Both the position numbers and the translations under genes were made by a program. A stretch of 54,498 nt of DNA from Chloroflexota bacterium. GTDB lineage: Bacteria > Chloroflexota > Anaerolineae > Aggregatilineales > J027. Positions 1 to 54,498 of this stretch are shown here, in pieces (positions within the stretch are counted from its first letter, which is position 1; the number at the start of each line of letters is the position of its first letter). Location: NCBI GenBank assembly GCA_010092845.1, contig JAADYW010000125.1:1-54498 (forward strand), given 5' to 3'. The notes under the pieces were generated by a model, which had not been told where the DNA came from, did not search any database, and saw only the letters and a program-made list of their open reading frames with translations.

Positions 1-778
1 CAATCAGCCCGGTGGTAACCTGGGAGCCGTTGCCCCCTCCCACCTCCGGAATCTCAATGCGGATGAATTCCAGGAGGAACCGCACTAACCCGTAACCAGC
101 CAGATACATCAGCAAGAAATCACCATGCTGGAAAAGCTGGCGACGGCGCGTCCACAAAAACAGGAGCAACCCACACAACGCCAACGATAGCAACGACTCA
201 TAGAGGAAAAGCGGGTGAAAATAGGATTCATCGGCGTACTCGGGCAGTGGGTTATCGATCTTGATCGCCCAGGGAAGATCCGTTGGCAGTCCATAGAGCT
301 CCTGGTTGATGAAATTGCCCCAGCGGCCAATGGCCTGGCCAATCGGCAGAGCAATCGCGACCCGATCCGCCCATTGGAGGCGATTGAGCTTGTGATGACG
401 GGCGTAGAGCAGAATCGCAATCAAGCCCCCAAGGATTGCACCGAAAATGGATAGACCGCCACTCCAGATCGCCAGGGGGCCATTCTCCAGGTCAGTGAGG
501 TAGTCCAGGCTCCAGGATTGCTGTTCCGCCGCATCGCCGGCTGGAAAGAGCACCGACCACAGCCGCGCGCCGATCACCCCGGCAATCACCACCCAGATCA
601 CGCCATTCCAGACGATCTCCGTGTCCTCATCATCTTTGTGAGCGAGCCAGGCCACCAGGACCGTCGCCACCACGATTCCCAGGACGATGATCACTCCATA
701 CCAGTGTATCGCCGGGCTGATCTCGAGGCCGAAAACCTCGAATGTTCCAAATTCAAGACTACGTCGCGTCAGTTCCAC
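1..778 (-). CDS. lgt: Prolipoprotein diacylglyceryl transferase (C-terminus beyond window)
   Basis: Membrane enzyme that moves a diacylglyceryl group from phosphatidylglycerol to the lipobox cysteine of prolipoproteins, the first step of lipoprotein maturation. About 259 codons are inside the window and the gene runs off the left edge, so it is missing from the ORF track. Reverse translation gives the Lgt signature GRWGNFINQELYG, a hydrophobic N-terminus with AIHWYGVIIVLGI, the SGGLSIFGAILGG segment, and a late LAGYGLVRFLLEFIR helix, all in family order. I chose the GTG start because GAGGAG lies a few bases upstream. It is divergent from the enoyl-CoA hydratase gene. At least one lipobox protein in this window (2741-3547) would be a substrate. 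Identity is secure; the exact start is likely. Confidence 0.93.
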   Translation of the reverse strand, partial: MELTRRSLEFGTFEVFGLEISPAIHWYGVIIVLGIVVATVLVAWLAHKDDEDTEIVWNGVIWVVIAGVIGARLWSVLFPAGDAAEQQSWSLDYLTDLENGPLAIWSGGLSIFGAILGGLIAILLYARHHKLNRLQWADRVAIALPIGQAIGRWGNFINQELYGLPTDLPWAIKIDNPLPEYADESYFHPLFLYESLLSLALCGLLLFLWTRRRQLFQHGDFLLMYLAGYGLVRFLLEFIRIEIPEVGGGNGSQVTTGLI

Positions 779-820
779 ACCAAAGCTCCTCAACAGGCAA
801 TTCGCCAATGCCGCCTGCAC

Positions 821-848
821 AGTGTAGCGAGTTTTGGGTTCAGCGCAA
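821..848 (-). promoter_or_regulatory. Putative promoter of lgt
   Basis: On the minus strand TTGCGC and TACACT are separated by 16 bases, about 40 bases upstream of the lgt GTG. Sigma-70-like by eye only. Confidence 0.35.
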
Positions 849-914
849 GACTTGAATTTGCAATTTCACCGGGCTGACGGCACAATCGCCGCAAACCCGT
901 CCCAGGAGGAAATG

Positions 915-1697
915 ATGCTCACCGTAACACGCCACGACAATTACTTCGAAATCACCCTGAACCGCCCCGAAAAGCGCAATGCCATCACCCTGGAGATGAT
1001 CCGCCAGCTCAGCGCAGCGGTTGCCGAAGCAGAGCGCGATAGCAGTACGCGTTTGATTGTCATCCGTGGCGAGGGCAAGGCCTTTTCCTCAGGCTTAGAT
1101 CTACAAGCAATCTGGAACGTGGCGGAGGAATTTGGTCCCAAATGGCAACAGAATCCGCACGCCCTAACCCGTGAGTGGCAAAGCGGACTGAATCGCCTGG
1201 CCCACTCGTCAATCCCATCGCTAGCGCTGATCCATGGTTACTGTCTGGGGCTGGGGCTGGAGATCGCGCTAGCCTGTGATTTCCGGTATGCAACTGAAGA
1301 CGCGGTACTGAGCCTAGAAGAAACACGCCTCGGCCTGATACCTGATGTCGGCGGGACAACCCGGCTGGTCAAAGCCATAGGCATTCCCCGGGCCAAGGAG
1401 TTAATCCTGACAGCGCGCCGGATAGATGCAGAGACAGCCGAACGCTGGGGCCTCATCAACCGCATCGTTCCGAAGACGGCATTTGATGATGCCGCGACAC
1501 AACTTACGGAGTCAATCTCAGCGTGCGCGCCGCTAGCGGTTGCCGCGGCAAAACGTGTCATCAATGGGATTGCAGACGAAGCAAGTGGCTTGCTACTGGA
1601 GCAAACAGAGCAAGCCCCGCTATTCCGTACCGCCGACCTGCAAGAGGGGATACAGGCCACACTGGAAAAGCGCCCTCCTGAGTGGAAATCACAGTAG
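915..1697 (+). CDS. Enoyl-CoA hydratase/isomerase (crotonase) family protein
   Basis: Cytoplasmic crotonase-fold enzyme, probably hydrating or isomerising an acyl-CoA double bond. The track start at 834 has no ribosome site, whereas AGGAGG sits just before tandem ATGs at 912 and 915; the second has the better 5-base spacing and gives 260 aa, the normal family length. Visible motifs are NRPEKRNAIT near the N-terminus, the oxyanion-hole region FSSGLDL, and GLGLEIALACDFRYA followed by EETRLGLIPDVGGT. Both positions that carry the catalytic glutamates of hydratases (LEIA and LEETRLG) are acidic, so hydratase activity is plausible. No other beta-oxidation gene is adjacent, so the substrate cannot be inferred. 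It is divergent from lgt. Confidence 0.85.
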   Translation: MLTVTRHDNYFEITLNRPEKRNAITLEMIRQLSAAVAEAERDSSTRLIVIRGEGKAFSSGLDLQAIWNVAEEFGPKWQQNPHALTREWQSGLNRLAHSSIPSLALIHGYCLGLGLEIALACDFRYATEDAVLSLEETRLGLIPDVGGTTRLVKAIGIPRAKELILTARRIDAETAERWGLINRIVPKTAFDDAATQLTESISACAPLAVAAAKRVINGIADEASGLLLEQTEQAPLFRTADLQEGIQATLEKRPPEWKSQ

Positions 1698-1706
1698 TGT
1701 CACGGT

Positions 1707-2012
1707 CTAGAGTTGCAGGTGCGGTCGGCCACGAATGACTTTCTGGTTAAAGTTGGTAACATACTCGAGCAGATTCTCTTTGAGCTTCTGCCACTCTTCG
1801 GTCGCCAGCACATCGCGCATTTTCTGCAGGTCGTCGGCGATCGCCTCAACGACAATCTGCGGGTTATTGTCGCGTCCATACAGCGTAAACCAGGCCTCAA
1901 TTGGTTTGACGCCTAACGCGGTAAGGCGCGGCGCAAACTCCCGGATCATAAACTCAAAGTGCTCCTGATCCCGATCCGGCAGAATATCCCAACTCAGTAA
2001 TAATTTGACCAT
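1707..2012 (-). CDS. Conserved hypothetical protein, 101 aa
   Basis: Small soluble protein with no signal peptide or membrane segment. It starts MVKLLLSWDILPDRDQEHFEF and has alternating hydrophobic strands and helices that could form a ferredoxin-like alpha-beta fold; that is inference. I do not recognise the family. Its ribosome site AAGGA lies inside the last codons of the upstream metallo-beta-lactamase-fold gene and the two ORFs are 7 bases apart, so they are almost certainly co-transcribed. It ends convergently, 9 bases from the end of the enoyl-CoA hydratase gene. Confidence 0.7.
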   Translation of the reverse strand: MVKLLLSWDILPDRDQEHFEFMIREFAPRLTALGVKPIEAWFTLYGRDNNPQIVVEAIADDLQKMRDVLATEEWQKLKENLLEYVTNFNQKVIRGRPHLQL

Positions 2013-2019
2013 TGCTATA

Positions 2020-2658
2020 TTATTCCTTCACGCTCAGCACCACAACCTGCGTCTGCTCAGTTAGGTTGCTGGTAGTGACGCGAAACGAGTCCGCTTCAAC
2101 AGGTGCACTGACGCCCATCTCTTTGAGGAAACGGTCCACTGGCTCCAATTCAAGCGTTGTCATGGGTGTCTGGTAATGCATGGGGATAACGATGCTTGGC
2201 TCCAGCAGGCTAATCACCTCGGCAGCCTGGTTCGCGAACAACGCTTCGCCACCGCCAACCGGCACCAGAGCAACATCGATATTCCCCAGTGCATCAACTG
2301 CCGATTGGCTGGGAATGTAGTTCAAATCACCCAAATGCGCCACTGTGACGCCGTTGAATTCCATAACGTAGATGACATTTCGTATTGGGTTCTCAGCTTC
2401 GGCATCATGCATTGCTGCACCCACGATAAACACGCCGCCAATCTCGTATTCCCCCGGCCCAGTCAGCGCATAGCTGTAGTTGGGCGTTGCGGCCAGGTAG
2501 TTATGCCCCGGTGTATCATGGCTAATCGTGACGACATCCGTCTTCAGCCGCAAGGGCCGGTAACCAATGACCCCAGCGTCATAGGGATCGGTCACCACTG
2601 TTGCCAGATTACGCTCAGTTAGCCGGAAGCAACTATGTCCGTACCAGATAATATCCAT
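2020..2658 (-). CDS. Metallo-beta-lactamase-fold hydrolase, UlaG/UPF0173-like, with altered metal motif
   Basis: 212-residue cytoplasmic protein of the metal-dependent hydrolase group related to UlaG lactonases. It shows the N-terminal WYGHSCFRL strand, a central VVTISHDTPGHNYL loop, HLGDLNY and the late IPMHYQTP metal-ligand loop. The usual H-x-H-x-x-H metal cluster reads H47-D-T49-P-G-H52, so one expected histidine is threonine. The other ligands (H8, the D of HLGD, the H of MHY) remain. It may bind one metal or have lost catalysis. It is first in a two-gene operon with the 101-aa protein and has its own promoter just upstream. Confidence 0.8.
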   Translation of the reverse strand: MDIIWYGHSCFRLTERNLATVVTDPYDAGVIGYRPLRLKTDVVTISHDTPGHNYLAATPNYSYALTGPGEYEIGGVFIVGAAMHDAEAENPIRNVIYVMEFNGVTVAHLGDLNYIPSQSAVDALGNIDVALVPVGGGEALFANQAAEVISLLEPSIVIPMHYQTPMTTLELEPVDRFLKEMGVSAPVEADSFRVTTSNLTEQTQVVVLSVKE

Positions 2659-2703
2659 ACAGGGTTTAGTTAACCGTTCTTAAACTTAGCGGTAGATGTT
2701 GAC

Positions 2704-2731
2704 ATTATAGCGAATGCATGGTGCGATGCAA
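2704..2731 (-). promoter_or_regulatory. Putative promoter of the MBL-fold operon
   Basis: Minus-strand TTGCAT, 16-base spacer, TATAAT. The -10 matches consensus perfectly and lies about 45 bases before the ATG at 2658. Confidence 0.55.
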
Positions 2732-2740
2732 GCAAGAACC

Positions 2741-3547
2741 TCATGGCTGCACAATATCGACATCACGTTCTGAACACCCGCCCTCGGCCTGAACAAAATC
2801 AGGATAACTATTCACCCAACCACTACGGCCATTGGGCAGATTCACCTGGAACCACGTCTGGCCCGTCGTATCAGCGTTACGGCCGGTGACTTCCAGGCGT
2901 TCACCCTCGTCCAGCGTCATGATCTGGCCGAAACCAGTACCCGGGCCGGTCCGCGCGCGGAGTGTCGTCACGGTAGTAACATAACACGGACCCAGTGCCT
3001 CAGGCGGTTCGCCCTCACCATCGGTGGGCAAAGCACCTTCTTCGACCACCTGGACATTGACAGCTGTCGGGGGACTGGCGATAGTCTCGTGAAAGGCAAT
3101 CACCTCGAGTGTATAGCTACCCGTCTCATCGGGCGTCCAGGAAAGCTCAGCCTGGGCAATGCCCTCACCGGCAAAGGTAACTTCATCAGCGGAGAAAGTC
3201 GTCTGGCGCGTCATCACCCGCAATGTAATGCGGGTAACGCTCTCCTCGTGTTGCGCGGAGACATTGAGAGTAACCGGCTGATTCACCTCGACCTGTTCGC
3301 CAGGCACAATATCGAGAATCTCCACCAACGGGGGCAGCACCTGATCCGTGTTACCCGCGCCCGAGCCGCTCTGGACTGTCGCGGCGCGCAGCGTTGCGAT
3401 ATTGGGGGTGGCCGTTGGCTCCTCTTCTTCCTCGCCGTCGCGTGTCAGGCTACATGCCAGGGTAGCCAGCAATAGCATCAGCACCACCAGTAACAGATTC
3501 CGAGCCATATACTGCGCGTGTCGAGTTGGTTGAGCGTAATTCATCAC
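2741..3547 (-). CDS. Lipoprotein with Ig-like and SH3b domains
   Basis: Predicted surface lipoprotein of 268 aa. The N-terminus has a hydrophobic stretch ending in the lipobox LLATLAC (Cys about residue 32), followed by an acidic Glu-rich and TATPN linker. Residues about 70-165 form a beta-rich Ig-like domain (PPLVEILDIVPGEQVEVNQP onwards). Residues about 185-255 form a bacterial SH3 domain (TLRARTGPGTGFGQIMTLDEG ... GWVNSYP) bracketed by cysteines. A GGAG sits upstream of the ATG pair at 3547/3544; an internal ATG at 3508 would also leave a full signal peptide but has no ribosome site. Role is probably envelope binding or sensing; no enzymatic domain is visible. The SH3b plus Ig arrangement resembles the sensor part of the anti-sigma protein at 38121. 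Confidence 0.78.
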   Translation of the reverse strand: MMNYAQPTRHAQYMARNLLLVVLMLLLATLACSLTRDGEEEEEPTATPNIATLRAATVQSGSGAGNTDQVLPPLVEILDIVPGEQVEVNQPVTLNVSAQHEESVTRITLRVMTRQTTFSADEVTFAGEGIAQAELSWTPDETGSYTLEVIAFHETIASPPTAVNVQVVEEGALPTDGEGEPPEALGPCYVTTVTTLRARTGPGTGFGQIMTLDEGERLEVTGRNADTTGQTWFQVNLPNGRSGWVNSYPDFVQAEGGCSERDVDIVQP

Positions 3548-3615
3548 CTGATCTCCAGCACCGTCGTGTTCTATTGGTGGAGTTTACTGGTCTTCGCCTG
3601 TAGAGGCAACTAACT

Positions 3616-4620
3616 TCACTCCTCCAGCCAAACGGATGGCAGATTCTGCTCAACCTCAATATCCTTGAAACGAGGGGTCTTGCGCGCACCATGTGACTGA
3701 ACCCAGGGCCACATCTTGCGAAGACCTTCGGCCAGGGGCGTTTCATCATCAAGCGCGAGCTCAAAAACGCGCCGGACCTTGTCATGAACCGCATAGGCAT
3801 GCACGACTTCGTGGCGTGCCGACAAATAACGCACCGTTGGTGTGACCCCCATAACGCGCCCAACCTCCTCCACAAGCTGGTTCACCGTGACCGGGGTATC
3901 TGCGCCGAGATTGAAAATCTCATTTCTCGCGCCCGGTGTTGTCGGCGCCTGGGCGATGACGGGACTGATATCCTTGACATAAGTGAAGCCGCGCGACTGC
4001 TCGCCATCGCCAAAGACAGTTACCGGCTTTTCTTGCATGATCTGGTTCATGAAGATACCGATCACATTTCGGTACCGATCAGCAACGTTCTGGCGCTCGC
4101 CATAGACGTTGTGCGGACGGAAGATGGTATACGGCAGACCAAACATCTCATAGGCCAGTTTCAAGTCCTGTTCGACGGCATATTTCGCGATGCCATACGG
4201 ATCCTCTGGCTGCGGCGTCATATCCTCGGTCATCGGTGGGGGTGCACTGCCATAGACTGCAATTGAGGAGGTGAAGACAAAATGCTCGACTCCATAGTTC
4301 ACTGATGCGTTCACCAGGTTCACAGTGCCGATCAGATTATTGGTGTAGTTGAAGCGGCGAATAAAATGGCTGAGTCCCTCTGCCGCGTAGGCTGCAAGAT
4401 GATAGACATAACGTGGCTGTTCATTCGCAAATAGCTGGTTGAGCAGGGCATGATCTGTAATACTGCCTTCCACCAACATCGCAGCCGGATTGACATTATC
4501 ACGATAGCCGCCACTAAGGTCATCGAGTGCAATCACTCGATGTCCCGCTGCCACAAGCTCATCGACCACATGCGAGCCCATGAACCCAGCAGCGCCTGTT
4601 ACCAAAACCGTATCTGTCAT
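3616..4620 (-). CDS. NAD-dependent epimerase/dehydratase (UDP-glucose 4-epimerase-like)
   Basis: 334-aa extended short-chain dehydrogenase/reductase acting on nucleotide sugars. The N-terminal Rossmann motif is GAAGFMGS (GxxGxxG). The catalytic YxxxK appears as YGIAK about residue 142, with the upstream serine in FTSSIAVYG. FRPHNVYGERQNVADRYRNV is typical of UDP-glucose epimerases and related dehydratases, as is the late FGDGEQSRGFTYVKD. Product specificity (galactose, galacturonate or a deoxysugar) cannot be fixed from motifs. It is monocistronic, downstream of trmI, with its own promoter carrying a dyad in the spacer. Likely feeds cell-surface polysaccharide synthesis. Confidence 0.88.
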   Translation of the reverse strand: MTDTVLVTGAAGFMGSHVVDELVAAGHRVIALDDLSGGYRDNVNPAAMLVEGSITDHALLNQLFANEQPRYVYHLAAYAAEGLSHFIRRFNYTNNLIGTVNLVNASVNYGVEHFVFTSSIAVYGSAPPPMTEDMTPQPEDPYGIAKYAVEQDLKLAYEMFGLPYTIFRPHNVYGERQNVADRYRNVIGIFMNQIMQEKPVTVFGDGEQSRGFTYVKDISPVIAQAPTTPGARNEIFNLGADTPVTVNQLVEEVGRVMGVTPTVRYLSARHEVVHAYAVHDKVRRVFELALDDETPLAEGLRKMWPWVQSHGARKTPRFKDIEVEQNLPSVWLEE

Positions 4621-4658
4621 AGCCTCATTACCGTCAATTGGACCGAATATCGCCGGCT

Positions 4659-4687
4659 AGAATACCCTGTCCCAGGGTGTGAGGCAA
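4659..4687 (-). promoter_or_regulatory. Putative promoter of the epimerase gene with a dyad in its spacer
   Basis: Minus-strand TTGCCT, 17-base spacer, TATTCT. The spacer region contains the perfect inverted repeat ACCCTG-TCC-CAGGGT (4664-4678), which could be an operator bound between the -35 and -10. Confidence 0.5.
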
Positions 4688-4722
4688 GGGTAGCTCGATT
4701 CCATCTAGCGGATCGTGAGTGG

Positions 4723-5568
4723 CTATTCGACATGGGGACGCTCATCGGTAGCGACATCGTGCGCACTTGGGAAGTAGCGCACCTCTCGATAGACAGCGCG
4801 CGCAAATACCAGCAACCCTGTGTGCCCGATCATATCGTCATCAGGGCGCACACGGGCTGGGATCGTCTTCCAGGGGCGTTGGATTAGCTCCTCGACCTGC
4901 AACATAAACCAGGCCCCATGATAGAGCCGCTCTAACAAGGTGATGACCTGATTGACTGTGGGCACGATAGCACCCAGAAAGCCGCCGCCGGCCAACGCTT
5001 GCCAGGCGTGTTCCAGATAGTCTTCGGGATTCGGCACATCCAGAAAAAGCGCATCTACCCCGGTCTGGTTGAAGCCCAAGCCGATATCTTGCTCAATGAA
5101 GCTCACGCGATGCGCTACATCGAGACGGTTCACATTGTCCCGCGCCTGCTGCAGCATCTTCGCGCGCCGATCATAGCTGTAGACATGGCCTGTTTCGCCC
5201 ACCAGAAGGGCCATCAAACAGGTGAGCGCCCCGCTGCCAGAACCAGCTTCGACGACCCGCATGCCCTCTCTCAGGCCCAACTTGAGCGCGATATACCCCA
5301 AATCCTTGGGATAGATAATCTGGGTCGCCCGGTCAATATTTTGCAGGATGTCATCCAGATTGGGCCGCAACACAAACATGGTGTGCCCCAAGTGCGTCCG
5401 GAACTGCTCACCATAGCGAATCCCAACCAGGAGATCGAAATCGACCTCACCGTAGTGCGTCTGTAATTTGCGGGCCGGGCGAACGGTACGGATGAAGATC
5501 TTGCGGTCCTTGCTCACGATGATGACGGTATCACCATATGCCACAGTTGGTGCTTGAGATAATGTCAC
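4723..5568 (-). CDS. trmI: tRNA (adenine-58-N1)-methyltransferase, TrmI type
   Basis: SAM-dependent class I methyltransferase that forms m1A58 in the T-loop of tRNAs. An N-terminal beta-barrel region (VAYGDTVIIVSKDRKIFIRT) is followed by IIYPKDLGYIALKLGLREG and the SAM-binding EAGSGSGALT motif, then FIEQDIGLGF and LFLDVPNPEDYLEHA, matching actinobacterial and Thermus TrmI. The track ORF to 5775 is too long: its first 26 residues are the antisense of tRNA-Gly. I use GTG at 5568, preceded by AAGG at 8-base spacing and giving 281 aa, the usual length. A TATAAT box at 5611-5616 lies upstream of this start and downstream of the longer ones, which supports the choice. Confidence 0.9.
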   Translation of the reverse strand: MTLSQAPTVAYGDTVIIVSKDRKIFIRTVRPARKLQTHYGEVDFDLLVGIRYGEQFRTHLGHTMFVLRPNLDDILQNIDRATQIIYPKDLGYIALKLGLREGMRVVEAGSGSGALTCLMALLVGETGHVYSYDRRAKMLQQARDNVNRLDVAHRVSFIEQDIGLGFNQTGVDALFLDVPNPEDYLEHAWQALAGGGFLGAIVPTVNQVITLLERLYHGAWFMLQVEELIQRPWKTIPARVRPDDDMIGHTGLLVFARAVYREVRYFPSAHDVATDERPHVE

Positions 5569-5610
5569 GTGCTCGACCTTAGCAATTCCAGGATCAGACC
5601 AAACCAGACG

Positions 5611-5638
5611 ATTATAGCGAGCCTGACAGAATTTTGAA
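5611..5638 (-). promoter_or_regulatory. Putative promoter of trmI
   Basis: Minus-strand TTCAAA, 16-base spacer, TATAAT (perfect -10), placing the transcript start about 36 bases before the GTG at 5568. Confidence 0.5.
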
Positions 5639-5656
5639 GATACCATCGAATCATAC

Positions 5657-5685
5657 TTGACGGCGCGCACGGACTTCAGTAAACT
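5657..5685 (+). promoter_or_regulatory. Promoter of tRNA-Gly
   Basis: TTGACG, 17-base spacer, TAAACT. The predicted start is about 6 bases before the mature tRNA 5' end. It is back to back with the trmI promoter. Confidence 0.6.
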
Positions 5686-5697
5686 TTTATTCAAGTT

Positions 5698-5768
5698 GCG
5701 GGCATGGTGTAGCGGTAACACAGCAGCTTCCCAAGCTGTTAACACGGGTTCGATTCCCGTTGCCCGCT
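5698..5768 (+). tRNA. tRNA-Gly (anticodon CCC)
   Basis: Complete cloverleaf. Acceptor stem GCGGGCA pairs with TGCCCGC; the D stem is GTGT/ACAC; the anticodon stem GCAGC/GCTGT holds the loop TTCCCAA; the T stem ACGGG/CCCGT holds TTCGATT. The discriminator is T and no CCA is encoded. Anticodon CCC reads GGG. It is a single gene with its own promoter and a strong terminator directly after it. Confidence 0.97.
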
Positions 5769-5777
5769 CAGCCAAAT

Positions 5778-5807
5778 CACCAGCGTTATCATGCGCTGGT
5801 GTTTTTT
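5778..5807 (+). terminator. Rho-independent terminator after tRNA-Gly
   Basis: Perfect 8-bp stem CACCAGCG/CGCTGGTG with an 8-base loop, followed by TTTTTTGTTGTTTT. Confidence 0.92.
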
Positions 5808-5884
5808 GTTGTTTTGCAGGTCTTGGGGGAAAATACTCATTTGCTTAAGACGGATGCAAGGAACGACTAGGGAGGCGGTCTCGG

Positions 5885-7804
5885 ATGGCCGCAACATTGA
5901 CCTTTCTGGCAGGTTTCATCGTTATCGCGCTGGCGGCAAGGCAAATTGGTCAGTATTTCTCTGAAGTCCGCCTACCACTGGTAACGGGCTACCTGGTAAC
6001 GGGCATAATCGTTGGCCCGTTTGTACTCAATCTGATTACCAGCGAAGCAACTGAGAATCTGGAATTTGTCAATGAAGTCGCGCTGGGCCTGATCGCCTTT
6101 TCCGCCGGCAATGAACTCTACCTCAAGGAGATCCGCAGTCGGCTGCATAGCATCTTTTGGGTCACGACTGGTCTCGTCATCGCAATCTACACCATCGGCA
6201 CGATTGGCGTACTATTGCTGGCCGAGGCTATTCCGTTCATGCAGGATATGCCAACCGCCAGCCGGATTGCCATCGCCATCCTGGCCGGAACCATCCTCAT
6301 CGCACGCTCCCCCTCCTCCGCCATTGCCGTTATCAATGAGCTGCGCGCCAAAGGCCCATATACCAAAATGGTCCTTGGCGTCACCGTAGTTATGGATGTC
6401 GTCGTTATTGTCTTTTTTGCCATAAATGCTTCCATGGCCGATGTCCTTCTCATTGGTGGCGGCTTCGATTTCTCCTTCGCATTCATTCTGGCTTCTGAGC
6501 TTATACTGGCTTTTCTGTTGGGCTACGGCCTCGGCAGGCTGTTGGCGGTTATTCTCTCAACACACGTGCATGGGCATCTCAAGATCCTACTGGTCCTTTT
6601 TGGTGGCTATGCAATGTTTGTGATATCTGACCGGGTACGCACCTTTACACATGATGAGTTCGCGGCTGAAATCCTGATCGAGCCACTATTAATCTGCTTG
6701 ATCGCAAGCTTTGTCGTCACCAATTACACCCCCTACCGCAATGACTTTGCCGATACGTTGCATGTCGTTGAGCCAATGATCTTCATCGCCTTTTTCACCC
6801 TGACCGGCGCCGAGCTTGAGCTTGATGTGGTATTCTTGACGTGGCCGATCACATTGGCCTTATTTGGCATACGTCTGGCCGGCGTAGGGCTGGGCACAGT
6901 CCTCGGCGGAATGGTCGCCGGAGAGCCCTCAAACTACAGTCGGGTGATGTGGATGTCGTTTATCACCCAGGCAGGAGTTGGGCTGGGGTTGGCCAAAGAA
7001 GTCGCTGTCGAGTTTCCTGAATGGGGCAATGAATTCGCCACACTCATCATCTCGGTAATCGTCTTGAATGAGATTGTGGGGCCGCCCTTTTTCAAGGCGG
7101 CTATCCGGCGCGTTGGCGAGTCGCATGTTCCAGCAAGAGCTGAACCTGACACACAACGTGATGCTTTACTATTGGGTATCGAGGGCAAGACCCTTGCGCT
7201 AGCACGCCAGCTGATGCATCACAACTGGAAGGTCATCGTGGCAGACACTGATTCTGCACAGGTGAACCTGGTGACAGCCCCAGATATCGAGGCTCATCAC
7301 CTGCCAGACCTATCGGTTGAGTCGTTTGCGCGCGTGATTACCAATGCCACGGATGCATTGGTGGCGATGCTTCCGGACGATCCAGCCAATCGCCAGGCCT
7401 GCGAAATCGCGTACGAGCACTTTGGCATCAAGCGGCTTATTGTGCTGGTCAATGACCCATCATGCGCGGGCCAGTTTCTTGAACTGGGTGCCGCGGTGGT
7501 CGATCCGACATCAGCAATGGTAAATGTTCTGGACCGTTTCGTCCGGGTGCCGCAATCTGCAGCCTTATTCCTACGGCGCGAGGCAGAGTACGAAATGGTC
7601 CAGGTGACAATCAGTGACCGCGATATCATTGGGCTATCATTGCGTGACCTGCGCCTCCCTAACGATGTGCTCATGCTAAGTATTCATCGGGGCCGGCAGT
7701 CCATCATGCCACGTGGCTATACCACCCTCCAGCGCAATGATGAGGTAACATTGGTCGGCAGCCCTGAAAGCCTGGCGAGGGTAACCCGCCGGCTCGGTTA
7801 CTAG
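5885..7804 (+). CDS. CPA2-family cation/proton antiporter with C-terminal TrkA-like (RCK) domain
   Basis: 639-aa inner-membrane antiporter. Residues 1-400 form about a dozen hydrophobic helices with the repeat-like LVTGYLVTGIIVGP and the ion-site segment ARSPSSAIAVINELRAKGP followed by MDVVVIV. Residues about 425-545 look like a nucleotide-binding RCK domain (LLGIEGKTLALARQL, then VIVADTDSAQV), although the glycine motif is degenerate. Residues about 555-639 match a TrkA-C domain (VQVTISDRDIIGLSLRDLRLP). It exchanges K+ or Na+ for H+ under control of a bound nucleotide; ion choice cannot be read from sequence. AGGGAGG precedes the ATG. First gene of a three-gene operon with another antiporter and a UspA-DUF389 protein. 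Confidence 0.88.
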   Translation: MAATLTFLAGFIVIALAARQIGQYFSEVRLPLVTGYLVTGIIVGPFVLNLITSEATENLEFVNEVALGLIAFSAGNELYLKEIRSRLHSIFWVTTGLVIAIYTIGTIGVLLLAEAIPFMQDMPTASRIAIAILAGTILIARSPSSAIAVINELRAKGPYTKMVLGVTVVMDVVVIVFFAINASMADVLLIGGGFDFSFAFILASELILAFLLGYGLGRLLAVILSTHVHGHLKILLVLFGGYAMFVISDRVRTFTHDEFAAEILIEPLLICLIASFVVTNYTPYRNDFADTLHVVEPMIFIAFFTLTGAELELDVVFLTWPITLALFGIRLAGVGLGTVLGGMVAGEPSNYSRVMWMSFITQAGVGLGLAKEVAVEFPEWGNEFATLIISVIVLNEIVGPPFFKAAIRRVGESHVPARAEPDTQRDALLLGIEGKTLALARQLMHHNWKVIVADTDSAQVNLVTAPDIEAHHLPDLSVESFARVITNATDALVAMLPDDPANRQACEIAYEHFGIKRLIVLVNDPSCAGQFLELGAAVVDPTSAMVNVLDRFVRVPQSAALFLRREAEYEMVQVTISDRDIIGLSLRDLRLPNDVLMLSIHRGRQSIMPRGYTTLQRNDEVTLVGSPESLARVTRRLGY

Positions 7805-7848
7805 GCACCGGTACGGTACCCGAAAACCATCCATCAGGAGGTCGTTTT

Positions 7849-9681
7849 TTGCACCATAGCATTCTGTTCGAGTTGGCAAGCATTGTCGTTCTCGGCGTTG
7901 GGGCCCAATGGGTCGCCTGGCGTTTTGAATTACCCTCCATTCTATTGCTACTGCTGATTGGCTTCGCAGCTGGCCCTGTCACGGGTCTGATCAACCCAGA
8001 TGCATTGTTAGGCGACTTGCTGCAACCCGTCGTCTCGCTCTCGGTGGCGATCATCCTCTTTGAAGGAGGGTTGAGCCTGAAGATCGACGAACTGCGAGAA
8101 GGAGGGGTGGTTCGTAACCTCGTTAGCGTTGGATTGCTGGTTACCTGGGCCATCAGCAGTGCTGCAGCCTTAGTCTTTCTTGACCTGGACCTGGCGCTAT
8201 CCTTGCTGTTGGGAGCAATCGTAGTGGTCTCCGGCCCAACAGTCATCATTCCGATGCTACGGCATCTGCGCCTTGGCGGTGAAGTCGGCTCGATTCTCAA
8301 GTGGGAAGGCATTCTTATCGACCCAATTGGCGCAACTTTTGCGGTGCTTGTCTTCGAGGCCGTTTTCGTCGCTGACGAGCTGCAGGAAGCCACAATCTCT
8401 GCTCTGCTCGGTTTGTTCGAGACCCTTATGGTAGGTGGGGTCGCTGGAGTCGCCGGGGCGATCATCCTTACCATTGCGTTACGTCGTTATTGGGTCCCAG
8501 ATTTCCTGGAAAGCCCGGTGACATTAATGCTTGTGGTGGCTGTCTTCGATCTCTCGGACGAGATCATTCCGGAATCCGGGTTATTTGCGGTGACCGTCAT
8601 GGGCCTCATTGTGGCCAATCAGAAAGATTTGCAGCTTGGCGGTATCGAGGAGTTTAAAGAAAGTGTGGGGATACTGCTCATCTCTTCGCTCTTCATCTTG
8701 TTAGCGGCGCGCCTAGATCTTGAGGATTTCGAGCATGTCGGTCTGGGGAGCCTGATCTTTCTCGCGACTCTGATCGTCGTTGCCAGGCCAATTACTGTCC
8801 TCGTTTCCACCTGGGGCTCTCAATTGAACTGGCGGGAGCGCGTCTTCCTCGCGTGGATGGCCCCGCGCGGAATCGTTGCGGCCGCGGTGGCATCGATCTT
8901 TGCATTGGATCTCGAAGAGGTCGGCCACCCGGACGCCGAACGATTGGTGCCACTTACCTTTCTGGTGATTGTGGGGACCGTGGCCTTCTATGCGCTGACG
9001 ACTCAGTTCGTCGCCCGTCGCCTCAAACTGGTGCGGCCCCAGCCCCAAGGAGTCCTCATCGCGGGCGCACATTCCTGGGCCCGCAATGTCGCCAGTGCTT
9101 TGCAGAACAACGGTATTGAAGTTCTGATTGTGGACACCAATCCGAGCAATATCGCATTGGCGGAAATCCGCAATCTGCCCAATTTCCGTGAGAACATCCT
9201 GACACAACGGTGCCTTGAGGAGGCAGAAGTCTGCGGGGTTGGACGCTTGATGGCTCTGACATCTAATGATGAGGTCAATTCCCTGGCAGCGCTTCAGTTT
9301 ACCGAGCTATTCGGTCGCCAGGAAGTGTACCGTCTGCCAGCCAACATTGCCGCCGACAAGACAACCAGATTCCGCTATGGCCGCACCCTCTTCAATGAGG
9401 AAATGACCCACCAGCACATCACGTCGCTGTTTAATGCGGGGGCGACCCTGGAGAAGACTGATCTGGAGTCTGAAGCCGACATAACGGATTTCCAACGACA
9501 GCTCGCCGCTGGAAACCGTATTCCCTTGTTCTCGATTAGCAACGGCACACTAAATATCATTACAGCCGACAACCCAATCGTGCCACGGATTGGCCAGCGC
9601 ATCATCTACCTGACTGACCCAACCGCTGGCAATACCGAGGTTGAGACGCAATCACCTGGCGGACAAATCAGCCGAGTCTAG
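7849..9681 (+). CDS. CPA1-family (NhaP-like) cation/proton antiporter with TrkA-N-like domain
   Basis: 610-aa membrane antiporter. The start is TTG at 7849, preceded at 7 bases by a perfect AGGAGG. About 12 hydrophobic segments occupy residues 1-385, with SVAIILFEGGLSL, GPTVIIPMLRHLRLGG and the ion-binding EGILIDPIGATFAVLVFE region characteristic of CPA1/NhaP proteins, and MAPRGIVAAAVAS late in the domain. Residues about 395-530 resemble a Rossmann TrkA-N domain (GVLIAGAHSWARNVASALQ, then VLIVDTNPSN) and a small C-terminal domain follows. It lies 44 bases after the CPA2 gene. Pairing two antiporters of different families, both with nucleotide-sensing tails, suggests a pH or cation homeostasis unit. 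Confidence 0.88.
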   Translation: MHHSILFELASIVVLGVGAQWVAWRFELPSILLLLLIGFAAGPVTGLINPDALLGDLLQPVVSLSVAIILFEGGLSLKIDELREGGVVRNLVSVGLLVTWAISSAAALVFLDLDLALSLLLGAIVVVSGPTVIIPMLRHLRLGGEVGSILKWEGILIDPIGATFAVLVFEAVFVADELQEATISALLGLFETLMVGGVAGVAGAIILTIALRRYWVPDFLESPVTLMLVVAVFDLSDEIIPESGLFAVTVMGLIVANQKDLQLGGIEEFKESVGILLISSLFILLAARLDLEDFEHVGLGSLIFLATLIVVARPITVLVSTWGSQLNWRERVFLAWMAPRGIVAAAVASIFALDLEEVGHPDAERLVPLTFLVIVGTVAFYALTTQFVARRLKLVRPQPQGVLIAGAHSWARNVASALQNNGIEVLIVDTNPSNIALAEIRNLPNFRENILTQRCLEEAEVCGVGRLMALTSNDEVNSLAALQFTELFGRQEVYRLPANIAADKTTRFRYGRTLFNEEMTHQHITSLFNAGATLEKTDLESEADITDFQRQLAAGNRIPLFSISNGTLNIITADNPIVPRIGQRIIYLTDPTAGNTEVETQSPGGQISRV

Positions 9682-9691
9682 GACCCTGGAT

Positions 9692-11602
9692 ATGAATAGC
9701 AGCCCAACACCAGAAAACGCATTACCCGTAGACGAACCAGACCTTGCAAGCAAGGAGCACGGGCACAAAGCCTTGCGCCAACCCGATCACTACTATGGGT
9801 TACGGGTATTGGTACCGATTGCGAATCCAGCAACGGCGGCACATCTGATTGATTTCGCAGCGAGCCTGGTGCATCCAGAAAAAGGCAAAATCAAGGCGCT
9901 GTTTGTGGTCCTCCCCGACTCACCCTATGAGGATGCTAAAGAAAAACTGGAACACATTACTCGGAGAGCCAAGGAACGTGGGTTACCTATCGAGTTCATT
10001 AGCGTTACAGCGATCAATGTCTCGCGCGGCGTTCTCGACGCTACGAAAGAAGAAAACGCGGACCTACTCGTACTGGGCTATCAAACCCCGCGTGAAGGCA
10101 AGGTCGTCCTCGGACCGGTTACGGAAGCGATCGCACGGGCGGTAACGGTCGACCTGGTTGTCTATCGGCACATCGAAAATGCCGAGATCAAGCGTATAAC
10201 CGTTCCCATTACCAATCTCCCCGGGACGCGCACTGCCGTCATCCATGCGATGCATCTGGCCACCGCCTATCAAGTGCCCGTGCGGGCATTGTTCGTCCGC
10301 ACAGGCCAGCCGACCACTTTCCAGGAAGACCATACCGAGCCTTTCTGGCTACGACAGGCCAGAATCTACGATATGTTGTACGAAGTTGCCGAGAACCCCA
10401 GGCTCGAAGTCGATGTCGCCCGGGCCGATGATTTCGTTTCTGGCATCGAGGCGAGTTGTGATGAAACAGAACTAATTGTCTACAGCGTCGAGCAAAACCA
10501 CAACGGCCTGGAGCGCTATCTGTTCGGCGTCACCTCGCAGAAATTGTTGCGGCTGGCCCCAGGGTCAATTGCTATGGTCAGGCGTGCTGTATATCAGGCC
10601 ACGCCCTGGCAACGATTGACAGGCTACCTATCACGCTGGACACCGCGGTTAACAATGGGGGAACGCACTGAGGTAATCCAGCAGGCCAGCGACCTGACAC
10701 GCACAACCATCAATTTCATCGTCATGATCGTCCTCTCGGCCATTCTGGCGACCGTAGGGCTATGGCAAAGTAGTGGAGCCGTGATTATCGGCGCTATGCT
10801 CGTCGCACCGCTGATGTCGCCGCTAATGGGATTTGGCGTTGGCTGGGCCATCGGCGATCTTGGCCTGATGCGCCGCTCTGGGCAGACCGTCTTCACGGGA
10901 GTCTTGCTGGTTGTCCTCACGGCGGCCATCATCGGGCTCGTATTCCCACTGCCAACACCCACTAACGAAATGCTAGCCCGTTCGCGGCCGAATCTGCTGG
11001 ATATGCTCGTTGCACTGGCATCGGGTGCAGCGGGCGCTTTTGCGCTGGCCCGGCGCGATATTCCGGCAGCGCTGGCGGGGGTGGCCATCGCTGCCGCCCT
11101 GGTGCCCCCGATATGTACAACCGGCCTGGCCGCTGCAATGGGCGATTACGAACTCATGTTGGGTGCCGGCTCTCTGTCGCTGGTCAATATTATTGGCATC
11201 AGCCTCACTGCAGCGGGAATATTCTCTGTGATGGGCGTCCACCAGCACGGCAGTATCCCGTTCCGACAGCGAGCGATCATCTCGACCACCGTGCTGTTGG
11301 TAACTGCCATCCCGCTGGGTTTCATCCTCCTGGGTGATTATCTTTATGTCAATGCTAATTATGCTGTTGAGCAGGTAATTGAAGACGAACTACCGGATGC
11401 GAGGGTAGTGAATATCGACATCGCCGGACGACGAAATCTCAATATCCAGGTGACAATCCAGACACCCAATACAGTGACGCGCCGCCAGATCACCACTGTC
11501 GAAGAAGAGCTGGAGGATCGGCTCGAGCGGGACGTCTCACTGGATGTCGTTATTCTGAGAGTCGTTCGCGCCGTGGATGATGAAGAAACCAGTCAGGATT
11601 AG
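9692..11602 (+). CDS. UspA-DUF389 fusion membrane protein
   Basis: About 636 aa. The N-terminal half (residues about 25-300) contains tandem universal-stress-protein-like domains: VLVPIANPATAAHLIDFAAS, then ADLLVLGYQTPREGKVVLGP and a second unit from RITVPITNLPGTRTAVIHAM. The C-terminal half is a clear DUF389 hydrophobic domain with NFIVMIVLSAILATVGLWQS, GAVIIGAMLVAPLMSPLMGF and SLVNIIGISLTAAGI. DUF389 proteins are membrane proteins of unknown activity. The track start at 9641 overlaps the antiporter; ATG 9692 has AGGA 8 bases upstream and sits 10 bases after the antiporter stop. Inference: the Usp domains could sense nucleotide or stress state for the membrane part and for the two antiporters. 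Its TAG overlaps the stop of the convergent gene through TTAG. Confidence 0.85.
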   Translation: MNSSPTPENALPVDEPDLASKEHGHKALRQPDHYYGLRVLVPIANPATAAHLIDFAASLVHPEKGKIKALFVVLPDSPYEDAKEKLEHITRRAKERGLPIEFISVTAINVSRGVLDATKEENADLLVLGYQTPREGKVVLGPVTEAIARAVTVDLVVYRHIENAEIKRITVPITNLPGTRTAVIHAMHLATAYQVPVRALFVRTGQPTTFQEDHTEPFWLRQARIYDMLYEVAENPRLEVDVARADDFVSGIEASCDETELIVYSVEQNHNGLERYLFGVTSQKLLRLAPGSIAMVRRAVYQATPWQRLTGYLSRWTPRLTMGERTEVIQQASDLTRTTINFIVMIVLSAILATVGLWQSSGAVIIGAMLVAPLMSPLMGFGVGWAIGDLGLMRRSGQTVFTGVLLVVLTAAIIGLVFPLPTPTNEMLARSRPNLLDMLVALASGAAGAFALARRDIPAALAGVAIAAALVPPICTTGLAAAMGDYELMLGAGSLSLVNIIGISLTAAGIFSVMGVHQHGSIPFRQRAIISTTVLLVTAIPLGFILLGDYLYVNANYAVEQVIEDELPDARVVNIDIAGRRNLNIQVTIQTPNTVTRRQITTVEEELEDRLERDVSLDVVILRVVRAVDDEETSQD

Positions 11603-13575
11603 TCATCAGTGGCCAGATCTATCCATACCCCGTCAGCACTATCACCGCTGGGAGTGCGCACCGGTAACCGGTCGCCTGTAGCTGGATCGTATAGACCCAC
11701 AAAGGCCCGGAGACAACTCTGCTCGTGAGAGGCAGCGCTCATATAGCGAAAATCGTGCCAGCGTTCACCAGCGGCCCACAGCGAGAAGGGGTAAACTCGC
11801 CCCAATGGCGGACCATCAGCCTGGGCAACAAGCTGGCTGTCACAGATCAGGTGAGCAAATACCGTCGCGTGCGCAGGGGGCGTTTCATCGACACGCCAGA
11901 CAAGTTCCAGGCGATAGGCTTGCATGCCGGGAAGCCGATCTTGCGTGAGTATCCCCCTCTCCAGAATGACACCGTTGCCGAAATCGCCGGCCGGTACGTC
12001 CACTGCGGGGGCGTCGAAACCCTGACGACCCGCCAGGATAACGTTCACGTCGTCGTGGCTGCGCACAACCACAGCCACTTGAGCATACTCATTGACCGTC
12101 GTGCGGTCGAGAGCGGGATGCGTCACGGCAAAGATATCATCCGAGGCGGGGATGATATCGCCGGCGCGGCGGTTATCAGCCTGGCCAGCCCCAATATAGC
12201 GATTGAGCCGTAACCAGTCACCAAGGTTGATGAAATCAGGCAAGAACGTCGCCCCTTCAGCGCCCAGCAGAAAGGTTGGATCCGCCGGCGCGAGATAGGC
12301 CGGGCCGTTCACCAGCAGGAAAGTATTAGCCTCATCGGACCAGTAGCGGCTTGCCAGGTCGCCGGTACCGGCGTAAATCCGGTTGATATCCTCATGCTGC
12401 GCCACGCGGGTAGAGACAAAAGGCATCGCCACAACAAGACTCGCCGCGATTAGCCCGCCGCCCACCGGCCAGGACCAGCGCACATCGTCCCCAAACGGCA
12501 TCGACGCAAGTCCTCCTAACAACCAGGCAATCCCCACCGCCGCGAGATAGTGCAAGCGCGGACTCCCCAGCAAGTAGTTGACGTCGAGCAACGTCCAGGA
12601 GGGCAGCATTACCAGCGGAATCCACAGCAAACCGAACAGCCCAAGCCAGAGCGGCGACTGCATCACCGCACGGTGGCAATGCCCCCAGAAGAACCAGGCC
12701 ACCAATAGCATCGCCACAGCTCCTCCGGAGACCCAGGCGAGGGATGTACCCTCATCGGGATCGATCCAAGCTCGAAGGGCTGCCGCGAGTGGAAAAGAGA
12801 CAGCTTGGAAAGTCTGTGCCAGTTTGGCGTCGAAGGCAGCCAATTGCAAACCCGATGCCTCGTTGCCTTTAGGAATCAGTAGCCACACCAACCCATACAG
12901 TCCGGCGAAAACTATAACCGGCCCGACTGCCACCAATAGCCGACGCCGGGGTATTCCTCGCCAATTACGTGAGCGTTGACGCAGATCGATGAGTAACATC
13001 CCACCGATCAAGAATGGCGCCAGGACACCATTCTCATGGCTGAAGACGCCCCAGAAGACAAGGATCCAGCCACCGATCAGATAGCAGACCCAGTTGTTTT
13101 CCAGCCAGAGCAATAACAACCAGCCACCAGCCAGTACACCAAAGACCATCCATAGGTGGAAATGGGCTGCTGTGGGGATCACTGCCTGGTAGCTGAAAGG
13201 AAATGCCACAAAAAGCAACCCGGCCCATACCCCTGCCCGCGCCAATCCGGACAATCGGGCCGCAAACCAGCCGACGAGCAACGAGTTGGCCACGTGCAGC
13301 AACACAGACAGCGCGTGGAGCGCCGTCGGATTGTGGTAACCATAGATTTGATGGAGAAGATCCCAGATAGTGAATGTTGCAGGGCGATAGAAGGGGAACC
13401 CTGCCGAGCTGGTCCAATAGCCCAGGCCCTGCTGGCTATCGAGCCATTGCATATGGGGCACATCATCCCAAAACAGAAGTAGATTCAGGGTTGGCCCATA
13501 GAGCCCCATCCCAAGGAGTGTAATTGCCAGGCTACCCAGCCACCAGACCGAGCCACGCCACGGATTTGAGGGCAC
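11599..13575 (-). CDS. Multi-spanning GT-C-like glycosyltransferase or mannosyltransferase-like membrane protein
   Basis: 658 aa with about 10-12 hydrophobic segments in residues 1-400 and a soluble C-terminal part. The first extracytoplasmic loop contains FWDDVPHMQW, the acidic-pair position typical of GT-C (PMT/ArnT-like) lipid-phosphate-sugar transferases, followed by FPFYRPATF. The C-terminal about 200 residues look beta-rich (LELVWRVDETPPAHATVFAHL) and end in the periplasm or outside. Start is GTG at 13575, one base after the stop of the lytic transglycosylase gene, so the two are translationally linked. Together they suggest an envelope-remodelling pair. Donor and acceptor are unknown. 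Confidence 0.6.
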   Translation of the reverse strand: MPSNPWRGSVWWLGSLAITLLGMGLYGPTLNLLLFWDDVPHMQWLDSQQGLGYWTSSAGFPFYRPATFTIWDLLHQIYGYHNPTALHALSVLLHVANSLLVGWFAARLSGLARAGVWAGLLFVAFPFSYQAVIPTAAHFHLWMVFGVLAGGWLLLLWLENNWVCYLIGGWILVFWGVFSHENGVLAPFLIGGMLLIDLRQRSRNWRGIPRRRLLVAVGPVIVFAGLYGLVWLLIPKGNEASGLQLAAFDAKLAQTFQAVSFPLAAALRAWIDPDEGTSLAWVSGGAVAMLLVAWFFWGHCHRAVMQSPLWLGLFGLLWIPLVMLPSWTLLDVNYLLGSPRLHYLAAVGIAWLLGGLASMPFGDDVRWSWPVGGGLIAASLVVAMPFVSTRVAQHEDINRIYAGTGDLASRYWSDEANTFLLVNGPAYLAPADPTFLLGAEGATFLPDFINLGDWLRLNRYIGAGQADNRRAGDIIPASDDIFAVTHPALDRTTVNEYAQVAVVVRSHDDVNVILAGRQGFDAPAVDVPAGDFGNGVILERGILTQDRLPGMQAYRLELVWRVDETPPAHATVFAHLICDSQLVAQADGPPLGRVYPFSLWAAGERWHDFRYMSAASHEQSCLRAFVGLYDPATGDRLPVRTPSGDSADGVWIDLATDD

Positions 13576-13576
13576 G

Positions 13577-16057
13577 TTATTCTTCTACACCATAAAGATG
13601 ACGGTAGACATCATATTGCTGGTAAATGCGAATAACATAACGCTCAGTCTCGTCGAAGGCAATAGTCTGAACGAACCGGTCAAGATCAGCCCCGGAAGAG
13701 TCCAACCAGTTGCGCGCATTGGAGGGGCCGCCGTTATAGCCGGCCAGCGCAGCATAGGGTACACCATCGACGAAATCCAATACCCAGCGAAGATAATACG
13801 TCCCGAAGCGGATGTTGATATATGGCCGATAGATATCACTGTTCTGGTAGTCCGGCCACTCGAGTTGTGTCGCGACCCACTGGCCTGTGTCTGGGATGAT
13901 TTGCATCAACCCCTGGGCAGCGGCAAAACTCGTCGCGAAGCTCTGGAACAGACTTTCTTGACGGATCAAGCTGAAGACCAAAAGAGGATCGAGTTCGTAG
14001 GTCTCTACATTCGGCAGAACCAGATCCGCATAGTGGATGGGGTAGCGAAGTCGCGCAATGTAGCTCGGCGCATCATAGGTAGATACCCCGGACATAATGA
14101 TCAAGGCGGCTGCAGCCTCGATCGAGGTGCGGTAGTTCCCGATCTCAGCATAGTAATGGGCGAGCTGATATGTCGCCAGTGGATCGTCGCTATACTCCTG
14201 ACGCAGCGTCTCGAACTCCTGGCGCGCTTCATCATAAGCCGCCAAGGCCCACAATTCGCGCCCCCGGACCATGTGAGGATCATTCTCCAGCGTATCGCTA
14301 AGAGGATAGAGAGGCCCCTCTTGCTGGATCCCAAAAGTGGAGCGTAGCCATTGTTCGGACTCCGCCAGTGCCGTCCCCTCATCGAAGTCGAACTGGTAGG
14401 CAGAGGGCGGCGTAAACGGTTCTTCACCACTCAGCAGATCACGGGCACGCAGGCTATAATACCCGCCAGGATCAGCGTCAGCCGCGCCCTCAAGCATCTG
14501 CTGGGACAACTCCGTCTGCCCCTGTTCAGCGTACAGACGCCCCAACCAGAGCAGGGCCAACGCGCGGTTTTCGCCGTCGCTGGTGTTGGCGAGCTGAGTA
14601 TAGAAATTGGTTGCCCGCTCGATCTGGCCCAGGTTAATGGCCAACGACACCGCGTCCAGCAGGCCTTCCTGAGCCCACGCGTTGCCAGGATAGTTGCTCC
14701 CCAGGATATCATAGGTGGCCATCGCTTGTTCGTAATTGCCGAGCTCATTCTCGTAGAGATAAGCGACCCGCCAGAGCGCTTCAGGGGCCTGGGGCAATTC
14801 TGGACGTTCGTCCGCAAGAGCGCTGTAGCGATTGATGGCAGATGGCGTATCACCTGACCAATAGAGCGTTCTACCCTGATCGAGCCAGGCCTCGCCAAAG
14901 AGCGGATCCTGCGGATACTGGTCCATTAAACCCTGAAAGGTGGTGTAGGCGGCTTCGTAGTTGCCCAATTCACGATAGGTGCGGCCCAGCATCAGCATTG
15001 CTTGAGCAGGAAGGGTGGTGACTTCAGTGCTATACGTATTGAGAGCGGTTATCGCATCACCATAATCCTCGTTGGCGAAGCTAATACGTGCCCGCAGCCA
15101 GTTATCAACAGGTCTCCCCGCATTCAATAGGGTCCTCATAGCTTGGTAGGCACCAACCGTCTCAGGATAGAGTTGAATCATCGCCTGCAGGCGGGCATAC
15201 CCAACATCCGGCTGGCCCCCGGCAATTTCGGCCATGCCAGCTTGATACTCGATGCTGGCACGATAGGGGGCATTCTCCGCGACCGACAGGATCGCATCGT
15301 ATTGCTCAACCGCCAAGTCATAGCGGCCCTGGTTGCTATAGCTGGCGGCAATCCGCTCTCGCAAGGCCAACAGTGGCACGATTGAGCGAGTTGCGTTCGT
15401 TGCCGCCACATAATTCTCCAATGCCAGATCCGGATTGCCCAGCGCCAGATAGGCATCACCGATTCGCTCGTAGACATAACTATCAATCACGCCCGGCCGC
15501 AATTCTAGATAGGCCTCAAAGTCAGCGATAGCAGCCTGCCAATTAAACAAGCCCAAATACGCATCACCGCGCAAGAAATGAGCGCGAACCACACGTGGGT
15601 CAGTTGGATAACGATCAATGAATTGACTCAGGGCTTGAACGGCTTGCTGGAATAACCCCTCGCGCAGGGCCGCCTGGCCCAGACCATAGTAAGCAGCGGC
15701 ATGTAGCTGAACATCTTCATCCGTCTGAGACAGAACGCACTCGTACAACGCAACTGCCAGCGTATAATTGCCGTTGAAGAGGGCGCGGTCGGCCGCACTG
15801 ATGCCATCCTGAGGTGGGAGGGTCGGCGTCGGAAGTGGGGCCGGGGTGTGTGTCAGCTCCGGTGTCGCGGTTATCCGGATTTCACCGCCGGCATCGGGTG
15901 ATGGTAATACTGCCTCGGGCGGGGTGGCAGTAACAACGATTGGTTCTGGCGTCGCGCCAAGGTCGCAACCAACCGATACCAGTAGAATCAGGGTCACAGC
16001 GAAATACAGCCAGTGTCGTAGGAAGTGTCGCAAGTACATAACCATGATTATGGACAT
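13577..16057 (-). CDS. TPR-repeat lytic transglycosylase (Slt70-like lipoprotein)
   Basis: 826-aa secreted peptidoglycan lyase. The N-terminus has a hydrophobic helix ending LLVSVGC, a lipobox, then a Thr/Pro-rich linker (LTHTPAPLPTPTLPP). Residues about 85-650 are a long run of TPR-like helical repeats (ALFNGNYTLAVALYECVL, AYYGLGQAALREGLFQQAVQ, DAYLALGNPDLALENY and others). The C-terminal SLT domain has the catalytic glutamate in FSLIRQESLFQ, then AAQGLMQIIPDTGQWVA and LAGYNGGPSNARNWL. It cleaves MurNAc-GlcNAc bonds with 1,6-anhydro product formation. It is larger than Slt70 because of the repeat number. Upstream of, and coupled to, the GT-C-like gene. Confidence 0.9.
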   Translation of the reverse strand: MSIIMVMYLRHFLRHWLYFAVTLILLVSVGCDLGATPEPIVVTATPPEAVLPSPDAGGEIRITATPELTHTPAPLPTPTLPPQDGISAADRALFNGNYTLAVALYECVLSQTDEDVQLHAAAYYGLGQAALREGLFQQAVQALSQFIDRYPTDPRVVRAHFLRGDAYLGLFNWQAAIADFEAYLELRPGVIDSYVYERIGDAYLALGNPDLALENYVAATNATRSIVPLLALRERIAASYSNQGRYDLAVEQYDAILSVAENAPYRASIEYQAGMAEIAGGQPDVGYARLQAMIQLYPETVGAYQAMRTLLNAGRPVDNWLRARISFANEDYGDAITALNTYSTEVTTLPAQAMLMLGRTYRELGNYEAAYTTFQGLMDQYPQDPLFGEAWLDQGRTLYWSGDTPSAINRYSALADERPELPQAPEALWRVAYLYENELGNYEQAMATYDILGSNYPGNAWAQEGLLDAVSLAINLGQIERATNFYTQLANTSDGENRALALLWLGRLYAEQGQTELSQQMLEGAADADPGGYYSLRARDLLSGEEPFTPPSAYQFDFDEGTALAESEQWLRSTFGIQQEGPLYPLSDTLENDPHMVRGRELWALAAYDEARQEFETLRQEYSDDPLATYQLAHYYAEIGNYRTSIEAAAALIIMSGVSTYDAPSYIARLRYPIHYADLVLPNVETYELDPLLVFSLIRQESLFQSFATSFAAAQGLMQIIPDTGQWVATQLEWPDYQNSDIYRPYINIRFGTYYLRWVLDFVDGVPYAALAGYNGGPSNARNWLDSSGADLDRFVQTIAFDETERYVIRIYQQYDVYRHLYGVEE

Positions 16058-16101
16058 ACCCTACTCAATGGTCAACCGTCGTTTGGCCCCCGGCAGCAAA
16101 A

Positions 16102-16131
16102 CACCCACATGCTAATCATCACATGTGGGTG
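16102..16131 (-). terminator. Terminator of the leftward cytochrome operon
   Basis: Perfect 10-bp stem CACCCACATG/CATGTGGGTG with a 10-base loop. On the minus strand TTTT follows; on the plus strand CTGTCCTTTTTT follows, so it may work both ways. Confidence 0.8.
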
Positions 16132-16175
16132 CTGTCCTTTTTCGAAGCCCTATTGGAGAAATTGACTCCTGAAGA

Positions 16176-17294
16176 TCACTCCTCCACAGGATATTCGGGT
16201 TGGCGCCAACGACGGTACAGCAGGAAGACGACGCCAATAATCACACCTAACGCCAATCCGAAGACGATGCTCTGGACCAGACGCACTTCAGCCGTATTCG
16301 CCGCCTCTTCACGCTGTTCCTCAATTTCCGCCTCGAGTGTCTCGATACGTTCGCGCGACTGAATGAAAGGATGTTCATCAAGGTCCCGCCCGCCAGTCTC
16401 ATCCGTCGCCAGGACAATATCCTGCGTGGAATGGCAATCGACACAGGCACTGGTCTCAACTTGCCCGTCATGTCCCGATGCTTGTAAATCACTCGTCAGG
16501 ATATGCATGGCGCGGTCCGTGCTGCGGTGCCAGTGACAGCTATCGCAGGACTCATCAACGTGTGAAATATGCACAAAGTCATCACGGTCCTGGTCATGGC
16601 AATTCAGGCACAGTGCATCCGCGGTTTCGAAGCGAAGTTCCCCTTGATGCGGGAGATGGCAGGTATTGCAACCGAGTTGTTGCTCGCCATGAGCGCTCCG
16701 GCGCCATTCATCCACCGTCGTTTGATGGCAATCCGCACAGAGTGTTACGTCTACCGTTAGCGCAGCGGGGTCACCCTCAATCGCCTCTACTTCGGGACCA
16801 TGACATTCTAGACAGACAGTACCTTCAAGCGCTTCGCTCTCGCCAAAATCTTCGAACTGTAACTCAACGTTAAACTGCTCGACCTCGCCCTCATGGCAAT
16901 TCAGGCATGTACCCACATAACCATGGACATATTCCTCGTAGGTCTCAATGGCGAGATTCTGATGCGGGAAGTTGTTGCCGTGGCAATCGACACAGCCGAC
17001 GCCAATCTCCAGATCGTGGGATGCGTGGATGAAGTTCTTCTGAGTCTCATCAGAAATCTGGAGATCGAGCACGGTTCCATCAGGAAGGGACAAATCCTCA
17101 TCGATATTGTCATGACATACGAGGCAATAGCTATTGTCACCCACAGGCTCAGGTTCAGGATCTTCGTCGCTGCCGTCACCCCCATCCTGAGCCTGCACGG
17201 TAGGTAGAGAGACCGGCATCGCAAGAGCCCCCGCCAGGGCCAGCCCTAGCCCCAGGCAGAGGATAAGGATAGCACGGCGTCGTCGTTTATTCAT
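16176..17294 (-). CDS. Nonaheme c-type cytochrome with C-terminal membrane anchor
   Basis: About 372 aa with nine CxxCH haem sites in order: CLVCH, CVDCH, CLNCH, CLECH, CADCH, CNTCH, CLNCH, CDSCH, CVDCH. An arginine-rich N-terminus and hydrophobic core form a signal peptide ending near VQAQDGG; a charged coiled-coil-like stretch (IETLEAEIEEQREEA) leads to one C-terminal helix (SIVFGLALGVIIGVVFLLY) and a basic tail. It is therefore an extracytoplasmic electron carrier held in the membrane. Start ATG 17294 overlaps the end of the upstream cytochrome gene (GATGAATAA) and has GAGG 7 bases before it; the track start at 17315 is less likely. Probably the quinol-side or relay partner of the soluble nonaheme protein encoded just upstream. 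Confidence 0.88.
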   Translation of the reverse strand: MNKRRRRAILILCLGLGLALAGALAMPVSLPTVQAQDGGDGSDEDPEPEPVGDNSYCLVCHDNIDEDLSLPDGTVLDLQISDETQKNFIHASHDLEIGVGCVDCHGNNFPHQNLAIETYEEYVHGYVGTCLNCHEGEVEQFNVELQFEDFGESEALEGTVCLECHGPEVEAIEGDPAALTVDVTLCADCHQTTVDEWRRSAHGEQQLGCNTCHLPHQGELRFETADALCLNCHDQDRDDFVHISHVDESCDSCHWHRSTDRAMHILTSDLQASGHDGQVETSACVDCHSTQDIVLATDETGGRDLDEHPFIQSRERIETLEAEIEEQREEAANTAEVRLVQSIVFGLALGVIIGVVFLLYRRWRQPEYPVEE

Positions 17295-18912
17295 CCGATA
17301 CCTCTTCACTTTCATTGGGAAGAATACCTAATTCAGCCTCAATCGCATCCAGTAAGGCGTCGATATAGGCATAGTTGTGAACACCCAAGCTATCATCGCC
17401 CTCGACGACTGCCAGGGCTGTGAGCACCCAGGCGGGCGCATCATCCTCAATAGCTGCACGGGCAGCTTCAATACGTGCTTGTGTACTCGCCTGGGTATCG
17501 TCGATGAAGGCTTGCATGGCGGCCGCATCTGCCTGCTCAACATGGCAGCTGGTGCAGCTATCTTCCAGGCGTTCAATACCACTAGCATCACCGGGGAGCA
17601 CCGGCAGGAACGTATGTGTTGGGCGCGTCTCGTAAGTTCCCACCGGCACTGACGACATATGACACGTCAGACAATCAGGGCCGTCCTCGGCCTCAAAATG
17701 CGCGGATGGGATCCCCTCAACTTCTTCAACCAGGGTCTCACCTTCATATAGCTCCCGCACAGGGTAGTGCACGAACTCATCGCTGACGGCTTGATGGCAA
17801 CTGACGCACATATCATAGGGCGCCTGGTCCAACATATAGTCAGTCTCTGCTGGGTCTGCATGGGGATTGTGGCAGGTCGTGCAGGTCACACCGTATTGCG
17901 CCGTATCTACCGATACCGGTTCCGGCGGATCGCCCTCACGGTCACCATCTTCGTGGGCGGCAATCAAGGCCTGGTTACGCTGGTAGTCAGCGCTATGGCA
18001 CTGCAAACAGCTCTCATTCGCCGCATCAGGATTGTCCTGGATACTGGTCAATGCCGTTGCGTGGCCAGAAATAAACCATTCGTTGTATTGCATGTTGGGC
18101 ATGGCGGCATGCCCGGTCGGCCACCAATGTGACTCATCCGGTGGCAGGTAGATACTGAAGACGTCTTCAGCCAACAGATCGTCACCGGGTAGATAATCTA
18201 CGGGGAAGGGATGGTTGTCGTCTGGCTCGACGCCACGATTGTGGCATTGCCCGCAGATCTGGGGATCGGTGCCACTATTAATCGTGGTCCGCAACTCCTC
18301 AAGCTCCCGATCACTGGGGCTATCGCCAGCCTCTTCCGCGACCTCGGCATGAACACTACCCGGGCCGTGGCAGGATTCGCACGAAACGCCAGCATCTTCC
18401 CAGCGCCCACGTCGCACATTTAGCCCAACGGTGTGGCAACCAGCACAATTCTGAACGAAATCATAAGCTGGCGCTGGCCACTCGTCGGCAGGTGTGAAGG
18501 CGATCCATTCTGCGTCTTGCGTGCTCCATTTGGCCGGTAAGACCATGTATTCGTTGCGGTCTACCTCAATCGCATAGGCTTGCAATCGGCGCCCAGACCC
18601 AATCGCGAGGACCACATCCTCGGCCGTGACCGGCCGGGCTTCGTCCTCGCCTGGCAGCACCAGTGTGAGCAGATCACCGCCTTGCTCAAAATCTGCCAGG
18701 ATCGGGTCCTTATCGCGCTCGACCTCTTGAAGAGCTAGTGCATGGGCGGTATCAGCGTGCGCACGCGCAGTATCAGCGTGGCACCCACTGCACTCACGCG
18801 TCCCGACAAACTCTGCTTCTTCGTCATCATCTTGGGCATGAATGAGGCTACTGATAAGAAGAAGACCCAAACAAAAAAAAACCAGGCTTGCCACGCGCAA
18901 ATATTTTCGCAT
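17287..18912 (-). CDS. Nonaheme c-type cytochrome, secreted
   Basis: About 541 aa with nine CxxCH sites: CSGCH, CAGCH, CESCH, CGQCH, CLQCH, CTTCH, CVSCH, CLTCH, CTSCH. The signal peptide MRKYLRVASLVFFCLGLLLI ends near SLIHAQD. The CESCHGPGSVH segment, the CLTCHMSS site and the helical end GDDSLGVHNYAYIDALL are shared with cytochrome c554/hydroxylamine-oxidoreductase-like multiheme proteins, but no catalytic site is recognised. Haem order and spacing match the protein at 19907, so the two are paralogues. I prefer ATG 18912 to the GTG at 18921. It is the first gene of the leftward operon and overlaps the anchored cytochrome by 8 bases. Confidence 0.87.
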   Translation of the reverse strand: MRKYLRVASLVFFCLGLLLISSLIHAQDDDEEAEFVGTRECSGCHADTARAHADTAHALALQEVERDKDPILADFEQGGDLLTLVLPGEDEARPVTAEDVVLAIGSGRRLQAYAIEVDRNEYMVLPAKWSTQDAEWIAFTPADEWPAPAYDFVQNCAGCHTVGLNVRRGRWEDAGVSCESCHGPGSVHAEVAEEAGDSPSDRELEELRTTINSGTDPQICGQCHNRGVEPDDNHPFPVDYLPGDDLLAEDVFSIYLPPDESHWWPTGHAAMPNMQYNEWFISGHATALTSIQDNPDAANESCLQCHSADYQRNQALIAAHEDGDREGDPPEPVSVDTAQYGVTCTTCHNPHADPAETDYMLDQAPYDMCVSCHQAVSDEFVHYPVRELYEGETLVEEVEGIPSAHFEAEDGPDCLTCHMSSVPVGTYETRPTHTFLPVLPGDASGIERLEDSCTSCHVEQADAAAMQAFIDDTQASTQARIEAARAAIEDDAPAWVLTALAVVEGDDSLGVHNYAYIDALLDAIEAELGILPNESEEVSDE

Positions 18913-18956
18913 TGAAGCCACACTCTTTCATTCATCAAACATGTATAACTATAGCA

Positions 18957-18985
18957 ATAGTAGAAAATCCTCCCCAGCTCTGAAA
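18957..18985 (-). promoter_or_regulatory. Putative activator-dependent promoter of the leftward cytochrome operon
   Basis: Minus-strand TACTAT as -10 with a poor -35 (TTTCAG) at 17 bases. The weak -35 is overlapped by the Crp-type palindrome, as at class II activated promoters. Confidence 0.4.
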
Positions 18986-19001
18986 GTGACGTTTGTCACT
19001 T
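18984..19001. promoter_or_regulatory. Crp/Fnr-superfamily-type palindrome between the divergent cytochrome operons
   Basis: AAGTGAC-GTTT-GTCACTT is a perfect 18-bp palindrome. It has the GTGA-N6-TCAC layout of Crp-type operators. It is centred about 42 bases from the predicted leftward start and about 43 bases from a possible rightward start (TTGCTC, 18 bases, TATGCT). Confidence 0.55.
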
Positions 19002-19080
19002 GCTCATATCACAATGCAACATGTATGCTTGTAGACGTATATAGGGAAATCGAGGGGACGACGGTATCTACCGACATCAC

Positions 19081-19890
19081 ATGCATCCGCGTCGCTGCTT
19101 TGGTTGGCTATGTATTGCTGGCGGTTTGTTGCTGGTACTGGGTATGCTGCTGCTTGTCAGGAGCAACGGGCCCGAAACGCAACCAACTGCCTTAGCACAT
19201 GCTGAACCAAGCTCGCCTGGTCAGGTTACAATTGATCCATTGGCTTCAGACACCCCATGTCTCGAATGCCATTCGGTCAATCGTAGCCAGGTGTTGCCTG
19301 TAGTACCAGAGACCTCGCACCCCGATCACGACCTGATATCCCGTACTGAAGCTCAGTTTTCTAGAGTCGGACAACACCTGCTGCAACAGGACCACCTTCT
19401 GGACCGGCGGTACCGTGCACCTATGCACGCGTTTTGGCAAGTTCACCTCCAAGGGTTACCGTCTGATGCGTCTACAGCGTCCAGCGCCCTGGCACGCCTC
19501 GTACGCATCGAGCAGCAGATTTATCGCATCGACTATGAAATACAGTCGGGCCGACTGGACAGGTCGTATAACAACAAGGCGATGGCCGTGCGGGCTGCAT
19601 TGCAGACAACACAGCGGTTCACGCCTGTACACCATCAGACTGATAGGGTTGTTATCACCACCGGTCAAATCCGGCCTGCCGACCAATGGTCTGATGTGAA
19701 GCCTGCACAATCCGGCAGTCGATCTTGCGTACCCCGTGGTCCTCCGACAACGGGGTGGACATGTCGAATAGTGCAACCAGGAGATTGGTCATCTGTTGCT
19801 GTCTACAGGTGGTCGTCTCCTTTTTGTTTTTCACGTTTGGGGGCTCCCGGCCAGCTCGCAGGAATGGCTGGGACTGTAGATGTTTCTTGA
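19081..19890 (+). CDS. Membrane-anchored protein with one c-type haem motif; C-terminus doubtful
   Basis: 269-aa ORF. An N-terminal hydrophobic helix (WLCIAGGLLLVLGMLLLV) is followed by DTPCLECHSVNRS, a single CxxCH, and a His-rich, helical region (HLLQQDHLLDRRYRAPMHAFW). Residues after about 215 (PRGPPTTGWTCRIV...) look unlike the rest and a short hydrophobic ORF overlaps in another frame (19725-19931), so a frameshift or decay of the 3' end is possible. I see no close ribosome site before ATG 19081. Its stop lies 16 bases before the next cytochrome gene, whose ribosome site follows immediately, so both are probably one operon. Role unknown; perhaps an anchor or small electron relay. Confidence 0.5.
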   Translation: MHPRRCFGWLCIAGGLLLVLGMLLLVRSNGPETQPTALAHAEPSSPGQVTIDPLASDTPCLECHSVNRSQVLPVVPETSHPDHDLISRTEAQFSRVGQHLLQQDHLLDRRYRAPMHAFWQVHLQGLPSDASTASSALARLVRIEQQIYRIDYEIQSGRLDRSYNNKAMAVRAALQTTQRFTPVHHQTDRVVITTGQIRPADQWSDVKPAQSGSRSCVPRGPPTTGWTCRIVQPGDWSSVAVYRWSSPFCFSRLGAPGQLAGMAGTVDVS

Positions 19891-19906
19891 AAGGAGAACC
19901 TCTACC

Positions 19907-21586
19907 ATGCGACGTCGTTTTGCGATGTTAGTTTTTATAGTAGGCATCATCCTGGTTCTCGGTGTCTTCGCCGCCACGGCTTCTGATGAGCCGGCGCCAA
20001 CAAGTGACCACACCGGCCAGACACCACCAGAGGATGCTGAATATGTGGGTCAGCAGACATGCTTCACCTGTCATAGCCAGACCCATCGCGACTGGGATGA
20101 CACCTTCCATGCCACCACAATCCAGGATGTAAGCGCTAATCCTGATATCGTCGTTGCTGATTTCAGCACCGGCGAGGAGTTCCGCACCCTGGAAGATGGT
20201 ACTGTCTACACCCTGGAAGATGTCGACTATACTATTGGCTCGAAGTATCGTCAGCGCTTCATTATGGAGACCGAGGGTGGCTACATGGTGCTACCCGGCC
20301 AGTGGATGCGTGACACGGAGAACTGGATCGAGTTCGCCGCAGCACCATCTATGGTAGAGGCCGGCTGCGTTAGCTGCCACGGCACCGGCTACAACCACGA
20401 AGATAAGACCTTCAGCGAGTTCTCGATCACCTGCGAAGCCTGCCACGGCCCGGGTAGCACCCACGTGGAAATGGCCAGCAATCTACCCGAAAACGTTGAC
20501 CCCGTCAGCGACGAGGTCCTGGCGGTCCGTAACTCGATCGTCAGCACCGTCGATTCCAACGTATGCGGCCAGTGCCACAGCGTTGGTATGGCCCCTGACG
20601 GCCACCCGGCACCGGTTGGCTACGAGGTCGGCGGCCCATTCGACGAGACAATGTACGTCCACGCCCAACCAACCGGCGAGATGGATGATCCCTTCTGGTG
20701 GCCAAACACCGGCCATAATGATCAGCACTTCGAGAAGTTCCCGCGCCAGCAGTGGATTACCCTGGCGGGTTCCGCGCACGGTAATGCCCTGGCCTCCATC
20801 GTTGAGCACGATCACGGCGCTGAGTACTGCCTGCCTTGCCACAGCACGGACTACGCCTTCCAGGACGACACCTTCCCCGAAGATGTTGTAACCATGGAGA
20901 ACGCTCAGTTCAGTATCACCTGTGTCCACTGCCACTCGCCGCACGGTGAAGCCCATATCGAGGACCAGCTCACGCAAGAATCGTATCAACTGTGTGTAAG
21001 CTGCCACACAGGCACCAGCAGTGGCGGACGGCCAATCCGCGTCGGCGGTACGGTCCACCATCCGATGCGTGAGATGTTTGAAGGTATCTCATTCCTGAAT
21101 CTGGAACCGAACCCCAGCCCGCACTTCGCCAATGAGGCCTACGGCCCGATTTGCTCGTCGTGCCACATGCCCGCAACCGCCAGGAACGCCTACTTCGGCG
21201 ACGTGGCCACCCATACCTTCCAGCTTATCCTCCCCACCGAGGCCGTGGAAGGCCAGCCGGATAGCTGCACGAGCTGCCATGACTTGACCCACGACGAGCT
21301 GACCCCAGAAGACCTGACCTTCTACGTCGAAGAGATCCAGGCCGATACTGAGGATCGCCTCGCCGATCTGCGGGCCGACCTGGAAGAGATCCAGTCTGCA
21401 CACCCCGAGTGGGAGTCTGATGCTGAGGACAAGTCAGAGCTTCAGCAGATGTCAGAGCGGGTCCACACCCTGCTATCCTTCGTTGAGGCCGATGGCAGTC
21501 TGGGTGTTCATAACCCCGGCTACACCGATGACATCCTGACCGAGGCCGAAGATCTCCTCGACGAGATGTTTGAGATGGAAGAGTAG
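19907..21586 (+). CDS. Nonaheme c-type cytochrome, secreted, probably highly expressed
   Basis: About 559 aa with nine CxxCH motifs: CFTCH, CVSCH, CEACH, CGQCH, CLPCH, CVHCH, CVSCH, CSSCH, CTSCH. Signal peptide MRRRFAMLVFIVGIILVLGV ends near AATASDE. The region GSKYRQRFIMETEGGYMVLP before haem 2, CEACHGPGSTH, and the C-terminal GSLGVHNPGYTDDILTEA are shared with the 17287 protein. Start ATG 19907 has AAGGAG upstream; the track start at 19880 does not. Codon choice is strongly biased to C-ending codons compared with neighbouring genes, which suggests high expression. No substrate site is identified; it is probably an extracytoplasmic electron conduit or reductase. Confidence 0.88.
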   Translation: MRRRFAMLVFIVGIILVLGVFAATASDEPAPTSDHTGQTPPEDAEYVGQQTCFTCHSQTHRDWDDTFHATTIQDVSANPDIVVADFSTGEEFRTLEDGTVYTLEDVDYTIGSKYRQRFIMETEGGYMVLPGQWMRDTENWIEFAAAPSMVEAGCVSCHGTGYNHEDKTFSEFSITCEACHGPGSTHVEMASNLPENVDPVSDEVLAVRNSIVSTVDSNVCGQCHSVGMAPDGHPAPVGYEVGGPFDETMYVHAQPTGEMDDPFWWPNTGHNDQHFEKFPRQQWITLAGSAHGNALASIVEHDHGAEYCLPCHSTDYAFQDDTFPEDVVTMENAQFSITCVHCHSPHGEAHIEDQLTQESYQLCVSCHTGTSSGGRPIRVGGTVHHPMREMFEGISFLNLEPNPSPHFANEAYGPICSSCHMPATARNAYFGDVATHTFQLILPTEAVEGQPDSCTSCHDLTHDELTPEDLTFYVEEIQADTEDRLADLRADLEEIQSAHPEWESDAEDKSELQQMSERVHTLLSFVEADGSLGVHNPGYTDDILTEAEDLLDEMFEMEE

Positions 21587-21621
21587 TTGACGTAGCTTCC
21601 AACAAGAGGTGAACTTGCCAG

Positions 21622-21657
21622 CCCGGGGGATCGCAACGATCCCCCGGGTCTTTTGTT
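21622..21657. terminator. Bidirectional terminator between the cytochrome operon and pfkA
   Basis: Perfect 12-bp stem CCCGGGGGATCG/CGATCCCCCGGG with a 3-base loop, then TCTTTTGTT on the plus strand. It lies between convergent genes. Confidence 0.88.
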
Positions 21658-21669
21658 CCAGAAGACGTT

Positions 21670-22635
21670 CTAGCGGGAGAGAACCTCCGCCATCTTATAG
21701 TAGCTCTCGCTGATATTGCGCTGCTTGACAACCACTTCCTCAAGCGGCACCGTCGACATCTGGCGACCATCGAGACCGACCATCACGCCGCTATTCCCGG
21801 ATACCAATTCCTCGACAGCAACAACCCCCATGCGCGTTGCCAACAGGCGATCGAAGGCCGATGGGCTTCCCCCACGCTGGACATGCCCCAGGATCGTCAG
21901 GCGGACCTCGAAACCACACGGATGCTTTTCCAGGTAGCTGCTCACCTCCTGAATTTTGTGCTGTGCGCCTTCGGCAATCACTGCAATGGCATGCGATTTC
22001 CCGCGGGTATAGGCATCATCAAGCGCCTGCGCAATTTCCTCCAGCTCGACCGGGCGCTCCGGCGTTGAGACGATTTCGGCCCCACCGAGGATGCCGCTCA
22101 TCAGCGCGAGATAGCCACAATTGCGCCCCATCGCCTCGATCAGAAACGCACGTTCGTGGCTCGACGCGGTATCACGCAGCTTGTCAATCGCGTCCAGGAT
22201 CGTGTTGAGCGCGGTATCGACACCGATGCTCATGTTGGTACCCCAGATATCATTGTCGATACTGCCGGGGATACCAACGACCGGAAACTCGGATTTATGC
22301 AGCGACAGCGCCCCATTGAGGCTACCATCGCCCCCAATAACCACCATTCCATCGATTCCATGCTCATTGAGGCGGCGCAAGCCACGCTTCTGGCCACGTG
22401 GCGTCTTGAACTCGTCATTGCGCGCTGTTTGCAGAATAGTACCACCCCGCTGCAGGATACCACTGACCTCGCGGTTGCTAAGCCGCTCAAAGTCCCCTGC
22501 CAACAACCCCGTATAACCGCGCCGTATTCCATAGACTTCGATGTCGCGAGCCGTTGCGGTGCGCACCACGGCACGTATCGCAGCATTCATGCCCGGTGCA
22601 TCACCACCGCTGGTCATTACAGCGATTCGACGCAT
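21670..22635 (-). CDS. pfkA: ATP-dependent 6-phosphofructokinase
   Basis: 321-aa glycolytic enzyme that phosphorylates fructose 6-phosphate to the 1,6-bisphosphate. The N-terminal MTSGGDAPGMNAAIRAVVR binds ATP; GGDGSLNGA has glycine at the position that separates ATP enzymes from PPi enzymes; PGSIDNDIWGT carries the catalytic aspartates, with serine replacing the usual threonine; MGRNCGYLAL binds sugar phosphate; LGHVQRGGSPSAFDR is the conserved late motif. Length is normal for the bacterial form. GAGGGAG precedes the ATG. It stands alone, convergent with the cytochrome operon, and no pyruvate kinase gene is adjacent. Confidence 0.95.
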   Translation of the reverse strand: MRRIAVMTSGGDAPGMNAAIRAVVRTATARDIEVYGIRRGYTGLLAGDFERLSNREVSGILQRGGTILQTARNDEFKTPRGQKRGLRRLNEHGIDGMVVIGGDGSLNGALSLHKSEFPVVGIPGSIDNDIWGTNMSIGVDTALNTILDAIDKLRDTASSHERAFLIEAMGRNCGYLALMSGILGGAEIVSTPERPVELEEIAQALDDAYTRGKSHAIAVIAEGAQHKIQEVSSYLEKHPCGFEVRLTILGHVQRGGSPSAFDRLLATRMGVVAVEELVSGNSGVMVGLDGRQMSTVPLEEVVVKQRNISESYYKMAEVLSR

Positions 22636-22803
22636 CTTATTGCTCCCTCAGTCCGACGTTCGATTTGCATTCTGACGCACAGTCTTCCCACAATTTTACA
22701 TCGCGTCGCTATAGACAGTTTCGTTAAATTGTACTATAGGCAGCCAAGCCTGGATTAAGCACCGGTAAAATCGCAGTTACCTTCTCCTTGTGCCAAGCGC
22801 ATG

Positions 22804-22839
22804 TAAAAACCGCTGATCATAGCCAATATGGTCAGCGGT
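22804..22839 (-). terminator. Terminator of uvrA
   Basis: Minus strand ACCGCTGA...TCAGCGGT 8-bp stem extended by CATA/TATG beyond one mismatch, followed by TTTTT. Confidence 0.8.
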
Positions 22840-22872
22840 CGACTCATCTAATGTGTATACCCGTTGGCGGCG

Positions 22873-25764
22873 TTAGCGTTCACCCGCCAGGTAGGGCCGG
22901 ATATGGACGCCCGTGTGACTAGCCTCGCAGGCTGCGACCTCTTCCGGCGTCCCCACAACAACAACCTCGCCACCATCATCGCCGCCTTCCGGCCCCAGAT
23001 CAATCAACCAGTCGGCCACTTTGATAATGTCCGGGTTGTGCTCAATGATGAGGACGGTATTGCCGCGATCGACAAGCGTCTGCAAGACGGCAATAAGGCG
23101 TTCCACGTCGGCGGCGTGCAGACCTGTGCTAGGCTCGTCCAGCACATAGAGAGTCTGCCCGGTGCTTCGCTTCGATAACTCGCGGCTGAGCTTGACACGC
23201 TGAGCTTCGCCGCCGGAAAGCGTCGTCGCCGACTGCCCAATGCGGACATAGCCTAGTCCGACTGACTCCAGGGTTTCCAGGCGACGGAAAACTGGGGGAA
23301 TATTCTCGAATAGAACCATGGCCTCGGTAACAGTCATATCGAGGACATCGGCAATGCTATAGCCTTTGTACTTGACCTGAAGCGTCTCACGATTGTAGCG
23401 GGCTCCATGACACACATCACATTCCACATAGATGTCCGGCAAGAACTGCATCTCAATGCGCAGCAGCCCTTGTCCCTGGCAATTCTCACAACGACCGCCC
23501 TTCACGTTGAACGAGAAGCGTCCTGCCGAGTAACCACGGATCGCACTCTCTGGCAACTGGGCGAAGAGCTTACGGATGTCGTCGAACATCTTGGTATAGG
23601 TCGCTGGATTCGAGCGCGGCGTGCGCCCGATCGGGCTTTGATCGATATTGATGACTTTGTCAATATTATCAATGTGGTCAATGCCATCGTGATCACCTGG
23701 CCGCTCGCGGCTATTGTAGAGCTTCTGCGCCAGAGCCCGGTACAGTACATCAACCATCAAGGTGGACTTGCCGGAGCCGCTCACCCCTGTGATTACCACC
23801 AGCTTACCTAGCGGTATCTCAACATCGATATGCTTGAGGTTGTTCGCGCGCGCGCCGCGCACAACCAGCTTGCTGCCATTCCCATTACGGCGCGTTTCAG
23901 GAATTGGAATCCGGCGCCGGCCGCTGAGAAAAGCGCCCGTGATGCTGCCATCAAAGGCCATAATCTCTGCCGGTGTGCCTGTTGCCACAATCTGGCCGCC
24001 GTGTTCCCCCGCGCCGGGGCCCATATCGATGATGAAATCCGCATGGCGCATTGTCTCGTCATCGTGCTCCACAACGAGCAAGGTGTTCCCCAGCTCGCGC
24101 ATCCCCTCCAGGGTGTGGATCAAGCGTTCATTGTCGCGCTGGTGCAACCCGATAGACGGCTCATCGAGAACATACAATACGCCAGTCAGGCGCGAGCCAA
24201 TCTGCGTCGCCAGCCGGATACGCTGCGCCTCGCCGCCCGATAACGAGCCAGCAGACCGATTGAGCGTAAGGTAGTCCAACCCAACGTTAACCATAAACGT
24301 GACCCGGCTAGCAATCTCCTTGAGTACCTGGCGTGAGATCTCGGCCTCGCGCGGGGTCAGAACATCGCCATTCGATTGGATTGTAGCCACCCAACCCGCC
24401 AATCGCTTGACCGGCATGGTGGTGACATCATGGATCGACTCGCCGGCAATCGTCACCGCCAGCGCCCAGGGACTAAGCCGTTTGCCGCCACAGGTCGGGC
24501 ATGGGCGCTCGGTCATCACCTCTTCGATACGGGCACGCATATAGTCGGAGGTTGTCTCATCGTAACGGCGCGCGAGGTTATTGATAATTCCCTCGAATCG
24601 AGTGCGATAGATACGTTTCTCGCCTTCATGGGTAACATAAGTCACCGGGATCTTTTCGTCGCCGGTGCCGAAAAGCACAACGTCACGTTCCGCAGAGCTT
24701 AGCGTACGCCATGGCGCGTGAAAATCGATGCCGTGTTGCTCGCATACACTGGCCAATATCTGGTAGGTGTATGAGTCGCGGTTCTGAGGATAGGCAGCCG
24801 CCTGGATCGCACCTTCAGCCAGGCTCAGCTCGGGATCGGGCACCACCAGCTCAGGATCAATCTCCAGGCGCACGCCCAGGCCCTGACAGGCCGAGCAAGC
24901 CCCATGCGGACTATTGAAAGAGAATGTTCGCGGCTCCAAATCGGGGAAGCTGCCATGTCCATAGGGACAGGCCAGATGCTCGCTATAAGGGTAGTCAACG
25001 GGATCATCACGATCGGACACATCACCGACAATCACAAACCCGTCGCCGAGTTCAAGTGCGGTCTCAATCGAGTCGGTCAAGCGCGAAAGCGCGCTCTGGG
25101 CCTCCTCGCTGGCGGAGTCTTCATGTTGGCGAATGACGATACGATCGACAATTACCTCGATGGTGTGCATTTTGTAGCGGTCGAGCGCGGGCGGATTGTC
25201 CACCTCGACCAGCTCACCGTTGACCCGCGCCCGGACAAAGCCAGCCTGCTGAATATCACGAAAGACCTTCTCATGACGGCCTTTGCGGTCCTTGATAATC
25301 GGTGCCATCACCTGAATACGCGTACCATCAGGCATCGCCGCCACAGTATCAACAATTTGCTGGGCGCTTTGCGCCTCGAGCGGCTGGCCACAGGTTGGGC
25401 AATGGGGCCGGCCGACGCGAGCATAAAGCAAACGTAGATAGTCGTAGATCTCCGTAACGGTACCAACCGTCGAGCGTGGATTCTGGCTGACGCCCTTTTG
25501 ATCAATCGAGACCGCCGGGCTCAATCCTTCAATCTGGTCAACATCGGGTTTTTCCATTTGGCCCAGGAATTGCCGGGCATAGGCCGAGAGGCTCTCGACA
25601 TACCGACGCTGACCTTCCGCGAATATCGTATCGAAAGCCAACGAACTCTTGCCACTCCCCGACAGGCCGGTAATGACTACCAACTTGTCACGCGGAATCT
25701 CGACATCAATATTCTTCAGATTGTGTTCGCGCGCACCGCGCACAATGATTTTATCCTGGGACAT
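22873..25764 (-). CDS. uvrA: Excinuclease ABC subunit A
   Basis: 963-aa DNA-damage recognition ATPase of nucleotide excision repair, working as a dimer with UvrB. Two ABC modules are visible: Walker A GLSGSGKSSLAFDT near residue 33 and GVSGSGKSTLMVDV near residue 670; signatures LSGGEAQRIRLATQIG and LSGGEAQRVKLSRELS; Walker B LYVLDEPSIGLH and LYVLDEPSTGLH. Zinc modules include CPTCGQPL, CPYGHGSF...CSACQGLG and CENCQGQG...CDVCHGARYN. The CPYGH variant of the first module is known in other UvrA proteins and is not a defect. AAGGAA precedes the ATG. Monocistronic. Confidence 0.97.
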   Translation of the reverse strand: MSQDKIIVRGAREHNLKNIDVEIPRDKLVVITGLSGSGKSSLAFDTIFAEGQRRYVESLSAYARQFLGQMEKPDVDQIEGLSPAVSIDQKGVSQNPRSTVGTVTEIYDYLRLLYARVGRPHCPTCGQPLEAQSAQQIVDTVAAMPDGTRIQVMAPIIKDRKGRHEKVFRDIQQAGFVRARVNGELVEVDNPPALDRYKMHTIEVIVDRIVIRQHEDSASEEAQSALSRLTDSIETALELGDGFVIVGDVSDRDDPVDYPYSEHLACPYGHGSFPDLEPRTFSFNSPHGACSACQGLGVRLEIDPELVVPDPELSLAEGAIQAAAYPQNRDSYTYQILASVCEQHGIDFHAPWRTLSSAERDVVLFGTGDEKIPVTYVTHEGEKRIYRTRFEGIINNLARRYDETTSDYMRARIEEVMTERPCPTCGGKRLSPWALAVTIAGESIHDVTTMPVKRLAGWVATIQSNGDVLTPREAEISRQVLKEIASRVTFMVNVGLDYLTLNRSAGSLSGGEAQRIRLATQIGSRLTGVLYVLDEPSIGLHQRDNERLIHTLEGMRELGNTLLVVEHDDETMRHADFIIDMGPGAGEHGGQIVATGTPAEIMAFDGSITGAFLSGRRRIPIPETRRNGNGSKLVVRGARANNLKHIDVEIPLGKLVVITGVSGSGKSTLMVDVLYRALAQKLYNSRERPGDHDGIDHIDNIDKVINIDQSPIGRTPRSNPATYTKMFDDIRKLFAQLPESAIRGYSAGRFSFNVKGGRCENCQGQGLLRIEMQFLPDIYVECDVCHGARYNRETLQVKYKGYSIADVLDMTVTEAMVLFENIPPVFRRLETLESVGLGYVRIGQSATTLSGGEAQRVKLSRELSKRSTGQTLYVLDEPSTGLHAADVERLIAVLQTLVDRGNTVLIIEHNPDIIKVADWLIDLGPEGGDDGGEVVVVGTPEEVAACEASHTGVHIRPYLAGER

Positions 25765-25900
25765 GGGTTCCTTTTTGCGGCTAAAGCGCTACTTCATATC
25801 AACCATTTGCGAACAAATGTGCGGCAACATAGTGTACCCCGCTTGCTTATAACTCGTCAACTAACTCGGCCGCCATCAAATCGCGCCATTCCTCATGAGA

Positions 25901-26458
25901 CTAAGTCCGTCCGTGCCGGTTCAGCATCCGTGCCAGGCCGGGGCGCACTGCAGGAATGTATCCCCGCTGCCGGCTCTGAAGATTGAGCGTTGTAATGAAG
26001 GCATCGCGCTCGATAAATTGGACCGTCGCAATAGCCGCCTGGAGATTATGCCGTTCAAGAATGGTCTCGATCATCAATACGCTACCATCTGCGCCATGAC
26101 CGACCACCTCAGTCGCACCGAAACCTTTGTCCCGCAGCGCCTCAGCGATTTCAGGGCCGTTGTCCTTGCTGATCGCAGTCAGGGCAACATAGCCCAGTGT
26201 GAGTTGTCGTTCCATCCAGATGCCCACCGATCCGCCGACAGCATAGCCGCTTGAGTAGGCAAACAGGTTTATGAGCGAGTCGAGGTTCGCAACAACGGCA
26301 CCGATCGCAATGGCGAAGATCAAGGACTCGAAGAAGCCGAGAATCAGCACCACGAACTCGCGATCACGCGCCAACATCACCAGACGAAACGTAGTCACTG
26401 CATTGCCCAGCACTCGCATAAGAAAGATCCCAGTTGCAAACGCAATTGTTTCAATCAT
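25901..26458 (-). CDS. DUF5698/DUF2179 (UPF0316-like) membrane protein
   Basis: About 185 aa. Three hydrophobic helices (IETIAFATGIFLMRVLG, VVLILGFFESLIFAIAIGAVV, LFAYSSGYAVGGSVG) form the N-terminal DUF5698-like half; a soluble C-terminal DUF2179-like domain (GPEIAEALRDKGFGATEVVGHG) follows. DUF2179 domains occur in small membrane proteins of unknown function and may bind a ligand. Start ATG 26458 has GGGGGA upstream, whereas the track start at 26479 has no ribosome site. It lies upstream of uvrA in the same direction with 136 bases between, and is divergent from the 26586 gene. Confidence 0.8.
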   Translation of the reverse strand: MIETIAFATGIFLMRVLGNAVTTFRLVMLARDREFVVLILGFFESLIFAIAIGAVVANLDSLINLFAYSSGYAVGGSVGIWMERQLTLGYVALTAISKDNGPEIAEALRDKGFGATEVVGHGADGSVLMIETILERHNLQAAIATVQFIERDAFITTLNLQSRQRGYIPAVRPGLARMLNRHGRT

Positions 26459-26504
26459 TGTCAGCGTCCCCCATAGCAAGGAGCTACCAATCAGGCTGCG
26501 ATAT

Positions 26505-26533
26505 TTGCTTGTAGCGCCGCCTGGTTTGATAAT
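26505..26533 (+). promoter_or_regulatory. Putative promoter of the 26586-27720 gene pair
   Basis: TTGCTT, 17-base spacer, GATAAT, ending about 50 bases before the ATG at 26586. Confidence 0.5.
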
Positions 26534-26585
26534 ATATGGTTAGTTTGTCCAGAATTGAAGATAACCAACGATCTGATGTGCGATC

Positions 26586-27209
26586 ATGCTGAGCCGGTGG
26601 CGACTGCCCCCAGATACCTTTCCCGACGATACTGAAACACGGGCCTTTCAGACCTACCACGAGGACAAAGCGACTGCGGCGCCCCGCAGTCTCGTGACGC
26701 GACGCTGGCGCTTGCTCGCTGCGATAGGGTTGCTGGTCGGTATCATGACCGTCATCTCAATGGAGGTTCTGGCGCTGCTGGATGATGGTGAAACTACTTA
26801 CATCATCGTTCCCGGAGAACCGTTGAGCCCAGGTCCCACGCTCGATCCTGGCGCGGCTTTTGATAATGGATTTCCAGAGGCGGTCGATGCCCGGCAAGTG
26901 ATTACTGTGCCAACGCGCATCGATCATACGCTTAGCGCCGGGCAAAAGCAAGGTTACATCTTCCGGGCACCAGCCGCACTTGCCTGGCAGATTACCGTTG
27001 TCTCAACCGGCGGTGGCCTCACCCCAACAGTACGCCTATACGGACCACCAAATAGCGCCCTCATCGAGACACAAACCGCATCATCTGCGAGCCAGACCGC
27101 ATCACTCACCTTTACTTCCACCCCGGGCACCGCCTACGCAGTAGTCGTGGCAGGAGCGACCCCGACCACTGCCGGGACATATACGATTAGAATCTTACCA
27201 AGTCAGTGA
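26586..27209 (+). CDS. Single-pass membrane protein with PPC-like beta domain
   Basis: 207 aa, not recognised as a named family. A cytoplasmic N-terminus of about 40 residues is followed by one helix (LLAAIGLLVGIMTVISMEVLALL), a Pro/Gly-rich linker (PGEPLSPGPTLDPG) and a beta-rich extracytoplasmic domain (residues about 115-207) with TLSAGQKQGYIFRAP and TPTVRLYGPPNSAL, resembling bacterial pre-peptidase C-terminal domains. No ribosome site is evident before the ATG, so the transcript may be nearly leaderless or use another start. The next gene begins 16 bases downstream, so they are probably one operon. Confidence 0.65.
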   Translation: MLSRWRLPPDTFPDDTETRAFQTYHEDKATAAPRSLVTRRWRLLAAIGLLVGIMTVISMEVLALLDDGETTYIIVPGEPLSPGPTLDPGAAFDNGFPEAVDARQVITVPTRIDHTLSAGQKQGYIFRAPAALAWQITVVSTGGGLTPTVRLYGPPNSALIETQTASSASQTASLTFTSTPGTAYAVVVAGATPTTAGTYTIRILPSQ

Positions 27210-27225
27210 CCACAGGAAGGCTACC

Positions 27226-27720
27226 ATGGAATGGATACTCTTGAGTCTGGCAATTGTGGGATCCGCACTGGGCACTGCGGGCGGCCTTGTATATTATTAT
27301 CATCGGTACTACGAACGCTTTATCCAGTACCGTTTGTTGCAGGAGAAACAACTCGCGATTTACGCTGAGATTGCCGGTTACATCGGGCAGGTTAAAGCAA
27401 CGCTGGAGTACACCTCGGGTGATGAAACCCTACGCGAGTGGAAAGCCGCACTGAAGCAGCCCTTACGAGAGATGCTGGGCAAATCCTCCCAATGGTCGAT
27501 TTTCTTGCCTGTAACTGTGCGTGATCTCCCCGCCGAATACGCGGGCAAAGTTGCCCATAGTCTAAACCGGCTCAACAACTTGCCACCCAGCGACCTCTCA
27601 CCGCTGGCAGATACAATCAACGAAATCAAGAAGCTCGAGAATGAGGCCGCGAGCCAGCTTCGGCAACACATCCGCCAGGAGCTTGGCGCCCACTACGGGA
27701 TAAGCGTGGGGCCATCCTAA
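27226..27720 (+). CDS. Hypothetical membrane-anchored helical protein, 164 aa
   Basis: One N-terminal helix (WILLSLAIVGSALGTAGGLVYYY), then a soluble, mostly helical domain rich in Leu, Glu and Lys (LLQEKQLAIYAEIAGYIGQV, INEIKKLENEAASQLRQHI). AGGAAGG lies before the ATG. The family is not recognised. It follows the PPC-like protein by 16 bases. Its TAA overlaps the TAG of the convergent gene through CTAA. Confidence 0.65.
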   Translation: MEWILLSLAIVGSALGTAGGLVYYYHRYYERFIQYRLLQEKQLAIYAEIAGYIGQVKATLEYTSGDETLREWKAALKQPLREMLGKSSQWSIFLPVTVRDLPAEYAGKVAHSLNRLNNLPPSDLSPLADTINEIKKLENEAASQLRQHIRQELGAHYGISVGPS

Positions 27721-28394
27721 CGCACCGGATTCGCGACATAGGTCTCTACCGGTACACCAAAACCCCGCCATTCTGGCCAAACCAGGGGCTGGGGACGCTC
27801 CCGATCATCGGCGAGATAGTAGGGTGTACACAGCGAATCCACTCTTGCCGACTGGGGCAAGCGCAATCGTGCAGCGTCTGCATTCATCTCAAAGCTGCCC
27901 AGGACATGCATGGGTGGGGTGTCATAAACCATCTCAAAGGTTTCCAGCGTCGTTGCCCCTAGGTTGGAGCGCGAGAAGCGGCTGCGACTGGAGTCAATCC
28001 AGAACGCAACCGGGTCACCAAACGCCGCCACAACATCAGCCAGAGTGAATGTTCGGCTGAAAAAACAAACCTCACCGGCGACGCCATTCTGAAGCCGCAC
28101 TTGAACTGACCCAATTGCCGGATCCTGCCCGGAATCGTACAGAAGAAAGCGCATCAAACTGCCCCTTGAGGGCAAAGCCTCAGTCTCAAAGGCGGCGAGC
28201 GCAGTGTTGACCTGCTTGCGGCCCATTGAGCCATCCAGGGCCACACGAAACCAGCAGTTCTGTCCACAATCCTTGTCAACCGCCAGCACATCGATTACAT
28301 AGGAATCCACCCACAGGCGCTGTCCCGCGGCCAGAGAAACCACCCCCGTAGTCAGAATCAGGATTGCCAGCAGGGCTTTGAACAATAACCACAT
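27717..28394 (-). CDS. Hypothetical secreted protein, 225 aa
   Basis: Signal peptide or anchor MWLLFKALLAILILTTGVVSLAAG, then a mixed alpha-beta extracytoplasmic domain with paired cysteines (DKDCGQNCWF) and phrases such as TLADVVAAFGDPVAFWID. No known motif is recognised. It lies 53 bases downstream of the ABC-2-like permease gene on the same strand and may share its transcript. No strong ribosome site is seen. Confidence 0.6.
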   Translation of the reverse strand: MWLLFKALLAILILTTGVVSLAAGQRLWVDSYVIDVLAVDKDCGQNCWFRVALDGSMGRKQVNTALAAFETEALPSRGSLMRFLLYDSGQDPAIGSVQVRLQNGVAGEVCFFSRTFTLADVVAAFGDPVAFWIDSSRSRFSRSNLGATTLETFEMVYDTPPMHVLGSFEMNADAARLRLPQSARVDSLCTPYYLADDRERPQPLVWPEWRGFGVPVETYVANPVR

Positions 28395-28447
28395 CTTAGT
28401 CAGCTATCCGAATAACAACCAATGAACCGTATCCTCACAATGGGCAG

Positions 28448-29446
28448 CTATACATCCGAAGGTCGGGCTGCCCACCACGCCGCCAGCAGCACCAGCACAT
28501 TCGCTATGAGCGCCTGGACCAACACCACGCCAAGTAGTGCCGCCCCGATATATATCGCGTAATGAACATCCGCCCAGACCTGCCCCAGCGTATCAAGATT
28601 CAGCAATTTCAACATCATATCGCCTTCGCTGGAGGCGAATACCAACCGGTACCAGGCTTGCGTGTCACTCAGCTCAGCGAGTTCAGTAGTCACACCCAGA
28701 TCACCCTCAAAGACTGTTCCTCCCGCGACAATCGCTGCCACCGTAATCGCCAAGCGCACCCCGATCAACAACAAGAGCCCCAGGATTACAATCGAACGCG
28801 TTCGGGTGAGAACCGAGACCCCTAGGCCGATAGCACCCGCCAGGGCCACGGCAACAAACGGCTCGAGAATGAAGGCAGTCATCAGGGCAGCCATCAAGAT
28901 AACCGCCAGATCCAGCGAGACGTCTGGTGTAATACCACTGATGCGCAAGTCCAGTGCTCGACCCTGGAATTCCACCAAGTCATCCAAGAGCAACCCAATG
29001 TACACCGCTCGCCCCAGCGAAATCACCAGCAGGAGCCAACCCAACCTGAAGAATACCGCCGCCCAGCGAGCGCGGAGTGTCATCGAAACGCCACTCAGCG
29101 ACATCTTGAGCGAATCCCAGGTGCCTTTTTGCCTTTCAATAGCAACCGTATTGGCCGTCATGGCTACCGCGAATAGCATGGCGGCGATCTGGGCCAGAAC
29201 CAGAGGCCAGTACAGCACCTCGCGCAGCGGAGGCGCATCCCCATTGTCCTGGTTAGCGAAGTAGCTAGCGGTTAAGGCTACCACACTGATACCAACGACA
29301 CCCGCCAACTGTAGCAGAAAGCGACGCCAGCGCCATGTGCGGTGCCCCATAACATTGCGCATCACGGGATGGTCTGGTTGAGCCCAATCGGGAAGCTGTC
29401 GATACCCAAGCCGGGCAATTGGTGCCAGTGAAAGCTTCAACAACAT
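28448..29446 (-). CDS. ABC-2-type permease-like membrane protein without adjacent ATPase
   Basis: About 332 aa. The N-terminal 60 residues are cytoplasmic, followed by about six to eight hydrophobic segments. AIERQKGTWDSLKMS after the second helix is the amphipathic motif typical of ABC-2 exporter permeases. Other helices include LLQLAGVVGISVVALTASYF, MLFAVAMTANTV and ALLGVVLVQALIANVLVLLAAW. AGGAG stands 8 bases before ATG 29446 (ATG 29452 is also possible); the track start at 29503 has none. No ATP-binding subunit is encoded nearby, so the partner must be elsewhere, or this is a divergent orphan. Confidence 0.65.
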   Translation of the reverse strand: MLLKLSLAPIARLGYRQLPDWAQPDHPVMRNVMGHRTWRWRRFLLQLAGVVGISVVALTASYFANQDNGDAPPLREVLYWPLVLAQIAAMLFAVAMTANTVAIERQKGTWDSLKMSLSGVSMTLRARWAAVFFRLGWLLLVISLGRAVYIGLLLDDLVEFQGRALDLRISGITPDVSLDLAVILMAALMTAFILEPFVAVALAGAIGLGVSVLTRTRSIVILGLLLLIGVRLAITVAAIVAGGTVFEGDLGVTTELAELSDTQAWYRLVFASSEGDMMLKLLNLDTLGQVWADVHYAIYIGAALLGVVLVQALIANVLVLLAAWWAARPSDV

Positions 29447-29747
29447 AGCCATTACTCCTAATTGCGTTGGGTTACTCACCTGAGTGTACCGGAAAAGGGC
29501 CAATTAATGAGCACGATTTCCCTAAGCCATTACAATGCCAGCCTTGACTATACAACACTCCCCACCCATGATGATAAGCTTATGTACATGATAGACAATC
29601 TATGAATCGGCTTTACTATGCATTTATGTTTGATTCATATAATTCTTTATTAGACAACTACTAATTCGTTATTTTCCCCTTGCGAGCAAACAAAAATTTA
29701 CCTATAATTGATGGTGTGTAAATATACAATTCGGGTGGAAATGAAAA
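29447..29747. other. AT-rich divergent intergenic region
   Basis: About 300 bases with much lower GC than the surrounding genes. It holds the response-regulator promoter (29680-29708) and an inverted repeat TATGAATC...GATTCATA (29601-29608 and 29632-29639) whose arms are about three helical turns apart. No gene seen. Confidence 0.7.
29680..29708 (+). promoter_or_regulatory. Promoter of the response regulator gene
   Basis: TTGCGA, 17-base spacer, TATAAT, about 40 bases before ATG 29748. Confidence 0.65.
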
Positions 29748-30587
29748 ATGTCAATAGACAACTCTGAAGCAACGATCCTTGTGGTTGATGACGAAGGTGC
29801 AATCCGCTATTCGGTGACAAAGACACTGGAACGTGTTGGCTACCACGTTGTTACAGCCTCAAGTGGTGAAGAAGCCCTGGATGTCATGGCGAACCAGGAA
29901 TTTGACGTGGTACTGACGGACATTCGAATGCCGGGTATCAGTGGTGTCGACTTGCTGGCGCGCATCAAGGAACAGTCTGCTGATGCCGTCGTCATCCTCA
30001 TGACGGGGTATGCGAGCCTGGGCACGGCCGTCGAGAGCCTAAGGCTCGGTGCCCATGATTATCTGATTAAGCCCAGCACCAGTGAAGACATCCGTGACAG
30101 CGTCAAGCGTGGCGTTGAACGGGCGCGTAATCTCCACCGCCGGCGTCAGCTCCTGTCCTCGATTCGCACTAATGCCAGTGAACTGAGCGGCACGACCATG
30201 TCCCCACCCCCGGCTCCGTCTGCCCGGCCGGTTAAGGAATATCCACCCACGCCGATCAGCACGACGACGACAACGATGAATATCGGACCGTTGACCATCT
30301 ACCCGGGCCGGTATCAGATCGAGGTTGAGGGTAAGATGATTGACCTAACGCCCACCGAGTTCGATCTGCTCCTGTATCTGGCCGCTCATCGTGGTCGTGT
30401 GGTGCCTTGCTCTGAGCTAGTCCGCGAAGTGCGTGGCTATATGGCCGAAGAGCGCGAAGCACGTGAAGTCATTCGGCCCCACGTGAGCAACTTGCGCCGC
30501 AAGCTCAAAAACGTCGGACAGGACCCCAATATCCTGGTAAACGTACGGGGTATTGGCTATCGCCTGAATGAGGTTGAGGTAGACTGA
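29748..30587 (+). CDS. Response regulator, receiver plus OmpR-type winged helix
   Basis: 279-aa transcription factor. Residues about 8-120 are a receiver domain with the acidic pair in VVDDEG, the phospho-acceptor Asp in LTDIRMPG, the conserved Thr/Ser region LMTGYAS and the lysine in YLIKPST. The receiver reads more like NtrC-type receivers. A linker with PPPAPSA and a TTTTT tract leads to a winged helix (residues about 195-275): LTPTEFDLLLYLAAHRG, then HVSNLRRKL and GIGYRLN, as in OmpR/PhoB DNA-binding domains. No histidine kinase is adjacent, so it is an orphan here; the kinases at 50923 and 52826 are 20 kb away. It has its own promoter and terminator. Confidence 0.9.
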   Translation: MSIDNSEATILVVDDEGAIRYSVTKTLERVGYHVVTASSGEEALDVMANQEFDVVLTDIRMPGISGVDLLARIKEQSADAVVILMTGYASLGTAVESLRLGAHDYLIKPSTSEDIRDSVKRGVERARNLHRRRQLLSSIRTNASELSGTTMSPPPAPSARPVKEYPPTPISTTTTTMNIGPLTIYPGRYQIEVEGKMIDLTPTEFDLLLYLAAHRGRVVPCSELVREVRGYMAEEREAREVIRPHVSNLRRKLKNVGQDPNILVNVRGIGYRLNEVEVD

Positions 30588-30623
30588 TCGAAACCCGTGT
30601 CATTCTGCCCGAATAGCCCCCAG

Positions 30624-30651
30624 AGGCGTGACACTATGTTGCGCCTTTTTG
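30624..30651 (+). terminator. Probable terminator after the response regulator
   Basis: Short stem AGGCG/CGCCT with a 13-base loop, followed by TTTTTG. Confidence 0.55.
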
Positions 30652-30679
30652 TTTGCTCAAGCAGACCAAGGCTTGCACC

Positions 30680-30709
30680 TTGACCCAGCCAGGGCGGGCC
30701 CGATACAAT
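30680..30709 (+). promoter_or_regulatory. Promoter of miaB
   Basis: TTGACC, 18-base spacer, TACAAT. The leader of about 56 bases contains a small hairpin GATATT-GAA-AATATC (30720-30734). Confidence 0.6.
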
Positions 30710-30771
30710 TATGCACATTGATATTGAAAATATCGTGCAAATCGACACCGGGTTATCGGAATAGGCTAGCG

Positions 30772-32220
30772 ATGAAGTATCACATCCAGACACTTGGCTG
30801 CCAGATGAATGTCGCCGACTCACAGCGGTTAGCATCCGCGCTGGAGGGTATGGGATACCAGGCCGCGCATCCCGACGAAGCGGATACCGCTGAGGTACAG
30901 ATCATCAACACTTGCGTTGTGCGCCAACAAGCTGAAGATAAGGCCTGGGGCCGCTTACAGCTCCTTAAGAAGCAGAAGGAGCGCAATCCCAACCTGGTGA
31001 TCGGCTTGATGGGCTGTCTGGTCGGCGTCAAGGACCCGCTGCGCCTGCGCAAAAAGGCGCCCTATGTCGATGTCTTTATCCCGCCCAGTGAGGTCGAGCC
31101 ATTGACCGCCTTTCTACAAGACCGTACAACGCAGGCCGATGCTGTTACCGAAGAAGTCGCCAAACGGGCACGGCTTAACCAGTATATGGACGAGATGATA
31201 CCCCAACCCGAGCGCGACCTTGTGTTGCCCGTGCACGAACGCGGCGATCTCATCTCGGCACATGTGCCGGTGGTCTATGGCTGCTCCCATGCCTGCACAT
31301 TCTGTATCATCCCCTTCCGACGAGGAGTCGAACGCTCACGCCCGGTGGGCGAGATCGTGAGCGATGTGCGGGCTCTGGCGCGCCAGGGTGTTAAGGAGAT
31401 CACACTGCTCGGCCAGATCGTCGATCGCTATGGCAAGGATATTTCGGACGGCCCCAACCTGGCCGAACTCCTGCGTGTCGTCCATCGCGTGGCCGAAGAA
31501 GAAGACGTCTATCGTATTCGCTTCCTCACCAGCCATCCCAACTATATGACCCAGAAATTACTGGAAACAGTCGCGGAACTGCCAAGAATCATGCCTCATA
31601 TTGAGGTTCCGATCCAGGCAGGCGATGACACTGTGCTTGCCAACATGAAACGCGGCTACACCCGCCAACAATACCGTGATCTCGTCGCGCAGATCCGCGC
31701 AACAATCCCGGGCGTTGCAATCCACACTGATATCATTGTCGGTTTCCCTGGTGAAACTGAAGCCCAATTCATGGAGACCTACCACGTGCTGGAAACACTC
31801 AAGCTGGATAAGGCCCATCTTGCGATGTATAGCCCGCGCCCGGGGACGGTCTCAGCCCGGCGCATGGAAGACGATGTCCCCAAGCGCGAGAAGAAGCGCC
31901 GTCACCAGATGCTGGAACGAGTTCAGGGACAGGTCCAGGCGGAGATCAATGCGCAATATCTTGGCCAGACCGTCCAGGTGCTTGTCGAGGATACACACAA
32001 GGGGAAATGGCGCGGTCGTACGCCACAGAACAAGCTGGTCTTCTTTGAGGATGAAAGCCGGAATTGGAAGGGCCAGTTGGTCGATGTGGAAGTCACCTGG
32101 ACCGGGCCGTATAGCATGCAGGCCCGCCTCCCCAACACCGAAGACTCCCGTGCAGCACATAGCCTCGACACAATCCCCTTGGTCACCATGCAACCCGTGG
32201 ACGCAGAGCGCAGAGATTAA
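30772..32220 (+). CDS. miaB: tRNA-2-methylthio-N6-dimethylallyladenosine synthase
   Basis: About 482-aa radical-SAM methylthiotransferase that adds the 2-methylthio group to i6A37 in tRNAs. The UPF0004 domain begins YHIQTLGCQMNVADSQRL with cysteines C10, NTC and MGC for the second iron-sulphur cluster. The radical-SAM CxxxCxxC motif is CSHACTFC near residue 160, followed by RGVERSRPVGEIVSDVRALA and TLLGQIVDRYG. A TRAM domain closes the protein (LGQTVQVLVEDTHKGKWRGR). The 48 residues before M49 in the track ORF span the promoter, so ATG 30772 is the start; its ribosome site is weak. RimO and MtaB are less likely given the N-terminal motif. Confidence 0.9.
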   Translation: MKYHIQTLGCQMNVADSQRLASALEGMGYQAAHPDEADTAEVQIINTCVVRQQAEDKAWGRLQLLKKQKERNPNLVIGLMGCLVGVKDPLRLRKKAPYVDVFIPPSEVEPLTAFLQDRTTQADAVTEEVAKRARLNQYMDEMIPQPERDLVLPVHERGDLISAHVPVVYGCSHACTFCIIPFRRGVERSRPVGEIVSDVRALARQGVKEITLLGQIVDRYGKDISDGPNLAELLRVVHRVAEEEDVYRIRFLTSHPNYMTQKLLETVAELPRIMPHIEVPIQAGDDTVLANMKRGYTRQQYRDLVAQIRATIPGVAIHTDIIVGFPGETEAQFMETYHVLETLKLDKAHLAMYSPRPGTVSARRMEDDVPKREKKRRHQMLERVQGQVQAEINAQYLGQTVQVLVEDTHKGKWRGRTPQNKLVFFEDESRNWKGQLVDVEVTWTGPYSMQARLPNTEDSRAAHSLDTIPLVTMQPVDAERRD

Positions 32221-32334
32221 GGGCATTCGTGGCCCAGCGCCAAGCCGGCATTTGTCGCCGTCGATCTGAAGCCGCGGAGTAGTTGCTATCGTCATGCGCT
32301 TACCCACCTCGCAGACATCGAGCCTGTTCAGATT

Positions 32335-32362
32335 TTGCAGGATCGCAAGCCTGCGCTATTCT
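32335..32362 (+). promoter_or_regulatory. Putative promoter of glnS
   Basis: TTGCAG, 16-base spacer, TATTCT, leaving a leader of about 64 bases. A dyad GCAGG...CCTGC spans the -35 and spacer. Confidence 0.4.
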
Positions 32363-32432
32363 CTAGGTTCAATCTTGGACATACGACACGGAATCGCCTA
32401 TTTACAATCAATCCAATGAAAGTTAAGCAGCG

Positions 32433-34148
32433 ATGCCAAATCCAGATACGCAGAAAACCCCTGAAACAGCGGATACGCGCCCCTCAAACTTCATCCGGGA
32501 CATCATCGCGGGGCATATGGACGCTCAGCGTTTTGGCGGTAAGGTTCACACGCGGTTCCCACCTGAACCCAACGGCTACCTGCACATCGGGCACGCCAAG
32601 TCCATCGCCGTGAATTTTGAGACTGCGGCGGACTATGGCGGCAAGTGCAATCTGCGCTTTGATGATACAAATCCCATCAAAGAGGAACAAGAGTATATTG
32701 ACGCCATCATCCAGGATATACGCTGGCTTGGCTACGACTGGGAAGACCGGCTGTTCTACGCCTCGGACTACTTCGACCAGTTGTACGAATGGGCTGTCCA
32801 GCTTGTCAAACAGGGCAAAGCCTATGTCGATCACTTAAGTCCCGAGGAAATCCGCGAGTATCGCGGCACCCTTACCGAGCCAGGCAAAGACAGCCCCTAC
32901 CGTAACCGCTCGGTCGAGGAGAATCTTGACTTGCTAGAGCGGATGCGCAAAGGTGAATTCAAAGAAGGCGAATGCGTACTCCGCGCCAAGATCGACATGG
33001 AGTCGCCCAATATCAACCTGCGCGATCCCGTCATGTACCGGATCTTACACGCCGCTCATCATCGCACCGGCGACAAGTGGTGTATTTATCCAACCTACGA
33101 CTGGGCCCACGGCCAATCCGACTCGATTGAGGGCATCACGCACTCGATCTGCACGCTGGAGTTTGAGGATCATCGCCCACTTTATGACTGGTATCTGAAC
33201 CAGCTTGGTGTCCATCACCCCCAGCAGATCGAGTTCGCTCGCCTCAACTTGTCCTATACGGTGCTCAGCAAGCGCAAGCTGATCCGACTGGTGCAAGAGG
33301 GGCGCGTGGCCGGCTGGGACGACCCACGCATGCCGACGATTTCGGGGATGCGCCGGCGCGGCTACCCCCCGGCGGCGATCCGTACTTTCGCCAATCATGT
33401 CGGGGTGACCAAGACCAATACCGTTATCGAGTTGCAGCTTCTGGAATACTTCATCCGTCAACACCTCAATCTGCACGCCCTGCGCAAGATGGCCGTCCTG
33501 AAACCGCTGCGGGTTGTCATCGAAAACTATCCTGAAGACCAGGTCGAGGAGATGGATGCGATCAATAACCCCGAAGATGAAGCCGCAGGGACACGCAAGG
33601 TGCCGTTTTCGCGCGTTCTGTATATCGAACAGGACGACTTCATGGAAGACCCTCCCAAGAAGTTCTACCGATTGGCGCCGGGCCGCGAAGTCCGGTTGCG
33701 GAACGCCTATTTCGTTACCTGTACGGATGTCATCAAAGACGAAGATGGTAACGTCGTTGAACTACGGTGCACCTACGATCCCGCCACCCGGGGCGGTGAC
33801 TCACCGGATGGCCGCAAGGTCAAAGCCACCCTCCATTGGGTATCGGCAGCACATGCGTTGGAAGCCGAGGTTCGGCTGTATGACACTCTTTTCACGAAGG
33901 AGAATCCTAACGAAACAGGTGAAGGCGAAGACTTCACGGACTTCATCAACCCGGAGTCGTTAGTAGTCCTTGAGAAATGCTACATCGAGCCCAGCCTAGC
34001 CGGGGCCGAACCGGGTAGCCGTTTCCAATTCGAACGCCAGGGATATTTCTGTGTAGATCCCGATTCGAGAGACGAGAAGCTGGTCTTCAACCGTACGGTC
34101 CCCTTGAAGGACACCTGGGCCAAGCTGAAGAAAAAGCAGAATAAGTAA
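32433..34148 (+). CDS. glnS: Glutaminyl-tRNA synthetase
   Basis: 571-aa class I synthetase that charges tRNA-Gln directly. HIGH motif in [17 protein letters not shown] (residues about 45-60), the [11 protein letters not shown] segment, the catalytic-core phrase [20 protein letters not shown], and the KMSKS equivalent TVLSKRKLI. The C-terminal half is the beta-barrel anticodon-binding domain of bacterial GlnRS ([20 protein letters not shown]). Presence of GlnRS implies that the organism need not rely on the GatCAB transamidation route for Gln; this bears on why two GluRS-like genes sit next door. The ribosome site is weak. Convergent with gltX. Confidence 0.96.
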
Positions 34149-34168
34149 CCGGAGCCGGGGTCATGCGG

Positions 34169-34202
34169 CCGGGACGAGCCATTCCAATCGGGCTCATCCC
34201 GG
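34169..34202. terminator. Hairpin between convergent glnS and gltX
   Basis: CCGGGACGAGCC/GGCTCATCCCGG pairs over 11 of 12 bases with a 10-base loop. There is no good T-tract on either side, so termination is likely but unproven. Confidence 0.5.
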
Positions 34203-34210
34203 ACCTTAGT

Positions 34211-35716
34211 CTATTCATCCTCCACAAGGCGCTCCAGCGCCGCAATCGCAAGCTGAATGCGGCGCAATGTCTCCTCCCGGCCCAGCACTTCCATTGACTG
34301 GAACAAGGGGGGGGCTACCTGTTGTGCCGTGGTCGCGACCCGCAGCGGGTTGAACAACTGGCCAGCCTTTACGCCGTGCTCCTTTGCCAGTGCACGCAAA
34401 GCCGCTTCCTGGGTCTCCCAACCAAAATTATCGAGATCGCGCAGCGTTGCGTAAGCCGCACGCAGGAGCTCCAGCGACTGAGCCGCGTCAAGCTTCTTGG
34501 GGATAAGGTCCTCCGGCGGGGCCGGCGCGAACTCCTCAATCCACAGGAATCGGGTCCATTCCGCAGCTTCCTGAAGCGTCTTCAAGCGCTCTTGAATATG
34601 GGGAACGATGCCCGCTAACTTCTCGCGGTCCACCTGATAACCAACCCGCTCCAGGAATGGCAGGAGCAGATCGGCCAGTTCGTCCGTGCTTTTCTGGCGG
34701 ATATACACCCCGTTGATCCAGTCCAGCTTGGAGACCGGAAAGGCCCCGCTCGAGGGACTTATGCGCGAGATCGTGAACTCATTCAGTGTCTCCTGAACGT
34801 CAAAGACCTCGCGATCATCACCAAAACTCCAGCCAATATTGGTCAAGAAGTTGACCATCGCGTCCGGCAGGTAACCGGCCTCGCGATAATCATGGACCAA
34901 CACTGGAATCACGGTGCCATCCTCGCGCACAGGCGGGTTACGCTTGGACATCTTGCCTTTGCCATTGGGATTCAAGATCACGGGCATGTGAACCCATTCC
35001 GGCGGTTCCCAGCCAAAAGCCTGGTAGAGTTGCTGGTGCAACCCGGCCGAGGGAATCCATTCCTCAGTGCGCGTCACATGGCTGATCTCCATAAAGTGAT
35101 CGTCAACCGCCATCGCCAGATGGTAAGTGGGAAAACCGTCGGACTTGAGCAGCACCGCATCGTTTTGCTCGGCATTGTTGAACACGATCTTGCCGCGGAC
35201 GCGATCGTAGACCTCAGTCTTGCCTTCCAGCGGCATCGCAAAGCGGATCACATAACTCCCGCGTTCTTCTTGAAGTTTGGCCCGTTCTTCATCCGAGAGA
35301 TAGCGATGCATGCGCTCGTAGCCAGCAACCTTGCCAGTCGTCTTCTGAGCGATCTCCCGCGCGCGGGCGAGCTCCTCTTGGGTAGCATAACAGCGATAGG
35401 CTTTGCCCTGTTCAACCAGCCAGTTCGCCCATTTCTGGTACAGATCAAGGCGCTGACTCTGGATGTACGGTCCATAGTCACCACCAATCTCTGGGCCTTC
35501 ATCCCAATCCAGCCCTAGCCAGCGCAGATCCTCCATCAGCTTGTGGGTCGCGTCCTCGTTATAGCGCTTCTGATCGGTATCCTCGATCCGCAGGATGAAT
35601 GTTCCATCGTGGCTGCGTGCAAGGAGCCACGTCAACAGGGCGGTACGGGCCCCGCCAATATGGAGGTAGCCAGTTGGGCTAGGGGCAAACCGCACACGTA
35701 CAGGTCTATCACTCAA
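34211..35716 (-). CDS. gltX: Glutamyl-tRNA synthetase
   Basis: 501-aa class I synthetase that charges tRNA-Glu. All catalytic motifs are present: VRFAPSPTGYLHIGGARTAL (HIGH region), RIEDTDQKRYNE, FPTYHLAMAVDDH, the arginine in TRTEEWIPSAG, and GKMSKRNPP (KMSKS). The C-terminal anticodon-binding helical domain follows (QLFNPLRVATTAQQVAPPLF). The start is TTG at 35716, overlapping the TGA of the upstream paralogue as TTGA, with GAGGGAG 6 bases upstream, so translation is coupled to the paralogue. It may be discriminating for tRNA-Glu, since GlnRS is present. Confidence 0.95.
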   Translation of the reverse strand: MSDRPVRVRFAPSPTGYLHIGGARTALLTWLLARSHDGTFILRIEDTDQKRYNEDATHKLMEDLRWLGLDWDEGPEIGGDYGPYIQSQRLDLYQKWANWLVEQGKAYRCYATQEELARAREIAQKTTGKVAGYERMHRYLSDEERAKLQEERGSYVIRFAMPLEGKTEVYDRVRGKIVFNNAEQNDAVLLKSDGFPTYHLAMAVDDHFMEISHVTRTEEWIPSAGLHQQLYQAFGWEPPEWVHMPVILNPNGKGKMSKRNPPVREDGTVIPVLVHDYREAGYLPDAMVNFLTNIGWSFGDDREVFDVQETLNEFTISRISPSSGAFPVSKLDWINGVYIRQKSTDELADLLLPFLERVGYQVDREKLAGIVPHIQERLKTLQEAAEWTRFLWIEEFAPAPPEDLIPKKLDAAQSLELLRAAYATLRDLDNFGWETQEAALRALAKEHGVKAGQLFNPLRVATTAQQVAPPLFQSMEVLGREETLRRIQLAIAALERLVEDE

Positions 35717-37101
35717 TGTAGACTCCCTCTATTGATAAATTCTTGTAAAACCTCGAGCGAAGCTGCCAGACGCTGGCGAGTCTCAGCACGCCCCAGCACC
35801 TGCATTGCAGCAAAGAGCGGCGGTGCCACGGGTTGTGCTGTAATCGCGACCCGGATGGGATCGAGTAGCTGAGCGGTCCGAAGCCCCTCTTGCTGGATTA
35901 TGTTGCGCAGAGCGTGCTCCAGCGTATCAGCAGCAAAGGGCTGTATATCCTCAAGGAGATCATAGACCGCCGTCAGCAATGCCAGTGTTCTTGGGCCGTC
36001 CAGTCCTTTGGGGATCATAGCATCTGCTGGCCCCGGTTTGAAGTCCGGGTCCCAGAGAAACCCCGTAAACTTCACGCCATCGTGCAACGTGCGAATACGC
36101 GTCTGAATAGCCGGCACAATGCCCACCAGCTTGTTAGTGTCCACTTGATAGCCGTGTGCCTCAATGAACGGACTCAACAAAGCCGCCAACTCCTCTACCT
36201 CCAGCCGGCGAATATGCATGCCACTGAGCCAACTCAGTTTGTGGACGGGATAGGCGGCGCCGCCCTGTTTGATGTCCCCCACCCTGAAACGCGGAGCCGC
36301 TTCAGCCAGGGTAAACACCTCTTGCTGATGACCATACCCCCAGCCAACCAAGAGAAGCAAATTCGCAACCCCCTGGGGCATGAAGCCAGCTTTGCGCAAC
36401 GCCGGCACCACGACATCCACCGGTCGGTCTTGATACATAAACTGGGCGCGGTGCTGGCTTAGCCGTCCGCTGCCCCCTGGATTCAGCACAGCCGGCAAGT
36501 GCACAAACTGGGGCCTTTCCCAGCCAAAAGCGTCCATAATCTGACAATAGATCGGTGCCAGGGGCAGCCACTCTTCAGCCTGAAAAACGTGAGTCACCGC
36601 CATCAGGTGATCGTCCACAACCCGCGCCAGATGATGCGTTGGCAAGCCCTCCGCTGAAATCAGAACCGGATCGGACAGACTCTCAGCCCCAAAGCTGACC
36701 CAGCCGCGCAATTCATCCTGCAAACGGGTAACTGTATCCCGATTCAGCCGAAAGCGGATCGTCGGCTCTTTTTCGTTGACATAGGCCCGCCCCTGAGCTA
36801 CCAGCCACTCCGCCCAATGGTGGTAGATCTCCATTCGCTCATGTTGGCGATAGGGGCCGTATTCCCCACCGACTTCGGGGCCTTCATCCCAGTTCAACCC
36901 AAGCCAGCGCAAGTCCTGAACAACATCGGCTGCAGCGCCAGTCGCCTCATCAGCCGTATCGGTATCTTCAAGCCGCAGGATAAAGGCACCGTCGTGGTGA
37001 CGCGCATACAACCAGGCAAAGAGGGCAGTCCGAGCCGATACAAGATGTAAGGGATCATGAGGCCGCGGCGCAAACCGCACACGTACAGGCGTTGCGTTCA
37101 A
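35713..37101 (-). CDS. Degenerate glutamyl-tRNA synthetase paralogue (pseudo-synthetase)
   Basis: About 462 aa, full two-domain GluRS architecture but with broken active-site motifs. The HIGH region reads FAPRPHDPLHLVSARTAL: the SPTG segment is RPHD and HIGG is HLVS. KMSKR is replaced by GRLSQHRAQ. Residues that contact glutamate or the adenylate in Thermus GluRS are changed (Ser9 to Arg13 here, the YHLA tyrosine to His, the RxEEW arginine to Gln), and about 44 residues of the inserted subdomain after RAYV are missing. The anticodon-binding end (LLDPIRVAITAQPVAPPLF) is close to that of the adjacent gltX. There are no stops or frameshifts, so it appears under selection. Start TTG 37101 follows GGAG; the track start at 37137 lacks a site. 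It precedes and is coupled to gltX. Confidence 0.85.
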   Translation of the reverse strand: MNATPVRVRFAPRPHDPLHLVSARTALFAWLYARHHDGAFILRLEDTDTADEATGAAADVVQDLRWLGLNWDEGPEVGGEYGPYRQHERMEIYHHWAEWLVAQGRAYVNEKEPTIRFRLNRDTVTRLQDELRGWVSFGAESLSDPVLISAEGLPTHHLARVVDDHLMAVTHVFQAEEWLPLAPIYCQIMDAFGWERPQFVHLPAVLNPGGSGRLSQHRAQFMYQDRPVDVVVPALRKAGFMPQGVANLLLLVGWGYGHQQEVFTLAEAAPRFRVGDIKQGGAAYPVHKLSWLSGMHIRRLEVEELAALLSPFIEAHGYQVDTNKLVGIVPAIQTRIRTLHDGVKFTGFLWDPDFKPGPADAMIPKGLDGPRTLALLTAVYDLLEDIQPFAADTLEHALRNIIQQEGLRTAQLLDPIRVAITAQPVAPPLFAAMQVLGRAETRQRLAASLEVLQEFINRGSLH

Positions 37102-37555
37102 TGACTTCTCCAAAGTGGAATATGGCTTTTCTGGCAATCACCGGCGCCGGGATTATAGCAGAAGCAACCCAACCTTTTGAGGGGAAGCTAGCCGCGGAAA
37201 CAGCATCGCTTCAGGTAGTATCTAGCTGCTTAGGGTGCCACACCAATCGCACCGTCTTCCAAAATTTGTACAAATCACACAATATACCGCCGCGCTGGTT
37301 TCAGCGTAGTATACAGAAGTAATCGCACCAGTACGTCCTAACATACGCCTAAGTCGTGATACTGGCCAATCGGTGATTCGCTTGATATCCGCTAACACCA
37401 TCCTGGCATCACGGCTACGTTTTTCTGCGTTTTCCCTACGCTCTTGCAGATTATTCCCCATTTGTTTTAACACTATAACCATTTCTAAAGCATTTGATAT
37501 GGACCCACCCGCCGCGCGACAGTGTCTCTATCAATGATGCAACTGGGGGAAAGCG
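37102..37555. other. Intergenic region between gltX2 and the sigma-factor gene
   Basis: About 450 bases, more AT-rich than its flanks. It contains the gltX2 promoter (37152-37157) and must hold the sigma-factor promoter, for which no clear -35/-10 is seen. An 86-aa minus-strand ORF (37222-37482) has no ribosome site and no recognisable domain, so I do not call it. Confidence 0.6.
37152..37160 (-). promoter_or_regulatory. Extended -10 promoter of the gltX2-gltX operon
   Basis: Minus-strand TGCTATAAT is a perfect extended -10 (TGn-TATAAT), with only a poor -35. The predicted start is about 44 bases before TTG 37101. Confidence 0.5.
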
Positions 37556-38128
37556 ATGAACAGGGAACACTCAATACCAATTGATCCAGATCGACAACTG
37601 GTGCAGGCAATGTCCCAGGGTGATGCTCGTGCCCTGGATGAGCTATATGCCCGCCACGGACCGGGCGTGTTGAGCTTTCTGGTTTCTCGGTTAAGCGACC
37701 GCCAACTGGCGGAAGAGGTATTACAAGACGTTATGTTAGCAGCATGGAAAAACGCAGATGGATTTCGCGGCGAAAGCAGCGTGCGGACGTGGCTTCTAGT
37801 CATCGCACGCAATCGGGCCATCAACGCCCGGCGGCGCTATGCGCCAACGCTGGTTTCTGTGGACACCGTCTTCAACCTGCAGAGTACGGATACTGGCCCC
37901 TTTGAAGCTGTGGCCCGCGAGTTCGATAAGGCGGCTGTGCGCGACGCTATCGGCTATCTTGAGCCAGACCAGCGGGAGATACTGACGCTGTTCTTCTATC
38001 ACCAGCTATCGGGTCCGGAGATCGCTGAGGTACTAGAGATCAATCCTGGAACGGTGAAGAGTCGTCTCCACCGGGCCAAAGAGGCGCTTCGGCGGACGAT
38101 GATGCTACGGGAGGGGACCGATGCATGA
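37556..38128 (+). CDS. ECF-type RNA polymerase sigma factor
   Basis: 190-aa sigma-70-family factor of the extracytoplasmic-function type. Region 2 spans LYARHGPGVLSFLVSRLSDR ... FRGESSVRTWLLVIARNRAI (residues about 30-95); region 4 is a helix-turn-helix, YLEPDQREILTLFFYHQLSG ... INPGTVKSRLHRAKEALR (residues about 130-180). GGGGGA precedes the ATG. The anti-sigma gene overlaps it by 8 bases, the usual arrangement for a coupled sigma/anti-sigma pair. Which promoters it reads is not visible. Confidence 0.92.
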   Translation: MNREHSIPIDPDRQLVQAMSQGDARALDELYARHGPGVLSFLVSRLSDRQLAEEVLQDVMLAAWKNADGFRGESSVRTWLLVIARNRAINARRRYAPTLVSVDTVFNLQSTDTGPFEAVAREFDKAAVRDAIGYLEPDQREILTLFFYHQLSGPEIAEVLEINPGTVKSRLHRAKEALRRTMMLREGTDA

Positions 38129-39977
38129 GGAATTACTGGAGCTCATTCCGCTGTACGTTGCCGGCAAGCTGCCCCCCGAACAAGCAGCGAAGCTTGAGCA
38201 TCATCTCGCACGGTCCCCAGAACTGCATACCGCACTAGAAGAATGGCAAACGATTGCCGAGGCGGTTCGACAGCAAAGTGAGGAATGGGCCCGCCGTCTC
38301 CCGCCTCTGGCCCCTTATATCCGCGCTGAGGTCGAAAAGCGCTTCAATGGCCAGGGCGCCGAGCCAACCATGATTACTGCGCTCAACCAACCCACACGCC
38401 TCGGTCCTCGTTCCGCAACGCAACAGAGCCGCCTACCTCTCTCGCTGGCCGCGGCACTTATTGCGGTCACCGTTTTCGCCAGCTTGATCGTTTTCCTTAG
38501 CAGTCGAGAAGATTCTGACGGTGGCCAAAACGGGGATACAGCCGGTCTGGCCGCGCAAGAAGGTAGCCCCGAAACTGCCATCGCCCAGGATTCCAGCCCA
38601 ACACTAACATTTACCCCCTTTGTTGCCACTGAAATCGCAGCCCGGCCCACCGCTACCCCTAATGACATCCACTCCCCAGTTGCTGGCGTTGGGAATGCAA
38701 CATCCACAGCCACACCCGCATTCCAGGAGGCCGGTAGTGGCAGTGCTAGCGCTGCTAGTTCGCCCGGCCTGCCCCCCAATCTCCAGCCAACAAGGACGTT
38801 GAGCCAGGATGACTGCTTCGTCACAAACCCACAAGAGACACCTGTCGCTATTTATCGATGGCCTGGCCGCGAAAACGAGGTTACCGGGACTCTGCAACCT
38901 GGCGAGCAACGCCGGATTCTCGTGACGAGCGGAACCGGCTGGTACGAGGTCTATGCGCCTGAGGGTGGCATTCAAGGTTGGGTATTCATTGAAGATGTTC
39001 GATTGGGTGGCAATTGCGATAACCTGTGGCTGCCATCCCCTACCCCCGATGTACCCACGACAAGCCCCACAACCTGTAGAGTCAGCGTAATCACGGGCGA
39101 CACGATAACGATCCGTTCAGGCCCCGGGATGGATTATGCCGAGATCGGAAGCTACGGCGGGCAGATGGTTGCCCGTTCACGTAGTGCTAACGGCTGGTAT
39201 GAGGTTGCCTTTGCGCCACAGTCGCAAACGTTGACCGGCTGGGTACCCGAGACCTGGATCAGCGCGAATACCCATTGCGCTACCCTGCCGGTGATTTCCC
39301 CCGCGGACTATACACCGCAACCGACACCAACCCGTTTCCCAACCGCGGCCGCCGTTCCTCAAATAGCCTATTTCACAGCAGTCCCCTCAGACATCCAGCC
39401 TGGCGATACGGTGACCGTAAGCTGGGAAACACGCCATGCTTCGCGTGTCTGGCTGGAGTACTTCGGCACGCAAGCCTCTGGTAATGCAGGTACTGAAGCC
39501 GCCCCCATGCCGCTAGCGGTCTTCAGCGACTTGCCACTGACCGGAAGTATGGATATCCGTATCCCCGCAACTTTCCGGGATGATGCCATCACCTTCTCCC
39601 TGGTTATCAATACCTATGGCGATGGCGAGCGCGGACCTTCGATGAACCGGGTCGTTCGCATCGACTACCCTCAGAGCCAGGAGCAAACCCCATCATTGCC
39701 TACTATCATCAGCTTCGAGGTGACCCCGGCACAGACCGCACCGGGCGAGACGCTGACAGCAACCTGGGAAACCCAGGACGCACGGCGCGTTCACTTGTCT
39801 CTGCTAGGGGAGACTGGCAGCGGTCAACCGGAACGGCGCGAGGTTGCCGGACGTGGCCAATCGACGTATGTCGCACCGGCGGGCTACACGGGGAAACTGT
39901 ATTTTCGTCTTGAGGCTGAAGGAGAAGATGGGTTGAGTGTCTCACGTACGGTTATGATTGAAAGTGGGAACCCGTAG
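38121..39977 (+). CDS. Transmembrane anti-sigma factor with zinc-less N-domain and SH3b/Ig-like sensor
   Basis: 618 aa. Residues 1-75 match the anti-sigma fold (LLELIPLYVAGKLPPEQAAK, LEHHLARSPELHTAL), but the two cysteines of the usual HxxxCxxC zinc site are Ser and Leu. One helix follows (LPLSLAAALIAVTVFASLIVFL). Outside the membrane come a Thr/Pro/Ser-rich linker, two SH3b domains each bounded by cysteines (CFVTNPQETP...GGNC and CRVSVITGDTITIRSGPGMD...NTHC), and two Ig-like domains (VPSDIQPGDTVTVSWETRHA and VTPAQTAPGETLTATWETQD) that are related to each other. GAGGGGA precedes ATG 38121. SH3b domains often bind cell-wall peptides, so envelope sensing is likely. Confidence 0.82.
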   Translation: MHEELLELIPLYVAGKLPPEQAAKLEHHLARSPELHTALEEWQTIAEAVRQQSEEWARRLPPLAPYIRAEVEKRFNGQGAEPTMITALNQPTRLGPRSATQQSRLPLSLAAALIAVTVFASLIVFLSSREDSDGGQNGDTAGLAAQEGSPETAIAQDSSPTLTFTPFVATEIAARPTATPNDIHSPVAGVGNATSTATPAFQEAGSGSASAASSPGLPPNLQPTRTLSQDDCFVTNPQETPVAIYRWPGRENEVTGTLQPGEQRRILVTSGTGWYEVYAPEGGIQGWVFIEDVRLGGNCDNLWLPSPTPDVPTTSPTTCRVSVITGDTITIRSGPGMDYAEIGSYGGQMVARSRSANGWYEVAFAPQSQTLTGWVPETWISANTHCATLPVISPADYTPQPTPTRFPTAAAVPQIAYFTAVPSDIQPGDTVTVSWETRHASRVWLEYFGTQASGNAGTEAAPMPLAVFSDLPLTGSMDIRIPATFRDDAITFSLVINTYGDGERGPSMNRVVRIDYPQSQEQTPSLPTIISFEVTPAQTAPGETLTATWETQDARRVHLSLLGETGSGQPERREVAGRGQSTYVAPAGYTGKLYFRLEAEGEDGLSVSRTVMIESGNP

Positions 39978-40536
39978 AGTCACCCCTTTCAGGCATATGA
40001 ACGACCTCACTCCCTTGCGGTGGGGGAACTTATCCGCCAGTAGAGTCGTCTTCTGCTGCCAGGCCAGGCAGGGCTGGCAGTTTCACACGGAGGACATCAG
40101 TGTCGATTGTCGCCTCAGCGCCATTGCCACCGTCTTGGCCGTGATTGGGCCAGACCTCCTGGCATTGGCGCTGTTCAAGGTGCTCGACAACCGCTATGAC
40201 GCTGGTGAACACTTGCCGGCAAAATGGGCAACGATGCACTGCCATTGAGTCCCTATCACATCTAAAAAGGACTACCTCACTACCTGAATACAGTCTAAAC
40301 CTAACACCCTGCCAACTCAATTTGACTCTCGTTAAACCACGGTTACAGGTTCGCTTGATCCGCTGGAACTGGCGTACTGTCTACGTGTTCACGCCGGCAA
40401 CCTGTTAGATTCCCGTTAGAGTTTCGCCATAGCTGTAAAATCGACCACCATGAAAGCATCTAGACTATCGGGAATTGCTATACTACACTGGCCACCTGGT
40501 AACGAGATCATTCTTAGCTGGGGATAGGACCTATCC
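39978..40536. other. Intergenic region downstream of the anti-sigma gene
   Basis: About 560 bases between two rightward genes. The only coding candidate is a small minus-strand zinc-finger-like ORF (40030-40245). I see no strong terminator after the anti-sigma gene and no convincing promoter for the thioredoxin gene, apart from TATACTACACT near 40478, which lacks a -35. Confidence 0.5.
40030..40245 (-). CDS. Small zinc-finger-like protein, 71 aa
   Basis: Starts at an internal ATG of the track ORF, chosen because AGGGA lies 5-6 bases upstream. MAVHRCPFCRQVFTSVIAVV continues EHLEQRQC, giving Cys-x2-Cys ... His-x5-Cys spacing like a classical C2HC zinc finger. The rest is acidic and unstructured. 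It is antisense in orientation to both flanking genes and isolated. The conserved-looking finger argues for a real gene; the short length and lack of recognised relatives argue for caution. Confidence 0.42.
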   Translation of the reverse strand: MAVHRCPFCRQVFTSVIAVVEHLEQRQCQEVWPNHGQDGGNGAEATIDTDVLRVKLPALPGLAAEDDSTGG

Positions 40537-41268
40537 ATGACAAGGAACGCAGTAAAAGCCGATGCGCAAATGGCGAACACGGCGCTACATAGCACATCGC
40601 CAGTCATGCTCTGGATATCATCGAATGGCGAGTCACCGCCAACAGATGTTCGCAAGGCGCTCGATGCGGCGGCCAACGACTATAGTGCCCTTGAGGTGCT
40701 CATCATTGATACAGCGGCCGAACCAGCGTTCAAAGAGCGCTTCAGTGTGGGTAAGCACGCTGTGCTGATCGGATGGTACAACAATGAGGTTATCTCACGG
40801 CGTCAGCGCCCTTGGGCCACTGATGTCCAGGGCACGGCCGAAAAATTAGCTGGTCTCATACCGGAACCCGAGCAAGACCCGAATGGAAAAGATAAGACCG
40901 AAGAAAATAAGGAGCTACCTGTGGATAACGTACCTGTACATGTGACCGATGCTGATTTCGAGAAAGAAGTAATCAACCACGAACTCCCCGTCCTGGTGGA
41001 CTTCTGGGCCGATTGGTGTGGCCCGTGTAAGATGGTCGCGCCGACACTGGAGAAACTGGCTGGCGAGTACGCGGGCAAGGTTCGTATTGCCAAGGTCGAT
41101 GTCGATGCCAACCCGGGCCTGGCCCAGGCTTTCCGGATCATGAGCATTCCGACGTTGATGTTCTTCAAGGAGGGCAAGATCGTGGGGCAGACCGCCGGCG
41201 CCCTGCCCGAGCCGACACTCCGTGATGCCCTGGAGCAGCTTGTCGCGCTGGAAATCCCGGCTGAGTAA
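40537..41268 (+). CDS. Double thioredoxin-fold protein: inactive N-domain plus active thioredoxin
   Basis: 243 aa. The C-terminal domain (residues about 130-240) is a full thioredoxin with the redox motif in FWADWCGPCKMVAP and the cis-proline in MSIPTLMFFKEG; it reduces protein disulphides in the cytoplasm. The N-terminal domain (residues about 10-108) looks like a thioredoxin-like fold without CxxC (VMLWISSNGE, LEVLIIDTAAEPAFKERFSV). They are joined by an acidic, lysine-rich linker. A second start may exist: AAGGAG at 40909-40914, six bases before an in-frame GTG at 40921, would give a free 115-aa thioredoxin of normal length. A strong terminator follows. Confidence 0.88.
   Translation: MTRNAVKADAQMANTALHSTSPVMLWISSNGESPPTDVRKALDAAANDYSALEVLIIDTAAEPAFKERFSVGKHAVLIGWYNNEVISRRQRPWATDVQGTAEKLAGLIPEPEQDPNGKDKTEENKELPVDNVPVHVTDADFEKEVINHELPVLVDFWADWCGPCKMVAPTLEKLAGEYAGKVRIAKVDVDANPGLAQAFRIMSIPTLMFFKEGKIVGQTAGALPEPTLRDALEQLVALEIPAE
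40909..40923 (+). promoter_or_regulatory. Possible internal ribosome site and GTG start for free thioredoxin
   Basis: AAGGAG-CTACCT-GTG is in frame with the fusion (128 codons from its ATG) and exactly at the domain border. AAG GAG also encodes Lys-Glu of the linker, so it could be chance. Confidence 0.45.
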
Positions 41269-41291
41269 ACCACCCACCTTCTGGGAACTTG

Positions 41292-41334
41292 AAACACCCG
41301 CCAACGCAACGTATCTTGGCGGGTGTTTTCGTTT
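41292..41334 (+). terminator. Terminator after the thioredoxin gene
   Basis: Perfect 13-bp stem AAACACCCGCCAA/TTGGCGGGTGTTT with an 11-base loop, followed by TTTTCGTTTT. Confidence 0.92.
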
Positions 41335-41412
41335 TGATATGGCACATTACGAGCAGGTTCATTATTATTATGTGGAGAAGCGCCTATTGAATAGCAAGCC
41401 ACAGGACGAAGC

Positions 41413-43632
41413 ATGGCATCGCTCAAACCGAACCTCTTATCCGACGACCTCAAGACCATCATGGTTGAAGCCACGGACGTGGCCAAGCACTATATGCGGC
41501 GTAATCTCTATCCGGAAGTTGTCTTGTGGGTCATGATTCAGCACCAGAATACGGCAGCCTACCGTTTGCTCCGGCAGTTTGTGGAGCGACGCGGCGCCGA
41601 TCTCGAACATCTCCAACAACAGGTCCGGCTCGCAGCGATGGGTCCGCGCCACGACAAAAACGGTGATCTGGACTTCCTGCTCCCTGATGGCACCAAGTTC
41701 CCCATCAGCCATCATCTGCTGATCGCCCTGGATGATGCGTTAACAATTGCGCAATCGCATGGCGAGGTTCACATCGACACCGATCATCTACTGGTCAGCA
41801 TGACCGACCGGCGAGTCAGCACCGGTTTGATCTTGCAGCAGCACGGCATTACCGCTGGCGCGGCAAACGATCTCCTGGACGACCGCACACAAATCCGCCG
41901 CCGCAAAAACGCCACCCTGATGGACCATGTCGAGGCGGCCCGAAGCGGCGAGCTGCCTAAAATCCACGAACGCAAGACCCTGTTGCGCGACATGATTAAC
42001 ATCCTCTCACAGTCCATCAACCGGCATATCATTCTGGTGGGGCCAGATGGCGTGGGCAAGCGCAGTCTCGGCTATGCGCTGGCGCATCTGATTACCCGAG
42101 AAAAAGGTCCGCTTGGTATTGGGAAATTCATCCAGATCGATGAGCGAGCACTGCTGGATAACCCCGTCGAAGCCATGCAAAGCGCGATAATGCGCGCCCG
42201 GGGCGGGATCCTGTTTGTGCCGCACCTGCATCGCTTCTTCGGCGGGCCGGTCAAAGCCGAGTTTCCGAAATCCGGCCAGAACTTGCAAAAGGCCTTTCTG
42301 AGTTACGATCCGGTGATTGTCGCGACCACAACATTGCCTGAATGGGAGGAACGTGTTTCACGCGTGACGGCGATCAGCGAACACGCCCAGGTTTTACGAG
42401 TTGACGAACCCTCCGAAGAGGAGACGCTAGAAATCTTGCGTGTACTCCAACCCCAACTCGCAGCTGACTACGATATTGATATCGACGATAACGCCTTGAC
42501 CGCGGCCGTGCGGATGGCCAAGCGGTATATTGGCACCATGCCGCTGCCGCGTAGCGCCGCGCATCTGTTGCACCGGGCCGGCGCGATGGTCAGCATGAAC
42601 CAGCAGGCACAACTGGCCTTCAAACCAGATCTCCCTGATAACGTGCTCGATAGTGAGGATATCACGTTGGCAGTTGCCCAGATGACTGGTATCCCAGTCA
42701 GCAATCTGGACCACGATGAACGGACCAAGTATGCCAGTATGGTCGAACATTTGCACCAGCGCATCATTGGCCAGGATGAAGCAGTTCTGGCGGTTAGCCG
42801 TGCTGTCAAGACGGCACGCGTCGGGCTGAAAGACCCCCGCCGGCCCATCGGGTCCTTCCTGTTCCTGGGCCCGAGCGGCGGCGGCAAGACCGAATTGGCC
42901 AAATCCCTGGCCGAGTTTCTATTCGGTAGCGAAGACGCGATGCTACAGATTGATATGTCGGAATATATGGAAGAGAACACCGTGAGCCGACTCGTCGGGG
43001 CGCCGCCTGGCTACGTTGGTTACGAAGGGGGCGGGCAACTCACCGACCGGGTACGAGACCAACCCTATATTGTGGTCCTGTTTGATGAGGTCGAGAAAGC
43101 CCACTCCCGCATCGTCGATATTCTGCTCCAGGTACTCGAAGAAGGCCGCCTGACCGATGCCCAGGGCAACGTTGCCACCTTCAGCGAGGCCGTGGTCATC
43201 ATGACCAGCAACCTGGGCGCCGAGTATCTGAGTACAACGGTCATCACTGATGAGATTCGCGAGCAGGTTCTGGGTGAAGTGAAAGGGCATTTCCGGCCAG
43301 AGTTCCTCAATCGTCTAGATGATATCATCATCTTCCATCCACTAAGCGAGAATCACCTGTATGATATCCTTGGCCTAATGCTAGCCCGCGAACAACAGCT
43401 TGGCGCCGAGCGCGGACTGAGTATCAGCTTCACACAGGCCGCCCAACAATGGATGATCAGACAGAATGAAACTCCTGAATATGGTGCACGGCCCTTGCGA
43501 CGGATCATCCAACGTAACGTCCGCGAACCCCTGGCCGACTTCCTGCTAAACGGCACCCTGCCTGAAGACGGCACTATCCACATTGATGCACATGATGAGG
43601 GCCTTGTATTTGAAACCAATTCTGAGGGCTGA
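41413..43632 (+). CDS. ClpB/ClpC-like AAA+ ATPase with degenerate first AAA domain
   Basis: 739 aa. Residues 1-155 hold two Clp-N-like repeats (LYPEVVLWVMIQHQNTAAYR; HIDTDHLLVSMTDRRV). D1 (about 170-400) is inactive by motif: Walker A GPDGVGKRS lacks the Thr/Ser after Lys, Walker B reads ILFVPHLHRFFG where DE is expected, and the KYRG pore loop is absent. D2 (about 440-735) is intact: GPSGGGKTE, pore loop PPGYVGYEGGG, Walker B VVLFDEVEKAH, sensor MTSNLG, Arg finger FRPEFLNRLD and sensor-2 GARPLRR. There is no IGF-type ClpP loop and no long ClpB middle coiled coil. It is probably a one-ring-active unfoldase or disaggregase. Promoter not evident. Confidence 0.87.
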   Translation: MASLKPNLLSDDLKTIMVEATDVAKHYMRRNLYPEVVLWVMIQHQNTAAYRLLRQFVERRGADLEHLQQQVRLAAMGPRHDKNGDLDFLLPDGTKFPISHHLLIALDDALTIAQSHGEVHIDTDHLLVSMTDRRVSTGLILQQHGITAGAANDLLDDRTQIRRRKNATLMDHVEAARSGELPKIHERKTLLRDMINILSQSINRHIILVGPDGVGKRSLGYALAHLITREKGPLGIGKFIQIDERALLDNPVEAMQSAIMRARGGILFVPHLHRFFGGPVKAEFPKSGQNLQKAFLSYDPVIVATTTLPEWEERVSRVTAISEHAQVLRVDEPSEEETLEILRVLQPQLAADYDIDIDDNALTAAVRMAKRYIGTMPLPRSAAHLLHRAGAMVSMNQQAQLAFKPDLPDNVLDSEDITLAVAQMTGIPVSNLDHDERTKYASMVEHLHQRIIGQDEAVLAVSRAVKTARVGLKDPRRPIGSFLFLGPSGGGKTELAKSLAEFLFGSEDAMLQIDMSEYMEENTVSRLVGAPPGYVGYEGGGQLTDRVRDQPYIVVLFDEVEKAHSRIVDILLQVLEEGRLTDAQGNVATFSEAVVIMTSNLGAEYLSTTVITDEIREQVLGEVKGHFRPEFLNRLDDIIIFHPLSENHLYDILGLMLAREQQLGAERGLSISFTQAAQQWMIRQNETPEYGARPLRRIIQRNVREPLADFLLNGTLPEDGTIHIDAHDEGLVFETNSEG

Positions 43633-43722
43633 TCTAGAGAGACGGACTTCCCGGATACCCAGCCTGAGCAAACGCGAGCCAGTTTATCCATGTAATCGCA
43701 AAGACACCAGGAGATATGACGC

Positions 43723-45447
43723 GTGAGCTTCACCCCGCTACCTCAAAGGATCGAAGCTATCTTGCGGCGTGCCATCGCCCAAGCCCAGAGCAGTGGCGCA
43801 CTCCCGCCGGTTCCGGATGACCAAGAGCTTGAAATACCGATCAAACCAGCCAAGCAGAGCCACTACGCCTCAGCGGTCGCCATGGCATCCGCGCGCCTTT
43901 TCAAAGCAAAACCGCTCGACATCGCCACGACGATAGGCGAGCATCTGCCCGAAAACGAGCTAATCGGCAAAGTCGAGGTCGCGCCGCCGGGGTTCATCAA
44001 CATCTGGCTAGCCGAGGCCTGGATCCAGCAACAGGTTGAGGTAATTATCGCTGCGGGAGCGGATGTCTTCAGCCTTGATATTGGCGGCGAGCAGCGCGTC
44101 ATCGTGGAATTTGTCAGCGCCAACCCCACCGGCCCATTGCATGTCGGGCGTTCACGCGGGGCTGTCGTGGGCGATGCGGCCGCCCGCCTCCTTGAAGCGT
44201 GCGGTTGGCAGGTCCACCGTGAGTACTATTTCAACAACGGCGGGCGCCAGATGGAGATGCTTGGCCGCAGTATTCAGGCGCGCTATCTGCAGGCTCTTGG
44301 CGAACCGGCAGACCTACCCGACGATGGTTACAAAGGTGAGTACCATGTTGAGCTGGGCAATACCCTCGCCCAGGAAGTCGGCGATGCGTGGCGCGACAAG
44401 GATTGGACAGCCTTCAAACAGTACGCTGAGGAAATCGTCTTCAAGAACATCTCAGCCACGCTGGCTCGTATTGGCATCAGCTTCGATCAATTCTTCAACG
44501 AGCTTGATCTCTACGATAGCGGAGCCGTAAAAGAGACTCTGAAGGCGCTCGGCAAAGCTGGTTACACGTACGATGCTGTGACCTGGAAGGGTGCCTCCGA
44601 GGAAGAAATCATCAAAGCTAAACGCCAGGGTACCGAAGCCGCCACGTGGTTCCGCAGTAGCCAACTGGGCGATAGCCAGGATCGCGTCATTGTGCGTAGC
44701 AACGGCGATCCAACCTATGTTCTCCCCGACATCGCATACCATGTCAACAAACTTGAACGCGGGTTCGCCCGCGCCATCAATGTGCTGGGGTCGGATCACT
44801 TCACCGAGTCCCAGGTTGTCAAGTATGGCCTGGCCGCTCTGGGCTACGACGCGGAGCGAGTCGACGTCATCTTGCACCAGCTTGTCCATCTGATGCGCGG
44901 TGGCACACGCATTGGCATGAGCACTCGCAAGGGCGAAATCATCACGCTGGACGAAGTCATGGACGAAACAGGGCCGGATGCGATTCGCTATTTTCTGCTC
45001 TCCCGGAGTACCGACAACGACATAAGCTTTGACCTCGATCTAGCCGTAAAGCAGTCGAACGAGAATCCGGTCTTCTACATTCAGAATGCGCATGTGCGCT
45101 GCGCAGGGATCCTGCGGCAGCTTGACGAGCGGGGATATGACCCGGATTGGGACAGGAACGCGGATATCAGCTTGCTCGGCGAGGAAGAACGCAGCTTCGT
45201 CCTCAAGATGCTAGAGATGCCTGAGCAACTCCAGATGGCCTACGAGAATCTAGCGCCCCACCAGATCGCTTTCTGGACATTGGACCTGGCACGCGCTTTC
45301 CATCCCATGTACGAGCGGGTTCGCGTTCTGCACAGCGATGTGCCGGATGATGTCGGCAAGGCCCGGCTCCGCCTGTATCGCGCCGCACAGATCGTCTTTC
45401 GCCGTGCGCTTACGCTAATGGGCATGACTGCGCCAGACGAGATGTAG
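43723..45447 (+). CDS. argS: Arginyl-tRNA synthetase
   Basis: 574-aa class I synthetase that charges tRNA-Arg. The N-terminal add-1 domain (residues 1-110) recognises tRNA; VEFVSANPTGPLHVGRSRGAV carries the HIGH motif (HVGR); the core includes EYYFNNGGRQMEMLGRS and VIVRSNGDPTYVLPDIAYHV; GGTRIGMSTRKGEIITLDE is the KMSKS-region equivalent, degenerate as in most ArgRS; and an all-helical DALR anticodon domain closes the protein (FYIQNAHVRCAGILRQL). The start is GTG 43723 with AGGAGA upstream. It lies 90 bases after the Clp gene and ends 12 bases from the convergent regulator. Confidence 0.95.
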   Translation: MSFTPLPQRIEAILRRAIAQAQSSGALPPVPDDQELEIPIKPAKQSHYASAVAMASARLFKAKPLDIATTIGEHLPENELIGKVEVAPPGFINIWLAEAWIQQQVEVIIAAGADVFSLDIGGEQRVIVEFVSANPTGPLHVGRSRGAVVGDAAARLLEACGWQVHREYYFNNGGRQMEMLGRSIQARYLQALGEPADLPDDGYKGEYHVELGNTLAQEVGDAWRDKDWTAFKQYAEEIVFKNISATLARIGISFDQFFNELDLYDSGAVKETLKALGKAGYTYDAVTWKGASEEEIIKAKRQGTEAATWFRSSQLGDSQDRVIVRSNGDPTYVLPDIAYHVNKLERGFARAINVLGSDHFTESQVVKYGLAALGYDAERVDVILHQLVHLMRGGTRIGMSTRKGEIITLDEVMDETGPDAIRYFLLSRSTDNDISFDLDLAVKQSNENPVFYIQNAHVRCAGILRQLDERGYDPDWDRNADISLLGEEERSFVLKMLEMPEQLQMAYENLAPHQIAFWTLDLARAFHPMYERVRVLHSDVPDDVGKARLRLYRAAQIVFRRALTLMGMTAPDEM

Positions 45448-45459
45448 CAACAGGGGCGT

Positions 45460-46977
45460 TTATGCCCTGCGCGAAGCCTCGGGCAAGACGGCTCCCAACT
45501 GGCGCACACCAGCCTGCAGAGCGTCCAAGCTGGGACCAGTGAATCCCAGAACCAGACCTTGCCGGGCCGTTTCCGACTCCAGATAGAACCGGCTCAGCGC
45601 GGGCGCCACGATACCCCGACGTGCCGCCTGAGCAGTGACGATGTGATCGTCGGCTATACCTTCGAGGGTGAAACTGACGTGCATACCCGCATCCGTTGGT
45701 CCTGGCCGCATCCGGTCGCCAATGTGACGCGCAATTTCGCCAAGTAGTGTATCCCGCTTCTCTATATAGACTTTGCGCATCCTGCGAATATGGCGGCTGA
45801 AGTGGCCTTCCATAATAAACTCGGCCAAAGCCGCCTGCGGGACAACCGGCATAAACTGGTCAACCACCTGCCGCGCAATCTCGAACACGTTGACCAGATC
45901 CGGCGGCACGACAAGATAACCCAAACGCAGGGCTGGAAACATCACCTTGCTGAATGTGCCGATATAAATCACCCGATTGCTGCGGTCCACCCCCTGCAGG
46001 GCGGCCAGCGGGTGACCACTATAGCGATACTCACTATCGTAGTCATCCTCCAGAATCCAGGCACCAGCGCGCTCAGCCCACTGGATAAGCTGGATCCGGC
46101 GCGGCAAACTGAGCGTACTCCCCAGCGGGAACTGGTGTGAAGGAGTCACGTAAGCCAGCCGTGCATTAGGAGCACGGGCGATACCGACTTCCACCTGCAA
46201 ACCCTCCGCATCGACAGGTACCGGTACCAATTGCGCACTTACAGTGCGTAGGATTCCCATGGCCCCACCATAGCCAGGGTTCTCCATCCATACCTGGTCA
46301 TCAGTATTTAGCAAGACCCGTGTAGCCAGATAGATCCCTGCCTGGGACCCCGCCACGATAATGATCTGCTCGGGCTCACAGCGAACTGCCCGCGAAGCCC
46401 GCAGGTACTCGGCGATGGCCTGGCGCAACGGGTAGTATCCGCCACCTGGCTGCCCATAGCCAAAACGTTCTAGTGGCAAGGATTGATAGTATCGGGCAAT
46501 CAAACGTGCCCAGATGTGAAAGGGAAAGGCGTTCAAATCCGGCGCACCAGGCGCAAACGGCCGCAGCGGCTTCTCAGAGTAGGACACCGGTCGTCGTTCC
46601 AGAAAGCGCTGGTAGCCGATACCGAGGCGTGATAGGCGCCGTGGTGCACCAGAAGCATACGTCGTTGTGGCTACTGGTGCGCCGGCCACGTATTGCAGAT
46701 CGTCGGGTAGCCGCGACGTGACAAACGTCCCGGCCCCGACCCGGCTCTCGAGATACCCCTCAGCCTGCAACTGCTCAATCGCGTTTACAACAGTGTTGCG
46801 TGAAACGCTCAGAATATCAGCCAGATCACGGGTGGAGGGCAAGCGTACGCCCCCCTTCAGTTGCTGCGATAGGATTGCGTGACGAACACCCTCATACACC
46901 TGGCGATAGAGCGGCGATTCCGACTCGCGGTCAAGTGGCACGATCGACAAAAGATACGTATGCGAAACCGTATGCAT
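45460..46977 (-). CDS. MocR-type (GntR/aminotransferase-fold) PLP-dependent transcription regulator
   Basis: About 505 aa. The N-terminal GntR winged helix (residues about 20-90) has PLYRQVYEGVRHAILSQQ, LPSTRDLADILSVSRNTVV and GYLESRVGAGTFV. The C-terminal fold-type I aminotransferase domain has ILEDDYDSEYRY and the PLP lysine in YIGTFSKVMFPALRLGYLVVP. Such proteins (GabR, PdxR) sense an amine or vitamin B6 form and bind direct repeats. ATG 46977 has GGTGAG upstream; the track start at 47001 does not. It is divergent from a solute-binding protein with a direct repeat between them, so that gene is the likely target. No pdxS/T or gab genes are adjacent. Confidence 0.9.
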   Translation of the reverse strand: MHTVSHTYLLSIVPLDRESESPLYRQVYEGVRHAILSQQLKGGVRLPSTRDLADILSVSRNTVVNAIEQLQAEGYLESRVGAGTFVTSRLPDDLQYVAGAPVATTTYASGAPRRLSRLGIGYQRFLERRPVSYSEKPLRPFAPGAPDLNAFPFHIWARLIARYYQSLPLERFGYGQPGGGYYPLRQAIAEYLRASRAVRCEPEQIIIVAGSQAGIYLATRVLLNTDDQVWMENPGYGGAMGILRTVSAQLVPVPVDAEGLQVEVGIARAPNARLAYVTPSHQFPLGSTLSLPRRIQLIQWAERAGAWILEDDYDSEYRYSGHPLAALQGVDRSNRVIYIGTFSKVMFPALRLGYLVVPPDLVNVFEIARQVVDQFMPVVPQAALAEFIMEGHFSRHIRRMRKVYIEKRDTLLGEIARHIGDRMRPGPTDAGMHVSFTLEGIADDHIVTAQAARRGIVAPALSRFYLESETARQGLVLGFTGPSLDALQAGVRQLGAVLPEASRRA

Positions 46978-47004
46978 GATATTCTCACCAGTCATCGTCA
47001 TCAG

Positions 47005-47037
47005 ATTGGCCCTATCATATCACGTCAAATTGGCCCT
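47005..47037. promoter_or_regulatory. Direct repeat, candidate MocR operator
   Basis: ATTGGCCCT occurs perfectly twice (47005-47013 and 47029-47037), start to start 24 bases, in the divergent promoter region. The second copy abuts a possible -35 (TTGTGA, 17 bases, TACGGT) of the solute-binding-protein gene, a natural activator position. Confidence 0.6.
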
Positions 47038-47098
47038 TGTGAGCAGACCATTTCTTCTCTACGGTGTTGCAAAGACGCAGTATGGTAAGGAGGAAACG

Positions 47099-48385
47099 AT
47101 GTCTCGCAAAATCCTACCAGTGGTGTTCATCGCGGTCTTGACCGCAATAGTGGCCATGCCACGCACCCCAACCACTGCTCAGCAGCAAGACCAGGTACTC
47201 TATTCCAGCTTCTACGGTGGGAGCACGCATGGCGCCTGGGAACGCCAGATGGTCGCGGAGTATCAAGCCCCTAATGATGAGGTAGAGCTACTCCACCGAG
47301 CAACCGCCATATACAGCCAGCCAGTACCATTGCGTAGTCTGGACCAGGAAATTGCCTCGGATAGCCACGCGGACGTCATCACTGGCTTCATTGGAGGCGG
47401 CGCACTGCTCAACTATATCGAGCAGGGATACCTTGCCGACATCAGTGACCTATGGGCTGAAATGGGCTGGTATGACGACTATCCGCAAAGCGTTATTGAC
47501 ATGGCTACTGTTGATGGTAAGCAGTATTTTGTCCCAATGGCATTCCAATGGAATCCGGTATTCTATCGCGCTGATATCTTTGAGAGCCTCGGCCTGACAC
47601 CGCCCGAAACGTGGGATGAGCTACTCGGATTGTGTGACACGCTACATGCAGAAGGTTACATCCCCTTTACAGTATCCGTCGCTGGCTGGAATCCCCCTGT
47701 CGCGCGCTGGTTCACCATGCTCAATCTACGCCTCAATGGACCAAAATTTCATGAGCGCCTGATGCGCGGCCAGGAAAGCTATGAGGATGAGCGCGTTCGC
47801 AACGTCTTCGAACACTGGACCCAGCTCTTCGAGCACAATTGCTTCGCCGAAGACGTCGGCAGCACAAACTACGGTGGCGCTGTCGATCAGCTCACCGGTG
47901 GCGAAGCCGTCATGTATCTCCTGGGTGAATGGCTCTACGAATCGCTGGATCCTGGGGAAGGGGAACTGCTGGACTTCTACCGGTTCCCGGTCATCGACCC
48001 AGATGTTTCCAACGGCGAGATCGTGCACTACTATGGCGCTTATCTTCATGCCGATGCTGCCAATCCAGAAGCGGCTCGCGACTTCCTTAGACATCTAGGT
48101 AGCCCCGCGGTGCAGACGCAGATTGTAACGGAGGTCAATCGCGCCGTGGCCACCTCGGCCATCGACCGGGCAATTATGCCGGACTACCAACAACGCGGTG
48201 TCGAGTTCGTCGCCAATAGCGGATACCTTGTCCCGTTACTGGAAGTAAGTAACCTCAACCAACGAATGGCCAACCGCATGCTCAATCTGCTGAGTGTCTT
48301 CATGCGCACCTGGAATGAACCAGGACGGATAGACCAAACGCTCAGCGAGTTGGAAACCGTGAGGTTGGAGCAAATCGGGGACTAA
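47099..48385 (+). CDS. Extracellular solute-binding protein, ABC sugar type (orphan)
   Basis: About 428 aa, family 1 solute-binding protein. Signal peptide MSRKILPVVFIAVLTAIVAM ends near TTAQQQ; there is no lipobox cysteine. Mature features include HADVITGFIGGGALLNYIEQ, DGKQYFVPMAFQWNPVFYRA, LGLTPPETWDELLGLCDTLH and the GEAVMYLLGEW segment, as in carbohydrate-binding proteins of ABC importers. AAGGAGG lies 5 bases before ATG 47099; the track start at 46976 is too far upstream. No permease or ATPase genes are near. Divergent from the MocR regulator, which probably controls it. The ligand is unknown; regulation by a PLP protein hints at an amine-containing compound. Confidence 0.87.
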   Translation: MSRKILPVVFIAVLTAIVAMPRTPTTAQQQDQVLYSSFYGGSTHGAWERQMVAEYQAPNDEVELLHRATAIYSQPVPLRSLDQEIASDSHADVITGFIGGGALLNYIEQGYLADISDLWAEMGWYDDYPQSVIDMATVDGKQYFVPMAFQWNPVFYRADIFESLGLTPPETWDELLGLCDTLHAEGYIPFTVSVAGWNPPVARWFTMLNLRLNGPKFHERLMRGQESYEDERVRNVFEHWTQLFEHNCFAEDVGSTNYGGAVDQLTGGEAVMYLLGEWLYESLDPGEGELLDFYRFPVIDPDVSNGEIVHYYGAYLHADAANPEAARDFLRHLGSPAVQTQIVTEVNRAVATSAIDRAIMPDYQQRGVEFVANSGYLVPLLEVSNLNQRMANRMLNLLSVFMRTWNEPGRIDQTLSELETVRLEQIGD

Positions 48386-48448
48386 GGCTCCAGGTTACAA
48401 ACGAGGGCGCGGTGCACACGGCAAACGACGCATCGCGCTGTCACCTCT

Positions 48449-49066
48449 TCATGCATTGTACTGGCGGACCACCGTCACCTGAATCAGATTGAATACCTGG
48501 TTGATCTTGCGCATCAACCTCAGAAGCATATCCTCATCAAAACTCGCCACCTGGGGCAATTGTAGCGCCGACTCGGACATGCTATCGCGAAAGAAAATGA
48601 CGATTTCCAGGCATTGCGCCGCCGTCAGTCCCAACGATTGGCAACTCTCGGCGTAGCGTAGCGCAATATCCTGGGCTTCGTCCAAAAGACTATCATCGTC
48701 AACAGGGCGCGAGATGTGGTTCATAATCAATTCCAGCAGACGCTGGCCGAGTTCACGCTGCCGCAGACGCTGTTCTTCATCAAAGACGTCAAGCCAGGCC
48801 ATTTGCGTCCCATCAGTCTGCAAGCGCTGTTTGGTTGTGCTCAGCGCTTTGCGTGCCCAGAGTCTCTCGGCATCTTCCTGGTGAGGCGAGAGCCGATTCT
48901 CAATCATATCGGCGATATCGGACTCCAGGAAACGGCGGTGCCCCCCCGGGGTGACATATACTGGCACATCACCATTATCTGCCCAGCGTCGCAGGGTGGT
49001 AGGATGAACGCCCAGCATATCTGAAGCCTGAGTAAGCGATAGCCATTTCTTGGAAGCCGCTGACAT
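48449..49066 (-). CDS. MerR/excisionase-like HTH regulator with helical C-domain
   Basis: 205 aa. Residues about 8-60 form a MerR-type helix-turn-helix (WLSLTQASDMLGVHPTTLRR, then WADNGDVPVYVTPGGHRRF). Residues about 60-110 are charged helix (RQRELGQRLLELIMNHI). The C-terminal about 95 residues form an all-helical domain (LLDEAQDIALRYAESCQSLG, FRDSMSESALQ) that somewhat resembles the helical sensor domains of RsbR-type co-antagonists; that is inference. AGGAAA precedes the ATG. A short dyad CATCA...TGATG at 49090-49108, just past the predicted transcript start, could be its own operator. The target is unknown. Confidence 0.78.
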   Translation of the reverse strand: MSAASKKWLSLTQASDMLGVHPTTLRRWADNGDVPVYVTPGGHRRFLESDIADMIENRLSPHQEDAERLWARKALSTTKQRLQTDGTQMAWLDVFDEEQRLRQRELGQRLLELIMNHISRPVDDDSLLDEAQDIALRYAESCQSLGLTAAQCLEIVIFFRDSMSESALQLPQVASFDEDMLLRLMRKINQVFNLIQVTVVRQYNA

Positions 49067-49113
49067 CTGGAATTTCCTGAGTCTCTACTCATCAAGAAGG
49101 AAATGATGATTTG

Positions 49114-49141
49114 ATTGTATTACAGCTTCAATGAATCGCAA
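49114..49141 (-). promoter_or_regulatory. Promoter of the MerR-like regulator gene
   Basis: Minus-strand TTGCGA, 16-base spacer, TACAAT. The -35 is identical to that of the 29748 response regulator. Confidence 0.5.
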
Positions 49142-49175
49142 AGAAAGCCACGGTTGTGATGCTAGATGAAGCCAG

Positions 49176-50789
49176 TCAGTCAGTCCGCCACGGCTCGGAC
49201 GGATCATAGGGATCACCGGCGGAAGGCAATGTGGAGAGAGCCCGGCCGCGCAGGGCTGCGCGCAGGGCTTCACGGTCGTCCCAGGGGTGTTCAATGGTGC
49301 CGAAACACATACTCTGTTCATGACCTTTGCCACATACGAGCACCAGATCCTCATCTTGTGCAGTCTGGCAGGCACGCAGGATCGCCTGGCCACGGTCCGG
49401 AACACGCCAGACCGTCTCCGGCTCGGTCGCGCCCTGGCTTTCGGCCCCCTGCACCATCTCATCCAGAATGGCCAGCAATGATTCAGTCCGTGGATCCTCA
49501 GCCGTTAGGATCGTCAGATCAGCCATCCGAGCAGCCACCTCAGCCATCAGACGGCGTTTGACCCGGTCGCGAAGCCCTGCACTCCCAAAGCCAACGATGA
49601 CACGCCCTTCACCAGACACCATGGTCCGGGCCGCGGCCAGCGCTTTCTCGAGTGCATCAGGCGTATGGGCAAAATCCACCACCGCCTGGAAGCTTTGCCC
49701 CTCGTCAATGCGTTCCATGCGTCCTGGAATCTGTGGTAAATTGGCAATTCCAGAGGGGATCGCGTTGAGCATTCGCTGCTGGTGTTCGGGCTGGGGCATC
49801 ACACTGATAGCGCCGCAGACACCCGCCAACACATTGGCAACGTTGAAGGGGCCAACCAGAGGAGATCGCACCGGAATATCCCCAGCATTGCCACGTACCA
49901 TGAACGAAGTGTATTGCGGGGTATAGTGGATTCGATCCGCGTAGAAATCAGCATCATGTTGGTGCATGCTATACAAGAGCATGTAGTCAGCACCGATACT
50001 CGCTTCAGCGAATGCTGGCCCTTCGGGATCATCGGCGTTAATAATGGCAATGTTCGGCTGATCGCCTTTACGCGGGGTCTCCTTCATTATGTGGAATAGT
50101 CGCGCTTTGGCCTCACGATATGCCGGAAAGCTGCCATGCCAATCGAGGTGCTCGTGGGTGATATTGGTTAGCACCGCAACATCAATATTGGTCCCGTTAA
50201 CACGCCCTTGATCGAGACCGAACGACGTGACCTCCAGAACACAATGCGTCATGCCTGCGTCGACCATCTCGCGTAGATAGCGCTGGAGCTGATGGGCCGG
50301 CGGATTGGTCACATGGAGGCCGGTTGTTGTCTCGCGGTCGCCGATGACTGCACTAACGGTGGTAATCAGGCCCACGGCAACATCAGCCGCCTTCAGAATA
50401 TGATAGATCACAGTGGCAGTGGTTGTTTTACCGTTGGTGCCAGTGACCGCGACAATAACCAGTTGCCGCGAAGGATGACCTTCGTACGCAGCAGCAAGGT
50501 ATCCAAAAGCCTCGTAGCCATTCTCTACACGTACATACGGGACAGCACTAAGCTGCGAACCCATTTCCTCGCGGGATTTCTCACCAACAATCGCAGCCGC
50601 ACCCTTCTCAATGGCTACCGGAATATACTGGTGACCGTCGGTCAAACGGCCCTGGCGCGCCAGAAAGACACCACCCGGGCGGATTTCCTGTGCGTTCTCT
50701 GTCACCGGCGCCGTGATGAGTGGGTCCGCAGTGGGGGCATCATAGCCAAAGGGCAGCGCCGCCAATAGGCCTGATAAGGTTAGATTCAT
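49176..50789 (-). CDS. murE: UDP-MurNAc-tripeptide synthetase with non-mDAP substrate motif
   Basis: 537-aa cytoplasmic Mur ligase that adds the third residue of the peptidoglycan stem peptide. ATP loop AVTGTNGKTTTATVIYH near residue 115, then VLEVTSFGLDQGRV, LTNITHEHLDWHGSF with the conserved His, INADDPEGP, and GRMERIDEG ... VVDFAHTPDALEKAL. The C-terminal domain ends with GKGHEQ. The diamino-acid motif, DNPR in mDAP enzymes, is EDPR (residues 431-434), suggesting L-Lys or L-Orn rather than mDAP. No other mur gene is adjacent, although mur genes are commonly clustered in bacteria. Promoter TTGCAA, 17 bases, TACAAT lies upstream. Confidence 0.92.
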   Translation of the reverse strand: MNLTLSGLLAALPFGYDAPTADPLITAPVTENAQEIRPGGVFLARQGRLTDGHQYIPVAIEKGAAAIVGEKSREEMGSQLSAVPYVRVENGYEAFGYLAAAYEGHPSRQLVIVAVTGTNGKTTTATVIYHILKAADVAVGLITTVSAVIGDRETTTGLHVTNPPAHQLQRYLREMVDAGMTHCVLEVTSFGLDQGRVNGTNIDVAVLTNITHEHLDWHGSFPAYREAKARLFHIMKETPRKGDQPNIAIINADDPEGPAFAEASIGADYMLLYSMHQHDADFYADRIHYTPQYTSFMVRGNAGDIPVRSPLVGPFNVANVLAGVCGAISVMPQPEHQQRMLNAIPSGIANLPQIPGRMERIDEGQSFQAVVDFAHTPDALEKALAAARTMVSGEGRVIVGFGSAGLRDRVKRRLMAEVAARMADLTILTAEDPRTESLLAILDEMVQGAESQGATEPETVWRVPDRGQAILRACQTAQDEDLVLVCGKGHEQSMCFGTIEHPWDDREALRAALRGRALSTLPSAGDPYDPSEPWRTD

Positions 50790-50827
50790 TGCTCGTTCCA
50801 GTACACAGATATGGTATCAGCCGCAAA

Positions 50828-50856
50828 ATTGTAGCGAGCCACCCCTGAGGTTGCAA
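50828..50856 (-). promoter_or_regulatory. Promoter of murE, -35 shared with the divergent kinase promoter
   Basis: Minus-strand TTGCAA, 17-base spacer, TACAAT. TTGCAA is its own reverse complement and also serves the rightward promoter. Confidence 0.6.
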
Positions 50857-50878
50857 ATTCCGGCGCACACTATACACT
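50851..50878 (+). promoter_or_regulatory. Putative promoter of the histidine kinase pair
   Basis: TTGCAA, 16-base spacer, TACACT, using the same palindromic -35 as the murE promoter on the other strand. Confidence 0.5.
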
Positions 50879-50922
50879 GAAATTGAATACCTTTTGGCCT
50901 GAGAGAATGGTCGCCATCAGCT

Positions 50923-52833
50923 ATGCCACCAATCAGTGTACTTAGTTTGAGCGGTCTTGTTAGTAGCTTCGTGCTGTTCGTTTTTGGCGCCGCAATAACT
51001 GTTATCATCCTCTGGCAGCGGCATCAAGCACGGCTGAACCAGTATCTTGCCCTTACCACAGGGGGTATGGCAGCCTGGGGACTGAGCAATGCCGTGATCT
51101 CTATCGCCCGCTACTACGATATCGACCCCACACCAGTGATCGCCGCCGGAAGTACCGCCTACTTCATCGCAATGCTGGGCTTGATCCTGTTTGTAACCGA
51201 ATTCGAGGAAATCGAAGAACGCCTGTTTGTCCGGGGAGCCCGTATCCTCGAGGCTACGTGGGTCAGTATCATTCTAGTCTTGATCTTCGCGGGAAGCTTC
51301 TGGCAAGAACCAGCACTCCAGGACAATCACCGCTATGTATACCACCTTACCGATATTGGCCTCCTGGTCGCCATGATACTGCTCATCCTCAACGGCGGTA
51401 TCGCCCTGTTCATCCTGCGCAATCCAAAAGCACGGCGAGCCACGATCATCATTGCGGCTTTGCCACTATTCATCGGCGGTCTGGCGGTTATCGTCGGGCT
51501 GGACGCCAGCCATTTCATTAACAACATCACCGCCTTCATAAGCATTCTCCTGATCGCACGCATCGTCCTCAAAGATCAGCTATTCAACCCACTGGTATCG
51601 CTGTACCAGGAACTCTCTGAGAAAAATGCTCTGCTAGAGGAAACCAGCCACCGAAAGACAGAGTTTCTGGCCAATATGAGCCATGAATTACGCACCCCGC
51701 TCAACAGCATCATTGGATACACAGAGCTGCTCCTCGGCGGCACCTACGGGGATTTTCCAGAGAACCATATTGAACGTATTAACAGGATCAACCGGAATGG
51801 CCACCGCCTCCTGGAACTGATCAACAATGTCCTTGACCTCAGCAAGATAGATGCTGGCCGTCTAGAATTGTATCCGGTCTATATCGCGCCAACACTGCTG
51901 ATTGACCAGGCTCTGGCAACGTTGGATACGCTTATTCAGGAAAACGGTGTGAAGATCAACCGCTCCTACCAGAAATTACCGGACCTGTATGTCGATGAAA
52001 GCCGTGTCCAGCAAATCCTGGTGAACACGCTGGCTAATCTGGTCCGCTTGAGCCCGAATGGGTCGATCACCATCTCTGGCTATCTGGATACCAGTCGCCA
52101 TCATGTCGTGCTGCAGATACGCAATGATGGTATCGCCACCCCGATCGGCAATGCAGAGGTCATCAAGCAGACGTTGCAGAGTGGCCAGGTCGTGACGACA
52201 GAGCAGCAATCAGCCCACCTCGGCCTGGCGATTTCCGACCGTCTGGCCCAGATGCACGGCGGAAGACTCCTGTTCGAGAACACACCCGGTGGCGGTAGCA
52301 CCTTCACCATCAGCCTACCCGCCTCCGTGAAACAACCCGCTGCTGACCAACGGGCAGCCAAGGCGAATCTGGACCCAAGCCGACCCGTTATTCTGGTCAT
52401 CGACGACAACATCGAGGCCATCGAGGTTATCGAGGGATATCTTGAGCCGGCCGGCTACCAGGTTGTAGGGGCACAATCCGGGCGTGAAGGGCTCCTACGT
52501 GCCCAGGAAATCAAGCCTCTCGCGATTACGTTGGATATGAAGATGCCAGGGCTGGATGGCTGGGGCGTTCTGGAACAATTGAAGGATCACGAAACGCTTC
52601 AGGATGTCCCGGTGGTGATCGTCTCGGCTACAGACCAATTCACGCCGCCCCAAAACAAGCAGGTCCTGACATTTATTAGCAAGCCGATCGCGCGCCGCGC
52701 ACTGATCCAGGCCATTCGTATGGCCGAGCAACAAGCAACAAGCGATACCTCTGTCCCAAGCAAAACCACCCCGACCTCTGATGATATCATTAGCGGCCAC
52801 GTTCAAGCGGATATGAGCAACAAGAATGGATGA
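50923..52833 (+). CDS. Hybrid membrane histidine kinase with degenerate ATP-binding box
   Basis: 636 aa. Residues about 1-215 form seven or so membrane helices, probably a sensor. A short coiled coil leads to an intact H-box NMSHELRTPLNSIIGYTELL. In the ATPase domain the N-box keeps its Asn (NTLANLVRLS) but the G1 box, normally DxGxG, reads NDGIA, and the G2 glycines are reduced (HLGLAIS). It likely binds ATP poorly. A C-terminal receiver (residues about 475-595) is complete: VIDDN, LDMKMPG with the phospho-Asp, VSAT and ISKPI. The ribosome site is weak. The next kinase gene starts inside its last codons, so the two are co-translated; it might be phosphorylated by its intact sister. Confidence 0.88.
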   Translation: MPPISVLSLSGLVSSFVLFVFGAAITVIILWQRHQARLNQYLALTTGGMAAWGLSNAVISIARYYDIDPTPVIAAGSTAYFIAMLGLILFVTEFEEIEERLFVRGARILEATWVSIILVLIFAGSFWQEPALQDNHRYVYHLTDIGLLVAMILLILNGGIALFILRNPKARRATIIIAALPLFIGGLAVIVGLDASHFINNITAFISILLIARIVLKDQLFNPLVSLYQELSEKNALLEETSHRKTEFLANMSHELRTPLNSIIGYTELLLGGTYGDFPENHIERINRINRNGHRLLELINNVLDLSKIDAGRLELYPVYIAPTLLIDQALATLDTLIQENGVKINRSYQKLPDLYVDESRVQQILVNTLANLVRLSPNGSITISGYLDTSRHHVVLQIRNDGIATPIGNAEVIKQTLQSGQVVTTEQQSAHLGLAISDRLAQMHGGRLLFENTPGGGSTFTISLPASVKQPAADQRAAKANLDPSRPVILVIDDNIEAIEVIEGYLEPAGYQVVGAQSGREGLLRAQEIKPLAITLDMKMPGLDGWGVLEQLKDHETLQDVPVVIVSATDQFTPPQNKQVLTFISKPIARRALIQAIRMAEQQATSDTSVPSKTTPTSDDIISGHVQADMSNKNG

Positions 52834-54498
52834 GATCTCAGTCACCACGGCTATTGTGGTAGGTGCAAACTCAATCACAGCGATCGTCAGCGCAGCACTA
52901 TTCCTGCTGGTGCTCTGGCAAAATCCCCGCCACTTGACCAACCAGCTCTTCGCGTTTTCGACACTTGCCCTGACTGGTTTCTGCATTACCAACAGCCTGG
53001 GCCGACTCGTTGACACACTCCAATTGGATGCGAACACGGTCTTCTATACGAGTAATACGTTCTATGGTGCCTTCATCTTTGGCCTGCTAGTTTTCACCCT
53101 GAGATTCGCGCCCATTCCTCGCGGACGTGCCACCCAGGCTACCATAGCGATCATCTTGATCGGCCTGATCTTGGGCGGCTTGATGTGGAATGGCCATATG
53201 GATGATGGCTATAAGCCAGCGCCGGATAGCAGTGGAGACTACCAGACATCGTTCACCGCACTTGGTTTTCTCATGGCAAGTGTCATCTTCGGCACGCTAA
53301 TCGCTACCGCAGTGATCCTCTATTGGTATCGCCACTATACGCCGCGCGCGCGACTGTTGTGGATTGCACCGCTGCTGGTCGTAGCTGGCGTCCTCTGGAT
53401 CGTTCTCATTTGGCCGTCGTTGAGGCTTCCAATCAATACGTTTACGCTGGCTGCTGCAACTCTAATTCTGGGTAGGGCCGTCCTATTAGAGCAAACCTTC
53501 GATCCCCTGGCCCATTATAGCGCGGAGCTTACCGCTAAGAATCGGGAACTAGAGGAAGCCAACCGGCTTAAGCGGCAATTTATGGCCAATATGAGCCACG
53601 AATTGCGTACCCCTCTCAACAGCATCATCGGCTATGCAGAATTGACGCTCCATGGCGCAGACAAACAATTGAACGACAAGCAGCGGGATCGCCTGGAGAA
53701 AGTCATCCGCAATGGACGGCATTTATTGGGATTGATCAATGATATCCTGGATCTGGGCAATATCGAAGCCGGACGCCTGGTCCTTCATCCTGAAACCGTG
53801 GATACTGTCGCCCTCCTGGACCAGGTCATTGGAGTCATCGAGCCAGGCATTAGCAGCCGTTCGCTGGAAATTATACGCGACTACGCAGCGGCCCCTGCCA
53901 TCTATGTAGACCGCGTGCGGGCGCGCCAGATCTTCACTAACATCTTGGACAACGCAATTAAGTTCACCCAGCAAGGGCACATCCGCATCAAGGTAAGCGG
54001 TGAGCGCCAGGTGGTGAACTTCGAAATTGAGGACACCGGCATTGGTATTCCTGAGGACAAGCTACCGCTGGTTTTCGAGGAATTTCGTCAAGTTGACAGT
54101 ACATCAACACGGCAATATGGTGGCACCGGCCTGGGTATGCCGATAACGAAGCGCCTTATTGAGATGTCACGCGGCACAATTGACCTTGAGAGCACCGAAA
54201 ACAGGGGAACCACCGTGCACATTTGTCTGCCACGTGCAGACGCCGCGCAGCGGCTACACCATCCACCCCCGGATGCTACCGCACATATCATCAATGTTCT
54301 CATTATTGACGACGAAGCAGAAGCAAGAACACTGTTGTATGATACCTTGCGCACTGCACACCCGGATTATCATGTATATACTGCTGACTCTGGACGCGAA
54401 GGGATTGAAGCAGCGCAGCGCATCCAGCCAGATATCATCACATTAGACATCATGATGCCGAATATGGATGGCTGGCAAGTGCTCAAACGCCTGCGCTC
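52826..54498 (+). CDS. Hybrid membrane histidine kinase (partial, runs off window)
   Basis: Absent from the ORF track because it has no stop in the window; 557 codons are visible. ATG 52826 overlaps the previous gene by 8 bases. Residues about 1-225 hold about seven hydrophobic helices (ITAIVSAALFLLVLW, TFYGAFIFGLLVFTLRF, ATIAIILIGLILGGLMW) like its sister. Then come the coiled coil, H-box NMSHELRTPLNSIIGYAEL, N-box NILDNAIKFT, G1 EDTGIGIPED, F-box VFEEF and G2 YGGTGLGMP, all intact. A receiver begins VLIIDDEAEARTLL and includes LDIMMPNMDGW. It is thus the active member of a paralogous pair. More receiver or output domains may follow beyond the edge. Confidence 0.92.
   Translation, partial: MDEISVTTAIVVGANSITAIVSAALFLLVLWQNPRHLTNQLFAFSTLALTGFCITNSLGRLVDTLQLDANTVFYTSNTFYGAFIFGLLVFTLRFAPIPRGRATQATIAIILIGLILGGLMWNGHMDDGYKPAPDSSGDYQTSFTALGFLMASVIFGTLIATAVILYWYRHYTPRARLLWIAPLLVVAGVLWIVLIWPSLRLPINTFTLAAATLILGRAVLLEQTFDPLAHYSAELTAKNRELEEANRLKRQFMANMSHELRTPLNSIIGYAELTLHGADKQLNDKQRDRLEKVIRNGRHLLGLINDILDLGNIEAGRLVLHPETVDTVALLDQVIGVIEPGISSRSLEIIRDYAAAPAIYVDRVRARQIFTNILDNAIKFTQQGHIRIKVSGERQVVNFEIEDTGIGIPEDKLPLVFEEFRQVDSTSTRQYGGTGLGMPITKRLIEMSRGTIDLESTENRGTTVHICLPRADAAQRLHHPPPDATAHIINVLIIDDEAEARTLLYDTLRTAHPDYHVYTADSGREGIEAAQRIQPDIITLDIMMPNMDGWQVLKRLR

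Follow-up and report, generated by a model that had tools for sequence, protein, structure and literature searches.

In double-ring Hsp100 proteins, whether the first ring serves as engine, grip or scaffold is an active question that has been approached mostly with engineered mutants so far. ClpB carries a coiled-coil M-domain of ~120 aa, ClpV and ClpL are class I Hsp100s that are independent of ClpP, and ClpV, ClpL and ClpK all have an active first AAA domain (D1) together with an M-domain. When the Mg-binding Thr, Walker B and the Arg fingers are lost, AAA+ hydrolysis should be abolished. In ClpB threading is driven mainly by the second AAA domain (AAA2), in ClpA the first (AAA1) improves grip, and ClpG has both an active D1 and an M-domain (PMC8129007). 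A different division of labour is found in Pex1/Pex6 of the yeast and human peroxisome, in which the D1 ring is ATPase-dead and devoid of aromatic pore loops and the threading is done by D2 (PMC10518020; PMC9265785).

The gene described here lies in a window of 54,498 nucleotides, the whole stretch of DNA that was analysed (contig JAADYW010000125.1 of a Chloroflexota bacterium, class Anaerolineae), and encodes a 739-aa Clp protein that shares traits with several of these systems. With ClpB/Hsp104 it has in common a Clp_N domain, two AAA domains and the absence of a ClpP loop, and its D2 is ~50% identical to that of the ClpB of its own genome, but it has no M-domain, its D1 is inactive and its D2 falls into a separate clade. 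ClpA/ClpC also have two AAA domains, and ClpA likewise has no M-domain and is of similar length, whereas the inactive-D1 family has a dead D1 and no IGF/LGF loop in 72/72 members. ClpV, ClpL and ClpK/ClpG resemble it as class I Hsp100s working without ClpP and differ by their active D1 and M-domain. The atypical Clp proteins SMXL/D53 of plants are likewise Hsp100-derived and have no ClpP motif, but they are eukaryotic transcriptional regulators with an M-domain and an altered D2, unlike the present protein (PMC9133912). With Pex1/Pex6 the likeness, here read from sequence only, is a D1 that has neither catalytic motifs nor an aromatic pore loop, above a D2 whose threading motifs are intact; Pex1/Pex6 belongs to another AAA+ clade, forms a heterohexamer and has other N-domains, and the shared trait is analogous, not homologous.

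The gene and its product

The gene is an uninterrupted open reading frame with the following domains.

41413..43632, plus strand: Hsp100/Clp ATPase gene with inactive D1, 739 aa (uninterrupted ORF; Pfam matches)
41413..41892, plus strand: Clp_N-type N-domain, residues 1-160, a helical double repeat with a short beta hairpin (Clp_N in orthologues; structural model)
41923..42633, plus strand: inactive D1 AAA domain, residues 171-407 (ClpB/ClpC D1 homology, phmmer domain 1; lid PF17871)
42715..43617, plus strand: intact D2 AAA domain and small domain, residues 435-735 (catalytic motifs; D2 tree)

Pfam recognises AAA_2 (E 3.5e-62), ClpB_D2-small (1.3e-19) and AAA_lid_9 (1.1e-13), and also Clp_N at a marginal E of 4.3e-4, just over the Pfam cut-off. 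Within the family, AAA_2 and ClpB_D2-small form the tandem AAA+ arrangement with a Clp D2-small domain in 56/56 members, and Clp_N is found in 37/56 (E up to 0.001). Tandem AAA+ domains and Clp_N are both present, as in the broad class I of Hsp100/Clp proteins, and catalytic motifs are not present in both AAA domains. The sequence relatives in the PDB are ClpB and ClpC, with E values of ~1e-100 for D2 and ~1e-16 for D1. Equivalog models place the protein outside the named families, with 529.4 bits against a cut-off of 1232.1 for ClpB, 429.8 bits against 993.15 for ClpA, and scores far below cut-off for ClpV, ClpK and ClpG. The protein is named by no curated family. The AlphaFold2 model (56-sequence alignment) has a mean pLDDT of 90.3, with a confidently folded D1 and an N-domain mostly above 90, and a monomer pTM of 0.51, by which the relative placement of the domains is uncertain; the PDB chains ranked highest for it by Foldseek are ClpC, ClpB and Hsp104. 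Scans for promoters and terminators around the gene gave results at chance level.

Loss of catalytic parts in D1

The motifs were counted in 72 orthologues from many families of Anaerolineae, aligned with active paralogues. Four D1 sites are altered as follows.

42040..42066, plus strand: Walker A of D1, altered to GPDGVGKRS, residues 210-218, with Arg217 in place of Thr (Arg 71/72, Gln 1/72)
42142..42162, plus strand: deletion site of D1 pore loop 1, ERALLDN, residues 244-250 (9-residue gap relative to active Clps, 72/72)
42208..42237, plus strand: Walker B of D1, altered to ILFVPHLHRF, residues 266-275 (in place of Asp: Pro in 65, Ala in 5, Ser and Arg in 1 each of 72)
42370..42390, plus strand: AISEHAQ, residues 320-326, where D1 has lost its Arg-finger pair (RR in 0/72)

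Neither Thr nor Ser ever stands at position 217 (R 71, Q 1), the Asp-Glu of Walker B is replaced by P270-H271, and ERALLDN aligns with MASLVAGAKYRGEFEE of ClpB/ClpC/ClpA, from which 9 residues have been deleted. The initial annotation, which had read GKRS in Walker A, PH for DE in Walker B and no pore loop, is borne out at each of these coordinates, and all 72 orthologues share the losses. Two further losses were not on its list: the Arg-finger pair RR has become E323-H324, with at least one Arg left in 11/72 orthologues, and the adenine-site VIGR has become KIHER. Sequencing error, chance and a lineage artefact are excluded by D1 losses common to 72 orthologues, and a search for orthologues with an intact D1 in close relatives, the finding that would have spoken against the annotation, returned none.

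When 20 active Hsp100s, E. coli ClpA and ClpB included, are taken as the reference, 12 of their 63 invariant positions are kept in D1 of the present protein and 53 of 58 in D2. At L190, R217, F276, Y353, A369 and R388, on the other hand, the D1 of the family holds near-invariant residues where the active proteins hold another, and the dead D1 thus has a conserved chemistry of its own.

The P-loop is the part of the site that has changed least uniformly: the Walker A Lys is Lys in 59/72 and Arg in 13/72, and GxxGxGK is retained in 59/72, by which some nucleotide binding by D1 is possible. A D1 locked on its ligand, in which ATP or ADP is bound tightly as a structural element and never hydrolysed, would be a variant compatible with the explanation preferred below, and it has a precedent in the D1 of Pex6, which still binds ATP with degenerate motifs (PMC10518020). 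The retained GxxGxGK favours this variant; the Arg at the Mg-coordinating Thr, the Lys to Arg change in 13/72 and the replacement of the adenine-site Ile-Gly, mostly by Tyr/His and Phe/Tyr, make it rather unlikely. Elsewhere in the genome, a frame that matches the HolB (delta-prime) model and not the DnaX-like one (G000:C38:41482-42039) has the P-loop GPAATGKKT, in which Lys stands where Walker A has its Thr. Delta-prime, a subunit of the clamp loader, does not hydrolyse ATP, and the Arg-for-Thr exchange in D1 therefore fits a non-hydrolysing AAA+ site.

D2 and the missing ClpP loop and M-domain

The second AAA domain had been called intact, and in the 72 orthologues its catalytic residues are complete.

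42868..42891, plus strand: D2 Walker A GPSGGGKT, residues 486-493 (K 72/72, T/S 72/72)
42997..43026, plus strand: D2 pore loop GAPPGYVGYE, residues 529-538 (Tyr534 72/72)
43072..43092, plus strand: D2 Walker B VVLFDEV, residues 554-560 (D and E 72/72)
43204..43293, plus strand: loopless segment at the site of the ClpA/ClpC ClpP-binding loop, residues 598-627 (no [LIVM]G[FL] in 72/72)

The motifs MTSN, FRPEFLNR and GARPLRR are also intact, and the Lys, Asp, Glu, pore Tyr, sensor-1 Asn, Arg finger and sensor-2 Arg of D2 are found in every orthologue (72/72). The ClpP-binding motif [LIVM]G[FL] (IGF/LGF), by contrast, is absent from every one of the 72 members, and the D1-D2 linker is ~40 aa with no M-domain, also when aligned with the ClpB of the same genome; both absences had been noted in the initial annotation and both hold. 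Loops of the LGF/IGF type are present in the ClpC-like and ClpA-like proteins of the genome. A partnership of the inactive-D1 Clp with ClpP was rejected, since the ClpP loop is missing. Two orthologues (L124:4221-6722 and L125:2411-4906) carry an insertion of ~100 aa exactly at the site of the ClpA/ClpC ClpP loop, and one of them matches Effector-associated domain 7, though weakly and below threshold (E 0.046).

Distribution, selection and ancestry

A full-length orthologue with 48-70% identity is found in most of the nearest 41 genomes, while the other Clps of those genomes match the protein well in D2 only. A profile of the N-domain and D1 found the family in 140/154 genomes of the order, and in 87/90 of those of good quality, nearly all of them with a single match; of the 14 genomes without it, 9 are in one family. 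The gene is a single-copy, near-core gene of its order. More widely, the family is present in 134/396 sampled genomes of the class Anaerolineae, and in a phylum sample of 301 genomes the matches were confined to that class. The named relatives are Chloroflexota/Anaerolineae metagenome-assembled genomes, and a contig pattern scan with patterns from close relatives returned Chloroflexota only. Plasmid-borne relatives were sought and rejected, the best plasmid matches to the N-domain and D1 being ordinary ClpB at 25-27% identity. One orthologue, from a low-completeness genome (G004:C122:3870-5547), lies in two frames with a break at residue 396/397, a frameshift or an assembly error.

In close orthologue pairs, dN/dS of D1 is mostly 0.01-0.12, close to the D2 values; a ratio so low and so similar to that of D2 indicates that D1 is not decaying. 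Over long distances D1 diverges faster, with a mean identity of 48% vs 65% for D2, a point in favour of a decaying ordinary ClpB/ClpC gene or of a misassembly, but a frame that is open class-wide, a single origin and strong purifying selection on D1 render either extremely improbable. In a tree of D2 alone, which leaves out the altered D1 and is unrooted and made by a quick method with no bootstrap, 27 family members form one clade (SH-aLRT 100) beside the ClpB/ClpC groups, and no known Clp group is singled out as closest. Judged from these sequences, the inactive-D1 Clps form an Hsp100/Clp family of their own in Anaerolineae, passed on by vertical inheritance. The family appears undescribed within the literature searched, in which no description was found in work on degenerate or inactive AAA/Clp domains or on Clps of Chloroflexi/Anaerolineae, most subscription journals lying outside its coverage.

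Genomic context

The genome also holds a ClpB, two ClpC-type proteins, of which one is truncated where its contig ends, a ClpA-like protein, ClpX and ClpP, the ClpX being called from a single ClpB_D2-small match in a 438-aa frame beside clpP. The search for clpB and clpC elsewhere in the genome, proposed in the initial annotation, thus found ClpB and ClpC-type genes. With a normal clpB and other Clps in the same genome, scores far below the ClpA, ClpB and ClpV cut-offs and a D2 clade of its own, its view that the protein is neither an ordinary ClpC nor an ordinary ClpB is well supported. A second odd Clp in the taxonomic family of this genome, of 1172 aa (G000:C241:25471-27168), keeps its D1 Walker A, has ILYV[TS]DLPG at Walker B, has no GYVG pore motif in D2 and carries a long C-terminal extension; a close relative is found in 8/10 genomes of that family, the present one included.

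The coexistence of active ClpB, ClpC-type and ClpA-like proteins might point to a regulatory subunit of mixed rings, in which heterohexamers would form with an active Clp of the ClpB or ClpC type and the dead D1 would tune the ring of its partner, as in the alternating Pex1/Pex6, itself a heterohexamer whose D1 ring is dead (PMC10518020). Such a subunit, however, would not need the complete D2 (pore loop, Arg finger, sensor 2) that is found, the gene is unlinked to the active Clp genes, and the conserved D1 positions differ strongly from those of active Clps; a mixed ring is accordingly quite improbable.

No neighbour of the Clp gene recurs in more than about 12/65 loci, and in the lack of a conserved operon the neighbourhood points to no client. 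An operon with the upstream two-domain thioredoxin (40537-41268) was considered and rejected, the two genes being neighbours in the window and in one congener (L043) but in none of the other sampled loci; the thioredoxin has an additional N-terminal region whose fold was not recognised. Further upstream, at 37556-39977, lie an ECF sigma factor and, after it, a protein resembling anti-sigma factors (zf-HC2, SH3_3).

Proposed mechanism

From this anatomy, conservation and ancestry we infer assembly, ATP use, threading and the handling of clients. The protein is probably a ClpP-independent, D2-driven threading remodeller in which a nucleotide-inert D1 would serve as scaffold, by analogy with Pex1/Pex6. 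The expected loss of hydrolysis and grip in D1, the role of AAA2 as motor in ClpB and the precedent of Pex1/Pex6 together favour this reading. In the hexamer that the protein would form, D1 would be a hydrolysis-dead collar, acting as scaffold and gate, which keeps the ring assembled and hands substrate onward. Clients would be selected by the N-domain, pulled by the GYVG loops of D2 on ATP hydrolysed by D2 alone, and released, not degraded by ClpP, and control by Hsp70 through an M-domain would be absent. As loss of pore loop 1 removes the grip of D1, a weaker grip is expected, and partial unfolding or disassembly of complexes is then likelier than deep processive unfolding. A Pex1/Pex6-like way of working would have been reached independently, from an Hsp100 ancestor.

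On balance, the interpretation given in the initial annotation is partly supported. That the protein is powered only by D2 agrees with the loss of nearly all D1 catalytic elements and the retention of D2 in 72 orthologues, and on the side of energetics it is a prediction; that D1 is kept as a scaffold fits its confident fold and the purifying selection on it, the role in assembly being likewise predicted. A fuller proposal, held tentatively and at slightly less than an even chance, is that this bacterial Hsp100 family, previously undescribed, present almost throughout its order and found widely in Anaerolineae, may be a Pex1/Pex6-convergent, single-motor double-ring remodeller for a dedicated, conserved client, with a D1 rebuilt (Arg217, Pro270, Arg274-Phe275-Phe276, Tyr353, Arg388) as a conserved interface.

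Significance

The family is a natural, class-wide version of Hsp100 with an inactive D1 that has no pore loop, and it offers a natural experiment on the contribution of D1, as well as on the ease with which a Pex1/Pex6 design evolves. Since the inactive D1 has been kept across a whole class, it must have retained some function. Sludge and the subsurface harbour abundant Anaerolineae, and the family points to a conserved proteostasis task in this class that has so far gone unrecognised.
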